Below are positions 1 to 64,000 of a DNA stretch of 64,000 nt, in pieces (within the stretch, counting starts at the first letter, position 1; every line of letters begins with the position of its first letter). This DNA is from Candidatus Gaiellasilicea maunaloa. GTDB taxonomy: Bacteria; Actinomycetota; Thermoleophilia; Gaiellales; Gaiellaceae. The position numbers and the translations under genes were made by a program. A model generated the notes under the pieces. The model did not search any database and had not been told where the DNA came from. It saw only the letters and a program-made list of their open reading frames with translations. The DNA lies in the NCBI GenBank assembly GCA_024330215.1, contig JANDLU010000003.1, positions 1-64,000 of the forward strand, in the 5' to 3' direction.

Positions 1-12
1 GGCTGACATCCG

Positions 13-360
13 ATGGTGAAGATCGAGGCAGTCGTGGTGCGAGACCGGGTCGAACCGGTAATGGACGCGGTCACGGAGCGGACCGGGCACGTGGGCGTGA
101 CCGTGCTCGAGGCGGTAGGGCACGGTCGCCAGCCGGGGATCACGCACGAGTACCGCGGTCGTGTCTTCGAGTCGCGTTTCCTCCCGAAGGCATTGCTCGT
201 CTTCCTCATCGGGGACGAGCTCGCCGAGGCGGTCGTCGAGACGATCGTCGACGCCGCCCGCACCGGTCACGAGTCCGGCGACGGGATCGTCTGGACGACA
301 CCTGTGCTCGAGGTGCGGCACAACCGCACGGGGCTCAGTCTCGAGGCCGTGGAGGCATGA
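13..360 (+). CDS. P-II family nitrogen regulatory protein
   Basis: 115-aa ORF with GlnB/GlnK-like fold pattern (T-loop-like ...GITHEYRG..., ...LPKALLVFLIGDE...); immediately upstream of amt. Confidence 0.85.
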   Translation: MVKIEAVVVRDRVEPVMDAVTERTGHVGVTVLEAVGHGRQPGITHEYRGRVFESRFLPKALLVFLIGDELAEAVVETIVDAARTGHESGDGIVWTTPVLEVRHNRTGLSLEAVEA

Positions 361-421
361 ATGCGCAGCTCGCAATTCCGAGACACACGGCGTCCGAACG
401 AATCGCGGAAAGGCGAAAGGC

Positions 422-1822
422 ATGACGAACGCAGAGCTCGCAATCGCCGCGTCGACGATCTGGGTCGTGCTTGCCGCGATCCTCGTCATGTTCATGCAGG
501 CCGGCTTCGCGTTCCTCGAGGCAGGCCTGACGCGGATGAAGAACGTCGGCCACGTCGCTGCCAAGAACGTGCTCCTCTTCGGACTCGCCTCGCTCGTCTA
601 CTACCTCGTCGGCTTCGGGATCGCGTTCGGCGATGGCGGCAACGGGCTCCTCGGCGGCTCCGGCTTCCTGCCGGGGGTCGACGACCTGCTCGCGGTCGGT
701 TCGGCACCGTTCTCCTGGTTCGCCACCGTTCCGGCCGGGGCCGCGTACCTCTTCCAGGCGGTCTTCGCGGGCGTCTCGCTCGCGATCGTCTGGGGCGCGA
801 TGGCCGAGCGGACGAAGCTCTGGGTCTACTTCGCGTTCGGGATCGTCTTCACGCTGATCTACTCGGTCGTCTCGCACTGGATCTGGCACCCCGAGGGCTG
901 GCTCTTCGCGCTCGGGATGCAGGACTTCGCGGGCTCGACGGTCGTCCACTACCAGGGAGCGCTGGCGGCGCTCGCCGGTGCGCTCCTCCTCGGGCCGCGC
1001 CTCGGCAAGTACGGCACGGACGGGAAGCCGAACGCAATCCCGGGCCACAACATGGCCTACACGACGCTCGGCGTCCTCATCCTCTGGTTCGGCTGGTTCG
1101 GCTTCAACGCGGGCTCGACGCTCGGGGTCGCGAGCGGGGAGCACATCGGCTACTTCGCCTACGTGGCGCTGACGACGAACGTCGCCGCGGCGGCGGGAGC
1201 GCTCGGCGGCGTGCTCACCTCGTGGCTCGTCGTCAAGAAGCCCGACCTCTCGATGCTCCTGAACGGCGTGATCGCCGCGCTCGTCGCGGTGACCGCCGCC
1301 TCGGGCTTCGTCGCTCCATGGGCTGCAATCGTGATCGGCTTCGTCGCCGGTGCGATCGCGGTCGGCGGTGTCCTCTGGATCGAGTCGCTCGGGATCGACG
1401 ATCCGATCGGCGCTGTCGCGGTGCACGGGATGGCCGGCGTCTGGGGGACGCTCGCGACCGGGCTCTTCGCGGTTCCTGCGCTCGCCTCGAACCTCGCGAC
1501 CGGCGCCGGCGGCTTCGTCTACACGGGCTCGCTCCGGCAGCTCGGCGTCCAGGCCCTCGGTCTCGTCGCCGTCGGCCTCTTCACGTTCGCGGCCTCGTAC
1601 GGGGCGCTCTGGTCGATGAAGAAGCTCGCCGGGATCCGCGTCGACGAGGCGGTCGAGCGGGCAGGCCTGGACGTTGCCGAGCACGGCATGTGGAGCTACC
1701 CCGAGTTCTACATCCCGGTCCCGGGCGGCTACGGGACGGAATCGCGCGGCGCGACCGTCTCGCCGGGCCTCCGCCACCAGGCAACCGCGCCGGCGTCCGC
1801 GCTCGTCGCCGATTCGAGTTGA
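422..1822 (+). CDS. amt: Ammonium transporter (Amt family)
   Basis: Polytopic protein with AGFAFLEAGLTRMKN, WFGWFGFNAGS and AVHGMAGVWGTLATGLF motifs; ATG at 422 with upstream GAAAGG. Confidence 0.95.
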   Translation: MTNAELAIAASTIWVVLAAILVMFMQAGFAFLEAGLTRMKNVGHVAAKNVLLFGLASLVYYLVGFGIAFGDGGNGLLGGSGFLPGVDDLLAVGSAPFSWFATVPAGAAYLFQAVFAGVSLAIVWGAMAERTKLWVYFAFGIVFTLIYSVVSHWIWHPEGWLFALGMQDFAGSTVVHYQGALAALAGALLLGPRLGKYGTDGKPNAIPGHNMAYTTLGVLILWFGWFGFNAGSTLGVASGEHIGYFAYVALTTNVAAAAGALGGVLTSWLVVKKPDLSMLLNGVIAALVAVTAASGFVAPWAAIVIGFVAGAIAVGGVLWIESLGIDDPIGAVAVHGMAGVWGTLATGLFAVPALASNLATGAGGFVYTGSLRQLGVQALGLVAVGLFTFAASYGALWSMKKLAGIRVDEAVERAGLDVAEHGMWSYPEFYIPVPGGYGTESRGATVSPGLRHQATAPASALVADSS

Positions 1823-1842
1823 CGAAACGCGAGCGAAAGACG

Positions 1843-1897
1843 GAGGGACAGACCCTCGGACACGTCTGTAACGGACATGTCGGAGGGTCTGTCCCTC
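1843..1897. repeat. Large palindrome between convergent genes (REP-like element or bidirectional terminator)
   Basis: GAGGGACAGACCCTC (1843-1857) and GAGGGTCTGTCCCTC (1883-1897) are perfect 15-bp inverted repeats; the inner part contains GGACACGTC/GGACATGTC. Confidence 0.8.
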
Positions 1898-1901
1898 GCG
1901 C

Positions 1902-2621
1902 TTACGACGCCGCGAACGTGACCGTGACGGAGGCGACGAGCTGCTGCTCGCCCGGCTCGATCGGCGTGCTGGACGCCTCGGAGCTCTTCGTCGCGTCGAG
2001 CACGCCCGGGGGAGGAGCCGCGCCACCTTCGACGATCTGCGTGACCCGGCCGAGCGATACATTTGCCGCCGTGGCGAGAGCCTGGGCGCGCAAGCGAGCG
2101 TCGGCGACCGCCGCGCGGAGCGCTTGGCGGTAGAGCTCGTCCTGATCGCCGCGCGAGAGGGCCGGCCCCGAGACCTTGTTCGCGCCGGCGCCAACGGCCG
2201 CGTCGATCACGGCACCGGCCTTCTCGAGCTCGCGGATCGTGGCGGAGACCGAGTTCTGCGCGACGTAACCCTGAACCGCCCCCGAGCCGTTGCCCGTCGA
2301 CTCGGCGTAGCGCGGATAGAGGGAGACCGACTGCGTCTGCACGTCGGTCGCGCCCGCGGCCTTGATCGCCGCGATCACCTTGCGCATCTCGGCGCCATTC
2401 GCAGCGAGCGCCGCCTTCGCGGTCGCGGCCTGGGTCTCGACGCCGAACGAGAGCTGCGCGCGGTCCGGAACGGAGGTGACGCTGCCGCTTCCCTGAACGG
2501 TGATCCCGTCGCCCTGCTCGCCGGCAGCAGCCGGAGCCTCGCCGGCTCGCGCGACGGCCGCGACGGCCGCGAGCGCGAGCAGGCTCGTGATGATGATCGT
2601 GAGTCGTCTCATGTCTTTCAT
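1902..2621 (-). CDS. SIMPL domain-containing (DUF541) secreted protein
   Basis: Signal peptide then ITVQGSGSVTSVPDRAQLSFGVETQA and C-terminal VASVTVTF. Confidence 0.85.
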   Translation of the reverse strand: MKDMRRLTIIITSLLALAAVAAVARAGEAPAAAGEQGDGITVQGSGSVTSVPDRAQLSFGVETQAATAKAALAANGAEMRKVIAAIKAAGATDVQTQSVSLYPRYAESTGNGSGAVQGYVAQNSVSATIRELEKAGAVIDAAVGAGANKVSGPALSRGDQDELYRQALRAAVADARLRAQALATAANVSLGRVTQIVEGGAAPPPGVLDATKSSEASSTPIEPGEQQLVASVTVTFAAS

Positions 2622-2773
2622 ACGCCACCGATTCGCTGTTCGTCACACTGCTCCTGTGGAGACGCGCTTCGGCGACTGCCGCGATCGCGACGCCTATCCC
2701 GTGGAGCGAGTGGTCCGAGCTCGGCCATCCGTCGAGACAGAGCCGGTCGAGCGCGGCTGACGGTCACGTTCCT

Positions 2774-3274
2774 CTACGCCACGGTCGCAGCGAGCTCGTG
2801 GACGCGATGCGCCGAGATCCCGTGCTGCTGTGCCCCAACGAGCTCGTGGTCGCCGTGCTCGAGCGCGACGAGCGGCAACAACTTCACGTCGCGAAGCCGG
2901 ATCTGCACCGCCAGACCCTCGGTTGCCGCGTATGGGCTGAGCTCGTTGGCGAGCGTCCCTTCGAACGGATCGCTTCGCCAGCCCTCGTCGTCGTGCCAGA
3001 GCTCGCCGAGCGCCTCGAAGTCCGGCCGGCTCACCTCGATCCAGGTGCCGTAGCCGAAGTAGCCGTCCTCGTCCTCGATCGGGAGCTCCAGGAGCCCTCG
3101 GACGAAGAAGCGCTCGCCCTCCGGAGCCTGGAGCACCGCGGAATCCTCACCGACCCGTGCGCGACGGTCGCGCTCGAGCTCGTCGAGCACGAAGATCGGC
3201 TCCGGTAGGCCCATCCTGATGTCGCGCGTCTCTCCCACGTGAATCTCCCCGCAGAGGGCGCAGGTGAAGGCCAT
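2774..3274 (-). CDS. DUF2199 domain-containing protein
   Basis: MAFTCALCGEIHVG...FFVRGLLELPIEDEDGYFGYGTWIEVS; CxxC N-terminus typical of DUF2199. Confidence 0.8.
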   Translation of the reverse strand: MAFTCALCGEIHVGETRDIRMGLPEPIFVLDELERDRRARVGEDSAVLQAPEGERFFVRGLLELPIEDEDGYFGYGTWIEVSRPDFEALGELWHDDEGWRSDPFEGTLANELSPYAATEGLAVQIRLRDVKLLPLVALEHGDHELVGAQQHGISAHRVHELAATVA

Positions 3275-3276
3275 GG

Positions 3277-3792
3277 CTACGCGGCGGCCGTGGCCCCGCG
3301 CGGCAGGTAGCGCTGCCACTCCGACGGGATCGACGGCGTCGCCAGGTGGATGAAGAGCACGGGTGCGGGCGGTCGCGGCGCCCGGTGCAACGTCAGGCCG
3401 CTCTCCTCGAGCAGGCGGTTGCCCTTGCGCAGGTTGCACGGCGAGCAGGCGGTGACGACGTTCTCCCAGACGGACTCGCCGCCTCGGGAGCGCGGGATCA
3501 CGTGATCGAGCGTCAGCCGGCCGCTCGAGGTGCCGCAGTAGACGCAGCGCCAGCCGTCGCGGGCGAAGAGTGCCCGGCGCGAGATCTTCCGCTGGATCGC
3601 CCTCGGCACGCGCACGTACTTGACGAGCCGGATCACGTGCGGCCAGAGGTAGGTGTCGGCCGCGGAGTGGAGCGCCTTCGGCAGGCTCTCCAGGATCTCG
3701 GCCTTTCCCTTCCAAACGAGCACGTGGGCGCGCCGCACCGAGCAGACGTTCAGCGGCTCGTAACTCGCATTCAAGACGAGGACGTGTTGCAA
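3277..3792 (-). CDS. HNH endonuclease
   Basis: CVYCG...LTLDHVIPRSRGGESVWENVVTACSPCNLRKGNR HNH signature. Confidence 0.92.
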   Translation of the reverse strand: MQHVLVLNASYEPLNVCSVRRAHVLVWKGKAEILESLPKALHSAADTYLWPHVIRLVKYVRVPRAIQRKISRRALFARDGWRCVYCGTSSGRLTLDHVIPRSRGGESVWENVVTACSPCNLRKGNRLLEESGLTLHRAPRPPAPVLFIHLATPSIPSEWQRYLPRGATAAA

Positions 3793-3852
3793 CCTGGGTG
3801 AAGCGTACCAACGGGGTTGCCTTTCTAGGCTTCGCCGCCGAAGGCGGCGAGC

Positions 3853-4323
3853 CTAGCGCGCCATTGCCCGGTCCACGGCTTCGAGCTCCTCGGGGGAGAG
3901 AGCGATCGGCGCGCGGCCGCGGTCGAGCTCCTTCACGTAGAGGCGCGCGTAGTCGCGGCCCTGGATCGCTGTGACGACGGTTCCGGTCCGGTTCGCGTCG
4001 AGGAAGGCGAACGAGGCGGACTGGTGGCCGCCCGTGCCTGCGTAGGCGTCGTAGCGAACGACGGAGGTGTTCGTGATCGAGCCGTCGACGCGGCGGTCGA
4101 CTCGCGAGAGCGCCGCGGCGATCTCGTCGACGGCGCGATGGAGGTCGTCGATCCGTCCCTGGAGCGAGACGGCGAAGTCGACGAGATCGGCTCTACCGCC
4201 GCCGAGAAGGACACGCTGCGCGTCCCGCAGTCGCTTCACCCGCAGCCACAGCCAGATGCAGAGCGCGACGGCGACCGCGGCAGCCGCCGCGGCGGCGATC
4301 GCGACGACGAGCGCAGCCGTCAC
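3853..4323 (-). CDS. DUF4446 family membrane protein
   Basis: N-terminal TM then coiled coil and VVRYDAYAGTGGHQSASFAFLDANRTGTVVTAIQGRDYARLYVKEL. Confidence 0.85.
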   Translation of the reverse strand: MTAALVVAIAAAAAAAVAVALCIWLWLRVKRLRDAQRVLLGGGRADLVDFAVSLQGRIDDLHRAVDEIAAALSRVDRRVDGSITNTSVVRYDAYAGTGGHQSASFAFLDANRTGTVVTAIQGRDYARLYVKELDRGRAPIALSPEELEAVDRAMAR

Positions 4324-5498
4324 TCGACCGAGAAGATGACCTTGTACTCGCCCGAGTTGTTCTCGACGATCTTCTCCTGTGGAACGGGTTCGACATCGAT
4401 CCGGAGCGTGCGCAGCTCGCCGAAGTCGAGCGAGGGGAAGTCTCGGAAGACGACGCGCTTGGTCTCCTCGGGGTTGATCAGGTCGATCGTCGCCTTCTTC
4501 GTCACCGGCGTCGGGCTCTGCTGGATCGTCAGGGTCACCTCGATCTTCACCTCCTGGTTGTCGCCGCCGTTCGCGACGGCGACCTCGAACGCGAGATCGG
4601 TGGAGGCGACGACCGTGTTCTCGGTCGACGTGGAGAGCTGCTGGCCGCCGGGCCGCACCCGCACTCCGACGATGTTGGTGCCGTGGAGCCCCGCACCGGT
4701 TCCTCCGGTCGCCGCAGGGGTACCGTTGATCCGCTGCCAGATCGGAACCATGGAGCGGCTGCTGGCGAGGTCCGGCGTCTGGACGAAGTTCGAGTCCGGA
4801 ACCCTGATCCCGGTGAATCCCTGCGCGCGGAGCTCCGCGACCGCACTCCGGATGAAGAGGTCCTCCCAGACCACGTCGCTCGCGACGAGCCGTTGGGCCT
4901 CCGCGGCGAGGTTCGCGCCCGCGGCGGCGGCATCCTTCGAGTCGCGCGTCTCGCGGAACTGGGCGGCAAGGCCCTGGAGTCCGCTGACGCGGAACTGCAG
5001 CGCCTCGACCACGCTGCGATTCGCGGGTCGCAGCGGCCCGGGCGCGTCGAGCTCGAGCGCCTGGTTGGCGCCGAGCTGCTGTTGCTGCACGAGTCCCGCG
5101 AGCTGCTTGTCGAGGTCGGCCGGCTTGATCCCCGGCGTCGTGAGCACGTCGTTCAGCTCCCGCCCGACGCGCTCCGAGTCGCGCGCGACCGCAGCCACCT
5201 CACCGAGGTAGCTGCGGTAGGAGTCTCGCCGCTGATCCTCCTGGCAGCTCTGCACCCAGAGGACGAGCAGAACGACGATCAGGATCGCAAACGCGACCAG
5301 CCCGACGAGCCGCGCGAGCGGCGTGAAGCCCGGAGCCGGGCGGATCGGGCGCCGCGGCCCGCGCGGCTCTCTGGGTCCTCTCGGCCCGCCGCCGAGCTGA
5401 CGTCCAAGTGGGCGCCGGAGCGAGCGCTGCCCCGACGCCTCCTGGGTCGGAGGCTCGTCGAAGAAGTCGAACTCGAAGTCGGGCTCGCGGTTGCTCAT
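4320..5498 (-). CDS. Hypothetical membrane-anchored protein with large extracytoplasmic domain
   Basis: MSNREPDFEFDFFDEP..., single TM LVGLVAFAILIVVLLVLWV, coiled-coil and Ig-like C-terminus; 4-nt overlap with the DUF4446 gene. Confidence 0.75.
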   Translation of the reverse strand: MSNREPDFEFDFFDEPPTQEASGQRSLRRPLGRQLGGGPRGPREPRGPRRPIRPAPGFTPLARLVGLVAFAILIVVLLVLWVQSCQEDQRRDSYRSYLGEVAAVARDSERVGRELNDVLTTPGIKPADLDKQLAGLVQQQQLGANQALELDAPGPLRPANRSVVEALQFRVSGLQGLAAQFRETRDSKDAAAAGANLAAEAQRLVASDVVWEDLFIRSAVAELRAQGFTGIRVPDSNFVQTPDLASSRSMVPIWQRINGTPAATGGTGAGLHGTNIVGVRVRPGGQQLSTSTENTVVASTDLAFEVAVANGGDNQEVKIEVTLTIQQSPTPVTKKATIDLINPEETKRVVFRDFPSLDFGELRTLRIDVEPVPQEKIVENNSGEYKVIFSVE

Positions 5499-5596
5499 GG
5501 GCTTGACAGGGTCGATTCGGGCCACTGTAACCATTGCCTCGGCGGTCAAGGCCTCCGTAGAGGAATCTTTCGCGCCGCGGCCAACCCGGAGAAGAC

Positions 5597-7255
5597 GTGT
5601 CTTCCGCGCTGCCCGTACTCCCGTCCCGGGAACTCGTCCTCGATCGCTACCGGCCACTGCGCCCGCTCGGAAGCGGCGCCTCGGGCTCTGTTTGGCTCGC
5701 GCGCGACGAGCGCACGGGACTCGAGGTCGCCCTGAAGATCGTCCCGCGCGAGGGAAAGGCGGCGCATCGCGCCGAGCGCGAGGCGGAGGCTGCGGCGCGG
5801 TTGCGCCACGAGCGCTGTCTCCGCTCGTACGGCTTCGGTGCCGACGCCGGCCACGTCTACATCGCCTACGAGTACGTCGGCGGACGCACGCTCCGCGAGG
5901 CGATGCGCGCAGGAGAGCTGACGGATGCGCGGGCGGTCGAGGCGGCGGCCCAGATCCTCGAGGGGCTGGCGCACGCCCACGGACGCGGGATCGTCCATCG
6001 TGACGTGAAGCCGTCGAACGTACTCCTGCTCGACGAGGAACACGTCTCGATCCGGGTGCTCGACTTCGGGCTCGCGCGGTTCGACGAGGCCGAGACGCTG
6101 ACCGCGGTCGGCGACGTCCCGGGGACGCTCGCCTACATCTCGCCCGAGCGCCTCGCCGGGGAGGAGGCAGGGCCGGCAAGCGACGTCTGGGGGGTCGGGA
6201 TCCTGCTCTGGGAGGCGCTTGCCGGGAAGCACCCGTTCTGGGGGACGCCGTTGCAGCAGATGACGACCGCGATCGAGAGCGGCGCTCCTCCACTCGCCGC
6301 CGAGCGGCGCGACCTGCCTCAGCGACTGCTCGGCGCGATCGACCGCGCGCTCGCGCCCGACCCGGCGCGGCGGCCGTCGGCTTCCGCTCTTGCACACGAG
6401 CTTCGCGAGGCGGCGGCCGGAAAGCGGCGGAAGTCCCGCCCGAAGAGACTTGGAGCCTCGAACGTGACGAGGCCTCAGAGCGTCATGGCGTCGAAGATTC
6501 CACGTGGTGGCACGACCCACAGCCCCTTCGCCGCGAGCACCCTCGCCGCACGAGCCCTCCCGGCTTTCGCGGCGGGGCTCGCCACGCTCGTCGGCGCGAG
6601 CTTCCTGCCGTTCTTCCCGGCGGGCTGGGCGATGGCGCTCGCGTTCGCCGCCGCGGTGGGGACGGTCGTCCGGGCTCGCGCCGGGCTCGCGCTCGCCCTC
6701 GCGACGCCGATCCTCCCGCTCGGCAACCTCTCGCTCGGCCTCGCACTCCTCTACGGAGCCCTGGCCGCCGGCTGGCTCGCGCTCGCCTGGCGCGATCCGC
6801 GAAGCGCCCTATCCTTCCTCGCCGGTCCGCTCCTCGCTCCACTCGGGCTCATCGCGCTCGTCCCGCTCACCGTCCAGCCGGCTCGCGGATCGGTACGACG
6901 GGCATTCCAGGCGGTCGCGGCGGTCGGCGTCGCCGCGCTCGCAGCCGGGATGCGCGGCGCGAGCCTGCCCTTCGGCGAGACGGCGCCGACGCCGGAGCTG
7001 GCGGGCCTCGAGAGCCCGGTGGAGGCGGCGCGCGTGTTGCTCGAGACCATGCCCGCGGCGATCGGGCTGGAGGCGCTCGCGCTCGCCGCGGTCGCGGTCG
7101 CGATCCCCTGGGCGACGAGCCTCTGGCGGATCGCGGGCCTTGGAGCGGTCATGCTTGCGGCCACGCTCCTACTCGCCCCGTCTGCGGCTCCACTACCGCT
7201 CTTGGTCGCGGTCTGGCTCACCTGCGCCGCGCTCGCCTGGCGACACGAGCATTAG
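5597..7255 (+). CDS. Serine/threonine protein kinase with polytopic hydrophobic C-terminal domain
   Basis: GSGASGSVWLARD, IVHRDVKPSNVLLLD, LDFGLARFDE, PGTLAYISPE kinase motifs; many hydrophobic segments after ~residue 300. Confidence 0.92.
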   Translation: MSSALPVLPSRELVLDRYRPLRPLGSGASGSVWLARDERTGLEVALKIVPREGKAAHRAEREAEAAARLRHERCLRSYGFGADAGHVYIAYEYVGGRTLREAMRAGELTDARAVEAAAQILEGLAHAHGRGIVHRDVKPSNVLLLDEEHVSIRVLDFGLARFDEAETLTAVGDVPGTLAYISPERLAGEEAGPASDVWGVGILLWEALAGKHPFWGTPLQQMTTAIESGAPPLAAERRDLPQRLLGAIDRALAPDPARRPSASALAHELREAAAGKRRKSRPKRLGASNVTRPQSVMASKIPRGGTTHSPFAASTLAARALPAFAAGLATLVGASFLPFFPAGWAMALAFAAAVGTVVRARAGLALALATPILPLGNLSLGLALLYGALAAGWLALAWRDPRSALSFLAGPLLAPLGLIALVPLTVQPARGSVRRAFQAVAAVGVAALAAGMRGASLPFGETAPTPELAGLESPVEAARVLLETMPAAIGLEALALAAVAVAIPWATSLWRIAGLGAVMLAATLLLAPSAAPLPLLVAVWLTCAALAWRHEH

Positions 7256-7281
7256 ACTCGATCCGAGGCACCACCGGTCTG

Positions 7282-8070
7282 ATGAGCGTCCTCCGGAACA
7301 TCGAGCAGAAGATCGAAGGCCTCTTCGAGGGGATGTTCGGCCGCGCCTTCAGGACGCACGTCCAACCGGTCGAGCTGGCCCGCAAGCTTGCAAAGGAGAT
7401 GGACGAGCACCGGACGGTCTCGGTCTCGCGGGTCTACGTCCCGAACGAGTACTCCGTCTACCTCTCGAGCAAGGATCGTGAGCAGTTCGAGGGCTACGAG
7501 GGCTCGCTGATCGGCGAGCTCCAGGACTATCTCGTCGAGCACGCCCGTCGCGAGAGCTACGCCACGCTGACCGCGCCGAAGGTGCTGATGAAGACCGACG
7601 ACGACCTCTCGATCGGCGAGTTCGGGATCGCCACGCGGATGGTGCAGCCGGAAGGCCGAAGGGCGCCGGTACGCGACGAGCCGGCCGAGCAGGTCGAGCC
7701 GGGCGCGACGATGATCTACAAGGCGAAGCCGCCGCAGCCGACGGAGGCCGCCTCTCCGGCCGAGCTGGGGCTCGAGCAGGAGCGGTACACGCTGACGCTG
7801 AACGGCAAGCGCCACGTCCTCGAGGACCGCCGCGCGGTGCTCGGCCGCTCGAAGGAGTGCGACGTCCAGGTGCCCGACGCGAACGTCTCCCGCCGCCACG
7901 CGGAGCTGCGCGAGGAAGGAGGCTCGTGGTGGCTCGTCGACCTCGACTCGACGAACGGGACCGAGCTGAACGGCAAGCGCGTCCAGCGGGCGAAGCTCGC
8001 CGACGGCGATCGGATCGGGCTCGGCGAGCTCGAGCTCGTCTTCGCCCGCGATCGGGAAAGCCGCGCGTGA
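7282..8070 (+). CDS. fhaA: FhaA-like protein (DUF3662 + FHA domain)
   Basis: MSVLRNIEQKIEGLFEGMFGRAFRTHVQPVELARKLAKEMDEH plus FHA AVLGRSKECDVQVPDANVSRRHAEL. Confidence 0.92.
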   Translation: MSVLRNIEQKIEGLFEGMFGRAFRTHVQPVELARKLAKEMDEHRTVSVSRVYVPNEYSVYLSSKDREQFEGYEGSLIGELQDYLVEHARRESYATLTAPKVLMKTDDDLSIGEFGIATRMVQPEGRRAPVRDEPAEQVEPGATMIYKAKPPQPTEAASPAELGLEQERYTLTLNGKRHVLEDRRAVLGRSKECDVQVPDANVSRRHAELREEGGSWWLVDLDSTNGTELNGKRVQRAKLADGDRIGLGELELVFARDRESRA

Positions 8071-8552
8071 GCGGGATCGAGGTCGACGAGGCGCTGCTGA
8101 TCCTCAAGATCGCCTTCATCGTCCTGCTCTACCTCTTCATCTGGCGGATCGTCCGCAGTGCGAGTCGAGACTTCCGCACCGGCGGCGGCGGCGCGCAGGA
8201 GAGCATGATCATCTCGCCGGGACAGGCCGCGAGCCTCGGGCCGAGCAAGCAGAAGCGGGCGCGGCTCGTCGTCCTCGAGAGCCCGGCTCTCGCTCCGGGC
8301 GAGGAGATCCCGGTCGACGCCGCCCCGGTCTCGATCGGCCGCGGCGGCCAGAACGACATCCCGCTCGACGGCGACGAGTTCTCCTCCGCCCGGCACGCCC
8401 GCTTCGAGACGCGCCGCGACGGGCTCTGGGTCGAGGATACGGGTTCCACGAACGGCACGTTCGTGAACGGCGCACGGGTGACGACTCCCCGGCGGCTGGG
8501 TAGAGGAGACGTCGTGCGCGTCGGCCAGACGGATTTCAGGGTTGATCTATGA
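8067..8552 (+). CDS. fhaB: FhaB-like FHA domain protein
   Basis: GTG start overlapping fhaA stop; N-terminal TM; FHA VSIGRGGQNDIPLDGDEFSSARHARFE...STNGTFVNG. Confidence 0.88.
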   Translation: MSGIEVDEALLILKIAFIVLLYLFIWRIVRSASRDFRTGGGGAQESMIISPGQAASLGPSKQKRARLVVLESPALAPGEEIPVDAAPVSIGRGGQNDIPLDGDEFSSARHARFETRRDGLWVEDTGSTNGTFVNGARVTTPRRLGRGDVVRVGQTDFRVDL

Positions 8553-8577
8553 GGGTTCGGCTTAGGCGGCGAGAGGC

Positions 8578-9585
8578 GTGAGCTTGGGCAGATCGGTCGG
8601 ACTCACCGATACCGGCCGGCGGCGGCGGCGGAACGAGGACTCCTACGTCTGCGAGCCGCCGCTCTTCGCGATCGCCGACGGGATGGGCGGCGCCCAGGCG
8701 GGCGAGGTCGCTTCCCGACTCGCCGCCGCGGTGCTCGAAGAGGCGAACGGCAACGACCTCAGCGAAGCGCACCTCGCGGAGCTGATCCAGGAAGCGAACC
8801 GACGTGTGTTCCGGCGCTCGAACGAGGACGCGGCCGCGTCCGGGATGGGCACGACGATGACGGTCGCGCTCGTCGACGGCAGCGCCGAGGCGGTCGCGAT
8901 CGGCCACGTCGGTGACTCACGGGCCTACCGGGTTCGCGAGGGCGAGCTCGAGCAGCTCACCGAGGATCATTCCCTCGTCAACGAGCTCCTGAAGAGCGGC
9001 CGGCTCTCCCCCGAGGAGGCTCTGAGCCACCCCCAGCGCTCGGTGATCACCCGTGCGATCGGAACCGAGCCGGACGTCGACGTCGACACGTTCACCGTCG
9101 ATGCGCGGCCCGGCGATCTCTTCCTGCTCTGCTCCGACGGGCTTACCGACATGATCACGGACGATGAGATCCTCGGGCTCGTCGAGCGGGGTGAGGGCGA
9201 TCTCGACGCGGCGGCGCGCGGGCTCATCCAGGCAGCGAACCGAAGCGGCGGTGGCGACAACATCACGGTCGTCGCTTTCGAGATCGCCGCCGCAGGAGAC
9301 GCCGGCGAGACGCAGCGGCTGCCCGCCGCGTCGACGCAGACCGCGCCCGCAGACGACGAGGACACGCTCTCCGGCCTCGAGCGCGTGCCCGCGATCGACA
9401 CCGCCGTCCTCTCGGCTGCGGACATCCGCGAGCAGATCGAGTCCCGGCCCGCAGCGGAGCCTGCGGTACCGGTGGTGCCGCCGCCGCGCGAGTCCCGGCC
9501 GCGCCGGGGCCTGCTGCCGCTCCTGCTCCTCCTCGTGCTCCTCGCCGTGATCGCCGCGCTCGTCGTCTGGGGGCTCCTCCGCTGA
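8578..9585 (+). CDS. pstP: PP2C-family Ser/Thr phosphatase (PstP-like)
   Basis: DTGRRRRRNEDSY, ADGMGGAQAGEVAS, HVGDSRAYRVREGEL, LLCSDGLTDM motifs and C-terminal TM. Confidence 0.93.
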   Translation: MSLGRSVGLTDTGRRRRRNEDSYVCEPPLFAIADGMGGAQAGEVASRLAAAVLEEANGNDLSEAHLAELIQEANRRVFRRSNEDAAASGMGTTMTVALVDGSAEAVAIGHVGDSRAYRVREGELEQLTEDHSLVNELLKSGRLSPEEALSHPQRSVITRAIGTEPDVDVDTFTVDARPGDLFLLCSDGLTDMITDDEILGLVERGEGDLDAAARGLIQAANRSGGGDNITVVAFEIAAAGDAGETQRLPAASTQTAPADDEDTLSGLERVPAIDTAVLSAADIREQIESRPAAEPAVPVVPPPRESRPRRGLLPLLLLLVLLAVIAALVVWGLLR

Positions 9586-10892
9586 CGGCGCGAAACCGCG
9601 AGCTGCTCACCCTGATCTCGGTCGGGCTGATCACTGCGATCGGCTTCGCCAGCGTCTACATCGCCCGCTCCGAGGTCGTCTCGGGAGCCTCGCTGACCTA
9701 CGCGGGGATCTTCTTCGTCCTCTATCTGGCCTCGCATCTCGTTGCGCGCGCGACCGTGCCATACGCCGACCCGTACCTGCTTCCGCTCGCGGCTCTCCTC
9801 ACGGCGATCGGGGTGACGACGATCTACCGGCTCGAGCCGGACGACGCCTTCCGCCAGAGTCTCTGGGTCGTGATCGGCGTCGCCTTCTTCGCGGTCGCGC
9901 TCGTCGTCTACCGCCACGACTACCGCCGGGTCGAGACCTACAAATACCTCTTCGGGCTCGGCTCCCTCGTCCTGCTCGCGCTGCCCGCGCTGCCCGGAAT
10001 CGGCCAGACGGTCAACGGTGCGCGCCTCTGGGTGAAGGTCGGGCCGCTCCAGTTCCAGCCGGGCGAGCTCGCGAAGATCCTCCTGATCGTCTTCCTCGCC
10101 GGCTATCTGCGCGACAAGCGCGAGGTGCTCGCGCAGGGTCGGCTGAAGGACTTCGGCCCGCTGCTCCTGATCTGGGGCGCCGCGATGCTCGTCCTCCTCC
10201 AGACGAACGACCTCGGGAGCGCCCTCCTCCAGTTCGGGATCTTCCTCGCGATGCTCTACGTCGCGACGGGTCGCGCCTCCTTCGCGGCCGCCGGGCTCGT
10301 CCTCTTCCTCTTCGGCGCGGCCGCCGTCTACCAGGTCGTCGATCACGTCCAGCAGCGGGTCACGATCTGGCTGCAGCCGTGGACCGAGGAGCCGGTCTTC
10401 TGCGCTCAGACCGGGGCGCAGGCGTTGCGCCAGGATTGCGGCTCGTTCCAGCTCGTGAAGAGCCTCTACTCGATCGGGAACGGCGGCTTCGGCGGCACCG
10501 GGCTCGGCCAGGGCACGTTCACGACGACCGCCGGCGACCCGATCATCCCCTTCCTCAACACGGACTTCATCTACTCCGCGATCGCTCAGGAGCTCGGTCT
10601 CGTCGGCGCCGCCGCGCTCCTCCTCGTCTACATGCTCTTCATCGCCCGTGGGATGCGCATCGCTATCCGCGCCGACGACGGCTTCTCGAAGCTCCTGGCG
10701 GCCGGGCTCACCTTCGGCTTCGCGCTGCAGACGTTCATCATCGTCGGCGGCGTCCTCCGGGTGATCCCGCTGACCGGGATCACGCTGCCGTTCGTCTCCT
10801 ACGGCGGCTCCAGCGTCGTCGCCAACTTCGTCCTCCTCGCGGGGCTCCTCCTCGTCTCCAATCGGGCGAACGCCCAGCACACGCTGAGGTAG
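9582..10892 (+). CDS. FtsW/RodA/SpoVE family cell-cycle protein (SEDS glycosyltransferase)
   Basis: Polytopic; GARLWVKVGPLQFQPGELAKI, LQTNDLGSALLQFG, LPFVSYGGSS. The frame stays open upstream of the tracked GTG (9756) to a CTG at 9582 overlapping the PP2C stop (CTGA). Confidence 0.88.
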   Translation: MTARNRELLTLISVGLITAIGFASVYIARSEVVSGASLTYAGIFFVLYLASHLVARATVPYADPYLLPLAALLTAIGVTTIYRLEPDDAFRQSLWVVIGVAFFAVALVVYRHDYRRVETYKYLFGLGSLVLLALPALPGIGQTVNGARLWVKVGPLQFQPGELAKILLIVFLAGYLRDKREVLAQGRLKDFGPLLLIWGAAMLVLLQTNDLGSALLQFGIFLAMLYVATGRASFAAAGLVLFLFGAAAVYQVVDHVQQRVTIWLQPWTEEPVFCAQTGAQALRQDCGSFQLVKSLYSIGNGGFGGTGLGQGTFTTTAGDPIIPFLNTDFIYSAIAQELGLVGAAALLLVYMLFIARGMRIAIRADDGFSKLLAAGLTFGFALQTFIIVGGVLRVIPLTGITLPFVSYGGSSVVANFVLLAGLLLVSNRANAQHTLR

Positions 10893-10895
10893 CGG

Positions 10896-12359
10896 ATGAA
10901 CGACCAGATCAGGAAGCTCGCGCTCGTCGGCACGACCCTGATCGTCGTCCTCGTCGTCGCCACCACCTACTGGCAGGCCTGGGCCGCCGGCGACCTCGCC
11001 GACCGCCAGGACAACCAGATCCAGCGCGTCGCCGAGTTCACGGTGAAGCGCGGCGAGATCATCGGCAATGCCGGACGGCCGCTCGCGAAGAACAGGCGGG
11101 AGAAGATCGGTGGGCGCACGTTCTACTTCCGCGGCTACCCGCAGGGGGGCCTCGCCGCGCACGTCGTCGGCTACTCGACCCAGTCGCGGGCGCGGGCCGG
11201 GCTCGAGCGCTCGCTGAACGACTATCTGACCGGCTCGAACGCGAACCTCGGGGCGGTGCTCGACAAGCTCACCGGCTCGACGGTGACGGGGAGCTCGCTC
11301 CACCTGACCCTGAACCTGAACGCCCAGCGGGCGGCGCTCGACGCGCTCGGCGGCCGGTGCGGCTCGGTCGTGGCGCTCGACGTGCGCACCGGGAAGGTGC
11401 TCGTGATGGCGAACGTCCCGACCTACGACCCGAACCTGATCGAGAAGAGCTACGGCCGGATCGCGCGGATCGACGCGCCCTGCCGTCCCGTCGCGCCGCT
11501 GATCAACAGGGCTACGAACGGGCTCTACGCGCCGGGCTCGACGTTCAAGGTCGTCACCGCCGCGGCGGCGCTCGACTCCGGCAAGTACACCCCCGACTCG
11601 AGCTTCGTCGATCCCGGCTACTGCGAGGTCTACGGCAGGCGGGTCTCGAACTACGACACGACGCGGCCGTTCGGGAAGATCGACCTCCGTAACGCGCTCA
11701 AGTACTCCGTCAACTCCGTCTTCTGCAACATCGGCAAGGAGCTCGGCTCGAAGAAGATCGTCGAGTACGCCAAGCGCTTCGGCTTCTACTCGACCCCGCC
11801 GCTCGAGACCCCGACGAACGAGCGGGCGCCGAGCGGCCTCTACGAGGGCGGCGAGCTCTTCGACCCCGAGCTCGACAGCGACGTCGATCCCGGCCGCTTC
11901 GCCTTCGGTCAGGAGCGGCTGCTCGTGACCCCGCTCCAGATGGCGATGGTCGCAGGCACGATCGCGAACGACGGGGTCGTGATGCGGCCCTACGTGGTGG
12001 ATCAGATCCGCGATCCCGACGGCGCGATCGTGACCCGGACGAAGCCGGACGAGCTCGGCCGCGCCGTCGAGCCCGAGACGGCGCGTGCAGTCGCGGCGAT
12101 GATGCGCGGGGCAGTCGAGGAGGGAACCGGCACCGCGGCCAAGATCTCCGGTCTCGCCGTCTCCGGCAAGACCGGAACAGCCGAGACGGGGATCAGCGGA
12201 CGGAACACGACGTGGTTCATCTGCTTCGCCGGGAGGGAGGGCCGCGAGGTCGCGATAGCGGTCGTCGTCGAGCAGCAGAGCTCGACGGGCGGCGAGACGG
12301 CGGCACCGATCGCCCGCGGGGTCTTGCAGGCACTCTTCGGCCGGACGGCGAACTCCTAG
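10896..12359 (+). CDS. pbpA: Penicillin-binding protein 2 / PbpA-like transpeptidase
   Basis: NGLYAPGSTFKVVTAAAAL (SxxK), YSVNSVF (SxN), SGKTGTAE (KTG). Confidence 0.93.
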   Translation: MNDQIRKLALVGTTLIVVLVVATTYWQAWAAGDLADRQDNQIQRVAEFTVKRGEIIGNAGRPLAKNRREKIGGRTFYFRGYPQGGLAAHVVGYSTQSRARAGLERSLNDYLTGSNANLGAVLDKLTGSTVTGSSLHLTLNLNAQRAALDALGGRCGSVVALDVRTGKVLVMANVPTYDPNLIEKSYGRIARIDAPCRPVAPLINRATNGLYAPGSTFKVVTAAAALDSGKYTPDSSFVDPGYCEVYGRRVSNYDTTRPFGKIDLRNALKYSVNSVFCNIGKELGSKKIVEYAKRFGFYSTPPLETPTNERAPSGLYEGGELFDPELDSDVDPGRFAFGQERLLVTPLQMAMVAGTIANDGVVMRPYVVDQIRDPDGAIVTRTKPDELGRAVEPETARAVAAMMRGAVEEGTGTAAKISGLAVSGKTGTAETGISGRNTTWFICFAGREGREVAIAVVVEQQSSTGGETAAPIARGVLQALFGRTANS

Positions 12360-12365
12360 GCGGAG

Positions 12366-14357
12366 ATGCGCATGGCGGTCACCGATCCCCTCATCGGCTC
12401 GCTCTTCGACGGGCGCTACCTGATCTCGCGCAAGCTCGGTGCAGGCGGGATGGCGAACGTCTACCTCGCCGCCGACCAGGAGCTCGGCCGCCGCGTCGCG
12501 ATCAAGATCCTCGACGATCGGCACGCACGGGACGACCAGTTCGTCGAGCGCTTCCGCCGGGAGGCCCAGAACGCGGCCGGGCTCTCGCATCCGAGCATCG
12601 TCTCGATCTACGACCGCGGCGAGGCCGAGGGCACCTACTACATCGCGATGGAGTACGTCGAGGGCCGGACGCTGAAGGAGCTGATCGTCGCGCGCGGGCC
12701 CTCGCCGATCGGGATCGCGATCGACTACTCGCGCCAGATCCTCTCCGCGCTGCGCTTCGCGCACAGAAGCGGGATCGTCCATCGCGACATCAAGCCGCAC
12801 AACGTGATCGTCGACGGCGACGGTCGCGTCAAGGTGATGGACTTCGGGATCGCGCGCGCCGGCACGAGCCAGATGACGGAGGCGGGCTCGATCATCGGTA
12901 CGGCGCAGTACCTCTCGCCGGAGCAGGCCCGCGGGGCGCCGGTCGACCAGACCTCGGATCTCTACTCGACCGGAATCGTCCTCTACGAGCTCCTGACGGG
13001 ATCGGTTCCGTTCAATGGCGACACTCCGGTCGAGATCGCGATGAAGCACCTCTCGCAGGCCCCGGAGTCGCCCTCGACGCACCGGCCGGAGATCCCACGC
13101 GACCTCGACTACGTGATTCTGCGCGCGCTCGCGAAAGACTCGTCGGAGCGCTACCACTCGGCCGAGGAGATGGACTCCGACCTCGAGAGGATCGGGCGTG
13201 GGATCGGAGTCTCGGCCGAGACGGCGGAGGCGGCCACGAGCGTCCTCTCGCGCACGGACGTGCGCGACGCGGCGACGACGATCCGGCCTGCCGCAGCGAC
13301 GACTGCGTATACCCCGGGGCGGTACTACGAGTACGACGAGACGCGCCGGCGCCGCTCGATCTGGCCGTGGCTACTCGCGGTTCTCGCGCTCGCCCTCGCC
13401 GCCGTCGGCGGCTTCTTCGCCTACGACCAGCTCCAGGATCAGCTCAGCGCGTCGAGACCGGTCACCGTCCCGGACGTCGAGGGGATCCTGGAGTCGCGCG
13501 CGGTCGCGCAGATCGAGGCGAGGGGGTTGCAGGCGAACGTTCGCCGCGAGCCGCGCTCGGACGTCCCGATCGGGATCGTCGCCGAGCAGGAGCCCGAGCC
13601 GCCGAATCGGATCGAGAAGGACAACTTCGTCACGATCGTCGTCTCGACGGGCAAGGCGAAGACACGGGTTCCCGGCGTCGTCGGCAGGCGCCGAGACGAC
13701 GCCGTCGTGGCGCTGCGGGACGCGAACCTGACGCCCAGGGTCGTCGAAATCAACTCCGAGCGACCCGCGAACACCGTCACGGCGCAGGCGCCGAAGGCGG
13801 GTACGACCCTCGTCGAGGGCTCGACCGTGCGGATCAACGTCTCGATCGGGCCGAAGCCGATCGCCGTTCCGAGCGTGATCGGCGTCGCCTACGAGTCCGC
13901 CGCCTCGCAGCTCCAGGGGATCGGCTTCGGAGTCGCGCGCACCAACGTCGAGTCGAACGAGGCCGAAGGGATCGTGGTCGGTCAGGAGCCGAATGCGGGC
14001 TCGTCGCGGGGCAAGGGCTCGACGATCACGCTCCGAGTCTCGGAGGGCCCGAAGACCACCGCGATCCCCGACGTCACGAGCCAGCAGGAAGACCAGGCAC
14101 GCGAGCTGCTCGAGACCTCCGGCTTCAGGGTCCGGGTCAGGCGCCAGGACACCGAGGATCCGCTGTCGGATGGCAACGTGATCTCGCAGGATCCGCCGGG
14201 AGGCGAGCAGGCGACGCCGAATACGACCGTGACGATCTTCGTCGGTCGCCTGATCGAGCCGCCGCCGCCGACCGACACCGGACCGACCGACACGGGTCCG
14301 ACGGATACGGGCCCGACGGATACGGGTCCGACAGACACCGTCCCGCTCGATCCGTGA
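12366..14357 (+). CDS. pknB: PASTA-domain Ser/Thr kinase (PknB type)
   Basis: Kinase motifs LGAGGMANVYLAAD, IVHRDIKPHNV; TM; four PASTA-like repeats; C-terminal (PTDTG)n tail. Confidence 0.95.
   Translation: MRMAVTDPLIGSLFDGRYLISRKLGAGGMANVYLAADQELGRRVAIKILDDRHARDDQFVERFRREAQNAAGLSHPSIVSIYDRGEAEGTYYIAMEYVEGRTLKELIVARGPSPIGIAIDYSRQILSALRFAHRSGIVHRDIKPHNVIVDGDGRVKVMDFGIARAGTSQMTEAGSIIGTAQYLSPEQARGAPVDQTSDLYSTGIVLYELLTGSVPFNGDTPVEIAMKHLSQAPESPSTHRPEIPRDLDYVILRALAKDSSERYHSAEEMDSDLERIGRGIGVSAETAEAATSVLSRTDVRDAATTIRPAAATTAYTPGRYYEYDETRRRRSIWPWLLAVLALALAAVGGFFAYDQLQDQLSASRPVTVPDVEGILESRAVAQIEARGLQANVRREPRSDVPIGIVAEQEPEPPNRIEKDNFVTIVVSTGKAKTRVPGVVGRRRDDAVVALRDANLTPRVVEINSERPANTVTAQAPKAGTTLVEGSTVRINVSIGPKPIAVPSVIGVAYESAASQLQGIGFGVARTNVESNEAEGIVVGQEPNAGSSRGKGSTITLRVSEGPKTTAIPDVTSQQEDQARELLETSGFRVRVRRQDTEDPLSDGNVISQDPPGGEQATPNTTVTIFVGRLIEPPPPTDTGPTDTGPTDTGPTDTGPTDTVPLDP
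14268..14342 (+). repeat. 5 x 15-bp tandem coding repeat (PTDTG motif)
   Basis: CCGACNGAYACNGGN repeated five times at the 3' end of pknB, encoding PTDTGPTDTGPTDTGPTDTGPTDTV. Confidence 0.9.
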
Positions 14358-15394
14358 GCAGGCGCGTCCGGGTGGCCGTGCTCGCCGGCGGGCGCTCGAG
14401 CGAGCACGAGATCTCGCTGGCGTCTGCGCGCTCGGTCCTCGCGGCGCTCGATCCGAGCCGCTACGAGGTCATCGAGATCGCGATCGCCCGCGAGGGGCGC
14501 TGGGAGCTGGGCCAGCGCGAGTCTCGCGAGCTGGTCAGTGGCTCGGAGCCACAGAGCTCGATCGAATCGCTGCCCGTCGTCGCCGAGGCCGCCTCGCCGG
14601 CCCAGGCGCTCGGCTCGGTCGATGTCGTCCTCCCGATCCTGCACGGCCCGTTCGGCGAAGACGGCACCGTCCAGGGGCTGCTCGAGCTCGCCGGCGTTCC
14701 CTACGTCGGCGCCGGCGTCGCGGCCTCGGCGCTCTGCATGGACAAGGATCTGTTCAAGGCAGTGCTGCGGGATCGCGGGATCCCGGTCGCACGCAACGCG
14801 ACTCTCCGCCTCGGCGACGAGATCTCGAATCCGTTCGGCTACCCGGTCTTCGTCAAGCCGGCCCGCCTCGGCTCGTCCGTGGGGATCTCGAAGGCGCACG
14901 ACGAGGCCGAGCTCGAGGCCGCAGTCGCGCTCGCGCGGCGCCACGACGAGAAGGTGCTCGTCGAGGAGTTCGTCGCCGGCACCGAGGTCGAGTGCGGCGT
15001 CCTCGGCAACGTCCGTCCGGCGCCGATCGCGTCGGTCGTCGGTGAGATCGTCCCCCACGCCGAGTGGTACGACTACGAGGCGAAGTATGCAGAAGGAGGC
15101 TCGGACATCATCGTCCCTGCCCGCATCCCCGTGGCGACCGCCGCGCGCGTCCAGGAGCTGGCCGTGGACGCGTTCGTCGCCACCGAGTGCGAGGGAATGG
15201 CACGTGTCGACTTCTTCGTCCGGGAAGACGGCGAGGTCGTCGTCAACGAGCTCAACACGATCCCCGGCTTCACCGCGACGAGCGTCTATGCGCGGCTCTT
15301 CGAAGCGTCGGGGATTCCCTATGCGTCGCTGCTCGACCGCCTGATCGAGCTCGCCCTCGAGCGGCACGAGCGCCGCTCCGGCCTGGAGTACTAG
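14354..15394 (+). CDS. ddl: D-alanine--D-alanine ligase
   Basis: GTG start overlapping pknB stop; VAVLAGGRSSEHEISLASA, LPILHGPFGEDGTVQGLLELAGVPYVGAGV, ELNTIPGFTATSVY. Confidence 0.96.
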   Translation: MSRRVRVAVLAGGRSSEHEISLASARSVLAALDPSRYEVIEIAIAREGRWELGQRESRELVSGSEPQSSIESLPVVAEAASPAQALGSVDVVLPILHGPFGEDGTVQGLLELAGVPYVGAGVAASALCMDKDLFKAVLRDRGIPVARNATLRLGDEISNPFGYPVFVKPARLGSSVGISKAHDEAELEAAVALARRHDEKVLVEEFVAGTEVECGVLGNVRPAPIASVVGEIVPHAEWYDYEAKYAEGGSDIIVPARIPVATAARVQELAVDAFVATECEGMARVDFFVREDGEVVVNELNTIPGFTATSVYARLFEASGIPYASLLDRLIELALERHERRSGLEY

Positions 15395-16824
15395 CTCGCC
15401 GTGACCTCGTTGACGCGCGCGAGGCCGTCGAGATCGGTGATCCAGACGACGTAGTAGCGCTCCTCGGTGCCGTCGAGCTCCCAGGTCGTGCTCGCGGCGA
15501 CGCTCTTGCCCTCGGCGACGACGTCGAAGGGGCCTTCGGGCGACGCTCCCGCCTGGATCTCGGCTGTAAAGCCCGGCGTCTCGCTCTCGACGGTGAGCGA
15601 GGAGAGCGAGCGTCCCTCGGCGTCGAGGACGAGTCCGACGCCGTCCTTGGTCGCGGAGAAATCCTGGTAGGTCTCGGTCGTCCAGTAGGAGGCGGGATCG
15701 CCGTCGGTCGCTCGGGCGACCGCCTCGGGATGCTCGGCGCCGTCCCCCTGTGGATCGAACGAGCCCACTCCGGCCAGCTCGGCCGGCGGCGCACCGGGAG
15801 CGACACCCTCTCCACCCTCGCCTTCGCCGCGACCGACGAGCAGCATTCCACCGACGACGGCCGCGATTGCGAGCGCACCGAGCACGACGAGGAGGACTGG
15901 CGCGGAGCGGCGGCGCCCGGAGCGCTCCCGTCGAGGCCGGCTCTGCTCGACGACGGGGCTCCTGACGATCATGGTCGCGTCGCCGTCGGGCCGGCCGTCG
16001 AGCTCGGCGAGGCATGCCTCGAGCTCGGCGACGACGTCGGTCATCGAGGCGGGACGCTCGGCCGGATCCTTGGCCATGCAGCGCTCGACGAGCGTCGCGA
16101 GTCGGAGCTGCGCGTCCGGCCTCGCCTCGAGCACGCTCGGCACGGGATCGTTCACGTGACGCAGCGCGACGGTGAGGAAATTGTCGCCGGAGTAAGGCAC
16201 GCCGCCGGCGAGCAGCTCGTAGAGCACGACGCCGAAAGAGTAGACATCGGTCTGCGCGTCGACGCGTTCGCCGCGGGCCTGCTCGGGCGCGATGTAGTGG
16301 CTCGTCCCGAGCACGGTGCCGGTCTCGGTGCGACCGACGGCATCGAGCGAGCGCGCGATCCCGAAGTCGGTCACCTTGGCGCGACCCTCGCCGTTCACGA
16401 GCACGTTCTGCGGCTTGATGTCCCGATGGATCAGGCCCTGCTGGTGGGCGAACGCGAGCGCCCGGCTGACTTCGAGGCCGACCTCGAGGGTCCGCCGAAT
16501 CGGCATCGGCCCGCCGCGCTCGACGAGATCCTTCAGCGTCTCGCCCTCCACGAACTCGAAGACGATGAACTGGCGGCCGTTCTCCTCACCCCGGTCGATC
16601 ACGGTCACGATCCCGGGATGCGAGAGCTGCGCGGCCGCCCGGGCCTCGTGCCGGAAGCGCGCGACGTAGTCGTCGTCCTCGCTGAAGTGCTCGTGCAGGA
16701 TCTTCAGCGCGACGTTCCGCTCGAGCTGGGTGTCGTACGCGCAGTAGACCGTCGACATGCCGCCCTTACCGACGGCGTCCTTGAGCTCGTAGCGCTCGGC
16801 GATCAGTTTCCCCACGGTTGGCAC
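15391..16824 (-). CDS. Ser/Thr protein kinase with TM and extracellular discoidin-like domain
   Basis: VGKGGMSTVYCAYDTQLERNVALKIL, LIHRDIKPQNVLV; TM VLLVVLGALAIAAVVGGMLLV; C-terminal beta-rich domain ARATDGDPASYWTTETY. Start may be the second GTG (16815). Confidence 0.92.
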   Translation of the reverse strand: MPTVGKLIAERYELKDAVGKGGMSTVYCAYDTQLERNVALKILHEHFSEDDDYVARFRHEARAAAQLSHPGIVTVIDRGEENGRQFIVFEFVEGETLKDLVERGGPMPIRRTLEVGLEVSRALAFAHQQGLIHRDIKPQNVLVNGEGRAKVTDFGIARSLDAVGRTETGTVLGTSHYIAPEQARGERVDAQTDVYSFGVVLYELLAGGVPYSGDNFLTVALRHVNDPVPSVLEARPDAQLRLATLVERCMAKDPAERPASMTDVVAELEACLAELDGRPDGDATMIVRSPVVEQSRPRRERSGRRRSAPVLLVVLGALAIAAVVGGMLLVGRGEGEGGEGVAPGAPPAELAGVGSFDPQGDGAEHPEAVARATDGDPASYWTTETYQDFSATKDGVGLVLDAEGRSLSSLTVESETPGFTAEIQAGASPEGPFDVVAEGKSVAASTTWELDGTEERYYVVWITDLDGLARVNEVTAS

Positions 16825-16849
16825 GGTAGCGTGCCCCCGGCCGAGGGAG

Positions 16850-18187
16850 CTACACGAGAGCGGCGTCCAGCGCCTCGTCCCAGACCGCGAGCCCCTCGTC
16901 GAGCTCGGCGTCCGTAATCACGAGCGGACAGAGCACGCGGATGCAGTTCGCGTAGACGCCGGCCTTGAGCAGGAGCAGGCCGCGTTCCAGGGCCGCGTCG
17001 ATCACGCCCTGGGCGAGCGCCGGCGCCGGCGCCTTCGTGGCCCGATCCTCGACGAGCTCGATGGCCAGCATCGCGCCGAGCCCGCGGACGTCGCCGATTG
17101 CCGGGAAGCGTTCCTGCCACGCGAGCATCCGCGCTCGCATGACCTCCCCGATCGCGTTTGCCCGCTCGATCAGCCCCTCGTCGTCGATCACGTCGAGGAC
17201 GGCGATTGCCGCAGCCTGCGCAACCGGGTTGCCGACGTAGGTGCCGCCGACAGCCCCCTCGTGCGCGGCGTCCATGATCTCCGCCTTGCCGAGCACACCG
17301 GAGAGCGGCAGACCCGCGGCGATCGACTTGGCGACGACGATCAGATCTGGCTCGACCCCCGAGTGCTCGATGGCGAAGAACCTGCCGGTGCGCGCGAAGC
17401 CCGTCTGCACCTCGTCGACGATCAGGACGATGCCGTGCTCGTCGCAGAGCCCGCGCAAGGCGACCAGGTACGCGTCCGGTGCCGGATGGAACCCGCCCTC
17501 GCCCTGCTGCGGCTCGATGATGATCGCGGCGACCTGCTCGGCGGCGACCTGGGTGGCGAAGAGATTGCGCAGCTCGGCGAGCGCGGTCTCGGCGTCCGGG
17601 CCGCGATAGGCCTGCGGGAAGGGTGCACGGTAGACCTCGGGCGCGAGCGGGCCCATCCCGAGCTTGTACGGATGCGGCCTCGAGGTCAGCGTCAGCGAGA
17701 GCAGCGTGCGGCCGTGGAAGGCGCCCTCGAAGGCGATCACCGCCGGGCGGCCGGTGTAGAGGCGCGCGAACTTGACCGCGTTCTCGACGGCCTCGGTTCC
17801 GGCATTGAAGAAGGCGGCCTTGGACGGGCCGCGGAACGGCGCGCGCGCCAGCAACTTCTCCGCCAGCTCCACGTACGGCTCGTACGGGACGACGGTGAAG
17901 TCGGTGTGTGCGAAGCGGCCGAGCTGCTCCTGGGCGGCCTCGACGACACGCGGATGCGAATGGCCTGTGTTCAGGCAGCCGACCCCGCCGGTGAAGTCGA
18001 GGAAGACGTTGCCGTCGACGTCGGTCAGGGTCGCCCCCCGACCTTCGAGTGCGACGAGAGGCAGCACGATCGACTTCGCGTTCGCGACCGCTCGCTGCTT
18101 GCGCTCGAGGATCGCCTGCGAGCGCGGACCTGGGACGGCCGTCCCCAGCTTGATCGTTTTCGTCGTGGGCGCCTTCGTCATGGCCAT
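16850..18187 (-). CDS. gabT: Class III aminotransferase (4-aminobutyrate aminotransferase-like)
   Basis: DVDGNVFLDFTGGVGCLNTGHSHP, IIIEPQQGEGGFHPAP, LIVDEVQTGFARTGRFFA, VVAKSIAAGLPLSGV. Confidence 0.9.
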   Translation of the reverse strand: MAMTKAPTTKTIKLGTAVPGPRSQAILERKQRAVANAKSIVLPLVALEGRGATLTDVDGNVFLDFTGGVGCLNTGHSHPRVVEAAQEQLGRFAHTDFTVVPYEPYVELAEKLLARAPFRGPSKAAFFNAGTEAVENAVKFARLYTGRPAVIAFEGAFHGRTLLSLTLTSRPHPYKLGMGPLAPEVYRAPFPQAYRGPDAETALAELRNLFATQVAAEQVAAIIIEPQQGEGGFHPAPDAYLVALRGLCDEHGIVLIVDEVQTGFARTGRFFAIEHSGVEPDLIVVAKSIAAGLPLSGVLGKAEIMDAAHEGAVGGTYVGNPVAQAAAIAVLDVIDDEGLIERANAIGEVMRARMLAWQERFPAIGDVRGLGAMLAIELVEDRATKAPAPALAQGVIDAALERGLLLLKAGVYANCIRVLCPLVITDAELDEGLAVWDEALDAALV

Positions 18188-18192
18188 CGGCC

Positions 18193-19395
18193 CTAGCCCG
18201 TGGCAGGAGCGAGCGCGCCGGGTGTGTAGACCCCGGCGGCGTTCCAGAGCAGATAGCCGCGAGCGCCAAGCTGCCGGGTGGCCGCGATCTGGGCCTGCAC
18301 GTCGGCGAGCCCGTAGGTCCGCCCGTAGGAGAAATCCTGCAACCACGGGATGAGCTCCGCCTTGCTCGAGCGCAGCTCCCGCCGGAAATGGGAGAGCGAG
18401 TACTGAACCGTCTCGCCGGGAGCCGCGTTCGGGTCGTCTAGTCCGTACTCGCCGGGGCCGTAGTGCGACGGGTAGACCATCGGGTAGACGGCATCGACGT
18501 ACTTCGAGATCCGCTTCGGTAGCTGGCCGATCCCGAGATCGCGCGTCGCCGCCAGCCCGAAGACGTCCGTCGAGACCCGGACTCCGAGCGGCTTCAGGCG
18601 CCTCGCTGCGTAGTGGACGAACTCGGCGATCACCCAGGCCGGCGGGGTCGCCGTCTTGCCGGGATAGACGATCGAGGTCGTATCGCCGTCGGTAGGGAAA
18701 CGGACGTAGTCGAACTGGATCTCGTCGAAGCCGGCGCGAGCCGCGACCTCGGCGATCGAGACGTTGTAGTCCCAGACGCGACGGTCGTACGGGTTCGACC
18801 AGCCGAGCCCCGCGTCGTTGTGCCACACCGCGCCGCCGCTCGTCTGAATCGCGAGCTCCGGGCGGCCGGCGGCGAGGAGTGGATCCTCGAAGACGACGAC
18901 GCGGCCGATCAGGTAGACGCCGCGGGCGTGCGTCGACTTCGCCACCTGCCGCGGCTTGTAGTAGGGCCGAGCGGCCCCGATCTGCTTTGCGAGCGGAACC
19001 GCCGACGCGACGAAACCGACCTCGCCGTTCTCGTCTTTGATGTCGAGCTCGATCGCGTTCAGGCCCTCGCGCGTCAGGTCGAGATACTCGGCGAGCTTGC
19101 CGTCGAGCGAGGCGAGGGCCATCGTCACGTGGACGCCGCGCACCTCGTCCGGGAGCGCGCGAGGCTTCGGCGCGGCCGGCTTGGGCTTGGGTTTGGGGGC
19201 GGGTCTCGCAGGCGGCTTCGCAGCAGCGCGGACGGGACGCTCGTCGCCTGAGATCACCGTCGCGCCCGCTGCCATTCCGAGAAGCGTCGCGAGCAGGAGC
19301 GCGACCGCGATCGAGCGCCGTCGCCGCTGCCGTCGCCGGGCCGCCTCGCGCCGCGCGCGGAAGCGCTCATTCGGTTCCAGCGGCTCGAACAGCAT
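18193..19395 (-). CDS. Putative glycoside hydrolase (DUF4015 / GH13-like fold)
   Basis: VRGVHVTMALASLDGKLAEYLDLTREGLNAIELDIKDENGEVGF, FDEIQFDYVRFPTDGD, YPMVYPSHYGPGEYG. Confidence 0.85.
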   Translation of the reverse strand: MLFEPLEPNERFRARREAARRRQRRRRSIAVALLLATLLGMAAGATVISGDERPVRAAAKPPARPAPKPKPKPAAPKPRALPDEVRGVHVTMALASLDGKLAEYLDLTREGLNAIELDIKDENGEVGFVASAVPLAKQIGAARPYYKPRQVAKSTHARGVYLIGRVVVFEDPLLAAGRPELAIQTSGGAVWHNDAGLGWSNPYDRRVWDYNVSIAEVAARAGFDEIQFDYVRFPTDGDTTSIVYPGKTATPPAWVIAEFVHYAARRLKPLGVRVSTDVFGLAATRDLGIGQLPKRISKYVDAVYPMVYPSHYGPGEYGLDDPNAAPGETVQYSLSHFRRELRSSKAELIPWLQDFSYGRTYGLADVQAQIAATRQLGARGYLLWNAAGVYTPGALAPATG

Positions 19396-19462
19396 CGACA
19401 CGGGCGCGGGAACGGTACGCGGTCCGGACCGGCCTCGCAACCGCGCGCCGTAGAATCGCGCC

Positions 19463-20026
19463 GTGGTTCTCTCCGACCGGACGATTCGCCGCCAGCTCGA
19501 TGAGGGCCGGATCGGGATCGATCCGTACGACGTCTCGCTGCTGCAGCCTTCGAGCGTCGACGTCCGCGTCGATCGCTACTTCCGCGTCTTCCGCAACTCG
19601 CGCTACCCGTTCATCGACGTCAAGCAGGCGCAAGAGGAGCTGACCGAGCTCGTCGAGATCGACGACGAGACACCGTTCATCCTCCACCCCGGCGAGTTCG
19701 TGCTGGGGTCGACGCTCGAGCGCATCCGGCTCCCGGACGACCTCGTCGCGAGGCTCGAAGGGAAGAGCTCACTGGGGCGGCTCGGGCTCCTGATCCACTC
19801 GACTGCGGGCTTCGTCGACCCCGGCTGGGACGGGCACGTCACGCTCGAGCTCTCGAACGTGGCCAACCTTCCGATCACGATCTACCATGCGATGAAGATC
19901 GGTCAGATCTCGTTCGTGCAGCTCACCGAGGCCGCCGAGAAGCCGTACGGCTCGGGCGGGTTGGGCTCGAAGTACCAGGGGCAGAAGGGGCCGACCCCGT
20001 CCCGCTACTGGAAGAACTTCGAATGA
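19463..20026 (+). CDS. dcd: dCTP deaminase
   Basis: [22 protein letters not shown]...[47 protein letters not shown]. Confidence 0.96.
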
Positions 20027-20907
20027 TCCTGATCACGGGAGCAACGGGCTTCGTCGGCCCTCACATCGTCCACGCGCTTCGCGCGCAGGATCGGCCGGTG
20101 CGCGCGCTCGTGCGGGACGGCACAGATCTCGGCCGGCTCCGGGCCTGGGGCTGCGAGACGGTCGTCGGCGACATGAGCGATCCGGCCAGCCTCCGGCGGG
20201 CGATCGAGGGCTGCGAGGTCGTCGTCCATCTCGTCGGGATCATCAACGGCAAGCCGCGCGAGTTCGACCAAGTGATGACACAAGGCACCCGAGACCTCGT
20301 GGCCGTCTCGCTCGAGGCGGGGATTCGCCGCTTCGTGCTCATGTCCGCGCTCGGCGCCGACGAGTCGACGAAGGAGCTCGTCCCCTACTACCGGGCGAAG
20401 TGGGAGATGGAGCAGACCGTGAAGAGCTCGGGGCTCGAGCACGTGATCTTCCGGCCGAGCTTCGTCTTCGGGCCCGACGGCGGCGCACTCGCGCAGTTCC
20501 GGAGGATCGCGAAGCTCGCGCCGGTGACGCCGATCGTCGGCCCCGGCACCCAGCGGATCCAGCCGATCTGGGTCGAAGACGTCGCCGCTTACTTCGCCGC
20601 CTCGATCGAGGAGCCCGAGGCCGCGAACCGCACCTTCGAGCTCGGCGGGCCCGACGTCGTCACCTGGAACGAGTTCTGGGCGCGGCTGAAAGCGAGCCTG
20701 GGGACGAAGCGTCCGTCCGTGCACCTGCCGTTCGCGCTGATGCGGGTGCAGGCGGCCGTGCTCGAGCGCCTCCCGAACCCACCGGTGACGCGCGATCAGC
20801 TGAAGATGCTCGAAGCCGGCGACAACGTCGTGTCGAACGCGGACGCGGTCGAGACCTTCTGCCTGCCGCTCGTCCCCCTCGACGAGCAGCTCCGCCGCGC
20901 CACCTGA
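20023..20907 (+). CDS. NAD(P)-binding SDR-type protein (complex I NDUFA9-like)
   Basis: [32 protein letters not shown]; 4-nt overlap with dcd. Confidence 0.9.
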
Positions 20908-20917
20908 CCCGTCCTCG

Positions 20918-20953
20918 CGGGACGTGTCCGGGGTCAAAGCCCGGACGTGTCCG
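20918..20953. repeat. Solitary REP-type palindrome (same family as the elements flanking the RAYT)
   Basis: CGGGACGTGTCCGGGGTCAAAGCCCGGACGTGTCCG; same core GACGTGTCCGGGGTCAAAGCCCGGAC as 48877-48915. Confidence 0.8.
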
Positions 20954-21073
20954 CAGCGGACTTCGAGCAGGCTCGTCGCCGTTCGTTCGGAACTCTTAAT
21001 CGAACCGAAAGCCTCTCGAAAGATCCGGCTGGTTAGGTAGAGGGGACATCGCGAAGCCCCAGGAGAGGACACT

Positions 21074-21571
21074 GTGAGCTCGAACCTGTTCGGAAGGCAA
21101 ACCACCCGCTTCCTCACGCTCGGCGTACTCGCGCTCGTCACGGTGGTGAGTGGCTTGATCGGCTCTTCCGCCGATGCGCGCGCGGGGGAGCAGACGGCGG
21201 ACCGCACCACTCAGACGTCTGCCACTCTGACCGTCCGCAGCACCAGATTCGGCGTCATGCTCTTCGACGGCCGCGGCCGCGCCCTCTACGGCTTCACGCG
21301 CGACCGGCGGGGCGGCCCCAGCCAATGCTACGGCGCCTGCGCCCAAGCGTGGCCCGTCTATTTCGGGCAAGCGCGAGCGGGCAAGGGCGTCAAGCAGTCG
21401 CTCATCGGCACGACCCGACGGCGCGACGGCCGGCGCCAGGTCACCTACAACGGGTGGCCGCTCTACTACTACGTCGAAGATCGGAGCCCCGGCCAGGTGA
21501 CTTGCCAGAACGTCGACGAGTTCGGCGGTCTCTGGCTGGTCGTGCGGCCGAGTGGTCAGCTCGTGCGGTAG
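21074..21571 (+). CDS. COG4315-type secreted repeat protein (Lipoprotein_15-like)
   Basis: Signal peptide; LFDGRGRALYGFTRDRRGGPSQCYGACAQAWPVYF, YNGWPLYYYVEDRSPGQVTCQNVDEFGGLWLVV. Confidence 0.85.
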   Translation: MSSNLFGRQTTRFLTLGVLALVTVVSGLIGSSADARAGEQTADRTTQTSATLTVRSTRFGVMLFDGRGRALYGFTRDRRGGPSQCYGACAQAWPVYFGQARAGKGVKQSLIGTTRRRDGRRQVTYNGWPLYYYVEDRSPGQVTCQNVDEFGGLWLVVRPSGQLVR

Positions 21572-21611
21572 CCGAGCCGGCGAACACGAACGAGATCGCC
21601 CGGCAAGAAAT

Positions 21612-21641
21612 GTCTCGGGGCCCCTTGCGGGGCCCCGAGAC
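21612..21641 (-). terminator. Rho-independent terminator
   Basis: GTCTCGGGGCCCC-GCAA-GGGGCCCCGAGAC (13-bp perfect stem, minus strand) followed by ATTTCTT. Confidence 0.85.
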
Positions 21642-21762
21642 CGGTGACTAGCTTGGAGTAGTAGGGGCGTTCCGGGCCGCTCTCCTCTGGAGCGGCGGCG
21701 CGTAACGCGTAGTCCCCCACGCTGGCTAGACGATTCCCCCTGCAGGTACCGGGGACACGCCC

Positions 21763-21804
21763 CTACCGGCTAGTACCTCCACTGCCCGTACTGGAATCTG
21801 TCAC
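21763..21804 (-). CDS. Micro-ORF, 13 codons (MTDSSTGSGGTSR)
   Basis: GTG start 10 nt after an AAAGGAGG Shine-Dalgarno, TAG stop; not in the ORF track because of its length. Confidence 0.45.
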   Translation of the reverse strand: MTDSSTGSGGTSR

Positions 21805-21897
21805 TACCGGACCACCTCCTTTCCGCGGTATGCGGAGTGTAGCGACTCCGTCGGAGGACGACACCGGCCTGCCGGCGAGCCCGCGTCGCGGCGACGC

Positions 21898-22242
21898 TCA
21901 CGTCTCGACCTCGACCCTGACCCAGCCGTCCTCGACCCTGACCGGGAACGTCTCCACAGGCTCGAAGGCCGGCAGGGTCAAGGCGCTCCCGGTCGTGATG
22001 TCGAAGCGCGCGCCGTGGCGCGGGCAGATCGCGACGCACAGCTCGGGCTCCCAGTCGCCCTCGGCGAGCGGGCCGTCGTCGTGCGAGCAGCGATCCTCGA
22101 TCGCGTAGAGCTTGCCGCCGCAGTTGTAGACCCCGATCCCGACGAGACCGGCGTAGACGATCTTGACGTGGCCGGGCGGAAGCTCCGCGACCGGGCAGAC
22201 GTCTACGGTCAACGGAAGGAGAGGTCGTCGCTGCTCGACCAT
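21898..22242 (-). CDS. Rieske-type [2Fe-2S] ferredoxin (SUF-associated)
   Basis: YAIEDRCSHDDGPLAEG...CPRHGARFD Rieske motifs (CxH...CPxH); start codon uncertain (ATG 22242 or TTG 22212). Confidence 0.88.
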   Translation of the reverse strand: MVEQRRPLLPLTVDVCPVAELPPGHVKIVYAGLVGIGVYNCGGKLYAIEDRCSHDDGPLAEGDWEPELCVAICPRHGARFDITTGSALTLPAFEPVETFPVRVEDGWVRVEVET

Positions 22243-22637
22243 TCCTCGGGCAGCGGCGTCCCTTTGCCCTTGTTCAGCGCCACCTTGAGGACGCCGAGCC
22301 CGAGCAGGGCGCACTTGAGCCTGACCGGCGTGAGCGGGATCCCGATCTCCTCGAGCAGCTCCTCCTTCGGCAGCCTGGCCACCTCTGCCGCGTCGCGGCC
22401 GACGACGAGCTCCGTCAGCATCGAGGTCGCCGCCTGCGAGATCGCGCAGCCGCGGCCCTCGAAGCGGACGTCCGAGATCGTGTCGCCGTCGAAGGCCAGC
22501 GTGATCGAGATCTCGTCGCCGCAGAGCGGGTTTTGGCCCTCGGCCACCGCGTCCGGGTGCTCGAGCACACCGTGGCCCCGTGGGTTGCGGTAGTGGTCGA
22601 GAATGACCTCCCGATAGAGTTGGTCGAACTCGGACAT
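22209..22637 (-). CDS. sufU: SufU/NifU-like Fe-S assembly scaffold
   Basis: LYREVILDHYRNPRGHG, NPLCGDEISI, FEGRGCAISQAATSMLTE, R..CALL. Confidence 0.93.
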   Translation of the reverse strand: MSEFDQLYREVILDHYRNPRGHGVLEHPDAVAEGQNPLCGDEISITLAFDGDTISDVRFEGRGCAISQAATSMLTELVVGRDAAEVARLPKEELLEEIGIPLTPVRLKCALLGLGVLKVALNKGKGTPLPEEWSSSDDLSFR

Positions 22638-22650
22638 CAGGCCGCGTCGC

Positions 22651-23895
22651 TCAACCCAGGCTCTTCTTGACCTTCTCGAGCCCGGCGACCAGCCGGTCGA
22701 TCTCCTCAGGAACCGTGTAGAGGTAGAAGCTCGCGCGGTTGGTCGCGATCACGCCGAGCCGGTGCATCAGCGGCTGCGTGCAGTGGTGACCGCCCCGGAT
22801 CGCCACGCCTTCCCAGTCGAGGATCTGGCAGACGTCGTGCGGATGGATCCCGTCGACGTTGAACGAGACGATCCCGGCGCGGCGCGCAACGGGAGGCCCG
22901 TAGGTCTCGATCCAATCGAGCTCGGCGAGCCGCGTCAGCGCGTATTCGGTCAGCTCGTGCTCGTGCCGCTCGATCGCGTCGAGCCCGATCGAGCTCAGGT
23001 AGTCGATCGCGGCCCCGAAGCCGACAGCCTCGGCGATCGGCCCCGTGCCGGCCTCGAACTTGTACGGGAGCTGGCCCCAGGTCGTCTCGACCGCGGTGAC
23101 CGTGCGGATCATGTGGCCGCCCAGGTTGAACGGCGACATCTGCTCGAGCAGCTCGCGACGGCCCCAGAGAGCGCCGACGCCACTCGGGCCGCACATCTTG
23201 TGCGCCGAGATCGCGAGGAAGTCGCAGCCGAGCGCCTGCACGTCGATCGGGCGGTGCGGCGCCGCCTGCGCAGCGTCGACGACCATGATTGCGCCCTGCT
23301 CGTGCGCCCATGCGGTCAGCTTCTCGACCGGGTTGACCGTGCCGAGCGTGTTCGAGACGAGTCCGGTGGCGACGACCTTGACCTGTCCCTCCGCGGCGAT
23401 CCCAGCGAGGACTTCGAGCTGCAGCTCACCGGCTTCGTCGATCGGGATCGTGCGGAACTCGGCGCCGGTGCGGCCGGCGATGTACTGCCAGGGAACGAAG
23501 TTCGAGTGGTGCTCGAGCTCGCTGACGACGACGAGGTCGCCGGGGCCGAGGTTGTCGAGCCCCCAGGCGTAGGCGACGAGGTTGAGCGCCTCGGTGGCCT
23601 GACGGGTGAAGATCACCTCGCGCTCGGAGGGGGCGTTGACGAACTCCGCCACCTTCACCCTCGCTCCCTCGTAGGCGTCGGTCGCGCGCTCGGCGAGCCG
23701 GTAGACGCCACGGTGGACGTTCGCGTACGAGTGCGAGTAGAAGTCCGTCATCGCGTCGAGCACCTGCCGCGGCTTCTGGCTCGACGCCGCCGAGTCGAGG
23801 AAGGCGACGGGCACACCGTTCTGGAGCTCCTCCAGATAGGGGAAGTCGGCGCGCAGGCGCTCGGCGTCGAGCTTCGCGATGGCGGTGACGGCCAT
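22651..23895 (-). CDS. sufS: Cysteine desulfurase SufS
   Basis: ADFPYLEE...FLDSAASSQKPRQVLDAM, ISAHKMCGPSGVGALWGR, VAIRGGHHCTQPLM. Confidence 0.95.
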   Translation of the reverse strand: MAVTAIAKLDAERLRADFPYLEELQNGVPVAFLDSAASSQKPRQVLDAMTDFYSHSYANVHRGVYRLAERATDAYEGARVKVAEFVNAPSEREVIFTRQATEALNLVAYAWGLDNLGPGDLVVVSELEHHSNFVPWQYIAGRTGAEFRTIPIDEAGELQLEVLAGIAAEGQVKVVATGLVSNTLGTVNPVEKLTAWAHEQGAIMVVDAAQAAPHRPIDVQALGCDFLAISAHKMCGPSGVGALWGRRELLEQMSPFNLGGHMIRTVTAVETTWGQLPYKFEAGTGPIAEAVGFGAAIDYLSSIGLDAIERHEHELTEYALTRLAELDWIETYGPPVARRAGIVSFNVDGIHPHDVCQILDWEGVAIRGGHHCTQPLMHRLGVIATNRASFYLYTVPEEIDRLVAGLEKVKKSLG

Positions 23896-23922
23896 TGTCC
23901 TATGGTACTGGCGGCATTGCCG

Positions 23923-24537
23923 CTAGCCCCTTGGGTCGACCTTGCCGTTCGAGGCTGCGCGCTGCGCTACCTCGTGCTCGCGCTCGACCGCCCTGGCGGC
24001 GCCCTCGAGCAGGTCGGCCAGCACCTTCACCCGCTCCCGCTCGGACGTGATCTGGAGCAACCGCTGCTTCAGCTCGGGTGCGAACTCGAACCGTCCCGCC
24101 AGCTCGAACGACAGCTGGTCGGCACCGACCGCGGGCGGCTCGACCTCGGCGCCGGTCAGCTCGACCAGCTTGCGGAAGAGCTCGAGCGCGCGGTCGGCAT
24201 CCGCCGACTCGGCGGGGTCCTCCGGCTCCTCGACCGGCTCGACGAGACCGGTCTGGAATGTCCGCCCGTCGGTCAGCTCGAGCAAGCGAAAGCGCTCGCG
24301 ACCCTCGACGACCACGTTCAGGCGTCCGTCGTCGAAGCGATCGAGCACCTCCGTCACGGCGGCGCGCGTTCCGATCTCGCGCAGGCCGTCGTCGTCGGCG
24401 TAGATCAGCCCGAACTCGCGCTCCTCGTCGAGGCATTCGCCGATCAGCTCCTGGTAGCGATCCTCGAAGATGTGGAGCGGGATCTGCTCGGTCGGGAGGA
24501 GCACGATCCCGAGCGGAAAAAGTCCCAGTTCAGGCAC
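23923..24537 (-). CDS. LON peptidase substrate-binding domain protein
   Basis: [39 protein letters not shown] start inferred. Confidence 0.85.
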   Translation of the reverse strand: MPELGLFPLGIVLLPTEQIPLHIFEDRYQELIGECLDEEREFGLIYADDDGLREIGTRAAVTEVLDRFDDGRLNVVVEGRERFRLLELTDGRTFQTGLVEPVEEPEDPAESADADRALELFRKLVELTGAEVEPPAVGADQLSFELAGRFEFAPELKQRLLQITSERERVKVLADLLEGAARAVEREHEVAQRAASNGKVDPRG

Positions 24538-25162
24538 GCTCGAACCCGACGACGACCCAGAAGGGGCCGGGCCGCTCGTGGACGAGCCGCAGGCCCTGCC
24601 CCTCGGCGGCTCCCACGAGCGCGGCACGCGAGTGGACGAAGACGCGGAAGCGCCGGCGCAGCAGCCGGAAGAGCAGGTTCTGAAGCCGCGCCGCAAGCGC
24701 GAACGACCGTCGCTCGCGCGGGAACGAGAAGGCGAGCCTCCGGAGGGTGAGGCCGGCGGCGGCGCCGACGAGCTGAGGGCCGTCGGGCGTACAGCAGACC
24801 ACCTTGTTCAGCGCGACGACCTCGGCCGGCTCGACCGCTGTCGGGTCGGCGACGATATCTGCGAGCACGAACTCGGCCTCCACGCCGGCGTGCCGGAAGA
24901 CGGCGCGCGCGAAAGGCTCGTAGCCGGACACGACCTCGACGAGGCGACCGCTCTCGGCCCCGGCCTTCACGAGCTCGGCGAGGAGGCCGCCGACGCCGCC
25001 TCCGATCTCGAGCGCGGCATCGCCACGTCGGACCGCGAGCAGGTCGCGCAATCGCGTCGCAGTCTTCTCGAGCCCCTTCTCCCGATACCGCCGCGACGTC
25101 CGACGCGCGAAGCGCTCGCCGAAGAACTCGTCGCAGCCGTAGCCCGAGCAACAGCCCATCAC
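24530..25162 (-). CDS. Class I SAM-dependent methyltransferase
   Basis: [30 protein letters not shown]; start GTG 25162 or ATG 25159. Confidence 0.8.
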
Positions 25163-25220
25163 CCGAGGATACGCGGCGCTCGTGCCGCAGACGAGGTCGA
25201 GGCGTCGCTACCCTCGCCAC

Positions 25221-26891
<1,671 letters not shown>

Positions 26892-27001
26892 TGGCGCAGG
26901 AGGAGCATCCGCGGGAGCGGACGCTCCTCGCGCGAAGACCCCTGAAGGGGGCCGCCCGCGGCCCCAAGAGCGCGCCAGATCGGGAGCCGGAGGAGGGTCG
27001 G

Positions 27002-27346
27002 ATGACGCTCGCGCACGGCCTGGCCGCCGCAGTCGTGGCGGCGCTCGGGCTCGCGCTCGTGCCCGGGGCGGACTGGGCGTTCCAGTTCGTCTATCCGCTG
27101 ATGCTGGCTCTCGGGGCGGCGAGCCTTCGCTGGTGGCCGGCTCTGATCGTCCTCGTGCTTCCGCTCTGGGCGGCGCTCGACTACGCGATCGAGCCCTCCG
27201 AAGCCCTGGACGTGGACGACCCGCTCGGTGCCGCCGTGGTGGCGTTGCTCCTGGTAGTTCCCATCTCGCTCGCGGCCTTCGCGCTCGGCAAGGGGGTGCG
27301 CGCGTTCGCTCTGGCGCTCGGCGCGCGTAATCGACCGTCCCCGTAG
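27002..27346 (+). CDS. Small hypothetical membrane protein
   Basis: 115 codons, several TM segments, ATG preceded by GGAGGAGGG. Confidence 0.65.
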   Translation: MTLAHGLAAAVVAALGLALVPGADWAFQFVYPLMLALGAASLRWWPALIVLVLPLWAALDYAIEPSEALDVDDPLGAAVVALLLVVPISLAAFALGKGVRAFALALGARNRPSP

Positions 27347-27368
27347 ACGACGCGGCTACCCTCGAAGG

Positions 27369-28775
27369 ATGGCGGCGGAGCGGCAGCACCACAACGTCAC
27401 GCTGGGGATCCTGACGCTGGCGGGAACCGCGTTCGCCCTCCAGCAGACGATGGTCTTCCCGGCGCTCCCGACCTTCCAGGCCGACCTGGACGCGAGCACG
27501 GCCTGGGCGACCTGGGTTCTGACGGGCTTCCTCGTCTCTGCCGCGGTGACGACGCCGATCCTCGGCCGGCTGGGCGACCAGTACGGGAAGGAGCGCATGC
27601 TGCTCGTCAGCCTGGGACTCTTCCTCGCCGGTTGCATCGGAGCTGCGGCGGCCTGGAACATCTGGTCGCTGATCGGCTTCCGTGTGCTCTCGGGCGCGGG
27701 CGGCGCGCTCTTCCCGCTCAGCTTCGCGATCATTCGCGACGAGTTCCCACCCGAGCGGGTGAAGGTGGGGATCGGCCTCCTCTCGGCGGTGTTCGGAGTG
27801 GGCGGCGGCTTCGGGATCGTCCTCTCGGGCGTGATCGTCGACCACGTCTCCTGGCGCTGGCTCTTCATCCTGGGCTCGATCCCGGTCGCGGCGTCGATCG
27901 CGCTCGTCCACCGCTACGTCCCCGAGTCGCCGATCCGAACCCCATCGCGCGTCGACGTCCCGGGAGCGACGCTGCTCGCAGGAGCGCTGATCGCGCTGAT
28001 GCTCTCGCTGACCGAGGGCGAGCGCTGGGGCTGGACCTCGGCGCCGATCCTCGGGCTCGCGGTTGCCTCGGCGATCCTCTTCCTCCTCTGGGGGCTCGTC
28101 GAGTCGCGCTCGAGCGCGCCGATGGTGGACATGCGGATGCTGGCGCACCGCCCGGTGCTGCTGACGAACGCCGCGACGCTGGTCTCCGGCTTCGCCCTCT
28201 TCAGCTGCTTCGTGCTCGTGCCGACGTTCGTCCAGGCCCCGACCTCGCGCGGCTACGGCTTCGGCGCGACCGCAACGCAGGCCGGGCTCTACCTGCTCCC
28301 GACCTCGCTGGCGATGCTCTTCTCCGGCCCCGCCGCGGGCCTGATCGGTCGTCGCTACGGCTCCAAGTGGCCGCTCGCAGGCGGAATGCTGATCGTCAGC
28401 ATCGCGGCGCTCGCGCTGGCGCAGGCCCACGACGAGCCGTGGCATGTCGTGACGGCGAGCGGCGCCCTCGGCATCGGCGTCGGCCTCGCCTTCGCGGCGA
28501 TGGTGGCGTTGATCGCCGAGAACGTGGACGCGACCGAGATGGGTGTCGCAACGGGGATGAACACCGTCATGCGGATGATCGGCGCCGTCGTCGGCGGCCA
28601 GGTCGGGGCGGCGCTCCTGACGACGCAGACGATCGGCGACACGTCCGCACCCGCCGAGTCGGCGTTCACGACAACCTTCGCGCTCAGCGCCTTCGCCGCC
28701 CTGGCTGCCGCGATCGTGGCCCTCGCGATCGTCCGTCGACCGCTGCGCGGGCTTGCGCCGGTGCGCGCTCGGTAG
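27369..28775 (+). CDS. MFS transporter (DHA2/EmrB-like)
   Basis: WVLTGFLVSAAVTTPILGRLGDQYGKERML, polytopic; C-terminal ...VMRMIGAVVGGQVGAAL. Confidence 0.93.
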   Translation: MAAERQHHNVTLGILTLAGTAFALQQTMVFPALPTFQADLDASTAWATWVLTGFLVSAAVTTPILGRLGDQYGKERMLLVSLGLFLAGCIGAAAAWNIWSLIGFRVLSGAGGALFPLSFAIIRDEFPPERVKVGIGLLSAVFGVGGGFGIVLSGVIVDHVSWRWLFILGSIPVAASIALVHRYVPESPIRTPSRVDVPGATLLAGALIALMLSLTEGERWGWTSAPILGLAVASAILFLLWGLVESRSSAPMVDMRMLAHRPVLLTNAATLVSGFALFSCFVLVPTFVQAPTSRGYGFGATATQAGLYLLPTSLAMLFSGPAAGLIGRRYGSKWPLAGGMLIVSIAALALAQAHDEPWHVVTASGALGIGVGLAFAAMVALIAENVDATEMGVATGMNTVMRMIGAVVGGQVGAALLTTQTIGDTSAPAESAFTTTFALSAFAALAAAIVALAIVRRPLRGLAPVRAR

Positions 28776-28844
28776 TTCTTCCGGACGTCCTCGCGTCGTC
28801 CGGGGGCAGACGCGAAGCTCGTCCGACGCGGATGCACGGTGGGC

Positions 28845-29414
28845 CTAACCCGGAAGCCAACCCTCGCGATATCGGACGGGGAGGTCGTCGGCGTTGCCGG
28901 CGTAGGCCTCGTCCGGGTCTGGCGTCGTCTTCGCGACCCCGGCACCGTGGCGCTGCGCCAGCTCCGAGACCGGGTAGACGACGCCCTTGTTCGTTCGCGT
29001 GCCCATCGCGAGGATCGCGCAAGGCCCGTCGCCGGCCCCGACGAAGACGTGCTCGGTCCAGGCCGGGCAGTGGACGAAGTCCCAGGCCTTCAACGGCCGC
29101 TCCTCACCCTCGATCAGCAGCAGGCACTCGCCCTGGAGAACGAGGAAATCCTCCTGCTCGTCCTCGCCGTGGTACATGCAGGCCGGCTGGCCGGGCTGGA
29201 GGACGCCGATGTTGATCCCGATCTGCGAGAACTTCGCCTTGGCCCCTTCGAAGCGGGTGTAGGCGCCGAAGTCCCCGTCGAGCCAGCGCGCCTCCTTCGC
29301 GTTCAGCACGAACCAGCCCTCGCCTCCGGGGACGAGGCCGTCGTCCTGGCGTTCGAGTGGGGCTTCCGGAAACACGACGACAGTCTTGCAGGCCGCACAG
29401 ATGGTCGATGACAT
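28845..29414 (-). CDS. Cupin domain-containing protein
   Basis: ACMYHGEDEQEDFLVLQGECLLLIEGEERPLKAWDFVHCPAWTEHVFVG. Confidence 0.88.
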   Translation of the reverse strand: MSSTICAACKTVVVFPEAPLERQDDGLVPGGEGWFVLNAKEARWLDGDFGAYTRFEGAKAKFSQIGINIGVLQPGQPACMYHGEDEQEDFLVLQGECLLLIEGEERPLKAWDFVHCPAWTEHVFVGAGDGPCAILAMGTRTNKGVVYPVSELAQRHGAGVAKTTPDPDEAYAGNADDLPVRYREGWLPG

Positions 29415-29435
29415 GGGATCGTCTAGCTTTCGGAC

Positions 29436-30041
29436 ATGGATGCAGACGCCACGGAGATCCGCGTGCTGGGCTGCCTGATCGAGAAGCAGCGGACGACCCC
29501 CGACGTCTACCCGCTCTCGCTGAACTCGCTGCGGCTCGCGTGCAATCAGGCGACGAACCGCGATCCCGTCGTCGACTACGACGAGGCGACGGTTCGTACC
29601 GCGATCGAGAAGCTCTCGCGCCGCGCCTGGGTTCGGCTCGCGTCCGGACCCGGAAGCCGGACGGCGAAGTACCGGCACCTGCTCGACGACGCCCTCGGCC
29701 GGGTGCCGTCGCAGATCGCGCTCCTCGCGGTCCTGATGCTGCGCGGCCCGCAGACTCCGGGCGAGCTGAAGGTGCGCGTCGATCGGCTTTACCCATTCGG
29801 GACGCTCGAGGACGTGCAGAAGGCGCTCGACGCCCTGCTGGACGCCGAGCTCGTCGCGCAACTCCCACGTCGGCCCGGCCAGAGCCAGGATCGATTCAGG
29901 CAGCTGCTCGGCGGTGAGGACGAGCGCGAAACGCCATCCGAGCGAGAAAGTGTTGTTTCAACACAAAGTCCGCTCGCGGAGCGCGTCGCGCGGCTCGAGG
30001 AGCAGGTGGCCGAGCTGCAGCGCGCATTGGCCGACCGCTGA
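29436..30041 (+). CDS. YceH family protein (DUF480)
   Basis: [40 protein letters not shown]. Confidence 0.93.
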
Positions 30042-30069
30042 AGTCGTCGCTCGGCGCTACCGTGCCCGC

Positions 30070-31077
30070 GTGAATCCGCTCGACGACATTCGCGCCGGCG
30101 CGCGCCGAGTGAGAGATCAACTCCGGCACTCGGCGGGCCCGGAGGTCGAGGCGATCATCTCCGACCGCTTCGGCTCCCGTCCCGAGCCGAGACCGATGGC
30201 GGAGCTCCAGGCGGAGCTCGACGCGCTCGTCGGTCTGGAGACGGTCAAGGAGCAGGTGCGCGCGCTCGTCGCCTTCCTCCAGGTGCAGGCGCGGCGGCTC
30301 GAGCACGGGCTCCCCGAGGTGGCGACGAGCCAGCACCTCGTCTTCCTCGGCAACCCGGGTACCGGCAAGACGACGGTCGCGCGGCTCCTCGCCGAGATGT
30401 ACGGCTCGATGGGATTGCTCCGGAAGGGCCATCTCGTCGAGGTCGACCGTGCCTCGCTCGTCGGCCAGTACATCGGCCAGACCGCGATCAAGACCGACCG
30501 CGCGATCCGACGCGCGCTCGACGGCGTCCTCTTCGTCGACGAGGCCTACGCGCTCGCGCCGGGCGAAGGCGACGGCCGGAACGACTTCGGCGCCGAGGCG
30601 GTCGAGACGCTGCTGAAGCGGATGGAGGATCACCGCCACCGCCTCGTGGTGATCGTCGCCGGCTATCCGCGCCTGATGCGCGGCTTTCTCGACTCGAACC
30701 CAGGGCTGCGCTCCCGGTTCGCACGCGAGCTGACGTTTCCCGACTACTCGAGCGACGATCTGCTCGCGATCACGCGCAAGCTCGCGGCCGAAGCGGAGTA
30801 CGACCTCGGGCCGGGAGCGGAGGAGGCACTCGAGCGGATCTTCGCGGGCGCCGGCCGGAGCGAGGGCTTCGGCAACGCGCGCTTCGCACGCACGATCTTC
30901 GAGCAGGCGCTGAACCGGCAGGCACTGCGACTGGCAGCGGTCGAGGGCTCGGAGCTCGCCGAGCTCGACCGCGAGGACGTGGTCACGCTGACCGCCGGGG
31001 ATCTGCTCGAGGCCGCCCGCTCGCTCGGCGAAGACGCGAAGGGCCGGCCGAAGCGCCGCCGCTGGCTCGGCGTCTGA
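30070..31077 (+). CDS. AAA ATPase, CbxX/CfqX family
   Basis: [75 protein letters not shown]. Confidence 0.92.
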
Positions 31078-31078
31078 C

Positions 31079-31501
31079 TCAGGCGTCTGCCGGAAGGAGC
31101 ACGAACGCGCTCCCGTCCGACGCCCGCAGCGCGCGGAAATGCCGCTCGTCGAGCGTGAGGATGCGACGCGTGTCGTACCGCTCCGCGAGAACGACGAGCG
31201 AGGCATCTGCCAGGCCGATTCCCAGATCTCGGTACTGCTCAACGACCGCCGCCGCCGCTCCAACATCGTCCGCATCGAAGCCGGCAACCTCGTACGCGCC
31301 GGCGGTGACGTCTGCGAGGACGGACAACGAGAGCTCGATCCCCTCGCGAGTGGTGATCATGTAGTCGAGCTCGGCGAGCACAAAGGGAGACAGCACGAGC
31401 GGAGGAACGGCGGCGACAATCACGCTCAATGCAGCCTCGTGACGGCGCTCCCCCGCCGACATCGCGGCGAGGAGCCCGCTGGTATCGAGGATGAGCGTCA
31501 A
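31079..31501 (-). CDS. vapC: PIN domain ribonuclease toxin (VapC-like)
   Basis: MTLILDTSGLLAAMSAGERRHEAAL...LGIGLADASLVVLAERYDTRRILTLDERHF. Confidence 0.92.
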   Translation of the reverse strand: MTLILDTSGLLAAMSAGERRHEAALSVIVAAVPPLVLSPFVLAELDYMITTREGIELSLSVLADVTAGAYEVAGFDADDVGAAAAVVEQYRDLGIGLADASLVVLAERYDTRRILTLDERHFRALRASDGSAFVLLPADA

Positions 31502-31725
31502 TCGCGGCCGAAGCCGCGGGCGAGCTCCTCGTCGACGCGCTCCGAGAGCCCCGGCTCACCGAAGCTCTGGACTAGCGGAAGGTGAGGCCGCGGACGCTCT
31601 CGCTCGACGGTGAACTGGTCGAGCGCCGCCCGGATCACGTCTGCCTCCGACTGACCGCGTGAGGCAGCGGTGCGCTCGAGGCGAGCCTTCAGCTCTTCCG
31701 GCAGGTAGACGGTCGTCTTGATCAT
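31498..31725 (-). CDS. vapB: Ribbon-helix-helix antitoxin (VapB/CopG-like)
   Basis: MIKTTVYLPEELKARLERTAASRGQSEADVIRAALDQF; 4-nt overlap with vapC. Confidence 0.92.
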   Translation of the reverse strand: MIKTTVYLPEELKARLERTAASRGQSEADVIRAALDQFTVERERPRPHLPLVQSFGEPGLSERVDEELARGFGRD

Positions 31726-31886
31726 GCCCTATACCGTACCATACGTCGGAATGGCCTCTTCCAGCCGCGGCGATATTGACGCGCGCCGCCGCCGATGTTT
31801 TCATCGGCGGTGTCGGTATCCGCCCTGCGACCCGCGCCTGCGGCGCGGTGGGACCGCCTCGTATCCCCCGGCGAAAGGAACGCGAC

Positions 31887-33659
31887 ATGGCCCTCACGAA
31901 GCTCCTCACCGCGACGGCGGCCGCACTCGACCGGCGCTTCGGCTGGGATCGCCTGCCGCGGCCGCTCGGCGTGGTCACGCTCGTCGGGCTGCGGACCCGG
32001 CTGCGGCAGGAGAACCTCCACGACACCGGCGCTGTCGACTCCGTGCACCCACACCGAAACGGCGACCGCCATCTCCGCACGCGGACGCTCGACGGCAGCA
32101 ACAACGACCTCGGGGCGCCGACGATGGGGATGATCGGCGCCCGCTTCGGCCGCAACGTCCCGGTCGCTCGCACCCACCCGGAGCCGCTGCCGGATCTGCT
32201 CGAGCCGAACCCGCGACTCGTCAGCCGGGAGCTCCTGACCCGCACGGAGTTCCAGCCGGCGACGATCGTCAACGTGCTCGCGGGCGCCTGGCTCCAGTTC
32301 GAGGTGCACGACTGGTTCAGCCACGGAAAGAACGTCGAAGAGGAGCCGTTCGAGCTCGATCTCGCCGAGGACGACGACTGGCCGGAACGGCCGATGCGGA
32401 TCCAGCGCACGCGCCCCGACGCCAGTCACCCCGGCGACGATTCGCCTCCTACCTACGTTACGGCCGACTCGCACTGGTGGGACGGCTCGCAGATCTACGG
32501 CAGCGACGCAGCGTTCGCGACGGCGCTCCGCGCGAAGGAGGGCGGCAAGCTCCGGCTCGACCCGGACGGCCAGCTCCCGCGCGACCTCGAGTCGCTCGTC
32601 GACCTCACCGGCGTCGCGGGCAACTTCTGGCTCGGGCTCGCGCTCCTGCACACGCTCTTCACCCGCGAGCACAACGCGATCTGCGAACGCCTCGCGCAGG
32701 AGTATCCGGCCTGGTCGGACGACGCCCTCTACGACCGCGCCCGCCTGATCAACGCGGCCCTGATGGCGAAGATCCACACCGTCGAGTGGACGCCGGCGAT
32801 CATCGCGCACCCGACGACGCGCTACGCGATGCGCGCCAACTGGTACGGGATCCTCGGCCGGCGGCTGAACAAGAGATTGGGCAAGCGCAGCTCGAACGAG
32901 GTGCTCGGCGGGATCCCCGGCTCGCCGACCGACCACCACGGCGTCCCCTACTCGCTGACCGAGGAGTTCGTCGCCGTCTACCGGATGCACCCTCTCCTGC
33001 CGGACGACTTCACCTTTCGCTCGCTCGAGACGGACGAGGTGCTCGAGGAACGGACGTTCCGGGAGCTCGGAGCGCTCCACACCCGAGCCCGCATGGACGA
33101 GCTCGGGCTTCCGAACGCGTTCTACTCGCTCGGAATCGCCCATCCCGGCGCGATCACGCTCCACAACTACCCGCGTTTTCTCCAGCACTTCGAGCGGCCG
33201 GACGGGACCGTCATGGACCTGGCCGCGACGGACATCCTCCGCGTCCGCGAGCGGGGTGTCCCGCGCTACAACGAGTTCCGGCGGCTCTTCCACCTGAAGC
33301 CGGCGGCGAGCTTCGAGGAGCTGACCGACGATCCGCAGTGGGCAGAGGAGCTCCGGCGCGTCTACGACGACGTCGAGCGCGTCGACCTGATGGTCGGGCT
33401 CTATGCCGAGCCGCTGCCGAAGGGCTTCGGCTTCAGCGATACGGCCTTCCGCGTCTTCATCCTGATGGCCTCGCGGCGCTTGAAGAGCGATCGCTTCTTC
33501 ACGCGCGACTACAACGCCGAGACCTACACCCAGGCCGGGCTCGACTGGATCGACGAGAGCAGCATGATCGATGTGCTGAAGCGCCACTACCCTGAGCTGG
33601 AGCCCGCGCTGCGCGGGGTCGAGAATGCGTTCGCTCCATGGACGCGGGTCAGCGGTTGA
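31887..33659 (+). CDS. Heme peroxidase, fatty-acid alpha-dioxygenase-like
   Basis: QFEVHDWFSHGKN (distal His region), LFTREHNAICERLA, ARLINAALMAKIHTVEWTPAIIAHP (proximal region). Confidence 0.85.
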   Translation: MALTKLLTATAAALDRRFGWDRLPRPLGVVTLVGLRTRLRQENLHDTGAVDSVHPHRNGDRHLRTRTLDGSNNDLGAPTMGMIGARFGRNVPVARTHPEPLPDLLEPNPRLVSRELLTRTEFQPATIVNVLAGAWLQFEVHDWFSHGKNVEEEPFELDLAEDDDWPERPMRIQRTRPDASHPGDDSPPTYVTADSHWWDGSQIYGSDAAFATALRAKEGGKLRLDPDGQLPRDLESLVDLTGVAGNFWLGLALLHTLFTREHNAICERLAQEYPAWSDDALYDRARLINAALMAKIHTVEWTPAIIAHPTTRYAMRANWYGILGRRLNKRLGKRSSNEVLGGIPGSPTDHHGVPYSLTEEFVAVYRMHPLLPDDFTFRSLETDEVLEERTFRELGALHTRARMDELGLPNAFYSLGIAHPGAITLHNYPRFLQHFERPDGTVMDLAATDILRVRERGVPRYNEFRRLFHLKPAASFEELTDDPQWAEELRRVYDDVERVDLMVGLYAEPLPKGFGFSDTAFRVFILMASRRLKSDRFFTRDYNAETYTQAGLDWIDESSMIDVLKRHYPELEPALRGVENAFAPWTRVSG

Positions 33660-34351
33660 GGGGACTGTCCGAAGGCGTCCACTGCCTGGGCGGAAGGAAG
33701 GGTGGCCGAGTCCGCGCGTTCCTGCTCGAGGCGGGCGGTGAGCTGACGCTCGTCGACACGCTCTTCCAGGACGACGGGGCCGGCGTGCTCGAGGCGATCC
33801 GGAAGCTCGGCCGCAGTCCGGGCGACCTGAGGCGGATCGTGCTCACGCACGCGCACCGCTCACATCTCGGCGGGCTTGCGGCACTGAAGCGCGAGACCGG
33901 GGCGACCGTGCTCGCCCACGAGTGGGAGTCGGACATCGTCGAGGGTGAGCGGGCCGCGCAGTCGGTGGGCCTCAAGCCGACGCGTCCATTCCGCACCTAC
34001 CCTTTCCAGGTAGGCATCTTCCTCGGGCGGCCGAAACACAAGCCGTGCCCGATCGACGAGTCGGTCTCGGACGGCGACGCCGTGGGGCCGCTCGAGGTGC
34101 TCCACCTTCCGGGCCACTCGCCGGGCCACCTCGGCTTCCACTGGGCCGACCGCGGCCTCGTGATCGCCGGCGACGCGATCGCCACGTGGCCGCGCTTCGA
34201 GGCGGGCTGCTCGGCGTTCAATCTGAACGTCGAGCAGCACCGCAAATCGATTCGCCGCCTCGCGAGCCTGAACGCGCGAATCGTCGGTGTCGGCCACGGG
34301 GAGCCGCTCACGCAAGTCGCCGCCGACCGCGTTCACAGTCTCGTCGTCTAG
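33638..34351 (+). CDS. MBL-fold metallohydrolase
   Basis: VLTHAHRSHLGGLAAL, LHLPGHSPGHLGFH, VIAGDAIA. Confidence 0.9.
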   Translation: MDAGQRLRGLSEGVHCLGGRKGGRVRAFLLEAGGELTLVDTLFQDDGAGVLEAIRKLGRSPGDLRRIVLTHAHRSHLGGLAALKRETGATVLAHEWESDIVEGERAAQSVGLKPTRPFRTYPFQVGIFLGRPKHKPCPIDESVSDGDAVGPLEVLHLPGHSPGHLGFHWADRGLVIAGDAIATWPRFEAGCSAFNLNVEQHRKSIRRLASLNARIVGVGHGEPLTQVAADRVHSLVV

Positions 34352-35688
34352 GCTCGGTCTGCCCCCGTCAGCCGGTCGGTGAGATCGGCCGGAGGCTCGA
34401 ACACGTACCGACGGCCGGACTTGCGCCGTTCGAGCAACTCACGCCTCCAAAGGTGAAGGAGGTCGGTTCGTGCTGTCTCGACCGTCACGTTGTGCGAGGT
34501 CGCGTGCGACCGAAACGTGTAGATCTGGCCGGCGCTTCTCGCCGCGTGGCTCAACAAAGCGAGCTGACGGTGATTCAGGTCGCCGGCCCCCTCGATGGCA
34601 CGCTCGACCTTTCGGAGGTCACGGATCTTTCGGCGGATGTACGTGTGGAGTTCTTCAACGGCGCGCTCGATGATTCTGAGCTGGAAGATGATGAAGTACG
34701 TCGCATCGCGCTCGTCCTTCTCTGTCAGCAGAAACGAGCGGGTGTACTTGGCCGGAGCCTGACGCAGAAGCCGGGAGATGGACAGGTACTCCGTCAGCCA
34801 GTAGCCCTGCTTCCTCATCGACCAGTAGAAGAGAAGTCGCGCCGTACGCCCGTTTCCGTCTTCGAAGGGGTGATCGTATGCGAGCCAGAAGTGGAGGAGA
34901 ATCGCCCGGATCACGGGGTGAACGAACGCTCCGTCGTCGTCCGTTCCATTGGCGAAGGCGCACAGCCGCTCGAGTCGTTCGGGGAGTTGGCTTGCAGGAG
35001 GTGGACGATGAAGAACGACGTCTTGGTCGTTCCGATCGAAGACGGCAACCCGTTCGTCGCCCGTCGTCTGCAGCCGCCCTGCCGCGTCGGGATCGTCCAA
35101 GGTGCCTTCCGTCAGGATTCGCTGCATCTCGAGAACATGCGACGGCGCCAGCTCGTCGTCGACGATGTCCCGCATGAAACGAAGGGCGTTGTAGTTGTTG
35201 AGGATCATCGTTTCGCTGCGATCCTTCGGCGGGCGCCCCGACTGAAGCAGCTCCTTCGCGACTCGTCGGGACGTCGTGGCTCCTTCGAGCTGGCTTGAGC
35301 GGATGGCCTCCTCCATGAGTGAGTTGACGAGGTAGTGCTGGCGAGCCTGGTCGTCGGCAGTTACGACTTCGGCCATGGCGATCTCTCCACTGCAACGCTG
35401 ATCGACGTAGTGCAGCAGCCGGAAGACCTCGTCCGGAGTTCCGAATCTGAATGCGCTACCCGACATGTCCGTGAGTGGGAAAGGACGAAGCAGCGAGCTT
35501 CTCGCGAACTTTACGCTCAACCACCACTCCGTTGAAGTAAGCCCTGGGGGCGGATCGAGATGTCGAAGCTTGTCCCAGTGCATGTATTCGCCTGGGACTG
35601 CCGGGTCCCGCGTGAGAACATGCGCGAGTCGCTCCACACTGAACCGTCGGAGAAGCTCCGAAAGCGAAGGCGCTTCAGCTACGAACAC
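34348..35688 (-). CDS. Fic family protein with N-terminal inhibitory motif and C-terminal winged-HTH-like region
   Basis: HPFEDGNGRTAR Fic core; SSQLEGA matches the (S/T)xxxE(G/N) inhibitory motif; C-terminal HNVTVETARTDLLHLWRRELLERRKSGRRYVF. Confidence 0.93.
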   Translation of the reverse strand: MFVAEAPSLSELLRRFSVERLAHVLTRDPAVPGEYMHWDKLRHLDPPPGLTSTEWWLSVKFARSSLLRPFPLTDMSGSAFRFGTPDEVFRLLHYVDQRCSGEIAMAEVVTADDQARQHYLVNSLMEEAIRSSQLEGATTSRRVAKELLQSGRPPKDRSETMILNNYNALRFMRDIVDDELAPSHVLEMQRILTEGTLDDPDAAGRLQTTGDERVAVFDRNDQDVVLHRPPPASQLPERLERLCAFANGTDDDGAFVHPVIRAILLHFWLAYDHPFEDGNGRTARLLFYWSMRKQGYWLTEYLSISRLLRQAPAKYTRSFLLTEKDERDATYFIIFQLRIIERAVEELHTYIRRKIRDLRKVERAIEGAGDLNHRQLALLSHAARSAGQIYTFRSHATSHNVTVETARTDLLHLWRRELLERRKSGRRYVFEPPADLTDRLTGADRA

Positions 35689-35691
35689 ATG

Positions 35692-35768
35692 AACTCCAAA
35701 CTAACTCCAAGGAACTCCAAGTACTTGGAGTTTAGCTGAATTCCAAGGACTTGGTCTTCCTTGGAGTT
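35692..35768 (-). promoter_or_regulatory. Operator-like array of AACTCCAA/TTGGAGTT elements upstream of fic
   Basis: AACTCCAA at 35692, 35703, 35713; perfect 20-bp palindrome AACTCCAAGTACTTGGAGTT (35713-35732); degenerate TTCCAAGGACTTGG near 35741; CTTGGAGTT at 35760-35768. Confidence 0.75.
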
Positions 35769-35778
35769 AGCCTGGAGG

Positions 35779-36945
35779 TCAGGCTTGGGGGATCCGGGCC
35801 TCGAGCGCCGCGCCGAGCGCCTCGCGCACCGCTTCCAGCTCGATCCGGTCGAGCACGTCCTGGAAGAAGCCGCGGACGATCATCCGCTCGGCCTCCTGAC
35901 GCGAGAGGCCGCGGGCCATCAGGTAGAAGAGCTGCTCGCGGTCGACCTGGCCGAGCGTGGCCCCGTGGGTACAACGGACGTCGTTCGCCAGGATCTCGAG
36001 GCCGGGAATCGAGTCGGCGTGCGCGGTCTTCGAGAGAAGCAGGTTTCGGTTCTCCTGGTAGGCGTTCGTCTTCTGCGCATCCTTCTCGACGCGGATCATC
36101 CCGCGCCAGACCGCGCTCGAGTTGTCACGGAGCGCGCCCTTGAAGGCGAAGTCGGAGGTCGTGTTCGGAGCGATGTGCTCCTGGAAGGTGTCGTAGTCGA
36201 GGTGCTGCGTCCCGTCCGCGAAATAGGCGCCCGTCACCCGCGAGGTCGCGCCCGGGCCGGCGAGGTCGTTCTGGATCCGGATCTTGCCCTTCTTGGAGCC
36301 GAAGCCGCCGGCGACCCAGTCGAGCTCGGCGTCGCGCTCGACGCGCGCGTGATGCGTCCCGAAATGCCATGTCTCCTGCGAAGTACTCTGCACGGAGACG
36401 TACTCGACCTTCGCGCCCTGCTCGACCACGATCTCGACGGCCGCGTTGACGTAGCCCGAGAGCTCCGGCGAGGTGGAGACGTACTCTTCGATCACCGTAA
36501 ACGAGCTCCCCGGCTCGGCGACGACGAGCAGCCGCCAGAAGAGCGAGCCGCCCTCGACCGAGTTGACGATACGGACGTAGAGCGGCTGCTCGAGGCGCAC
36601 ACCCTTCGGCACGTGGACGAGGAGCCCGTTCTCCCACATCGCCGCGTTGTGGGCGGCGAACTTCTCGTCCGAGCCGACGAGCTCGCCGAGGCGCGGATGA
36701 TCGGCGAGTCGCTCGAAGCGGATGCCCTCCGGAACCCGCTCGAGCTCGATCCCACCCTCGGAGACGCGAACGATTCCGGCCGCCTCCAGCTCCAGCATCC
36801 CGGCGGCGCTCGCGATCCCGGTGGCGCCGTTCGCCGAGAACGACTCGGGGTCGAAGCCCTTCAGATTGGTGAAGCGCCACGATTCGTCCGAGGTCGTCGG
36901 CATGGGAAGGGCGCGGTAGCGCTCGAGCAACTCAGCTCTCGCCAT
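35779..36945 (-). CDS. sufD: Fe-S cluster assembly protein SufD
   Basis: ARVERDAELDWVAGGFGSKKGKIRI..., LANDVRCTHGATLGQVDREQLFYLMARGLSRQEAERMIVRGFF. Confidence 0.95.
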   Translation of the reverse strand: MARAELLERYRALPMPTTSDESWRFTNLKGFDPESFSANGATGIASAAGMLELEAAGIVRVSEGGIELERVPEGIRFERLADHPRLGELVGSDEKFAAHNAAMWENGLLVHVPKGVRLEQPLYVRIVNSVEGGSLFWRLLVVAEPGSSFTVIEEYVSTSPELSGYVNAAVEIVVEQGAKVEYVSVQSTSQETWHFGTHHARVERDAELDWVAGGFGSKKGKIRIQNDLAGPGATSRVTGAYFADGTQHLDYDTFQEHIAPNTTSDFAFKGALRDNSSAVWRGMIRVEKDAQKTNAYQENRNLLLSKTAHADSIPGLEILANDVRCTHGATLGQVDREQLFYLMARGLSRQEAERMIVRGFFQDVLDRIELEAVREALGAALEARIPQA

Positions 36946-37318
36946 GACCTGCCTCGCGCGGCGCGTAGCGGCGGTGGAGCGTCAACGAATTCCCGTCCGG
37001 ATCGGCGAAGAAGGCCATCTGGCAGACGCCGGTGTCGAGCGTCTCGCCGACGAACTCGATCCCCTTTGCTTCGAGCTCGGCGCGAGTTGCGGCGACATCC
37101 GCAACCCTGAGCGCTACATCTCCCTGGCCGTTGTCCTTGAACTCGTAGCCGAGCTCCTCCGGCTTCCAGATCGCGAGCGTCACGTTGCCGGCCTCGAATT
37201 CATTGAGCGCGTGCCGGCTCTGCGGGAGCTCGATCACGTCGCGGTAGAACGCGATTGCCCGGTCGAGATCCCGCGTCGGGATCTCGACGAAGTCCACCTG
37301 CTCGACCTGCACGGTCAC
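36932..37318 (-). CDS. VOC (glyoxalase/bleomycin-resistance) family protein 1
   Basis: VDFVEIPTRDLDRAIAFYRDVIELPQS...DTGVCQMAFFADPDGNSLTLHRRYAP. Confidence 0.9.
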   Translation of the reverse strand: MTVQVEQVDFVEIPTRDLDRAIAFYRDVIELPQSRHALNEFEAGNVTLAIWKPEELGYEFKDNGQGDVALRVADVAATRAELEAKGIEFVGETLDTGVCQMAFFADPDGNSLTLHRRYAPREAGHGES

Positions 37319-37683
37319 GCCTCCGAGACGGGCGCGTACCGCCGGTGCAACATCAGGTCGTTGCCGTCGGGATCGGTGAAGAACGCCATGTGACAGACGC
37401 CCGTGTCGAGGATCTCGCCGAAGAACTCGACGCCCTTGGCCTCCAGCTCCTTGCGCGCCTCGCCGACGTCCTCGACGTGGAGAGCCAGGTGCGCGTTCTT
37501 CTGCGGTGCGAACTCCATCCCCATGCGCGCGGGCTCCCAGATCCCAAAGCACGTCTCGCCGAGCCAGAACTCGAAGCGGCCGTGCTCGTCGGGCCGGAGG
37601 CCGAGCGTGTCGACATAGAAGGTTCGCGCCCGCTCGGCGTTCTGCGACGGGATCGCGACGAAGTCGATCTTCTCGATCTGCAC
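37315..37683 (-). CDS. VOC family protein 2
   Basis: IDFVAIPSQNAERARTFYVDTLGLRP...DTGVCHMAFFTDPDGNDLMLHRRYAP. Confidence 0.9.
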   Translation of the reverse strand: MQIEKIDFVAIPSQNAERARTFYVDTLGLRPDEHGRFEFWLGETCFGIWEPARMGMEFAPQKNAHLALHVEDVGEARKELEAKGVEFFGEILDTGVCHMAFFTDPDGNDLMLHRRYAPVSEA

Positions 37684-37684
37684 G

Positions 37685-38056
37685 TCAGACCTCGACCGGC
37701 GCGTAGCGACGGTGGAGCATCAGCGCGTTTCCATCCGGATCCTTGAAGAACGCCATGTGGCAGACGCCGGTGTCGAGCGTGTCGCCGTCGAACGCGACGC
37801 CCGCTGCCTCGAGCTTCGTCCGCGCCTCGGCGACGTCGGGGACGCGCAGCGCGATGTGAGCGCTGTGCGGCGAGAACTCGAACCCGATCCGCTTGGGGTC
37901 GACGAGGTACAGGCTGACGTTGCCGGTCTCGAACTCCGGCCAGGCAGCGTCGGACGAGGAGTTCCTGATCCCGAGGGTCTCCTCGTAGAACCGCCGCGCC
38001 CGCTCCATGTCCGTGACCGGCACGGACATGAAGTCCGTGCGCTCGACTGAGATCAA
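37685..38056 (-). CDS. VOC family protein 3
   Basis: TDFMSVPVTDMERARRFYEETLGIRN...DTGVCHMAFFKDPDGNALMLHRRYAP. Confidence 0.9.
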   Translation of the reverse strand: MISVERTDFMSVPVTDMERARRFYEETLGIRNSSSDAAWPEFETGNVSLYLVDPKRIGFEFSPHSAHIALRVPDVAEARTKLEAAGVAFDGDTLDTGVCHMAFFKDPDGNALMLHRRYAPVEV

Positions 38057-40584
38057 CCCACAGATCCTTCCATCTGGAGCTGGATCAGCCGGTTCATCTC
38101 GACGGCGTACTCGAGCGGGAGCTCCTTCGTGATCGGCTCGACGAAGCCGGAGACGATCATCGCGCTCGCCTCGGACTCGGAGAGCCCGCGGCTCATCAGG
38201 TAGAAGAGCTGCTCCTCGCCGATCTTGGAAACGGTCGCCTCGTGGCCGAGGTCGACGTCGTTCTCGTCGACGCGGATGTAGGGGTAGGTGTCGGAGCGCG
38301 ACTCCTCGTCGAGGATCAGCGCGTCGCAGACGACCTTCGACTTGGCGCCGACGGCGCCCTTGGCGACCTCGAGCAGGCCGCGGTAGCCGGCGCGGCCGCC
38401 GTTCTTCGAAATCGACTTGGAGGTGATCACCGACGTCGTCTTGGGCGCGACGTGGACGACCTTGCCGCCCGCGTCCTGGTGCTGGCCCTTGCCCGCGAAC
38501 GCGATCGAGAGCACCTCGCCGTGGGCTCTTTCGCCCATCAGCCAGATCGCGGGATATTTCATCGTTAATTTCGAACCGAGATTACCGTCAACCCATTCCA
38601 TCGTTGCGTCTTCATAAGCGACGGCTCTTTTCGTAACAAGATTGAACACATTATTCGACCAGTTTTGAATCGTCGTATATCGGCATCGACCGCGTGGCTT
38701 GACGACAATCTCGACGACAGCCGAATGAAGCGAATCCGACGAGTAAATCGGAGCGGTGCAATTGTGCGAGATAACACCTTCGCAAACATAACTCTCGTCT
38801 TCTTCGACGCTCAGGTTGTAGACCTTGCAGTTAGCCTGGATCTTCTCGACGGAGCGGATCGGCATCCAGCAGTAGCCATCGGCGATAACCACATCGGCCT
38901 TCTTCGGCCCGGTGCCGGTCGACGCATAGGCAAGTACACGTCGCTCGAACAGCGGATTGTCCGCCTCGCAGATCGCCAGCTGCCACATCGGCCGACGCGG
39001 TGCTGCGCGCTCGGTACGGCTGAGCGAGGCGCGGATCCCAAGCGATAGCAACAACTCGCGCAGGCGCTGGGCGACCTCACGATTCGTCTGATTGATTCGG
39101 TGCAGATTGAGCAGCGCGTCATAGCTGCCTTCTCCGTCGTAGAGCCCGCGAACGAAGGCGGCGCGATCTTCGTCGTCTAGTGCGAAGAGCCAGTCCGGGA
39201 CCCTTAGCTCGTCCGTCGTCCGCCCGAACGTTTGAGCGAAGAATCGAGCCGCCCGCGCCGAGGAGAGGCGCACCGAGCGACCCTCACGGTTGTCGTAGGC
39301 GTATGTCCACGTTTCGAGTCCGAAGGCGCCCTCGATCACGTCCTCGACGAGCTCTCGGAGATGCTCCTCGTGCGTCGCGCTGTCGAAGGAGAGATATGAC
39401 GTGTTCGCGCTGACAGACCCTTCGGCCACGTACAGACCCATCACGCGGCACATGTCGCGCGTGAGCTCGACGTCCACTCGCTCGGCCACCGCGGCGTGCC
39501 GCCCGCGTCCGACAAGCACCTCCTGCCCTGCGACGGTTGGCGCGTCCTGCTCCAGGTCGATCGACGCAGGAACAGCGAGATAGTCCCCAAGCCCGAGCTC
39601 CCACGCTTCCTTCCACTCCGGGACGAACCACCGGTTGTGCTCGCGCGGCAGCTCCCGACTCGCCACGAGGAAGGGATGGCGCGGCGTGACTGCGAGCGAC
39701 CGGTACCCCTCGCCGGCAAACGTGATCCGGAAGATCGGGCCTTCGAACCGGCGCTGCATCGTGTCGCGCACCCTGCGGAAACGACCATGGTGCGTGAGCA
39801 CTTCGTCGCCGACCTCGATCTCCTCGATGGACTTCTCGCCGTCGCGCACGCGTACCATCGAGCCGGCAAGATGACAGCCCTCTACGTAATGCACGTAGGC
39901 GTCCTCGTCGACGATGATCAGCGTGCGCTCGAACTGGCCCATGTTCTCGGCGTTGATCCGGAAGTACGCCTGGAGCGGCAGCTCGATCTTGACGCCCGGC
40001 GGGACGTAGATGAACGAGCCGCCCGACCAGACGGCCGAGTTCAGCGCCGCGAACTTGTTGTCGTTCTGCGGGATGATCGTGCCGATGTACTGCTTGACGA
40101 TGTCCTCGTGCTCGCGCAGAGCGGTGTCCATGTCGAGGAAGAGGACGCCCTTCGCCTCGAGATCGGCCTGGAGCTTGTGGTAGACGACCTCGGACTCGTA
40201 CTGGGCCCCGACCCCGGCGAGGTACTTCTTCTCCGCCTCGGGAATCCCGAGCTTGTCCCAGGTGTCGAGGATGTCGGCCGGGAGATCCTCCCAGTTCTTC
40301 GCCTGCTTCTCGGTGGGCTTGATGTAGTAGTAGATGTTGTCGAAGTCGATCTCGGCGACGTTGCCGCCCCACGTCGGCAGCGGGCGCGCCAGGAAGTAAT
40401 CGAGCGAGCGATGCCGGAACTTGCGCATCCAGTCGGGCTCCTGCTTGTGCTCGGCGATCGCCTCGACGACCTCGTGGGAGACCCCGCGGCCCGACTTGAA
40501 GAAGTAGTTCTCCGCCTCGTCCGAGTTCTTGAAGCCGAACTGGTACTCGTCGCGGATCCCGCGGACGATCTCGGTCTCGCTCAC
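38053..40584 (-). CDS. sufB: Fe-S cluster assembly protein SufB precursor (intein-containing)
   Basis: N-extein ...IIPQNDNKFAALNSAVWSGGSFIYVPPGVKIELPLQAYFRIN; C-extein CTAPIYSSDSLHSAVVEIV...EQLFYLMSRGLSESEASAMIVSGF. Confidence 0.96.
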   Translation of the reverse strand: MSETEIVRGIRDEYQFGFKNSDEAENYFFKSGRGVSHEVVEAIAEHKQEPDWMRKFRHRSLDYFLARPLPTWGGNVAEIDFDNIYYYIKPTEKQAKNWEDLPADILDTWDKLGIPEAEKKYLAGVGAQYESEVVYHKLQADLEAKGVLFLDMDTALREHEDIVKQYIGTIIPQNDNKFAALNSAVWSGGSFIYVPPGVKIELPLQAYFRINAENMGQFERTLIIVDEDAYVHYVEGCHLAGSMVRVRDGEKSIEEIEVGDEVLTHHGRFRRVRDTMQRRFEGPIFRITFAGEGYRSLAVTPRHPFLVASRELPREHNRWFVPEWKEAWELGLGDYLAVPASIDLEQDAPTVAGQEVLVGRGRHAAVAERVDVELTRDMCRVMGLYVAEGSVSANTSYLSFDSATHEEHLRELVEDVIEGAFGLETWTYAYDNREGRSVRLSSARAARFFAQTFGRTTDELRVPDWLFALDDEDRAAFVRGLYDGEGSYDALLNLHRINQTNREVAQRLRELLLSLGIRASLSRTERAAPRRPMWQLAICEADNPLFERRVLAYASTGTGPKKADVVIADGYCWMPIRSVEKIQANCKVYNLSVEEDESYVCEGVISHNCTAPIYSSDSLHSAVVEIVVKPRGRCRYTTIQNWSNNVFNLVTKRAVAYEDATMEWVDGNLGSKLTMKYPAIWLMGERAHGEVLSIAFAGKGQHQDAGGKVVHVAPKTTSVITSKSISKNGGRAGYRGLLEVAKGAVGAKSKVVCDALILDEESRSDTYPYIRVDENDVDLGHEATVSKIGEEQLFYLMSRGLSESEASAMIVSGFVEPITKELPLEYAVEMNRLIQLQMEGSVG
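38761..39876 (-). mobile_element. SufB intein (372 aa) with LAGLIDADG homing endonuclease
   Basis: Starts CHLAGSMVRVRDGEKSIEEIEVGDEVLTHHG, B-block TPRHPFLV, LAGLIDADG-like VMGLYVAEGSVS and FVRGLYDGEGSYD, ends ESYVCEGVISHN followed by Cys+1. Confidence 0.95.
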
Positions 40585-41357
40585 GCTGCCTTCTCCTCCG
40601 GAGGCATGAACGCCTCATAGCCGTCGGTCTCTAGCCGGTGGGCGAGCTCCGGGCCGCCGCTCTCGACGATCCGACCGCCCACGAAGACGTGGACGTGGTC
40701 GGGCGTGACGTAGTTGAGGATCCGCTGGTAGTGGGTGATCACGAGCGCGCCCATCTCCGAGCTGACGAGCTCGTTGACCCCGTTCGCGACGATCCGCAGC
40801 GCGTCGATGTCGAGACCCGAGTCGGTCTCGTCGAGGATCGCGATCTTCGGCTGCAGGAGCGCCATCTGGAGGATCTCGACGCGCTTCTTCTCGCCGCCGG
40901 AGAAGCCGTCGTTCAGGTAGCGGGACGCGAGCTCGCGCGGCACCTTCAGGCGCTCCATCGCGGCGAGGATCTCGGTGCGGAACTCCTTGACCGGGATCGG
41001 ATCGTCTTGGCCGCCCGCCTTCGCCTTCCGGATCGCGTTGATCGCGCTCCGCAGGAAGCTCGTGACGGTGACGCCGGGAATCGCGTGTGGGTACTGGAAG
41101 GCGAGGAAAAGCCCCCGTTGGGCGCGCACGTCGGCGGCCTCCTCGACGATGCTCGCGCCGTCGAGCAGGATCTCGCCCTCGGTGATCTCGTAGGACGGGT
41201 GGCCCATCAGCGCATAGGCGAGGGTCGACTTGCCGGAGCCGTTCGGGCCCATGACCGCGTGCTTCTCGTTCAGGTCGACCTCGAGATCGACGCCCTTCAC
41301 GATCTCGGTGCCGTCCTCGAGCGCGACGTGCAGGTTCTTGATTTCCAGGAACGCCAA
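40581..41357 (-). CDS. sufC: Fe-S cluster assembly ATPase SufC
   Basis: MAFLEIKNLHVALEDGTEIVKGVDLEV, GPNGSGKSTLAYALMGHPSYEITEGEILLDG, FSGGEKKRVEILQMALLQPKIAILDETDSGLDIDAL. Confidence 0.96.
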   Translation of the reverse strand: MAFLEIKNLHVALEDGTEIVKGVDLEVDLNEKHAVMGPNGSGKSTLAYALMGHPSYEITEGEILLDGASIVEEAADVRAQRGLFLAFQYPHAIPGVTVTSFLRSAINAIRKAKAGGQDDPIPVKEFRTEILAAMERLKVPRELASRYLNDGFSGGEKKRVEILQMALLQPKIAILDETDSGLDIDALRIVANGVNELVSSEMGALVITHYQRILNYVTPDHVHVFVGGRIVESGGPELAHRLETDGYEAFMPPEEKAA

Positions 41358-41440
41358 GCTTGTTTACTCCTCTTTGGATTCTCCGGCAAGGTAACCGGGC
41401 GGAGCCCGGTCACCGCCACAAACTTGGGCAGTAAGCCGGA

Positions 41441-42454
41441 TCAGCGCCGCTTCGTGAGCCCATGGTAGCCGATCAGCCCGGCGGCGAACGGTGCGGCGAG
41501 GGCCGCGATCGAGCCTACCTTGCCGAGCCGCAGCCGGGCGAGCGTCCATGCACTGGCGTGCCTGGCGCGGTCGTCGAAGCGTCCATGGGCACCAGGGTCG
41601 CCCGGAATCGTCTCGTAGAGGTTGTCCGGCGCGCCGATCGGCTTCGGCTCCCCGGTCGTCTGCCCCTCCCAGCCGTTGCGCAGGAGGACGAGGTCTCCGG
41701 CGCGCGGCGACAGCTTCTGCCCCCACAAGAGCTTCTGGGCTGCCCAGGTGACGGGAAGCTCGCGCTGCGGTCGCTCGCAGCAGTAGAGGATCGCCTCGGC
41801 GACGACCTCCGGCTGGTAGATCGGAGGTACCGGCTGCGGCTGCAGGCCGAGCTTCTGGCGGCCACGGTCGAACTGAGGCGTGTTGATCCCGCCCGGAAGG
41901 ATCAGGCTGATGGCCACCCCGGTGTCGTGCTTCTCCTGCTCTGTCCGGGCCGACTCGAAGAACGCCCGACCGGCGGCCTTCGAGGCACAGTAGGCCGCCT
42001 GGAGCGGGATCCCGCGATACGAGAGACCGGAGTTGACGTCGACGAACGTCCCTCGCGAGGCCTTCAGATGTGGCAGCGCGGCCGAGTAGGCGTGGGCGCG
42101 GCCGAGAAAGTTGACGTCCATCACGCGGCGGAGCTCCTCGGCGTCGAGTTGCTCGACCTCGGCGTAGATCGTCACCATCACCGAGGCGACGAACGTGTCG
42201 ATCCGGCCGAAGCGCTCGACGGCGCGGGAGCAGAGACGCTCGAGCTCGGCCGGGCTCGTCGTGTCGGTGACGACCGCGATCGCCTCGGAGCCCGCCTCCT
42301 CGATCTCGCGAACGGCCGCGTCGAGGGCAGCCTGGTTTCGGGCTGCGACGACGATTCTGGCACCGCCGAGAGCGGCAGCGCGTACGGTCGCACGCCCGAT
42401 CCCGCTCGACGCGCCGAGCACCACGATCACCTGGTCCCGAAGCGACTTCTTCAT
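41441..42454 (-). CDS. SDR family oxidoreductase
   Basis: VIVVLGASSGIGRATVRAAALGGARIVVAARN, YCASKAAGRAFFES. Confidence 0.92.
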   Translation of the reverse strand: MKKSLRDQVIVVLGASSGIGRATVRAAALGGARIVVAARNQAALDAAVREIEEAGSEAIAVVTDTTSPAELERLCSRAVERFGRIDTFVASVMVTIYAEVEQLDAEELRRVMDVNFLGRAHAYSAALPHLKASRGTFVDVNSGLSYRGIPLQAAYCASKAAGRAFFESARTEQEKHDTGVAISLILPGGINTPQFDRGRQKLGLQPQPVPPIYQPEVVAEAILYCCERPQRELPVTWAAQKLLWGQKLSPRAGDLVLLRNGWEGQTTGEPKPIGAPDNLYETIPGDPGAHGRFDDRARHASAWTLARLRLGKVGSIAALAAPFAAGLIGYHGLTKRR

Positions 42455-42508
42455 CCCGTGCCACGGTGCCCACGGTTGAGATCGGACAAACGGTGGTAGA
42501 GTCGGATC

Positions 42509-42799
42509 ATGCCTTTCGGAATCGGTGTCACAGAGATGGTGATTCTCCTGATTGTCCTGCTCGTCTTCTTCGGCCCCAAGCGGCTGCCCGAGATGGGCCG
42601 CTCGCTCGGCAAGGGGATGCGCGAGTTCAAGGACTCGATCTCGGGCAAGGACGACGACGACGAGCCGATCCACAAGCGCTACTCCGCGGAGCTCCCGCCC
42701 GCCGAGACCGTGGCATCGGAGCTCGACGACCCCGCTCGCGTGGACGTCGAGCCGCCTGAGCGCGACCGGGTCACGCGCGAGCGCGACACCATCTCCTAG
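42509..42799 (+). CDS. tatA: Twin-arginine translocase TatA/E
   Basis: MPFGIGVTEMVILLIVLLVFFGPKRLPEMGRSLGKGMREFKDSI. Confidence 0.95.
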   Translation: MPFGIGVTEMVILLIVLLVFFGPKRLPEMGRSLGKGMREFKDSISGKDDDDEPIHKRYSAELPPAETVASELDDPARVDVEPPERDRVTRERDTIS

Positions 42800-42830
42800 C
42801 TCCCAGCATTTGCTCGGGTAGGGCGGCGGC

Positions 42831-43619
42831 GTGATCAAGAAGCGGCTGCCGCGGCGCCTCGGCCACGGCGAGGAAGCAACGCTGGTCGAGCACCTCGGCG
42901 AGTTGCGGACGCGGCTCGTGATCGCGCTCTTCGCGATCGTTCCCGCCTTTGCCGTCTCCTTCGCGTTCCACGATCGCCTGATCGACTGGCTGACGCGGCC
43001 ACTTCCGAACGACAAGAGCCTCGTCACGCTCGGCGTCACCGAGCCGTTCACGACCGCGATCAAGGTCAGCCTGGCGGCCGCGGTCGCGATCACGCTCCCG
43101 ATCCTGCTCTATCAGCTCTGGTCCTTCCTTGCGCCCGCGATCGAGGAGCACACGCAACGAACCGTGTCCGCCTTCGTCGTCCTCTCGACGATCCTCTTCA
43201 CGGGTGGGGTCGCCTTCTCCTACTTCATCGTCCTGCCGCGGGCGCTTTCGTTCCTGACCAATTTCGGCGACGACAACTTCGAGATCGACATTCGGGCGAG
43301 CTACTACTTCTCGTTCGTGACGGTGACGCTGCTCGCGAGCGGACTCGCCTTCCAGATGCCGATCTTCATCCTCGCCCTCGTGCGGCTGCGCGTCCTCACC
43401 GCGGCGAAGCTGCGCAGGAACCGTCGCCTCGGCTACGTGCTGATGGTCGTCTTCGCGATTCTCCTCCCGACGGTCGATCCCGTCTCGCTGGCGCTCGAGG
43501 TCGCACCGCTCCTGATCCTCTTCGAGACGTCGATCTGGCTCTCGAGCTACATGGAGAAGCGCTGGGGCCTCGACCCCGAATCCGACGAGTTCGGCGGCTT
43601 CTTCCCCGACGCGGAGTAG
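42831..43619 (+). CDS. tatC: Twin-arginine translocase TatC
   Basis: EATLVEHLGELRTRLVIALFAI, six hydrophobic segments, FQMPIFILALVRLRVLT. Confidence 0.95.
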   Translation: MIKKRLPRRLGHGEEATLVEHLGELRTRLVIALFAIVPAFAVSFAFHDRLIDWLTRPLPNDKSLVTLGVTEPFTTAIKVSLAAAVAITLPILLYQLWSFLAPAIEEHTQRTVSAFVVLSTILFTGGVAFSYFIVLPRALSFLTNFGDDNFEIDIRASYYFSFVTVTLLASGLAFQMPIFILALVRLRVLTAAKLRRNRRLGYVLMVVFAILLPTVDPVSLALEVAPLLILFETSIWLSSYMEKRWGLDPESDEFGGFFPDAE

Positions 43620-43883
43620 AAGGTAAGGAACGGGGGTCGGCGAGCGCGCGTTGCGGCTGGCACCGCGAACAGAGGAAGCGCCCGTCGACCCCGATCATAG
43701 TTCGATCCGATCCGCATCGCGGATCGCCTGAGGTTGTAAGCAGTGCGTTACGGATCGCGAACGCCGGCGAACCGATTCGCGGTCTCCCTCGAACCAGTGA
43801 TCGGGCGATCGTCACAGTTTGCCGTTCGTCTCACCGGACAACACACCGGACGACATCTGCTCCTCTCCACGCTAGGGGGAACC

Positions 43884-44489
43884 ATGCAGGAAACCCATGC
43901 TGCGGCTGAGACACGCCGCGGCTTCATCGGCAAGGCGGCCATCCTCGGCGGCGGCGCTCTCGCCGCAGCCGGAGTCGGTGCCTTCGCCGACGCCGCCCGG
44001 GCCCAGTCGGCCCCGGCGAGCGACCTCGCGATCCTCAACTTCGCGTTGAGGCTCGAGTACCTCGAGGCCGAGTTCTACGATCGCGCCCGTCAGGGCAGCT
44101 TCGGCCGGCTGAACGCCGGCGTCCAGCGCTTCGCGGAAGTGCTCTACGCACACGAGCAGGCGCACGTCGACACGCTCATCGCGACGATCCCGGCACTCGG
44201 CGGGAACCCGATCGCGAAGCCGGCACTGAAGTTCCCGCGGCTCGCACAGCGCTCCTTCGTGCTCACGGCGATCCAGCTCGAGCAGGTCGGAGTCGGCGCC
44301 TACGGCGGGGCCTTCCCGGCGTTGAAGCTGAAGGCCGTGAAGGAAGCGGCGCTCGCGATCCATTCCGTGGAGGCACGTCACGCCGCGTACGCCCGGCTCG
44401 TTGCCGGCACGCTCCCGGCGAACGTGGCCTTCTTCAGCCCTCTGACAGCGGATCAGGTGCTCAAGCGCGCTGCTCCGTTCTTCGCCTAG
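43884..44489 (+). CDS. Ferritin-like domain protein with Tat signal
   Basis: TRRGFIGKAAILGGGALAAAGVGAFADAARA then LAILNFALRLEYLEAEFYDRA. Confidence 0.92.
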   Translation: MQETHAAAETRRGFIGKAAILGGGALAAAGVGAFADAARAQSAPASDLAILNFALRLEYLEAEFYDRARQGSFGRLNAGVQRFAEVLYAHEQAHVDTLIATIPALGGNPIAKPALKFPRLAQRSFVLTAIQLEQVGVGAYGGAFPALKLKAVKEAALAIHSVEARHAAYARLVAGTLPANVAFFSPLTADQVLKRAAPFFA

Positions 44490-44499
44490 GAGACCTGCG

Positions 44500-45156
44500 A
44501 TGACTGAGATCTTCGTTCACAAGGGCATCGAGGTCGAGACCGACGCGCCGATCACCTCCGTCGCGGAGGAGCTCGGGACCTCGCGTGACCTGTTCCTGAA
44601 GCGGGCCGCCGTCTTCGGCGGCGGCGTCTTCGCAGCGGCATCCCTCGGGATGGCGCTGCCCGGCAACGCGAAGGCGACGAGGGCGTCGGACGTGGCGATC
44701 CTCAACTTCGCGTTGACGCTCGAGTACCTCGAGGCCACGTTCTATGCGATCGCCGTGACCAAGGGCTTCGGCCCGCGGGTCGGGCGGCTCGCGCGGGTGA
44801 TCCGCGACCACGAGATCGCGCACGTGAAGGCGCTCGTGGCGACGATCCCCTCGCTCGGGGGCACACCGGTGAAGAAGCCGAAGCTCAACTTCCCGCCGTC
44901 CCTGTACGCCAACGAGACGACCTTCCTTCAGACCGCGATGGCGCTCGAGGACACGGGCGTCGGTGCCTACAACGGTGCCGGCCCGGCCCTGACGCTCCGG
45001 CCGGTCAAGGAGGCCGCGGCGTCGATCGTCGCGGTCGAGGCGATGCACGCGTCGTGGGTTCGCGGCGTGGCGGGAACGGCTCCGGCCCCCGCCTCGTTCG
45101 ACGACCTGCTGACGACGCAGCAGGTGCTCGCCGCGGCAGGTCCCTTCCTCGCCTAA
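44500..45156 (+). CDS. Ferritin-like domain protein (paralog)
   Basis: SRDLFLKRAAVFGGGVFAAASLGMALPGNAKA then VAILNFALTLEYLEATFYAIAV. Confidence 0.92.
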   Translation: MTEIFVHKGIEVETDAPITSVAEELGTSRDLFLKRAAVFGGGVFAAASLGMALPGNAKATRASDVAILNFALTLEYLEATFYAIAVTKGFGPRVGRLARVIRDHEIAHVKALVATIPSLGGTPVKKPKLNFPPSLYANETTFLQTAMALEDTGVGAYNGAGPALTLRPVKEAAASIVAVEAMHASWVRGVAGTAPAPASFDDLLTTQQVLAAAGPFLA

Positions 45157-45588
45157 GTGGTAGACGGAACGATCAAGCGGGCGGCCGGACTCGGCCGCCC
45201 GCTCGTTCTGCGGAGTGCGAGATCCGGCGTGCGTCTGCGGGTCACGCCGCTCTCGTTCGTCGATCCCGCTCCCGGCTCGAGATACTTCCAGCCGATCTCG
45301 CTCAACCGGTTCGTCGCGATCCGGGTCGAGCTCGTCAACGTCGGCTCGGCTCTATACGTCGACACGACGTCGAACGGCGCGCGAGTCGACTCGGGCGGAC
45401 GGCTACGCCGAGCCGCGATCCTCGATGCCGCCGAGCCGGGACTGAACCGCCCGCGCCTCGGGCCGGGGCGGCGCACGACGGGCACGCTTAGCTTCGAGGT
45501 CCCGAAGGCTGCGCGCGTGCGCTCCTTGCGACTGACGCTCGATAGCGGCTTCGGCCCCGAGACCGGAGTCTGGACCTTCTCCGGCTAG
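45157..45588 (+). CDS. Hypothetical protein, DUF4352-like beta-sandwich
   Basis: RLRVTPLSFVDPAPGS...NRFVAIRVELVNVGSALYVDTTSNGARV...TGTLSFEVPKAARVRSLRLTL. Confidence 0.65.
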   Translation: MVDGTIKRAAGLGRPLVLRSARSGVRLRVTPLSFVDPAPGSRYFQPISLNRFVAIRVELVNVGSALYVDTTSNGARVDSGGRLRRAAILDAAEPGLNRPRLGPGRRTTGTLSFEVPKAARVRSLRLTLDSGFGPETGVWTFSG

Positions 45589-45599
45589 GATCGTCCGCC

Positions 45600-46901
45600 G
45601 TGAGGCGGGTGCTGTCAGCGGACTGGGTCCTGCCTGTCGAGGGAGAGCCGATCGAGAGCGGCGCCGTGGCGATCGAGACAGGCCGGATCGCCGCCGTGGG
45701 CACCACCGCCGAGCTCGGCGAGGGCGAGCGCTTCCCGGGGGCGGCGATCGTCCCGGGCTTCGTCAACGCACACACCCACCTCGAGTACGCGGTCTACGCG
45801 GGTTTCGGCGACGGGCTCTCGTTCGGCCCGTGGATCACCACGCACGTCGAGCGCAAGGCCCGGATCGAGCGGGCCGAGATGGAGGCGATCGCCCGTCTGG
45901 GCGCCGCCGATTGCCTTCGTTCAGGCATCACCACAGTGGGCGATCTCGCCTACGCCGGCGCGAGCGCGCACGCCTGTGCGGAGCTCGGCCTGCGCGCGAT
46001 CGTCTATCTCGAGGTGTTCGGCCGGGACGCCGCCGACGCTTTGCGGCAGTTCGAGGCGAAGCGGAGCTACGTGGACGCCGCCCTGTCGGATCGCGTGCGC
46101 GTCGGCATCTCGCCCCACGCGCCGTACACGTGCTCGCTCGAGGTCTACGCCGCGAGCATGGACCTCGGCTTGCCCGTGGGAACGCACCTGAACGAGAGCC
46201 AGGACGAGCTCGACTGGTTGCTGCGGGGCGAGGGGCCCTGGCGACCCTTCGGCGCGATGCTCGTCGAGCCGGACGGGCAGACGGGCATTCGGCGACTCGC
46301 AGTCGCGGGCCTGCTCGACGACCGAATCGTCGCGGCTCACTGCGTCAAGGTCGACTCGTCCGAGATCGACGCTCTCGCTGAGCGAGACGTCGCGGTCGTC
46401 CACTGTCCGCGCTCAAATGCCTTTCTCGGCTGTGGGATCGCCCCACTCGCCGAGCTCCGAGCCGCGGGTCTCCGGATCGGAGTAGGCACCGACGGAGTCT
46501 CGTCGGTGCCTTCACACGATTTCTTCGAGGAGCTTCGAACCGTGATCGCGCTGGCCCGCGCTCGCGGCGAGGAGGCCGACGCGCTCTCCGCCACCCAGGC
46601 GCTCGACCTCGCGACCCTCGGCGGCGCCCGCGCGCTCGGGATCGCCGACGAGACGGGATCGCTCGTCGTCGGCAAGCGTGCAGATCTCACCGTCGTCGGC
46701 CTCGCCGACTCGGCGTATCTACCATGGGAAGACCCCGCGGCCGCGGTGGTCTTCGGAGGCAGCTCGCACAGCATCCTGGCTACCCTCGTCGACGGGGAGA
46801 CCCGCTACGAGAAAGGAGGAGACGAATGGCACGCGCTGATCGCCGCCGCAGCACGCGCGCGAAGCCGGTTACTGGGCCTCGAGCGCCCACCCGGAACGTG
46901 A
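45600..46901 (+). CDS. Amidohydrolase family protein (MtaD/chlorohydrolase-like)
   Basis: PGFVNAHTHLEYA, GITTVGDLAYAG, GTHLNESQDEL, AHCVKVD, GVGTDGVSS. Confidence 0.92.
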   Translation: MRRVLSADWVLPVEGEPIESGAVAIETGRIAAVGTTAELGEGERFPGAAIVPGFVNAHTHLEYAVYAGFGDGLSFGPWITTHVERKARIERAEMEAIARLGAADCLRSGITTVGDLAYAGASAHACAELGLRAIVYLEVFGRDAADALRQFEAKRSYVDAALSDRVRVGISPHAPYTCSLEVYAASMDLGLPVGTHLNESQDELDWLLRGEGPWRPFGAMLVEPDGQTGIRRLAVAGLLDDRIVAAHCVKVDSSEIDALAERDVAVVHCPRSNAFLGCGIAPLAELRAAGLRIGVGTDGVSSVPSHDFFEELRTVIALARARGEEADALSATQALDLATLGGARALGIADETGSLVVGKRADLTVVGLADSAYLPWEDPAAAVVFGGSSHSILATLVDGETRYEKGGDEWHALIAAAARARSRLLGLERPPGT

Positions 46902-47689
46902 CGCAGCAGAGCATCGAGGACGCGATGTTCTTCGTCCGGCTGCGCCGGCATGCGAAGTGGATGTTCGTCTTCCTCGCCGTCATCTTCGCAGGTGGTTTCG
47001 TCATCTTCGGAGTCGGGGCGAACAACGCCGGCACCGGGATCGGCGACGTCCTCGCCGGCGGTGGGGGCTCCGGCGGAGCGGCCTCCGTCTCGGACGCCCG
47101 CGAGCGCGTGGAGGAGAACCCGAAGGACGCCGACGCCCGCCGCGAGCTCGCGACCGCGCTTGCGACCGACGGGCAGAACGGCGAGGCGATCGAGGCGCTC
47201 ACCGCCTACGTCGGGCTCCGTCCCACCGATCAGGCCGCGCTGCGCGAGCTCGCCGGCCTCTACCTGACGGAAGGCAATGTCCGCCAGCAGGAGGCACAGA
47301 ATGCGCAAACCCGCGCGGCCTATCTCACCGCCGGCTCGATCACCGAGCCGCTGAAGCTCGGCGACGGCGGCGTCACGCTTGGCGAGAATCCGATCACCAC
47401 CGCCGTCACGACCGAGGCGAACGAGGCGATCAACGCGGCGCTCGGCAAGGCACAGGAGGCCTACACCGCGGCGGTCACGACCTATGAGAAGCTCGTCAGG
47501 GTGGTTCCAAACGATCCGAACGTGCAGCTCGAGCTCGCGCAGACCGCCGAACAGGCGCGCGATTACCCGAAGGCGATCGCCGCCTACCAGCAGTTCCTGA
47601 AGCTCGCTCCCGACGACCCGAGCGCGGCGATCGTGAAGACCCAGATCAAGCAGCTGCAGGCGGCGCTCCGGCCGGCGGCGTCAGGCTAG
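46826..47689 (+). CDS. Membrane-anchored TPR protein
   Basis: SD AAAGGAGG before ATG 46826; TM WMFVFLAVIFAGGFVIFGVGAN; TPR-like repeats. Confidence 0.85.
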   Translation: MARADRRRSTRAKPVTGPRAPTRNVTQQSIEDAMFFVRLRRHAKWMFVFLAVIFAGGFVIFGVGANNAGTGIGDVLAGGGGSGGAASVSDARERVEENPKDADARRELATALATDGQNGEAIEALTAYVGLRPTDQAALRELAGLYLTEGNVRQQEAQNAQTRAAYLTAGSITEPLKLGDGGVTLGENPITTAVTTEANEAINAALGKAQEAYTAAVTTYEKLVRVVPNDPNVQLELAQTAEQARDYPKAIAAYQQFLKLAPDDPSAAIVKTQIKQLQAALRPAASG

Positions 47690-47745
47690 ACTCACCCGTC
47701 CGAGAACTTTCCGTTCGACATTTGCCGCGAGACCGGGGGCACGCC

Positions 47746-48105
47746 ATGAATTTCGACGTCAAGACCGAGAAGCTGAGCGACGAGCAGTTCGTGATCTCGC
47801 TGGCAGGTGAGGTGGACTTGTATACCGCCCCCGAGTTCAAGCAGCAGCTGCTCGAGGTGATCGACCAGGGTGGACGGGAGGTGATCGTCGATCTGAGCGA
47901 GACGACGTTCATCGACTCGACCACGCTCGGCGTTCTCGTCGGTGGCGTCAAGCGCCTGCGCACGAACGAGGGGCAGCTCTCGCTCGTCTGCAGCGATCGG
48001 AACATCACGAAGATCTTCGAGATCACGGGCCTCGATCGCGTCTTCACGATCCACGACACGCGCGACGAGGCGGTCCAATCCCTCGGCTCGGGATCAACCG
48101 CCTAA
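47746..48105 (+). CDS. Anti-sigma factor antagonist (STAS domain)
   Basis: FVISLAGEVDLYTAPEFKQQLLEVIDQGGREVIVDLSETTFIDSTTLGVLVGG. Confidence 0.95.
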   Translation: MNFDVKTEKLSDEQFVISLAGEVDLYTAPEFKQQLLEVIDQGGREVIVDLSETTFIDSTTLGVLVGGVKRLRTNEGQLSLVCSDRNITKIFEITGLDRVFTIHDTRDEAVQSLGSGSTA

Positions 48106-48864
48106 GTGGACAAGAGAGGGCTGGCGCGCGGGCTCGTCGGTGCGTCCGCGATCCTGCTCGCAGTCTCGATCGCGAGCGGCTGCGGCACCGTCGGTCTTTC
48201 CGAGGCTGGGGACGGGAACGCGGCGAGCGGCGAGGCGCTCTTTGCGCAGAAGTGCGGCACCTGCCACGTGCTCGCGGATGCCGGCACGAAGGGCCAGATC
48301 GGGCCGAATCTCGACGACGCCTTCCTCCAGTCCCGTGCCGACGGGCTCGGGGAGTCGACGATCCAGTCGGTCGTCCGCGGCCAGATCGAGTACCCGGTGA
48401 AGGAGCCCTCGACCGGCACGCCGGGGATGCCTGGGCCTGACACATTGCTGCCGGAATGCGCCGAGGGGCGTGAGGACGAGCCGCGTGGCTGCGTCGCGGA
48501 CCAGAACGAGGCGGCCGAGGACATCGCCGCCTACGTCGCGTCGGTGGCAGGCAAGCCGACGGCGGGCACGCCCGCGTCCGGCGCCGATCCGGGCGGCTCG
48601 ACACCCGAGGCGGGCGCGGGCGACAGCCCCGACGGCGAGGCGATCTTCGCCGATGCCGGCTGCGGCGGCTGCCACGCGCTCGAAGCGGCGGGGGCGTCCG
48701 GCAATGTGGGACCGAGCCTCGACGAGTCAAAGCCGACGAAGGAGCTCGTGATCGAGCGCGTGACGAAGGGCATGGGCGCGATGCCGTCCTTCGCCGACTC
48801 GTACACGCCCGAGGAAATCGTCGCTGTCGCCGACTACGTCGTCTCGTCGACCGGCGGCCGCTAG
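48106..48864 (+). CDS. Diheme c-type cytochrome (lipoprotein-like N-terminus)
   Basis: Two CxxCH motifs: ALFAQKCGTCHVLADAG and IFADAGCGGCHALEAAG; N-terminal ...VSIASGCG. Confidence 0.9.
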   Translation: MDKRGLARGLVGASAILLAVSIASGCGTVGLSEAGDGNAASGEALFAQKCGTCHVLADAGTKGQIGPNLDDAFLQSRADGLGESTIQSVVRGQIEYPVKEPSTGTPGMPGPDTLLPECAEGREDEPRGCVADQNEAAEDIAAYVASVAGKPTAGTPASGADPGGSTPEAGAGDSPDGEAIFADAGCGGCHALEAAGASGNVGPSLDESKPTKELVIERVTKGMGAMPSFADSYTPEEIVAVADYVVSSTGGR

Positions 48865-48876
48865 CGACGCGTCCGC

Positions 48877-48915
48877 TCGGGACGTGTCCGGGGTCAAAGC
48901 CCGGACACGTCCCGA
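48877..48915. repeat. REP palindrome, 3' side of RAYT
   Basis: TCGGGACGTGTCCGGG-GTCAAAG-CCCGGACACGTCCCGA: perfect 16-bp arms, 7-nt loop. Confidence 0.92.
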
Positions 48916-49436
48916 AGGGCCAGTACGGCCAAGTATTCTCGCCGCGCTCGATAGTCCGCCACGAATCGCCTCAGCCGTTCGTCCGGTGACGGCACGATCT
49001 TGCCGCGTCCGCCGTAACCGCCCCACGGCCAGTCCTCCGGCTCACGGCAGAGTCCGGCCTCAATCGGGTTGAGTGCCAGATACGCGCGAACGACGAGAAA
49101 GTGCTCCTCCGTCTCGACCAACCCTGAGTAATAGCGCCCTTGAACGAGAGCGCCCCGCCGGCCGTGCCTGGCATTGAAGGCTTGAACGTACCGAGCGTTC
49201 AGGTGCTGCATACCCCGCGCGATGTTCGGCTGGCGGGTGGTGACGAGCAGGTGGAAGTGATTGCTCAGCTGGCAGTAGTCGTGAACGTCCCAGCCGTAGC
49301 GGGCCACCGTTCGCACCAAGAGATGGTCGAAGGAGACTCGATCGAGCGGTCCGACGAACAAGGACTCCCGATCCGTGGCACGCTGGGTGACGTGGTAGAC
49401 CCCACCTGGGATCTGTAGACGTGGACGGCGAGGCAT
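48894..49436 (-). mobile_element. REP-associated tyrosine transposase (RAYT, IS200-like Y1_Tnp)
   Basis: MPRRPRLQIPGGVYHVTQRATDRESLF, CQLSNHFHLLV (HxH), GRYYSGLVETEEHFLVVRAYLALNPIEAGL. Confidence 0.93.
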
Positions 49437-49518
49437 GGGCCGACGGTAGGCGAGCGCCGGACAGAACGAAAGTGTCCGCGCGAAGTTGGCACAGAACTGT
49501 TGCACCGACGGCGGAGTT

Positions 49519-49550
49519 GGGACATGTCCGGGCTTTGACCCCGAACGTGG
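49519..49550. repeat. REP palindrome (inverted orientation, degenerate), 5' side of RAYT
   Basis: GGGACATGTCCGGGCTTTGACCCCGAACGTGG: same core as 48877-48915 with loop inverted (CTTTGAC). Confidence 0.85.
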
Positions 49551-49563
49551 CCGTTCGGGACGG

Positions 49564-50205
49564 TCAGGCGGTGGCCTCGAGATCGACGACGACGTGGGTG
49601 ATCGGCACGTCGAAGCGCGCTCCGGCCTCGCCGACGACGTTGCGCTCGAGCCAGTTGGAGCGGCCCTCGGGATGGGTCGAGATCACGATCTCGTCGGCGC
49701 CGAAGGTACGCAGCGCGTCCTCGATCGCCTGCAATGGATCGCCGTCGCCGACCTCGCCGCGCGCCTCGATCCCTTCGCGCGCGAGCCGCGCGAGGCTCGC
49801 GTCCAGGCGTTCCTGGGCGTCCACGCGGGCGCCATCCTCGTCGGAGGCCCAGTGCCGGAGCGGCGAGTTCAGCGCCGGCGTGACGACGAGCACCTGCTCG
49901 CGGACGCCCTCTGCCTTGCTGCGCAAGACCTCGAACAGCTCGGTTCCGCCAAGCGTCTCGTTCGCGATCACGAGGATCCGCCGCTCGTCCTCAGCGCCCC
50001 GATGGGGAATGCTCGTGCGCTCGTGCGGCACGGCCTCGACGGCTCGGAACCACCGCCAGAGCGCAAGACCGGTCAGGAGCACGAACACCGCCACTCCGAG
50101 CCAGCGGTCGATCGCGGCAGCGACGACGATCAACGCGAAGTAGGCGACCGTGAGCAGGACGAACCGGAACGCCTCGGCCTCGCTGCGGAGGGGGTTCCGA
50201 GCCAC
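49564..50205 (-). CDS. Two-TM membrane protein with C-terminal USP-like nucleotide-binding domain
   Basis: FVLLTVAYFALIVVAAAIDRWLGVAVFVLLTGLALW then RRILVIANETLGGTEL...ADEIVISTHPEGRSNWLERNVV...PITHVVVD. Confidence 0.75.
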   Translation of the reverse strand: MARNPLRSEAEAFRFVLLTVAYFALIVVAAAIDRWLGVAVFVLLTGLALWRWFRAVEAVPHERTSIPHRGAEDERRILVIANETLGGTELFEVLRSKAEGVREQVLVVTPALNSPLRHWASDEDGARVDAQERLDASLARLAREGIEARGEVGDGDPLQAIEDALRTFGADEIVISTHPEGRSNWLERNVVGEAGARFDVPITHVVVDLEATA

Positions 50206-50213
50206 GAGCGACG

Positions 50214-50825
50214 CTAGATCAGGTAGATCGTCGCGTACACGACGATCCACATCACGTCGACGAAGTGCCAATAGATCCCGGGGATCTCGACGCCGTGATG
50301 ATGCTCCGGCGTGTAGTGCCCGCGGAAGGCACGTACGGTCGCGACCGCGAGCAGCGTCAGCCCGACGAACACGTGCGCCCCGTGGAGCCCGGTCAGTCCG
50401 AAGAAGATCGTCCCGAAGGCGCCATCGCCCGGATTGAAGCCGATCCGTGCGTACTCGAGCATCTGGGTGAGCAGGAACGCGAGCCCCATCAGCAGCGTCA
50501 GCACGAGTCCCGCCTGCAGGCCTGCGCGATTGCCGCGTTTCACCGACTGGAGCGCCCAGTGCATCGTGAAGCTCGAGGTGACCAGGATCGCGGTATTGAC
50601 GCCGGCGACGAAGACCGGCAGGTGGAACGGCTCGAGCGGCCACGACTGCGCCTCGGGGTTGACCACGCGCACGAAGAAGTAGGCGGTGAAGAACGCGCCG
50701 AAGAGCATCGCCTCCGAGGCGATGAAGAGGAACATCCCGAGCACACTGGCACTGACCCGCGAGCTCTGGTTCGCGATCGGCGGGCCGTGCCCAACCGAAT
50801 GTGAGGAGCCGGCGTGGGCGCTCAC
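50214..50825 (-). CDS. coxC: Cytochrome c oxidase subunit III
   Basis: FLFIASEAMLFGAFFTAYFFVRV, GLHGAHVFVGL, YWHFVDVMWIVVYATIYL. Confidence 0.95.
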   Translation of the reverse strand: MSAHAGSSHSVGHGPPIANQSSRVSASVLGMFLFIASEAMLFGAFFTAYFFVRVVNPEAQSWPLEPFHLPVFVAGVNTAILVTSSFTMHWALQSVKRGNRAGLQAGLVLTLLMGLAFLLTQMLEYARIGFNPGDGAFGTIFFGLTGLHGAHVFVGLTLLAVATVRAFRGHYTPEHHHGVEIPGIYWHFVDVMWIVVYATIYLI

Positions 50826-51000
50826 GCGCGCCCCTCGCCGGCACCGGCTCCCGCCTGGCAGAACCGGGCTCCGCCGGCGCCTGGCGCCGCTCGCCGCACC
50901 CGGCTCTCCGGGGCCGTACTACGCGTACTGTCCCCTCCGGCCGGGCACTGCGAGCGACGTCCGAGGAACGCGCGAGCGTTCGAGGTTGACACCGGGCGTC

Positions 51001-51858
51001 TCACGCGCTCACCTCCTCGGGCTGGACGACGACGTGCTCGACCGGGACGTTCGACTCGCTCCGCAGCCGGGAGATCAGATCGCGGCGCAACCACGAGGAG
51101 CCGCGCTGCTCGGGAAACGTCGAGACGAGGATCGAGTCGACCCGCTCGTCGCGCACGGCGTGCATGGCCGCGGTGAACGGGTCGGGATGGGCGACTTGAC
51201 CGTGAGCATCGATCGCCTCGGCCCGCAGGCGCGCGAGCGCGGCTCGCAGCCGACGCTCGGCCTCCGGATGGTCGCCGCGGTCGGAATCGCTCTGCGGGCA
51301 GACGATCAGGAAGCTCGCGCGCTCGCTCTCGCGCGCCTTCTCGCGGATCCGCTCGAGCAGCGGCTCGCCCAGCACCGTTTCGTTCGCCAGCACGAGCACG
51401 TTCTCCGCGCCGGTGCGCTCGGCCACATCGGAGGTCACGTGCTCGACCGGTCGCTCGCCAGCGGCCTTACGGATCTCGTCGAGCAGATTCCGGCGGCGCC
51501 AGCCGGATCTCGACTCCGGGTGCGTCGAGACGATCAACTCGTCGGGATCGTCCAGGGCGATCGCGTCCCGGACCGCCGTCAACGCGTCGTTGTCGACGAC
51601 GTCCCCCATCGCCGCGATTCCCGCCTCGCGGAGCTTCGCCAGCGTCCGGTCGAGCCGACGCCCGGCCGACGCTCGACGCGTGTTCTCATAGACGACGTAG
51701 CCCTCGCGAGGCGCGTTGACCGGTGCGATCACGCTGACGAGGACATCGGTGCCGCCGGCGCGCTCGCGGACGGCGTCGATCAGCTCGTCCCCGGTCAGGG
51801 TCTCGTTGGCGACCACGAGGATGCGACGCGGTTCCCCTCCCGCTGGGCCCGGGGTCAA
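51001..51858 (-). CDS. Tandem USP-like domain protein in cox operon
   Basis: RRILVVANETLTGDEL...DELIVSTHPESRSGWRRRNLLDEIR...PVEHVTSDV then ENVLVLANETVLGEPL...DSILVSTFPEQRGSSWLRRDLISRL...PVEHVVVQ; TTG start inferred. Confidence 0.75.
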   Translation of the reverse strand: MTPGPAGGEPRRILVVANETLTGDELIDAVRERAGGTDVLVSVIAPVNAPREGYVVYENTRRASAGRRLDRTLAKLREAGIAAMGDVVDNDALTAVRDAIALDDPDELIVSTHPESRSGWRRRNLLDEIRKAAGERPVEHVTSDVAERTGAENVLVLANETVLGEPLLERIREKARESERASFLIVCPQSDSDRGDHPEAERRLRAALARLRAEAIDAHGQVAHPDPFTAAMHAVRDERVDSILVSTFPEQRGSSWLRRDLISRLRSESNVPVEHVVVQPEEVSA

Positions 51859-53813
51859 CGCCTCGCCTCCTCGTGCACTGCATCCGCCACGACTGGTGCG
51901 TGACCGCCGTTCAGTACCGCATGGCGCGCCCCCGGAATGCCGTACTCGTACGGCCCGGCGACGACCTGCGGGATCTCGTCGAAGTTGAAGACCGGCGGCG
52001 GCGAGCTGACCTGCCACTCGAGCGTCAGCGCGCGCCACGGGTTCCCGGGCGCGATCGGGCCGCGATGCCAGCTCTGGATCACGTTGTAGAAGAAGATGAT
52101 CGTCGAGGCGCCGAGCAGGAACGAGAACAGCGAGACGACCATGTTCCAGTTTCCAAACTGCTCCGAGTAGTCCGAGACGCGCCGCGGCATACCCTGCAGG
52201 CCGACCCAATGCATCGGGAAGAAGGTTCCGTTGAAGCCGATGAACGTGAGCCAGAAGTGAAGCTTGCCGAGCCTCTCGTTGTACATCCGCCCGGTCATCT
52301 TCGGGAACCAGTAGTAGACACCCGCGAAGATCGTGAAGACCGAGCCGCCGAAGAGGACGTAGTGGATGTGCGCGACGATGAAGTAGGTGTCCGACGCGGC
52401 GATGTCGATCGGCACCGAGGCGAGGAAGATCCCGGAGAGGCCGCCGAGCACGAACATCGAGAGGAAGCCGAGCGCGAAGAGCATCGGCGTTCGGAGATGG
52501 ATCCGCCCCTCCCACATCGTCGCGAGCCAGGAGAAGATCTTGATCCCGGTCGGGACCGCGATGATCATCGACGTCACCATCATCGGCACGCGCAGCCACG
52601 GCGCCATCCCGGCCACGAACATGTGGTGTGCCCAGACGGAGAAGCCGAGCACGAGGATCCCCATCAACGAGAGCGCCATCAGCCGGTAGCCGAAGATCGG
52701 CTTCCGCGAGAAGACGGCGATCACCTCGGAGATGATCCCGAAGCCGGGCAGCATCATGATGTAGACGGCCGGGTGGGAGTAGAACCAGAAGATGTGCTGG
52801 TAGCCGAGCGCGTACCCGCCCTCGTCGACCCGGAAGAAGTTCGTGTGCATGATCCGGTCGAACATGACGAAGAACTGCGAGCCGGCGATGAACGGGGTCG
52901 CGATCACGACGAGGAGCGAGGTCGTGAAGTTCGCCCAGACGAGCAGCGGCATCCGCCAGAAGGTCATCCCCGGCGCCCGCATGGTGATGATCGTGACGAG
53001 GAAGTTGAGCGCCGTCATGATCGAGCTCGCGCCGGCCCACTGGACGCCCATGTTGAAGAACACCTGGCCGAGCGGCTGGTCGGAGGCGAGCGGGGCGTAG
53101 CTCGTCCAGCCGGTCGCGAAGGCCCCGCCGGGGACGAGGAAGGCAGCGAGGAACATCAGCCCCGCGATCGGGAGCAACCAGAACGAGAGCGCGTTCAGGC
53201 GCGGGAAGGCCATATCCGGCGCTCCGAGCATCAGCGGCACGGCGAAGTTCGCGAGGCCGGCGAAGGCGGGGATGATGAAGAGGAAGATCATCAGCGCCGC
53301 ATGCTCGGAGATGAGACCGTTGAAGGTCTGCGTGTCGACGAACTGGAGGTCCGGCTTCGCCAGCTCGGCGCGGAAGATCATCGCCATCAGGCCGCCGATC
53401 ACGAAGAAGAAGAACGTCGTCACGAGGTACTGGACGCCGATCACCTTGTGGTCCGTGTTGACCCGGAAGTAGTCCTTCCAGCTCGTGGCGCCGTGGCTCG
53501 AGTGATCCTCGGGCCGCGTGGGGCGACCGGAGACGTAGTAGGCCCAGTAGTCGAACGCGCCGATCCCGGTGAGGAAGCCGAGCGGCGCCAGGGTGAGGAA
53601 CGCGACGACCGTGACGATCGTCCAGTCGACGACCGGGTCGTAGTGCGCGAGCCAGCGGAAGAAGGCCACGAGGCCGAAGCCGAACGCCCAGAAGAGGAGG
53701 GTCGTCCAGGCCGCGCGGAGATAGCCCGGAGCGCGCAGGCGTGCCAGCCCTCGCGGGGGCGGCACGGCAGGAGCGTGGTGCGAGTCGTAGGCGCTGTGGA
53801 CGAGCTCGGTCAC
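51855..53813 (-). CDS. ctaD: Cytochrome c oxidase subunit I
   Basis: HEAD/HIFWFYSHPAVYIMMLPGFG, WAHHMFVAGM, VPIDIAASDTYFIVAHIHYVLFGGS. Confidence 0.97.
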   Translation of the reverse strand: MTELVHSAYDSHHAPAVPPPRGLARLRAPGYLRAAWTTLLFWAFGFGLVAFFRWLAHYDPVVDWTIVTVVAFLTLAPLGFLTGIGAFDYWAYYVSGRPTRPEDHSSHGATSWKDYFRVNTDHKVIGVQYLVTTFFFFVIGGLMAMIFRAELAKPDLQFVDTQTFNGLISEHAALMIFLFIIPAFAGLANFAVPLMLGAPDMAFPRLNALSFWLLPIAGLMFLAAFLVPGGAFATGWTSYAPLASDQPLGQVFFNMGVQWAGASSIMTALNFLVTIITMRAPGMTFWRMPLLVWANFTTSLLVVIATPFIAGSQFFVMFDRIMHTNFFRVDEGGYALGYQHIFWFYSHPAVYIMMLPGFGIISEVIAVFSRKPIFGYRLMALSLMGILVLGFSVWAHHMFVAGMAPWLRVPMMVTSMIIAVPTGIKIFSWLATMWEGRIHLRTPMLFALGFLSMFVLGGLSGIFLASVPIDIAASDTYFIVAHIHYVLFGGSVFTIFAGVYYWFPKMTGRMYNERLGKLHFWLTFIGFNGTFFPMHWVGLQGMPRRVSDYSEQFGNWNMVVSLFSFLLGASTIIFFYNVIQSWHRGPIAPGNPWRALTLEWQVSSPPPVFNFDEIPQVVAGPYEYGIPGARHAVLNGGHAPVVADAVHEEARR

Positions 53814-53814
53814 G

Positions 53815-54804
53815 CTAGTTTCCTCCCTGGCCATCGCTCAGATACTGCACGAGCGCGTCGAGTTGCTCGTCGGTCAAGGACTTGTCGTAGGTGTTCGGCA
53901 TCACCCCGCCCTGGTAGCCCTGGGCGAGGACGGCGTTTGGATCGACGATCGACTCGCGGATGAACGCCTCGTCGCCGTCGATCTCGTCCAACGAGGGGCC
54001 GACGGCCGCGTCGGTGCCGGCCGGCTCGAAGGCGTGGCAGCCGCCGCAACCGGCGGTGGCGAACACGGCCTCGCCGTCGTCGGCGCCCGCGGGTGCGCCG
54101 TCGCCGCTCGCGGCCCGCTCGAGGAACGCCTCGTAGTCGGCGCGGTCAACGACCTGAACCTGCGCCCGCATGGTTGCGTGCCCGAGGCCGCAAAGCTCGG
54201 TGCAGAGCAGCGAGTAGCTGCCGATCCGCGTCGGCGTGATCACGAGCGTCGTCTCGATCCCCGGAACGGCGTCGGACTTCTGGCCGAACTCCGGGACCCA
54301 GAACGAGTGGATCACGTCGAGGGAGCGTAAGGTCAGCTTGACGGGTTGGTCGATCGGGAGCACCAGGCTGCCGGAGGTCGTCTCGTCCGGATACTCGAAC
54401 CTCCAGGCGAACTGCTGCGCGGTTACCGCGATCCGGAGCGGGTTTGCGCCCACATCGTCGTTCTTCGCCAGCACGACCGCGCTCACGACCGAGATCGCCG
54501 TCACGAGTACAGCCGGGATCGCAGTCCAGACGATCTCGAGGCCGGTGTGGCCGTGGATCGGCGGCCCATCGCGCTCGTCGTCGTCCGCCGCCCGGAACTT
54601 GAGCACCGAGTAGGCAATCGCTGCGGCGACGATCGCGAAGATCCCGATGCAGATCACCGTCGTGAACCAGAACGTGAACTCGATCCGATCCATCTCCTCC
54701 GAGGCGGAGGTGGGCAGCCAGGGGACGAGGACCGCGACCAGGGACGCGAGCGTCCCCGCGATGACGCCGTAGATCGTGATGCGGACGATCGAGCCCCTGC
54801 GCAC
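53815..54804 (-). CDS. ctaC: Cytochrome c oxidase subunit II with C-terminal cytochrome c domain (caa3 type)
   Basis: Two TM; SYSLLCTELCGLGHATM CuA site; CGGCHAFEPAG heme c motif. Confidence 0.95.
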   Translation of the reverse strand: MRRGSIVRITIYGVIAGTLASLVAVLVPWLPTSASEEMDRIEFTFWFTTVICIGIFAIVAAAIAYSVLKFRAADDDERDGPPIHGHTGLEIVWTAIPAVLVTAISVVSAVVLAKNDDVGANPLRIAVTAQQFAWRFEYPDETTSGSLVLPIDQPVKLTLRSLDVIHSFWVPEFGQKSDAVPGIETTLVITPTRIGSYSLLCTELCGLGHATMRAQVQVVDRADYEAFLERAASGDGAPAGADDGEAVFATAGCGGCHAFEPAGTDAAVGPSLDEIDGDEAFIRESIVDPNAVLAQGYQGGVMPNTYDKSLTDEQLDALVQYLSDGQGGN

Positions 54805-54917
54805 CGCGGCGAGCCTACACGACCCCGTATCCGAAGCGGCCTTCCATCCGTTCGAGAGACGTCCCTGCGAGCAGGGACAACCCGAAACGAACCCCGCATC
54901 TCATCAAGGAGGACGAC

Positions 54918-55136
54918 GTGGGCGTTGGAGTGAGCATTCTGTTGATCGCAGCCGGAGCAATCCTGACCTGGGCCGTGAACGCGACGGTTTCCGGGCTGGA
55001 GATCCAGACGGTCGGCGTGATCCTGCTGATCGTCGGCATCGTCGGCCTGGTGCTGTCGATGGTCTTCTGGTCGTCCTGGGGCGGCTTCCAGGGCGGCGGG
55101 GCGCGGCGCCGCACCACGTACGTGGACGAGCCGTAA
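54918..55136 (+). CDS. DUF6458-like small membrane protein
   Basis: GVSILLIAAGAILTWAVNATVSGLEIQTVGVILLIVGIVGLVLSMVFW; SD AAGGAGG. Confidence 0.85.
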   Translation: MGVGVSILLIAAGAILTWAVNATVSGLEIQTVGVILLIVGIVGLVLSMVFWSSWGGFQGGGARRRTTYVDEP

Positions 55137-55220
55137 ATCGCTGCCGGAAATCGCTGCGCGATTTCCGGTTAGGAGATCCTTCTAACCACTGGTCGGCGTC
55201 AGCCGGCCAGTGGCGCGGCG

Positions 55221-58200
55221 TCAGCCGGCTAGTGGCAGCTCGAACGAGAACGTCGAGCCTCGTCCGGGCCCGGAATCGACCCAGATTCGACCATCCATCC
55301 GGCGGACGATCTCGCGGCAGATGTAGAGCCCGAGGCCCGTCCCACCGACGCCACGCGTCAGGTTCGGGTCGAGTCGGTAGAACTTCTCGAAGATCCTCTC
55401 GTGCTCGGCGGCCGGGATTCCCAGCCCTTCGTCCACGACCGAGATCCGCAGCCGACCGCCCGAGGGCTCGAGCGCGACGGAGACCCTGCCGCCATCAGGC
55501 GAGTACTTGATCGCGTTCTCCACGAGGTTGACGAGCACCTGGCGCACCTTGTCCGCGTCCGCACGGATCGCCGGGACATCGTCGGGAGACTCGCTGGAGA
55601 GCTCGATCTCCGGCGGCAGGTGCGTCCGCGCAGCGGCAAGGACGGTCCGCACGAGCTCGACCGGATCGGCGCGCGCGATCGACACGTCGACGAGCCCCGA
55701 GTCGAGCCGGCTTGCGAGCAGGATGTCGTTGACGATCCTGGCCAGTCGCTCCGACTCGCTCGCGACCACGCCGAGCATCCCGTCGCGCTGGTCGGCCGAG
55801 AGCGACACGTCGCCGCGCTGCAACGTCATAGCAGCGCCGTAGATTGCCGCGAGCGGCGTGCGCAGCTCGTGCGAGACGGTGGAGACGAAGTCGCTCTTCA
55901 GGCGGTCGACTGCGTGCTCCTCGGTCAGGTCGCGAAAGGCGTAGACCGTCCCCTCGCCGAACGTCACCCCGGAGATCGAGAGCCAGAGCTCGCGGCCGCC
56001 GAACTCGAGGGGGAACGTCTCCGCCCGGACGACGCCGCTCCGGCGACGAGCGGCGAGAGACGCCAGCCGCTCGACATCTGCCCAGCCCGGGATCGTCTCG
56101 ACGAGCGTCCGACCGAGGACGTCGCCTTCGCACAGCCCGGTGATCGCCGCCGCCGCCGGATTCCAGAGCCGGACTACCCCGTCGGCGTCGAGCAGGGCAA
56201 CGCCGTCGCCGACGAACTCGAGCGCCTTCGAGGCCTCCGCGCGCCGCTCCAGCTCGGCCTCCGTGCGCTTGACCTCGGTGACGTCCCGAAACGACCAGAG
56301 CCAGCCGTAGTCGCTGCGACCGTCCGGACTCCTCACCGCGGCGCCGTAGCGATCGAACACGCGGCCGTCCTCGAGCAGGATCTCTTCCCGACCCGTCTCT
56401 TGCGGATGGGCGTACAGGTAGTGCACGCGATCGCCGAGGTCGGCGGGATCGGCCACCCTCTGCATCGCCTGGGCGAGCGTGCCTTCGTCGTGCCCGGCGG
56501 CGCCGAGCTCCGCCGAGAGGCCCCAGAGCTCGGCGAAGCGCCGGTTGTAGGAGAGCATGTGGCCCTCCGGCGAGACGAGCAGCAGCCCGTCGAGCGAGGC
56601 CTCCTGCTGGGCCTCGAGCTGGCTCGTCCGGAAGGAGGCCTCGCGGAAGAGGCGGGCGTTGTCGAGGGCGACCGCTGCGCGTCCTGCGAGCTCGACGGCG
56701 AGGGAGAGATCGTCCTCGAGGTAACGCCCGGGCTCGCGCGAGCCGATCGCAAACACGCCGAGGGTCTCGCTGCGGGCGACGAGCGGTACGAGCATCATCG
56801 AGCGCGAGCCAATCCGCTCCAGGACAGTCCGCTCGACGCCGAGCCGTGCCAGGGGCTCGTACAGCTCCACCGGGACGTCCGAGAGGAGCACCGGCTCCGC
56901 GCGCTCGTAGACCGTTGCCATGAACCCCGGCGAATCGGGACCGAGCGGATAGGAGCTAGGCAAAGCCTCGAGGAACGGCTGCAGCTCGGGATCGGCATGC
57001 GCGCAGGCCACGCGCTCCAGGCTCGCTCCCTCCGCGAGGAAGATGTGGATCGAGTCGGCGAGCCGTGGCACCACGACCCGGGCGATGCGGGCGAAGACCG
57101 CGCCGGCGTCGAGCGAGGAAGCGAAGAGCTCGCCCGCCTCGGCGAGCAGGCGCAGGCGGTCGTCGGCCCGACGCTGGCGGGTGGTGTCCATGATCACGGC
57201 GCCCACGCCCGTGATCTCACCGTCGTCCGACCTGACCGGGTAATAGCTGGAAAGCCAGTGGCGCCGATCGCCGAGCCGGGCGCCGGCGTCGTCCGTCGAC
57301 TCGTTGTGGACGATCGGCTCGCCCGTCTCCAGCACCTGCCGATAGAGCGGCTCGAGGATGGGCGCGAGCTCCGGCTTCACGTCGGCGAGCGTCTTGCCGA
57401 CGTGCTCGACGGCCGCGAGCCCGTTGATCTCGGCGAGCGCGTCGTTCACGCGCACGAAGCGGAGGTCACGATCCCAGAAGCCGATTCCCACCGGCGCCGA
57501 GAGGAGCAGCGTGTCGAGCAGGGCATACGACGACCGCAGGGCCGTGTAGAGCTGCGCGTTCTCGACGCCGAGCGCGATCCGGGTCGCCGCCTCCTCCGCG
57601 AAGGCGACGTCCTCCGGCGTGTACCGACGGCCTGACTCACCCGTGCCGAGCGCAAGTGTCCCGAGCGTGCGGCCGCGAACCGTCAGCGGCACGACCAGGT
57701 ACGACGTCGGCTCGAGCCCGCGATAGAGCTCGAGGTGGTGGTCGTCGCGCGCGGTCGTAGCCAGCACGTCCACGTCGACGCGCTCGATCAGCAGCGGGGA
57801 GCCGCGGGCCAGCACCTGTGAGGCCGGGTGGTCGGGGTTTCCGTCCGGTGGATAGAGCCGCCTGACCTCGCGGAGCAACGCCTCCTTTGCCGGGTCGACG
57901 TGGCGCAGCGCCCCCTGCCGGAGGGGACCTCCCTCGACGACGAGGTCGACGATGCAGTAGTCGGCTACGGCGGGAACGATCGCGTCGACGAGTCTCGTCA
58001 GTGCCAGCTCGAGCTCGATCGGCGACGCCAGCAGGGTGCTCACCTCGCCGAGGAAGCGCGCGCGCTCGCCGAAGCGACGCTGCTCGGTGACGTCGTAGAA
58101 GGCGGTGATCGCGAGCTCGACCTTCCCGCTCTCGCCAGTCACCGGCGTCGAGCGCACGACCGACCACCGCTCGTCTCCCTGGTCGACGGCGCGGTAGCAG

Positions 58201-58481
58201 ATCGTTCTCTCGGCCGGCCGGCCATCACGGAGCGCGACCTGGCCTGGCAGCTCCTCGAACGGAAGCGGGCGGCGGTGCTCGTCGAGCAACTCGGATCGCG
58301 CGGACAGCTCGCCGGGCGGTGCGGCGAGGAACTCCTTCGCAGACTCGTAGCCGACGAGCCGGGCCGCGGCATCGTTCGCGTAGACGAGGCGCCCGTCGGC
58401 GTGCTCGGCCGTGATCCCCTCCGCGACGGTATCGAAGATGGCTTCGTAGACGGATTCGCGACGGAGGATCTCCTCCGTCAT
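55221..58481 (-). CDS. Multi-sensor PAS/GAF histidine kinase
   Basis: Repeated PAS (FRDVTEVKRTEAELERRAEASKALEFVGDGVALLD) and GAF segments; FVSTVSHELRTPLAAIYGAAMTL H-box; RQVLVNLVENAIKYSPDGG; GTGLGLYICREIV. Start uncertain. Confidence 0.93.
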   Translation of the reverse strand: MTEEILRRESVYEAIFDTVAEGITAEHADGRLVYANDAAARLVGYESAKEFLAAPPGELSARSELLDEHRRPLPFEELPGQVALRDGRPAERTICYRAVDQGDERWSVVRSTPVTGESGKVELAITAFYDVTEQRRFGERARFLGEVSTLLASPIELELALTRLVDAIVPAVADYCIVDLVVEGGPLRQGALRHVDPAKEALLREVRRLYPPDGNPDHPASQVLARGSPLLIERVDVDVLATTARDDHHLELYRGLEPTSYLVVPLTVRGRTLGTLALGTGESGRRYTPEDVAFAEEAATRIALGVENAQLYTALRSSYALLDTLLLSAPVGIGFWDRDLRFVRVNDALAEINGLAAVEHVGKTLADVKPELAPILEPLYRQVLETGEPIVHNESTDDAGARLGDRRHWLSSYYPVRSDDGEITGVGAVIMDTTRQRRADDRLRLLAEAGELFASSLDAGAVFARIARVVVPRLADSIHIFLAEGASLERVACAHADPELQPFLEALPSSYPLGPDSPGFMATVYERAEPVLLSDVPVELYEPLARLGVERTVLERIGSRSMMLVPLVARSETLGVFAIGSREPGRYLEDDLSLAVELAGRAAVALDNARLFREASFRTSQLEAQQEASLDGLLLVSPEGHMLSYNRRFAELWGLSAELGAAGHDEGTLAQAMQRVADPADLGDRVHYLYAHPQETGREEILLEDGRVFDRYGAAVRSPDGRSDYGWLWSFRDVTEVKRTEAELERRAEASKALEFVGDGVALLDADGVVRLWNPAAAAITGLCEGDVLGRTLVETIPGWADVERLASLAARRRSGVVRAETFPLEFGGRELWLSISGVTFGEGTVYAFRDLTEEHAVDRLKSDFVSTVSHELRTPLAAIYGAAMTLQRGDVSLSADQRDGMLGVVASESERLARIVNDILLASRLDSGLVDVSIARADPVELVRTVLAAARTHLPPEIELSSESPDDVPAIRADADKVRQVLVNLVENAIKYSPDGGRVSVALEPSGGRLRISVVDEGLGIPAAEHERIFEKFYRLDPNLTRGVGGTGLGLYICREIVRRMDGRIWVDSGPGRGSTFSFELPLAG

Positions 58482-58618
58482 ACCAGCGACGGCGACTCGT
58501 TCAGCCGAACGATCCTCGCCTCGTCGAACCGACACGTCACGCGACTCCCTGAGCGACTGGCGGGATGGTAGCCCTGTCCTGCGCATCGCGTTTCCAGCAC
58601 CCGACTGGGGATCGCGAA

Positions 58619-58691
58619 TGGGCCGTGAAGGGATCGAACCTTCGACCTTGGGATTAAGAGTCCCCTGCTCTACCAGCTGAGCTAACGGCCC
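58619..58691 (-). tRNA. tRNA-Lys (anticodon CTT)
   Basis: GGGCCGTTAGCTCAGCTGGTAGAGCAGGGGACTCTTAATCCCAAGGTCGAAGGTTCGATCCTTCACGGCCCA cloverleaf. Confidence 0.96.
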
Positions 58692-58716
58692 AAACGGCTG
58701 ACTAGTGTAGCCGCCG

Positions 58717-59760
58717 ATGAAAGTGCTCACCGTCGTCGGGAACCGGCCGCAGTTCATCAAGGCGGCGCCGCTCTCGCTCGCGCTTCGGGAGGCCGGGATC
58801 GAGGAGGTCTCGCTGCACACCGGCCAGCACTACGACCGGGCGATGTCGGCCGTCTTCTACGAGGAGCTCGCGCTGCCGGAGCCCCTGTACTCGCTCGATC
58901 TCCGCTCGGCCGACGCCGCTCTGATGCAGCCGGAGATTCTCTCCGTGCTCGAGCGCGAGCGGCCCGACTGGGTGCTCGTCTTCGGCGACACGAACTCGAC
59001 CCGCGCCGGCGCGCTTGCCGGAGTCGAGGCCGGGATTCCTGTCGCGCATGTCGAGGCGGGCCTCCGCAGTGGCGACGTCGCGATGCCGGAGGAGCGAAAC
59101 CGGATCGAGGTCGACCGGATCTCGACGCTCCTCCTCTGCCCCGACGAGCGCTCGCGGGAGCTGCTCGCCGCGGAGGACAAGACGGCCGAGGCCGAGGTGG
59201 TCGGCGACGTGATGGCCGATGCGGCGCGGCTCTTCGCCCCGATCGCGCGGGAGCGCATCGCGATCGAGCGCGAGCCCGGTAGCTATCTCGTCGCGACCGT
59301 CCACCGCGAAGCGAACGTCTCCCAGCCGCGGCTCGGACGGATCGTCGACGGCCTGAACCGGCTCGAGGAGCCGCTCGCGTTTCCGGTTCACCCGCGCACA
59401 CGCCGGGCGCTCGCGGCGGCGGGACTCGAGCTCGGCGCCCACGTCGACCTGCTCGAGCCACTCGGCTATCTCGAGCTCGCGGCGCTCGCCTCGCAGACAC
59501 GCGTCGTCCTCACCGACTCGGGCGGGCTCCAGAAGGAGGCCTACTGGTACGGCGTCCCGTGCGTAACGCTTCGGCCGTCCACAGAGTGGGTCGACACCGT
59601 CGAGACCGGTGCGAACGTTCTCGTCGACGACGACCCCGACCGGCTCGTCCGCGCGGTGCGCGAGGCCCGGCTACCCAACAGCCTCCCTCGGCTCTACGGG
59701 GACGGCCATGCCTCGGAGCGGGTCGCGCAGGCGCTGCTCGATCGCCGCACTGCTCGGTAG
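58717..59760 (+). CDS. Non-hydrolyzing UDP-N-acetylglucosamine 2-epimerase (WecB/WbpI family)
   Basis: MKVLTVVGNRPQFIKAAPLSLAL, HTGQHYD, VFGDTNSTRAGALAG, HVEAGLRSGD, LTDSGGLQKEAYWYGVPCVTLR. Confidence 0.94.
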   Translation: MKVLTVVGNRPQFIKAAPLSLALREAGIEEVSLHTGQHYDRAMSAVFYEELALPEPLYSLDLRSADAALMQPEILSVLERERPDWVLVFGDTNSTRAGALAGVEAGIPVAHVEAGLRSGDVAMPEERNRIEVDRISTLLLCPDERSRELLAAEDKTAEAEVVGDVMADAARLFAPIARERIAIEREPGSYLVATVHREANVSQPRLGRIVDGLNRLEEPLAFPVHPRTRRALAAAGLELGAHVDLLEPLGYLELAALASQTRVVLTDSGGLQKEAYWYGVPCVTLRPSTEWVDTVETGANVLVDDDPDRLVRAVREARLPNSLPRLYGDGHASERVAQALLDRRTAR

Positions 59761-59771
59761 GATCGGCGGCC

Positions 59772-61043
59772 GTGACTGACGTAGCCATCGTCGGAGCCGG
59801 CTACGTCGGTGTCCCGCTCGCCCAGGTCTTCGCCGAGGCCGGACGCTCCGTCCTGCTCCTCGACGTCGACGCCGAGCGGGTCGCGATGCTGAACCGCGGC
59901 GAGAGCTACATCGAGGACGTCCCCGCGGCGACGATGAAGGCGCTCGTCGAAGAGCGCGGGCTGCGCGCGTCGACCGACTTCGACGAGCTGCGTGACTGCG
60001 ACGCAATCCTGATCGCCCTTCCGACGCCGCTCTCCAAGCAGCGCGAGCCGGACCTCTCGATCGTGAAGGACGCGAGCCGCGAGATCGGCAAGCGATTGCG
60101 CGAGGGCCATCTGGTCGTGCTCGAGTCGACCACGTATCCCGGCACGACGCGTGAGGAGGTGCTGCCGATCCTCGAGGAGGAGAGCGGCCTGCGCGCAGGC
60201 GAGGGATTCCACCTCGCGTTCTCGCCCGAGCGGATCGATCCGGGCCGCACCGACTGGACGACGAAGACGGTGCCGAAGGTCGTCGGGGGGATCAACGAGG
60301 CCTCGACCGAAGCGGCCGCGCAGCTCTACGGAAGCGCGATCGAGAACATCCACCGTGTCTCGACGCCCGAGGCGGCGGAGCTGACGAAGCTGCTCGAGAA
60401 CATCTTCCGCTCGGTCAACATCGCCCTCGTCAACGAGCTCGCGATGCTCTGCGACCGGATGGGGATCGACGTCTGGGAGGTCGTGGACGCGGCGGCGACG
60501 AAGCCGTTCGGCTTCATGCGCTTCGAGCCCGGCCCAGGGCTCGGCGGCCATTGCATCCCGATCGATCCCTTCTACCTGACCTGGAAGGCGCGCGAGTACG
60601 ACTTCACGACGCGTTTCATCGAGCTGGCCGGCGAGGTCAACCAGAACATGCCGTACTACTGCCGCTCGGTCGTCTCGCAGGCGCTGAATCACGGCGCGGG
60701 CAAATCGCTTGCAAGCTCGCACGTGCTGATCCTCGGTGTCGCCTACAAGGCCGACATCGGCGACATGCGCGAGTCGCCGGCGCTGAAGCTGATCGAGCTG
60801 CTCCAAAACGCGGGCGCCGACGTCTCCTATCACGACCCGCACGTGCCCGCAGTGGAGGAGCACGGCCTCTCGCTCCGCTCCGTCGAGCTCGACCCGGGCG
60901 CCTACGACGCGGTCGTGATCGTCACCGCACACTCGGGGATCGACTACGGGCAGCTCGTCGCCGACGCGCAGCTCGTGATCGACTTCCGCAATGCCACCGG
61001 TCGGAACGGCGTCGCGCGCGGCACGAAGATCTGGAAGCTGTAG
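59772..61043 (+). CDS. UDP-sugar dehydrogenase (WecC/WbpA family)
   Basis: VAIVGAGYVGVPLAQVFAEAG, LLENIFRSVNIALVNELAMLCDRMGIDVWEV, PGPGLGGHCIPIDPFYL. Confidence 0.94.
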   Translation: MTDVAIVGAGYVGVPLAQVFAEAGRSVLLLDVDAERVAMLNRGESYIEDVPAATMKALVEERGLRASTDFDELRDCDAILIALPTPLSKQREPDLSIVKDASREIGKRLREGHLVVLESTTYPGTTREEVLPILEEESGLRAGEGFHLAFSPERIDPGRTDWTTKTVPKVVGGINEASTEAAAQLYGSAIENIHRVSTPEAAELTKLLENIFRSVNIALVNELAMLCDRMGIDVWEVVDAAATKPFGFMRFEPGPGLGGHCIPIDPFYLTWKAREYDFTTRFIELAGEVNQNMPYYCRSVVSQALNHGAGKSLASSHVLILGVAYKADIGDMRESPALKLIELLQNAGADVSYHDPHVPAVEEHGLSLRSVELDPGAYDAVVIVTAHSGIDYGQLVADAQLVIDFRNATGRNGVARGTKIWKL

Positions 61044-61044
61044 C

Positions 61045-62013
61045 GTGGTGCGCATCGGCCAGGCCGGACTCGGCTACTGGGGCACGAACCTCGTCCGCAA
61101 CTTCGACGACCTCGCCGAGCTGATCTGGCTCTGCGACGCATCGGAGGAGCTGCGAGCCCAGTTCGCGCAGCGCCATCCGCAGGCCCGCGTGACAGGCGAC
61201 TTCGCGGAGCTGCTGGCCGATCCGGAGCTCGACGCCGTCGTGATCGCGACGCCGGTGCCGACGCATCACGCGCTCGCAAAGCAGGCGCTCGAGGCCGGCA
61301 AGCACGTCTTCGTCGAGAAACCGCCGGCGATGAAGGGCGCGGAGATGGAGGAGCTCGTGCGGCTGGCGGCGGAGCGCGACCTCGTGCTGATGCCCGGGCA
61401 CTTGCTCCTCTACCACCCGGGCGTCCGCAAGCTGAAGGAGCTCGTCGACTCGGGCGAGCTCGGCGACATCCTCTGCGTCTACTCGAATCGGCAGAACCTC
61501 GGGATCATCCGCCGCGACGAGAATGCGCTCTGGTCGCTCGGCGTGCACGACCTCTCGGTGATCCTCTACCTGGTCGGCGAGGAACCGGAGGAGGCCGTCG
61601 CGAACGGGAACGCCTTCCTCAATCCGGGCGTCGAGGACGTCGTCTTCTGCTACCTCCGCTTCCCCTCCGGGAAGATCGCGCACATGCACCTCTCCTGGCT
61701 CGATCCGCACAAGATGCGCAAGCTGACCGTGGTCGGAAACGAGAAGATGGCCGTCTTCGACGACATGGAGCTCGAGCGCAAGGTGACGATCTACGAGAAG
61801 GCTCCCTGGGAGCCCGCGGGCACCTACGGCGAGTGGCGGACCCGCACCGGCGACATCTTCAGCCCCAAGATCCCGAACGACGAGCCGTTGCGGCTCGAGT
61901 GCGAGCACTTCCTGCGCCTCGTCGAGCAGGGCCCGGGCGACCACCGGGAGGCGCGCGACGGGCTCACGGTCGTGCGCGCGCTCGACCGGCTGACCGAGAG
62001 TCTCCGTGGCTGA
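61045..62013 (+). CDS. Gfo/Idh/MocA family oxidoreductase (WbpB-like)
   Basis: VRIGQAGLGYWGTNLVRNFDDL, VIATPVPTHHALAKQALEAGKHVFVEKPPAM. Confidence 0.92.
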   Translation: MVRIGQAGLGYWGTNLVRNFDDLAELIWLCDASEELRAQFAQRHPQARVTGDFAELLADPELDAVVIATPVPTHHALAKQALEAGKHVFVEKPPAMKGAEMEELVRLAAERDLVLMPGHLLLYHPGVRKLKELVDSGELGDILCVYSNRQNLGIIRRDENALWSLGVHDLSVILYLVGEEPEEAVANGNAFLNPGVEDVVFCYLRFPSGKIAHMHLSWLDPHKMRKLTVVGNEKMAVFDDMELERKVTIYEKAPWEPAGTYGEWRTRTGDIFSPKIPNDEPLRLECEHFLRLVEQGPGDHREARDGLTVVRALDRLTESLRG

Positions 62014-62650
62014 CGTGCATCCGAGCGCAATCGTCTATCCGGGGACGGTTCTCGGCGAGGGCGTCAAGGTGCTGGAGAACGCCGTCGTCGGCAAGCAGCC
62101 GACGCTCTCGCCGCGCTCGACTACGAAGCGCGAGCCGCTGCCGCCGGCGAGGATCGGCGACGGCGCGATCGTCTCGACGGGCGCGATCGTCTTCGCCGGG
62201 ACGACGATCGGTGCGCGTGTGATCCTCGGCGACCAGTCGTGCGTCCGCGAGCGAGTCGAGATCGGCGACGACGTGGTCGTCGGCCGCGGCTCCCTCGTCG
62301 AGAACGACACGACGATCGGAGCGCTGACGAAGATCCAGGCCGAGGCCTACATCACTGCCTACTCGACGCTCGAGGACAACGTCTTCATCGCGCCGTGCGT
62401 CGTCACGACGAACGACAACTACATGGGCCGGACCGAGAAGCGCCATGGCGAGATGCGCGGCCCGACGATCAGGCGCGGCGCGCGGGTCGGCGGCGGCGCG
62501 ATCCTCTGTCCCGGGATCGAGATCGGGGAGGAGGCATTCGTCGGCGCCGGTGCGGTCGTGACGAAAGACGTGCCGCCGCGTGCGCTCGTCGTCGGGAATC
62601 CGGCAAGAGTCCTGCGCGAGGTCCCGGAATCCGAGCTGTTGGACCGATGA
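62006..62650 (+). CDS. Left-handed beta-helix acyltransferase (WbpD-like)
   Basis: Hexapeptide repeats; FIAPCVVTTNDNYMGRTEKRHGEMRGPTIRRGARVGGGAILCPGIEIGEEAFVGAGAVVTKDVPPRALVVGNPARV. Confidence 0.93.
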   Translation: MADVHPSAIVYPGTVLGEGVKVLENAVVGKQPTLSPRSTTKREPLPPARIGDGAIVSTGAIVFAGTTIGARVILGDQSCVRERVEIGDDVVVGRGSLVENDTTIGALTKIQAEAYITAYSTLEDNVFIAPCVVTTNDNYMGRTEKRHGEMRGPTIRRGARVGGGAILCPGIEIGEEAFVGAGAVVTKDVPPRALVVGNPARVLREVPESELLDR

Positions 62651-62652
62651 CG

Positions 62653-63006
62653 CTAGAGCTGAATCACCGGCTTGAAGCCACCGTAGATCATGCGCTTGCC
62701 GTCGAAGGGCGCCTTGCTCATGTCGGTCTCGAGCCGCGGGTCCCCCATCACCTTCTTGTTGACGGCGTCGCGGTCGCGCTTGGACTTGTAGGTGATCCAC
62801 GAGAAGATCACCGTCTCGCCCTGCTTCAGCTTCACAGCTTTGGTGAACGACGTCAGCTTCCCCACCGGCACGTCGTCGGCGACGCACTCGACGTAGGAGA
62901 GCGCACCGTGCTCCTTCCAGATCTTTCCGGCCTTGCGAGCCATCTTCTTGTACTCCGTCAGCTTCTGCTTCGGAACTGCGACGACGAATCCGTCGACGTA
63001 CGGCAT
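62653..63006 (-). CDS. DUF1428 family protein (YbaA-like)
   Basis: MPYVDGFVVAVPKQKLTEYKKMARKAGKIWKEHGALSYVECVADDVP. Confidence 0.93.
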   Translation of the reverse strand: MPYVDGFVVAVPKQKLTEYKKMARKAGKIWKEHGALSYVECVADDVPVGKLTSFTKAVKLKQGETVIFSWITYKSKRDRDAVNKKVMGDPRLETDMSKAPFDGKRMIYGGFKPVIQL

Positions 63007-63233
63007 GCGTCAGCCCTCACTCGGGTTGTGGCCAGCTCTGCTCGAACCCTACCCGCAGCTGGCTCAATGACGGTGCGGCGACGCGCGCCGAGACTCATCC
63101 TCCAGCACGTCTCGAGGAGAGTACCTCGGCGAGCGGCGTCCCCGGTGCGCGCCGGCGACTCGCTGGCTCGACACGCCCGGGTCCGGCAGAGTCGCGCAGA
63201 ACGGGGATTGAGGCGGCCGCGTCGTGAATCCGG

Positions 63234-64000
63234 TCAGGCCTTGACGATGGTCAGCTTGTAGCGGCCGCCGCCGCGGGAGCCGAGCTTGACCTGGACGTAG
63301 TAGGTGCCCCGGGTCGGGGCTCGGTACTCGAGGTACTCGCGGGCACCGGGCCGGGCCGACTGGGCGGCGACCCGACCCAGCGAGCCGAAGTGCTCGATGC
63401 TCCTCGCGCCGGGGCGCCAGAAGATCAGGTTCGTATCGACGCCCGCCGGTCCGCGGACGCTCACGTAGACGGGCTGGCCCTTCCGGAGACGAATCGCGTA
63501 GACGTCGTTCTGGTCGTCCCAGAAATCGAGCGTCGCCTGGAAGCGCTGGATCGGCCCCCAGACTGGCGCGGCCTGGGCCCCGAGGTCGTCGTTCGGCTCG
63601 CGCGCGTCGGCCGGTGGCAGCGTGTCGGCGGCGAGCGTGCGGAGCGCGGCGGCGACGTCGAGCCGACCCCAGCCGGTGAGCGCGTCGCGCCGGAGTGCAC
63701 AGGCCCGGCAGCCGGTGCCCGCGTTCACGTCGACGGCCGTGCCGGTGAGGAGCGCGGTCACCTGCTCGGGCCGGAGCGAGGGCCTGAGCGCGATCAGGGC
63801 CGCGGCGGCGGCGCTCACCTGCGGTGCTGCGAACGACGTACCCTCGGCGGCTCGATACTCGTCGGAGCCGCAGCTCGAGTACCCCTGGTCGGCGCACTCC
63901 TTGAACGACGCGGTGAGCGCTCGCGGGAAGGTGGAGAGCAGGCCCTGCCCCGGCGCCGCGAGGTCGTTGTAGATCCGATCGCGGTTCGAGAACGCAGGCG
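63234..64000 (-). CDS. S8 (subtilisin-like) serine peptidase, C-terminal part (truncated by window edge)
   Basis: Reads from the window edge: ...GTSFAAPQVSAAAAALIALRPSLRPEQVTALL (Ser active-site motif) then C-terminal beta domain. Confidence 0.88.
   Translation of the reverse strand, partial: PAFSNRDRIYNDLAAPGQGLLSTFPRALTASFKECADQGYSSCGSDEYRAAEGTSFAAPQVSAAAAALIALRPSLRPEQVTALLTGTAVDVNAGTGCRACALRRDALTGWGRLDVAAALRTLAADTLPPADAREPNDDLGAQAAPVWGPIQRFQATLDFWDDQNDVYAIRLRKGQPVYVSVRGPAGVDTNLIFWRPGARSIEHFGSLGRVAAQSARPGAREYLEYRAPTRGTYYVQVKLGSRGGGRYKLTIVKA

Follow-up and report, generated by a model that had tools for sequence, protein, structure and literature searches.

Introduction

The closest described relative of the RNA reported here is Ms_IGR-5 (RF02471), an Rfam family labelled as an sRNA of Actinobacteria. 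Its transcription has been reported in S. lividans, S. avermitilis, and M. smegmatis (PMC8079986, PMC8780764, PMC10454040), and ribosome-protected reads lie on MS_IGR-5 homologues in M. abscessus and M. smegmatis (PMC4974804). Our literature searches on Ms_IGR-5 returned mentions of annotation, expression, and ribosome footprints only, and found no paper giving a function.

Other described systems combine ribosome binding or C-rich stretches with short RNAs. CC2171 (RF01867) is filed as an sRNA; at loci L206-L218 in Alphaproteobacteria (around locus position 1508), which mostly score below the Rfam cut-off, it reads as a mini-mRNA with the block GAAAGGAGGTGATCC, an NTG start at about +7 that is mostly followed by TCN, and a variable ORF of 18-35 aa, several starting with MSHCH. 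The 6C RNA (RF01066) is a stand-alone actinobacterial RNA with C-rich stretches. In Staphylococcus aureus, initiation is governed by extended Shine-Dalgarno (SD) motifs (PMC13009471), a likeness to the RNA described here at the level of SD length; the abstract of that study does not mention this RNA.

We analysed a window of 64,000 nucleotides from Candidatus Gaiellasilicea maunaloa (contig JANDLU010000003.1, positions 1 to 64,000), in which a sequence-only reading had pointed to an unannotated minus-strand transcription unit with a strong SD, a 13-codon micro-ORF, a structured body, and an intrinsic terminator, and had left its family unrecognised.

Results

The observation made in the sequence-only reading is real, and the RNA element reads as a stand-alone RNA gene: the TACACT box, the SD, the 13-codon ORF, the 10-bp stem, and the terminator are all present on the minus strand at the positions first reported (Table 1). 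The terminator stem pairs 21641-21629 with 21624-21612 around a GCAA loop and runs into ATTTCTT, as read directly on the minus strand. A terminator scan of the 500-base surroundings returned exactly one site (0.1 expected), on the minus strand, in agreement with the direction originally deduced from the terminator. The RNA folds better than 200 of 200 dinucleotide shuffles (z = -3.6), and the relatives described below support a predicted independent transcription unit with a structured body and terminator. No sigma-70 promoter around the RNA gene, TACACT included, passed a consensus scan.

Table 1. Features of the RNA gene in the window.
Feature	Position	Strand	Basis
Whole predicted transcript, ~225 nt	21605..21829	-	5' end inferred from conserved -10 box and first RF02471 model position; 3' end from terminator
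-10-like box TACACT	21836..21841	-	Read directly; TANNNT equally spaced in most relatives
16S-tail antisense / extended Shine-Dalgarno GAAAGGAGGTGGTCC	21809..21823	-	15 consecutive pairs, one G.U, with own 16S 3' end
Micro-ORF, GTG start, 13 codons (MTDSSTGSGGTSR), TAG stop	21763..21804	-	Start/stop frame kept in relatives
Internal SD-like GGAGGT, 14-15 nt upstream of stop	21775..21780	-	GAGGT invariant in alignments A1 and A2
Helix P1, 5' strand GGTACTAGC	21769..21777	-	Covariation
Helix P2, 5' strand GTAGGGGCGT, holds UAG stop	21757..21766	-	Compensated change in L011; pairing in relatives
Order-specific central domain, helices P3 and P4	21712..21755	-	Highly conserved 44-nt stretch in A1
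Helix P2, 3' strand ACGCCCCTAC	21661..21670	-	Read directly, covariation
A(A/C)TCCA linker upstream of P1 3' strand	21654..21659	-	Resembles RF02471-type AATnCC at equivalent position
Helix P1, 3' strand GCTAGT-C-ACC, one bulge	21643..21652	-	Per-locus listing, covariation
Intrinsic terminator, 13-bp stem and ATTTCTT	21605..21641	-	Terminator scan

As first observed, no protein gene follows the RNA on its own strand, the next gene downstream being a convergent Lipoprotein_15 gene (21074-21571, plus strand). On its other side the RNA gene adjoins a sufS-sufU-Rieske string (21898-23895, minus strand), and it lies downstream of these genes in the same orientation in the window's family and in parts of the order. 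The neighbours differ in Mycobacterium, Nocardioides, Micromonospora, Actinoallomurus, Zixibacteria, and others, as far as crude ORF calls can tell, and we found no shared neighbour and no conserved downstream gene across the lineages inspected. The sufSU linkage was rejected as a clue to function, being restricted to the window's order.

Over 15 nt, including one G.U pair, the 5' block GAAAGGAGGTGGTCC is complementary to the 3' tail of the genome's own 16S rRNA, which reads CTGGATCACCTCCTTTCTAGG and was located by pattern, as this 16S gave no match in the Rfam search. The near-perfect anti-SD complement noted earlier before the GTG therefore holds, and comparison with the 16S sequence takes it beyond those findings to 15 consecutive bases of the tail, spanning its single-stranded part (GGATCACCTCCTTTC) and not only the SD core. 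The predicted duplex of block and tail has an energy of -29.8 kcal/mol. A genome-wide pattern search (3.85 Mb) for GAAAGGAGGTGRTCC with up to two mismatches returned five sites with two mismatches and two perfect ones, namely the RNA gene and the site antisense to the 16S 3' end; if no more than one mismatch is allowed, the block occurs elsewhere in the genome only at the 16S gene itself.

The element is widely conserved among relatives, one of the checks first proposed for it: blastn found it in 51 of 61 related genomes, including 35 of 37 in the window's own family, nearly always as a single copy. One genome (G013) carries three matches on the short contigs C229, C131, and C292, which may be duplicates or reflect a mixed assembly. 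The alignment of relatives runs from the TANNNT box through ACCGCGGAAAGGAGGTGGTCCG, a start at variable distance, GTGGAGGT, the stop, and the 44-nt central domain to the closing strands and the terminator.

In the window, the micro-ORF extends from GTG at 21804 to TAG at 21765-21763 (minus strand). We compared it across 81 distinct loci, all retrieved with blastn or the RF02471 model; Zixibacteria contribute nine, and four lie in genomes to which a pattern scan had first led. The stop codon lies at GAGGT+14 or +15 in all 81, an offset that was noticed before counting and at loci for which GAGGT was an entry requirement; a fair test comes from comparing the frames. At 69 of the 81 loci an ATG, GTG, or TTG in frame with the stop stands 5-13 nt behind GGAGG; the other two frames give 2 and 0. 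This supports a functional SD and a real micro-ORF. Start codons are GTG or TTG at 59 loci and ATG at 10; this weak start may be unselected, as GTG and TTG are common in high-GC genomes. Twelve members have none of the three (L031, L041, L042, L046, L048, L049, L061, L063, L069, L070, L071, and L074); nine of these have an in-frame CTG at the start position, and L061, L069, and L070 would need ACG, ATC, and ATT starts, respectively. IF3 discriminates against non-canonical starts such as these, so that the RNAs that carry them might sense initiation factors. Modulo 3, every possible SD-to-GAGGT distance occurs among the 81 loci, which implies that the start shifts with indels while the frame is kept. 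The comparison thus indicates that the frame and the stop of the micro-ORF are strongly selected.

The encoded peptide behaves differently. Start, stop, and length are kept while the sequence differs completely between lineages (xxxxSTGSGGTSG versus xxxxRTREVAAR), which speaks against the small-protein gene initially suggested as one option and indicates that selection probably keeps the act of translation rather than the peptide. Members of one lineage share the C-terminal half (STGSGGTSG; RTREVAAR); the conserved codons fall on P1 and on the internal SD-like motif, and the N-terminal codons vary freely. In the window type, P1 is one base shorter and the stop frame is shifted relative to GAGGT, and the ORF is still kept.

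Covariation supports the helices around the stop codon. In A1 (35 sequences), 96.9% of cells pair, with a covariation score of 0.213 versus 0.135 in shuffled alignments, and in A2 (38 RF02471-type sequences) 84.4% pair, with a score of 0.326 versus 0.170. In both, none of 500 shuffles reached the observed score and controls with slid partners scored far lower, which answers positively the earlier call for covarying stem substitutions. P1 shows two-sided changes in 4 of 9 pairs in the window type (97.8% of cells paired) and in 5 of 9 in the RF02471 type (95% paired); in the window-type alignment 99.7% of P2 cells pair. P3/P4 cells are paired at 94.3%, and this central domain was not seen in RF02471-type members. 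The perfect 10-bp stem first reported (21661-21670 with 21757-21766) is P2, and the stop codon, which had been said to abut the structured body, is placed by these alignments inside that covarying helix; at L011, a change of the stop from UAG to UAA is matched by a C to U change on the opposite strand. GAGGT is invariant in A1 and A2 although its first two bases (GA) are unpaired, and it could be kept for P1 pairing or for another reason. Helix P1, the internal GGAGGT within the ORF, and the place of the stop codon within the 10-bp stem had been absent from the sequence-only reading. The C5/G5 runs, which that reading had put in hairpin loops, mostly form paired strands of helices in the consensus structure. 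Their supposed resemblance to 6C RNA is not supported, as RF01066 gave no match even at E<=10, its architecture differs, and the C runs of the window RNA are mostly paired.

No Rfam family was found in the element at gathering threshold, and SrbA, Pxr, and other Rfam families gave no credible score for the window RNA. RF02471 aligns full-length and colinearly with a sub-threshold 17.7 bits (E 0.046 in a 341-base search; gathering cut-off 45 bits). Given that the SD is so conserved that it could alone create false kinship, we built two models that begin after it, R1 from 38 RF02471-type sequences and R2 from 26 window-type sequences. R1 matches L152 (Miltoncostaeaceae, E 5e-5) and L070 (from the window's class, 1e-3) and does not find the window RNA itself. 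R2 matches the same two loci at 7e-6 and 2e-6, respectively, as well as eight genomes of family f5 of the window's class, to which L070 belongs, and does not reach RF02471-type loci directly; the Rfam RF02471 model scores L152 and L070 at 37 and 35 bits. Only these intermediates, the shared 5' block, and the order of parts connect the window RNA to RF02471, so the kinship is transitive. Comparison thus supports the window RNA as a divergent, order-specific subclass homologous to Ms_IGR-5 through intermediates, and its score below the Rfam cut-off makes it a sister subclass rather than a member. The family that had gone unrecognised accordingly has a described homologue, and the Rfam covariance search suggested at the outset confirms that no known family is reached at threshold.

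Both types have the 5' block AGAAAGGAGGTGGTCC, a micro-ORF whose stop lies 14-15 nt after GAGGT and inside P2, P1, the AATnCC linker, and a stand-alone gene, and the order of 5' block, P1 with an ACC-ending 3' strand, and terminator in the window RNA matches RF02471. The window RNA differs in a P1 5' strand shorter by 1 nt with a bulge opposite, in the frame of its ORF relative to GAGGT, and in its own conserved P3/P4 domain.

The likeness to CC2171 is of another kind. The window RNA scored 14.2 bits against RF01867 (gathering cut-off 75), with a good match confined to the SD block. Common to both is a short ORF directly after an almost full-length complement of the 16S tail, in CC2171 the GAAAGGAGGTGATCC block followed by an NTG start, a short variable ORF, and a terminator, which is a functional likeness and not homology. 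The CC2171 ORF is longer (18-35 aa) and starts at a near-fixed spacing of +7, and P1/P2 and the internal GAGGT-stop arrangement were not seen in it by eye. CC2171 homology was not supported, as only the 5' block matches well and the alphaproteobacterial members are laid out differently; in our analysis the two RNAs appear to work alike.

Across the phylum, the RF02471 model matched 26 of 120 genomes, 13 of them over the cut-off. The membership of two matches (L068 and L073) was not confirmed by motif; the remaining ones have an equivalent architecture, mostly with GTGAGGTGGC instead of GTGGAGGT. Among the loci listed from a pattern-based selection are Mycobacterium, Nocardioides, Micromonospora, Cellulomonas, Actinoallomurus, and others. 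In Zixibacteria, found by model and not by pattern, 12 of 40 sampled genomes matched, nine over the cut-off, and the nine inspected loci (L226-L234) each have an ORF of 11-13 codons with the stop at +15. Sequence comparison thus extends the architecture beyond Actinomycetota and suggests that the RF02471 label "Actinobacteria sRNA" is too narrow. Searches of Nitrospirota and of the phylum to which L103 belongs returned no genomes beyond the seeds.

Two further loci were left out of the counts. L147 (Truepera, Deinococcota; minus 2222-2384) has the 16S-tail block, GTGGAGGT, and a terminator and fits loosely, as its ORF would need an AUU start and a stop at +17, while L093 (Bryobacterales) fits and may be contamination. 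L078, L100, L149, L161, L177, and L183 were discarded as false pattern matches, coding or chance.

Discussion

We propose, with slightly less than an even chance of being right, that this is a stand-alone translated regulatory RNA whose structure is set by ribosome occupancy. A 30S subunit would be captured by the 15-bp helix with the 16S tail and would start at a mostly non-AUG codon; ribosomes would then translate 10-15 codons and terminate inside the fold. The ORF would be just long enough for an initiating ribosome to sit upstream of intact P1/P2, while a ribosome reaching the stop would have to melt P1 and P2, placing the internal GAGGT where it could possibly re-pair with the anti-SD. 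Modelled footprints, a static thermodynamic sketch, agree, in that an initiating ribosome leaves P1/P2 intact and a ribosome at the stop abolishes them with the terminator kept (-98.7 to -73.7 kcal/mol). This model, together with the ribosome-protected reads on Ms_IGR-5 homologues (PMC4974804), makes occupancy-dependent folding our best reading. We infer that ribosomes dwell on the RNA at start and stop, owing to an overly strong SD, a weak start, the internal SD, and the folded surroundings of the stop. The supply of free or initiation-competent ribosomes would decide between a folded body (active or stable) and an open one, and any downstream effect in trans might pass through a target or a protein partner, or might be the sequestration of ribosomes as such. 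The translation-coupled regulator suggested by the sequence-only reading thus stands as a general idea, with its SD, selected ORF, and structured body. The leader-peptide-like alternative offered alongside it, taken in the sense of attenuation, finds no support, given the lack of a downstream same-strand gene here and of a shared neighbour across the lineages inspected.

Sequestration could also be the whole story. As a ribosome sponge, the RNA would use its 16S-tail antisense to hold 30S subunits or to mask the anti-SD of idle or immature ones, with the ORF and helices only recycling it or timing release. The 15-nt complement unique in the genome, the protected reads on family members (PMC4974804), and the rarity of ATG starts (10/81) are consistent with this; however, neither the exact placing of the stop in a covarying helix nor the strong conservation of the central domain would then be needed, and we consider a sponge unlikely, if still a serious candidate.

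The strong conservation of body segments, the stand-alone gene with its promoter-like box and terminator, and the annotation of the family as an sRNA could instead reflect a dual-function base-pairing sRNA, whose body would regulate mRNAs in trans while the ORF tunes RNA stability or folding. This seems improbable to us, as the features that both types share are SD, ORF, stop, and P1/P2, while the central domain is specific to the order and did not turn up in RF02471-type members.

Chances are slimmer still that a 10-15 aa peptide is itself the product. While strong selection on frame and stop and the recurring C-terminal halves would suit a small protein, the peptides of the two lineages are unrelated and use different frames relative to the shared GAGGT, and their conserved codons overlap P1 and the internal SD-like motif, with N-terminal codons free to vary. 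We give even less credence to a guide for 16S rRNA 3'-end maturation or quality control that pairs with the tail during 30S assembly: complementarity through the single-stranded tail, beyond the SD core, would fit such a role, but it leaves the selection on start and stop unexplained, and CC2171 carries the block as an ordinary, if extreme, SD at +7 before an ORF. A cis-acting leader, attenuator, or 3' element of the sufSU operon, to which the position and orientation behind sufS-sufU-Rieske in the window's family would point, is scarcely credible against the RNA's own promoter-like box and terminator, a convergent downstream gene, and neighbours that change between lineages.

Returning to the reading in which ribosome occupancy sets the fold, Ms_IGR-5 and its sister subclass may form one ancient class (Actinomycetota and Zixibacteria; patchy in Nitrospirota, perhaps in Deinococcota) that senses or parks ribosomes: the genome-unique helix with the 16S tail would load the ribosome, termination at a helix-buried stop would be the switch, and the peptide would be irrelevant. 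We hold this broader proposal as a tentative possibility, somewhat short of an even chance.

Ms_IGR-5 is common to many Actinomycetota, including mycobacteria and streptomycetes, and the family is probably wider than its Rfam label. The comparative evidence suggests that the class is translated, that translation is selected and the peptide is not, and that the site by which it binds ribosomes is antisense to nearly the whole 16S tail. An orphan sRNA thereby becomes a concrete hypothesis, mutable at the SD, start, and stop, on how bacteria may read out or hold ribosomes.

Follow-up and report, generated by a model that had tools for sequence, protein, structure and literature searches.

A TIRYT-like Y1 transposase with a probably cognate palindromic repeat family, one of four transposase-palindrome pairs in Candidatus Gaiellasilicea maunaloa

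The names TIRYT and TIRtron were introduced by Di Nocera et al. (2013; PMC3733652), who gave GGGGWSAS as the motif of the TIRs and noted that some TIRs make up dispersed families. In the survey of Quentin et al. (2018; PMC6006769), most TIRYTs fall in subclass 2.1, the largest of the RAYT-like (class 2) subclasses, REP-like sequences were not found in that subclass, and the Actinobacteridae carried IS200-type genes of subclass 1.1 only. The term TIRYT is little used in the literature that we searched. Subclass 2.1 is said to be identical with group 1 in the RAYT classification of Bertels et al. (2017). The canonical REP-RAYT and REPIN systems of E. coli, Pseudomonas and Stenotrophomonas belong to RAYT groups 2 and 3, the members of which cut their cognate REPs as single strands, and the tag of the REP can help to choose the cut site (Corneloup et al. 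2021; PMC8266576). Another group, the CGTC-tagged REPs, was reported without a transposase (Di Nocera et al. 2013; PMC3733652). No description of RAYTs or REPINs in Actinobacteria was found in the literature searched, subscription papers lying outside it.

The DNA analysed here, referred to as the window, is a stretch of 64,000 nt (positions 1 to 64,000 of contig JANDLU010000003.1, assembly GCA_024330215.1) from Candidatus Gaiellasilicea maunaloa. It includes a gene, RAYT-A, that encodes a Y1/HUH transposase of 180 aa (48894..49436, minus strand), is present in a single copy in the genome and is flanked by two copies of a palindrome, REP-A, in inverted orientation. Judged by its motifs and flanking repeats rather than by a tree with reference sequences, RAYT-A is a member of RAYT group 1/TnpAY1 subclass 2.1 (TIRYT). 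Of the motifs tabulated for subclass 2.1 (Table 1 in PMC6006769), it has NHFH, VQ at the FQ position, and YLALNP, and GGGGWSAS is matched exactly by the GTCAGAG variant of the repeat found in this genome and at 7/8 positions by the GTCAAAG form in the window. The C-terminal HTH-like extension of subclass 2.1 was not detected in RAYT-A, either by Pfam or in an AlphaFold model; because this extension is heterogeneous in subclass 2.1.2 (PMC6006769), we do not regard it as a strict criterion. Described TIRYTs have in common with this system a Y1 gene in single copy, the motifs NH[YF]H and YxxLNP, and flanking inverted repeats with GGGGWSAS at a set distance, and the repeats of some members are likewise dispersed and include dimers. 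The system described here differs in that the repeats are palindromic, number about 40 and occur in an actinobacterial lineage, in that one genome carries four transposase-repeat pairs, three of them with one frame, and in the shortness of RAYT-A, which has no detected C-terminal HTH.

Likeness to the canonical systems is also evident. In both, a domesticated Y1 transposase stands beside a multi-copy extragenic palindrome, inverted doublets are frequent and the fold is that of PDB entry 4er8. Here, however, a CGTCC tag is found 5 nt outside the arm, there is no GTAG foot, the protein motifs are others and the copies are fewer. A canonical GTAG REP of groups 2/3 was rejected, as the GT[AG]G hairpin foot is absent from the logo of 40 copies. 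The part of a preliminary description that recognised RAYT/REP logic, with a single-copy Y1 gene beside a REP-type palindrome, stands, the family being multi-copy, extragenic and paired; the subtype is TIRYT and not GTAG groups 2/3. With the CGTC-tagged REPs, REP-A shares CGTC(C) as its most conserved outer motif, but departs from the published families, which have stems of 8-9 bp (A/T pairs first), loops of 4-5 nt and a CCA tail (PMC3733652), in all three of these parts.

RAYT-A and the palindromes on either side

The ATG at 49436 is the likely start of RAYT-A rather than the GTG at 49505, since relatives of the protein also begin with MPRxxR. The HUH motif is NHFH (H60 and H62) and the catalytic tyrosine, Y119, lies within YLALNP; in an alignment of 26 sequences H60, H62, Y119, N123 and P124 are invariant. 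Y1_Tnp is the sole Pfam match (6.7e-8). The NCBIfam model REP_Tyr_transpos (NF047646) gives 65 bits (E ~6e-18 to 8.8e-18) against a curated cut-off of 80 bits, and RAYT-A is related to REP_Tyr_transpos, yet below the equivalog threshold. The AlphaFold model has a mean pLDDT of 89, and its top match in the PDB is 4er8 (E 3.6e-10), the complex of E. coli TnpAREP with a REP hairpin, followed by the IS608 and ISDra2 transposases. Two short helices form the C-terminus of the model, the last of them at low confidence.

REP-A unit 1 (48870..48912, plus strand) is made up of the tag CGTCC (48870-48874), an arm GGACGTGTCC (48880-48889), the core GGGGTCAAAGCCC (48890-48902) and a second arm GGACACGTCC (48903-48912). 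The perfect palindrome reported in the preliminary description at 48877-48915 is present, the arms (48877-48892 and 48900-48915) being complementary over 16 bp around the loop GTCAAAG. Unit 2 (49520..49562, minus strand) lies inverted upstream of RAYT-A, with its core at 49542-49530 and its CGTCC tag at 49562-49558. The inverted relationship of the two copies was borne out, as 28 nt (49519-49546) match at 93%, but the upstream copy had been called partly decayed and this is not clearly so: its core is intact and it is the stem of the 48877 copy that is the outlier. A third unit, with the same tag, arms and core, is found at 20910..20952 (plus strand), and the midpoint of its core is 28 nt past the end of the gene upstream. 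The exact REP-A core occurs in the window at these three places (20930, 48890 and 49530). Exact GGACRYGTCC sequences were counted five times in the 64 kb, against 0.6 expected, and all five are within REP-A units. The sole Rfam match in the window is one tRNA gene (58619-58691, minus strand).

The TGA of the RAYT-A ORF (48896-48894, minus strand) is, as had been observed, inside the loop of the 3' palindrome copy, and the REP arm encodes the last residues of the protein, LRDVSGL. This arrangement looks incidental, because REP-A units adjoin the 3' ends of many genes and three other ORFs end ~40 nt or less from a REP-A unit. A stop codon in the loop was rejected as a general rule, as the ORFs of two further transposases of this genome, RAYT-B and RAYT-C, end outside their repeats.

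A dispersed, extragenic palindrome family

Whether the palindrome recurs genome-wide, and in or outside genes, had been left to a search of the genome. With the REP-A core pattern GTCCGGGNTTTGACCCCGGAC and up to 3 mismatches, 36 distinct genomic places were found, and scans for whole units gave 39-40; the reversed control gave 0. REP-A is a genuine dispersed, multi-copy, extragenic palindrome family, and in this and in its inverted doublets it resembles the canonical REPs. The consensus of 40 aligned copies reads CGTCC, 5 nt, GGACRYGTCC, GGGGTCARAGCCC, GGACRYGTCC, ~5 nt, gGAC, with CGTCC at -20 to -16 in the logo. No paper containing the sequence GGGGTCAGACCCC was found in the literature searched.

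The 16-bp stem, which the preliminary description treated as the element, is not a feature of the family. Continuous stems among the 40 copies are mostly 3-8 bp and reach 16 bp in one, the 48877 copy, and at the variable arm positions pairing in this genome was not above that in shuffles, i.e. there is no covariation. In a second genome of the genus, weak signals of arm pairing were seen at three positions (p 0.02-0.05, uncorrected). The 16-bp hairpin was accordingly rejected as the structure of the family. Since the extended arms show no covariation, the only part that could credibly fold in general, if any does, is the invariant core CCGGG-GTCARAG-CCCGG.

Although 93% of the window is coding, 35 of the 39 units are outside called genes (p about 1e-36; the gene calls, from a simple caller that uses codon usage and was trained on the window, are approximate). 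Three of the remainder are within ~40 nt of an ORF end; the other is an in-frame unit in rsmB. The genes flanking the extragenic units are in tandem in 22 cases, convergent in 11 and divergent in 2. At about half of the sites (~13) two units form an inverted doublet, the cores being separated by 78-105 nt, and in most doublets the CGTCC tags point outward.

Four transposases, four palindromes

The genome contains four Y1 genes, RAYT-A to RAYT-D, which are mutually divergent and each present in single copy, and each has its own distinct palindrome on its 5' side. These are the core GGGGTCARAGCCC for RAYT-A, AGGGACAGTCCCT for RAYT-B, CCAGGGGCTGGCCCTGG for RAYT-C and a tandem 12-nt GGTGYCAGASAC for RAYT-D. 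All four palindromes are multi-copy, control patterns giving 0-3 matches, and palindromes outnumber transposases ~10:1. The frame GGACRYGTCC is common to palindromes A, B and C. A B-type doublet (AGGGACAGACCCT ... AGGGTCTGTCCCT) is present in the window at 1843..1897, with frame-like GGACRYGTC sequences separating its two cores; the cognate RAYT-B is elsewhere, on contig C164.

RAYT-D (C57:4818-5337) adjoins tandem arrays of GGTGYCAGASAC. There are ~20 such arrays, and because many stand at contig ends (C24, C26, C29, C69, C116, C121 and C169) they probably break the assembly. In the second genome of the genus a different Y1 gene occupies what appears to be the same radA-adjacent place.

Relatives of RAYT-A were found in 78 of 121 related genomes. 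A-like copies are commoner where such a relative is present, at least 3 of them occurring in 21 of the 78 RAYT-positive genomes and 2 of the 43 RAYT-negative ones (Fisher p = 0.0017, in a test that counts related genomes as independent). Within the family the association is weaker (p = 0.03 at >=3 copies and 0.10 at >=5). The pattern is not exclusive, as 8 A-like matches are present in G059, which is RAYT-negative and 66% complete. The consensus of the relatives includes NHYHLLVETP and LNPVRAGL. An inverted repeat around the gene exceeds shuffles in 59 of 86 RAYT-A relatives across phyla, mostly with GGGGTCAG; commonly it is GGGGTCAGGTCTTGCA in other phyla and a GGGGTCAGACCCC-like palindrome in the lineage of the window. 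In relatives from Proteobacteria, Nitrospira, Bipolaricaulota and other groups the inverted repeat GGGGTCAGGTCTTGCA is non-palindromic and often ~20-30 nt upstream. In a tree of 52 RAYTs, the support for which is weak, the GGGGTCAGGTC types are mostly together, with 11 changes of repeat type among 46 labelled rows, and the positions of A-D, on long branches, are unsure.

We consider it probable that RAYT-A is a TIRYT-type Y1 transposase, that REP-A is the non-autonomous palindromic element cognate to it, and that the two are one of four pairs of this type. From what the sequence establishes, namely the anatomy, copy number and extragenic placement of the units, their presence or absence at individual sites, and the intact catalytic residues and predicted fold of the transposase, we infer that RAYT-A may mobilise REP-A and give rise to its copies. 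The mechanism proposed, including cleavage, choice of strand and the roles of tag and frame, is modelled on the cutting of cognate single-stranded REPs by group 2/3 RAYTs (PMC8266576). Most likely, RAYT-A would recognise the tip of the hairpin (CCGGG-GTCAAAG-CCCGG) in one of the two strands while that strand is exposed as ssDNA, e.g. as the lagging strand. H60, H62 and Y119 would then cut near the hairpin, in reach of the CGTCC tag and the GGACRYGTCC frame, and the short unit, either one module of 38 nt or an inverted doublet, would be joined elsewhere, copies surviving mainly in short spacers after stop codons.

Comparison of two species

The second genome of the genus (G001) was compared with this one (G000). 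The flanks of REP-A sites match at 82-94% between the two and most sites are common to both; with most units at the same place in both species, movement would be rare. RAYT-B and RAYT-C are at orthologous places in G001, each with its own core alongside, and both are under purifying selection (w = 0.087 for RAYT-B and 0.18 for RAYT-C). For B and C, the pairing of one core with one transposase is kept in the two species, in the sequences compared. RAYT-A is syntenic in G001 and is a pseudogene there, with its N-terminal part missing and a frameshift. REP-A has 46 pattern matches in G001, which look about as well conserved as in G000, and the persistence of the family despite the broken gene suggests that it can persist without its transposase. 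The earlier description of the RAYT as maintaining the REPs is, thus, doubtful, and the case bears on whether REP populations depend on RAYTs for their upkeep.

Several sites differ between the species. A 38-nt A unit of G000 is missing from G001 (site ACCGTCCTCGCG/GGACGGTT), a 246-nt stretch with an A doublet is found between two genes in G001 where the flanks are joined directly in G000, and G001 has a 126-nt triple array that G000 lacks. In this comparison of two species without an outgroup, such differences could be insertions or deletions. In both species, in-frame palindromic units are also found within two housekeeping genes, rsmB and purK.

Where a core can be recognised in both species (~40 positions), its type agrees at about 36 and differs at 4. 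Because these core patterns also served to retrieve the G001 loci, sites left without any core are under-represented in the sample. The core is C in G000 and A in G001 in purK and at C115:11111 and C122:2254, and B in G000 and A in G001 at C171:9602. The purK unit reads ETRPGPAPGHVLEG in G000 and ETRPGFDPGHVLEG in G001, with frame, orientation, length and reading frame kept. As an addition to, and compatible with, the explanation favoured above, it is conceivable, though less likely than not, that at these positions RAYTs guide the replacement of hairpin tips within the common GGACRYGTCC frame, the transposases competing for docking sites. The four differing positions and the conservation of everything but the tip in purK are in its favour; however, a tandem C-A or B-A ancestor that lost different members in the two species would give the same pattern, mixed tandem arrays do occur, A is the G001 core at all four sites and RAYT-A is no longer intact in that genome, and two species were compared. 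That Y1 transposases with one docking frame, GGACRYGTCC, and differing in the tip that they read, swap tips at fixed sites is a rather doubtful proposition. If true, the frame would be a lasting address and the tip a cassette open to exchange, also within reading frames such as that of purK.

It is unlikely that REP-A units are instead elements maintained by the host at 3' ends (terminators, mRNA stabilisers or protein-binding sites), beside which the transposase landed, or from a site of which it descends, and which it no longer moves. Their position directly after stop codons, between convergent (11) and tandem (22) rather than divergent (2) genes, would be expected of such elements, as would the persistence of REP-A in G001 after RAYT-A broke and the large share of sites common to both species. 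Against this, the same genome has three more transposase-palindrome pairs with different cores, the units are single, double or triple with indels, some are in frame inside rsmB and purK, and the aligned copies show that the REP-A motif has no T-run.

The ends of IS200/IS605 elements are generally not inverted copies of one another. A conventional IS200/IS605 element with the palindromes as its ends and the scattered copies as solo ends left by decay, though it would account for the Y1 HUH fold shared with IS608 and ISDra2 and for inverted terminal repeats flanking RAYT-A, is very improbable, and membership was rejected as largely refuted by the motif YLALNP (YxxxNP, not YxxxQ) and the single-copy Y1 genes, to which are added the vertical retention of RAYT-B and RAYT-C under purifying selection, the about ten palindromes per transposase, and REP-A copies around RAYT-A that are inverted rather than same-strand hairpins.

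If RAYT-A and REP-A are a transposase and its cognate element, as we favour, subclass 2.1/group 1, reported without REPs, is accompanied here by several multi-copy palindrome families cognate to it, and this in a lineage previously noted for IS200-type genes only. With four pairs, three of them with a common frame, a specificity panel of four proteins and four cores is at hand for asking what a RAYT reads, and the sister genomes display the gain or loss of units and, apparently, their exchange.

Two B units of G000, at C164:9953 and C165:12026, each match a B doublet locus of G001 (C463:15310-15390) on one side only, a pattern that reflects either a rearrangement in one lineage with its breakpoint at the B units or an assembly join.
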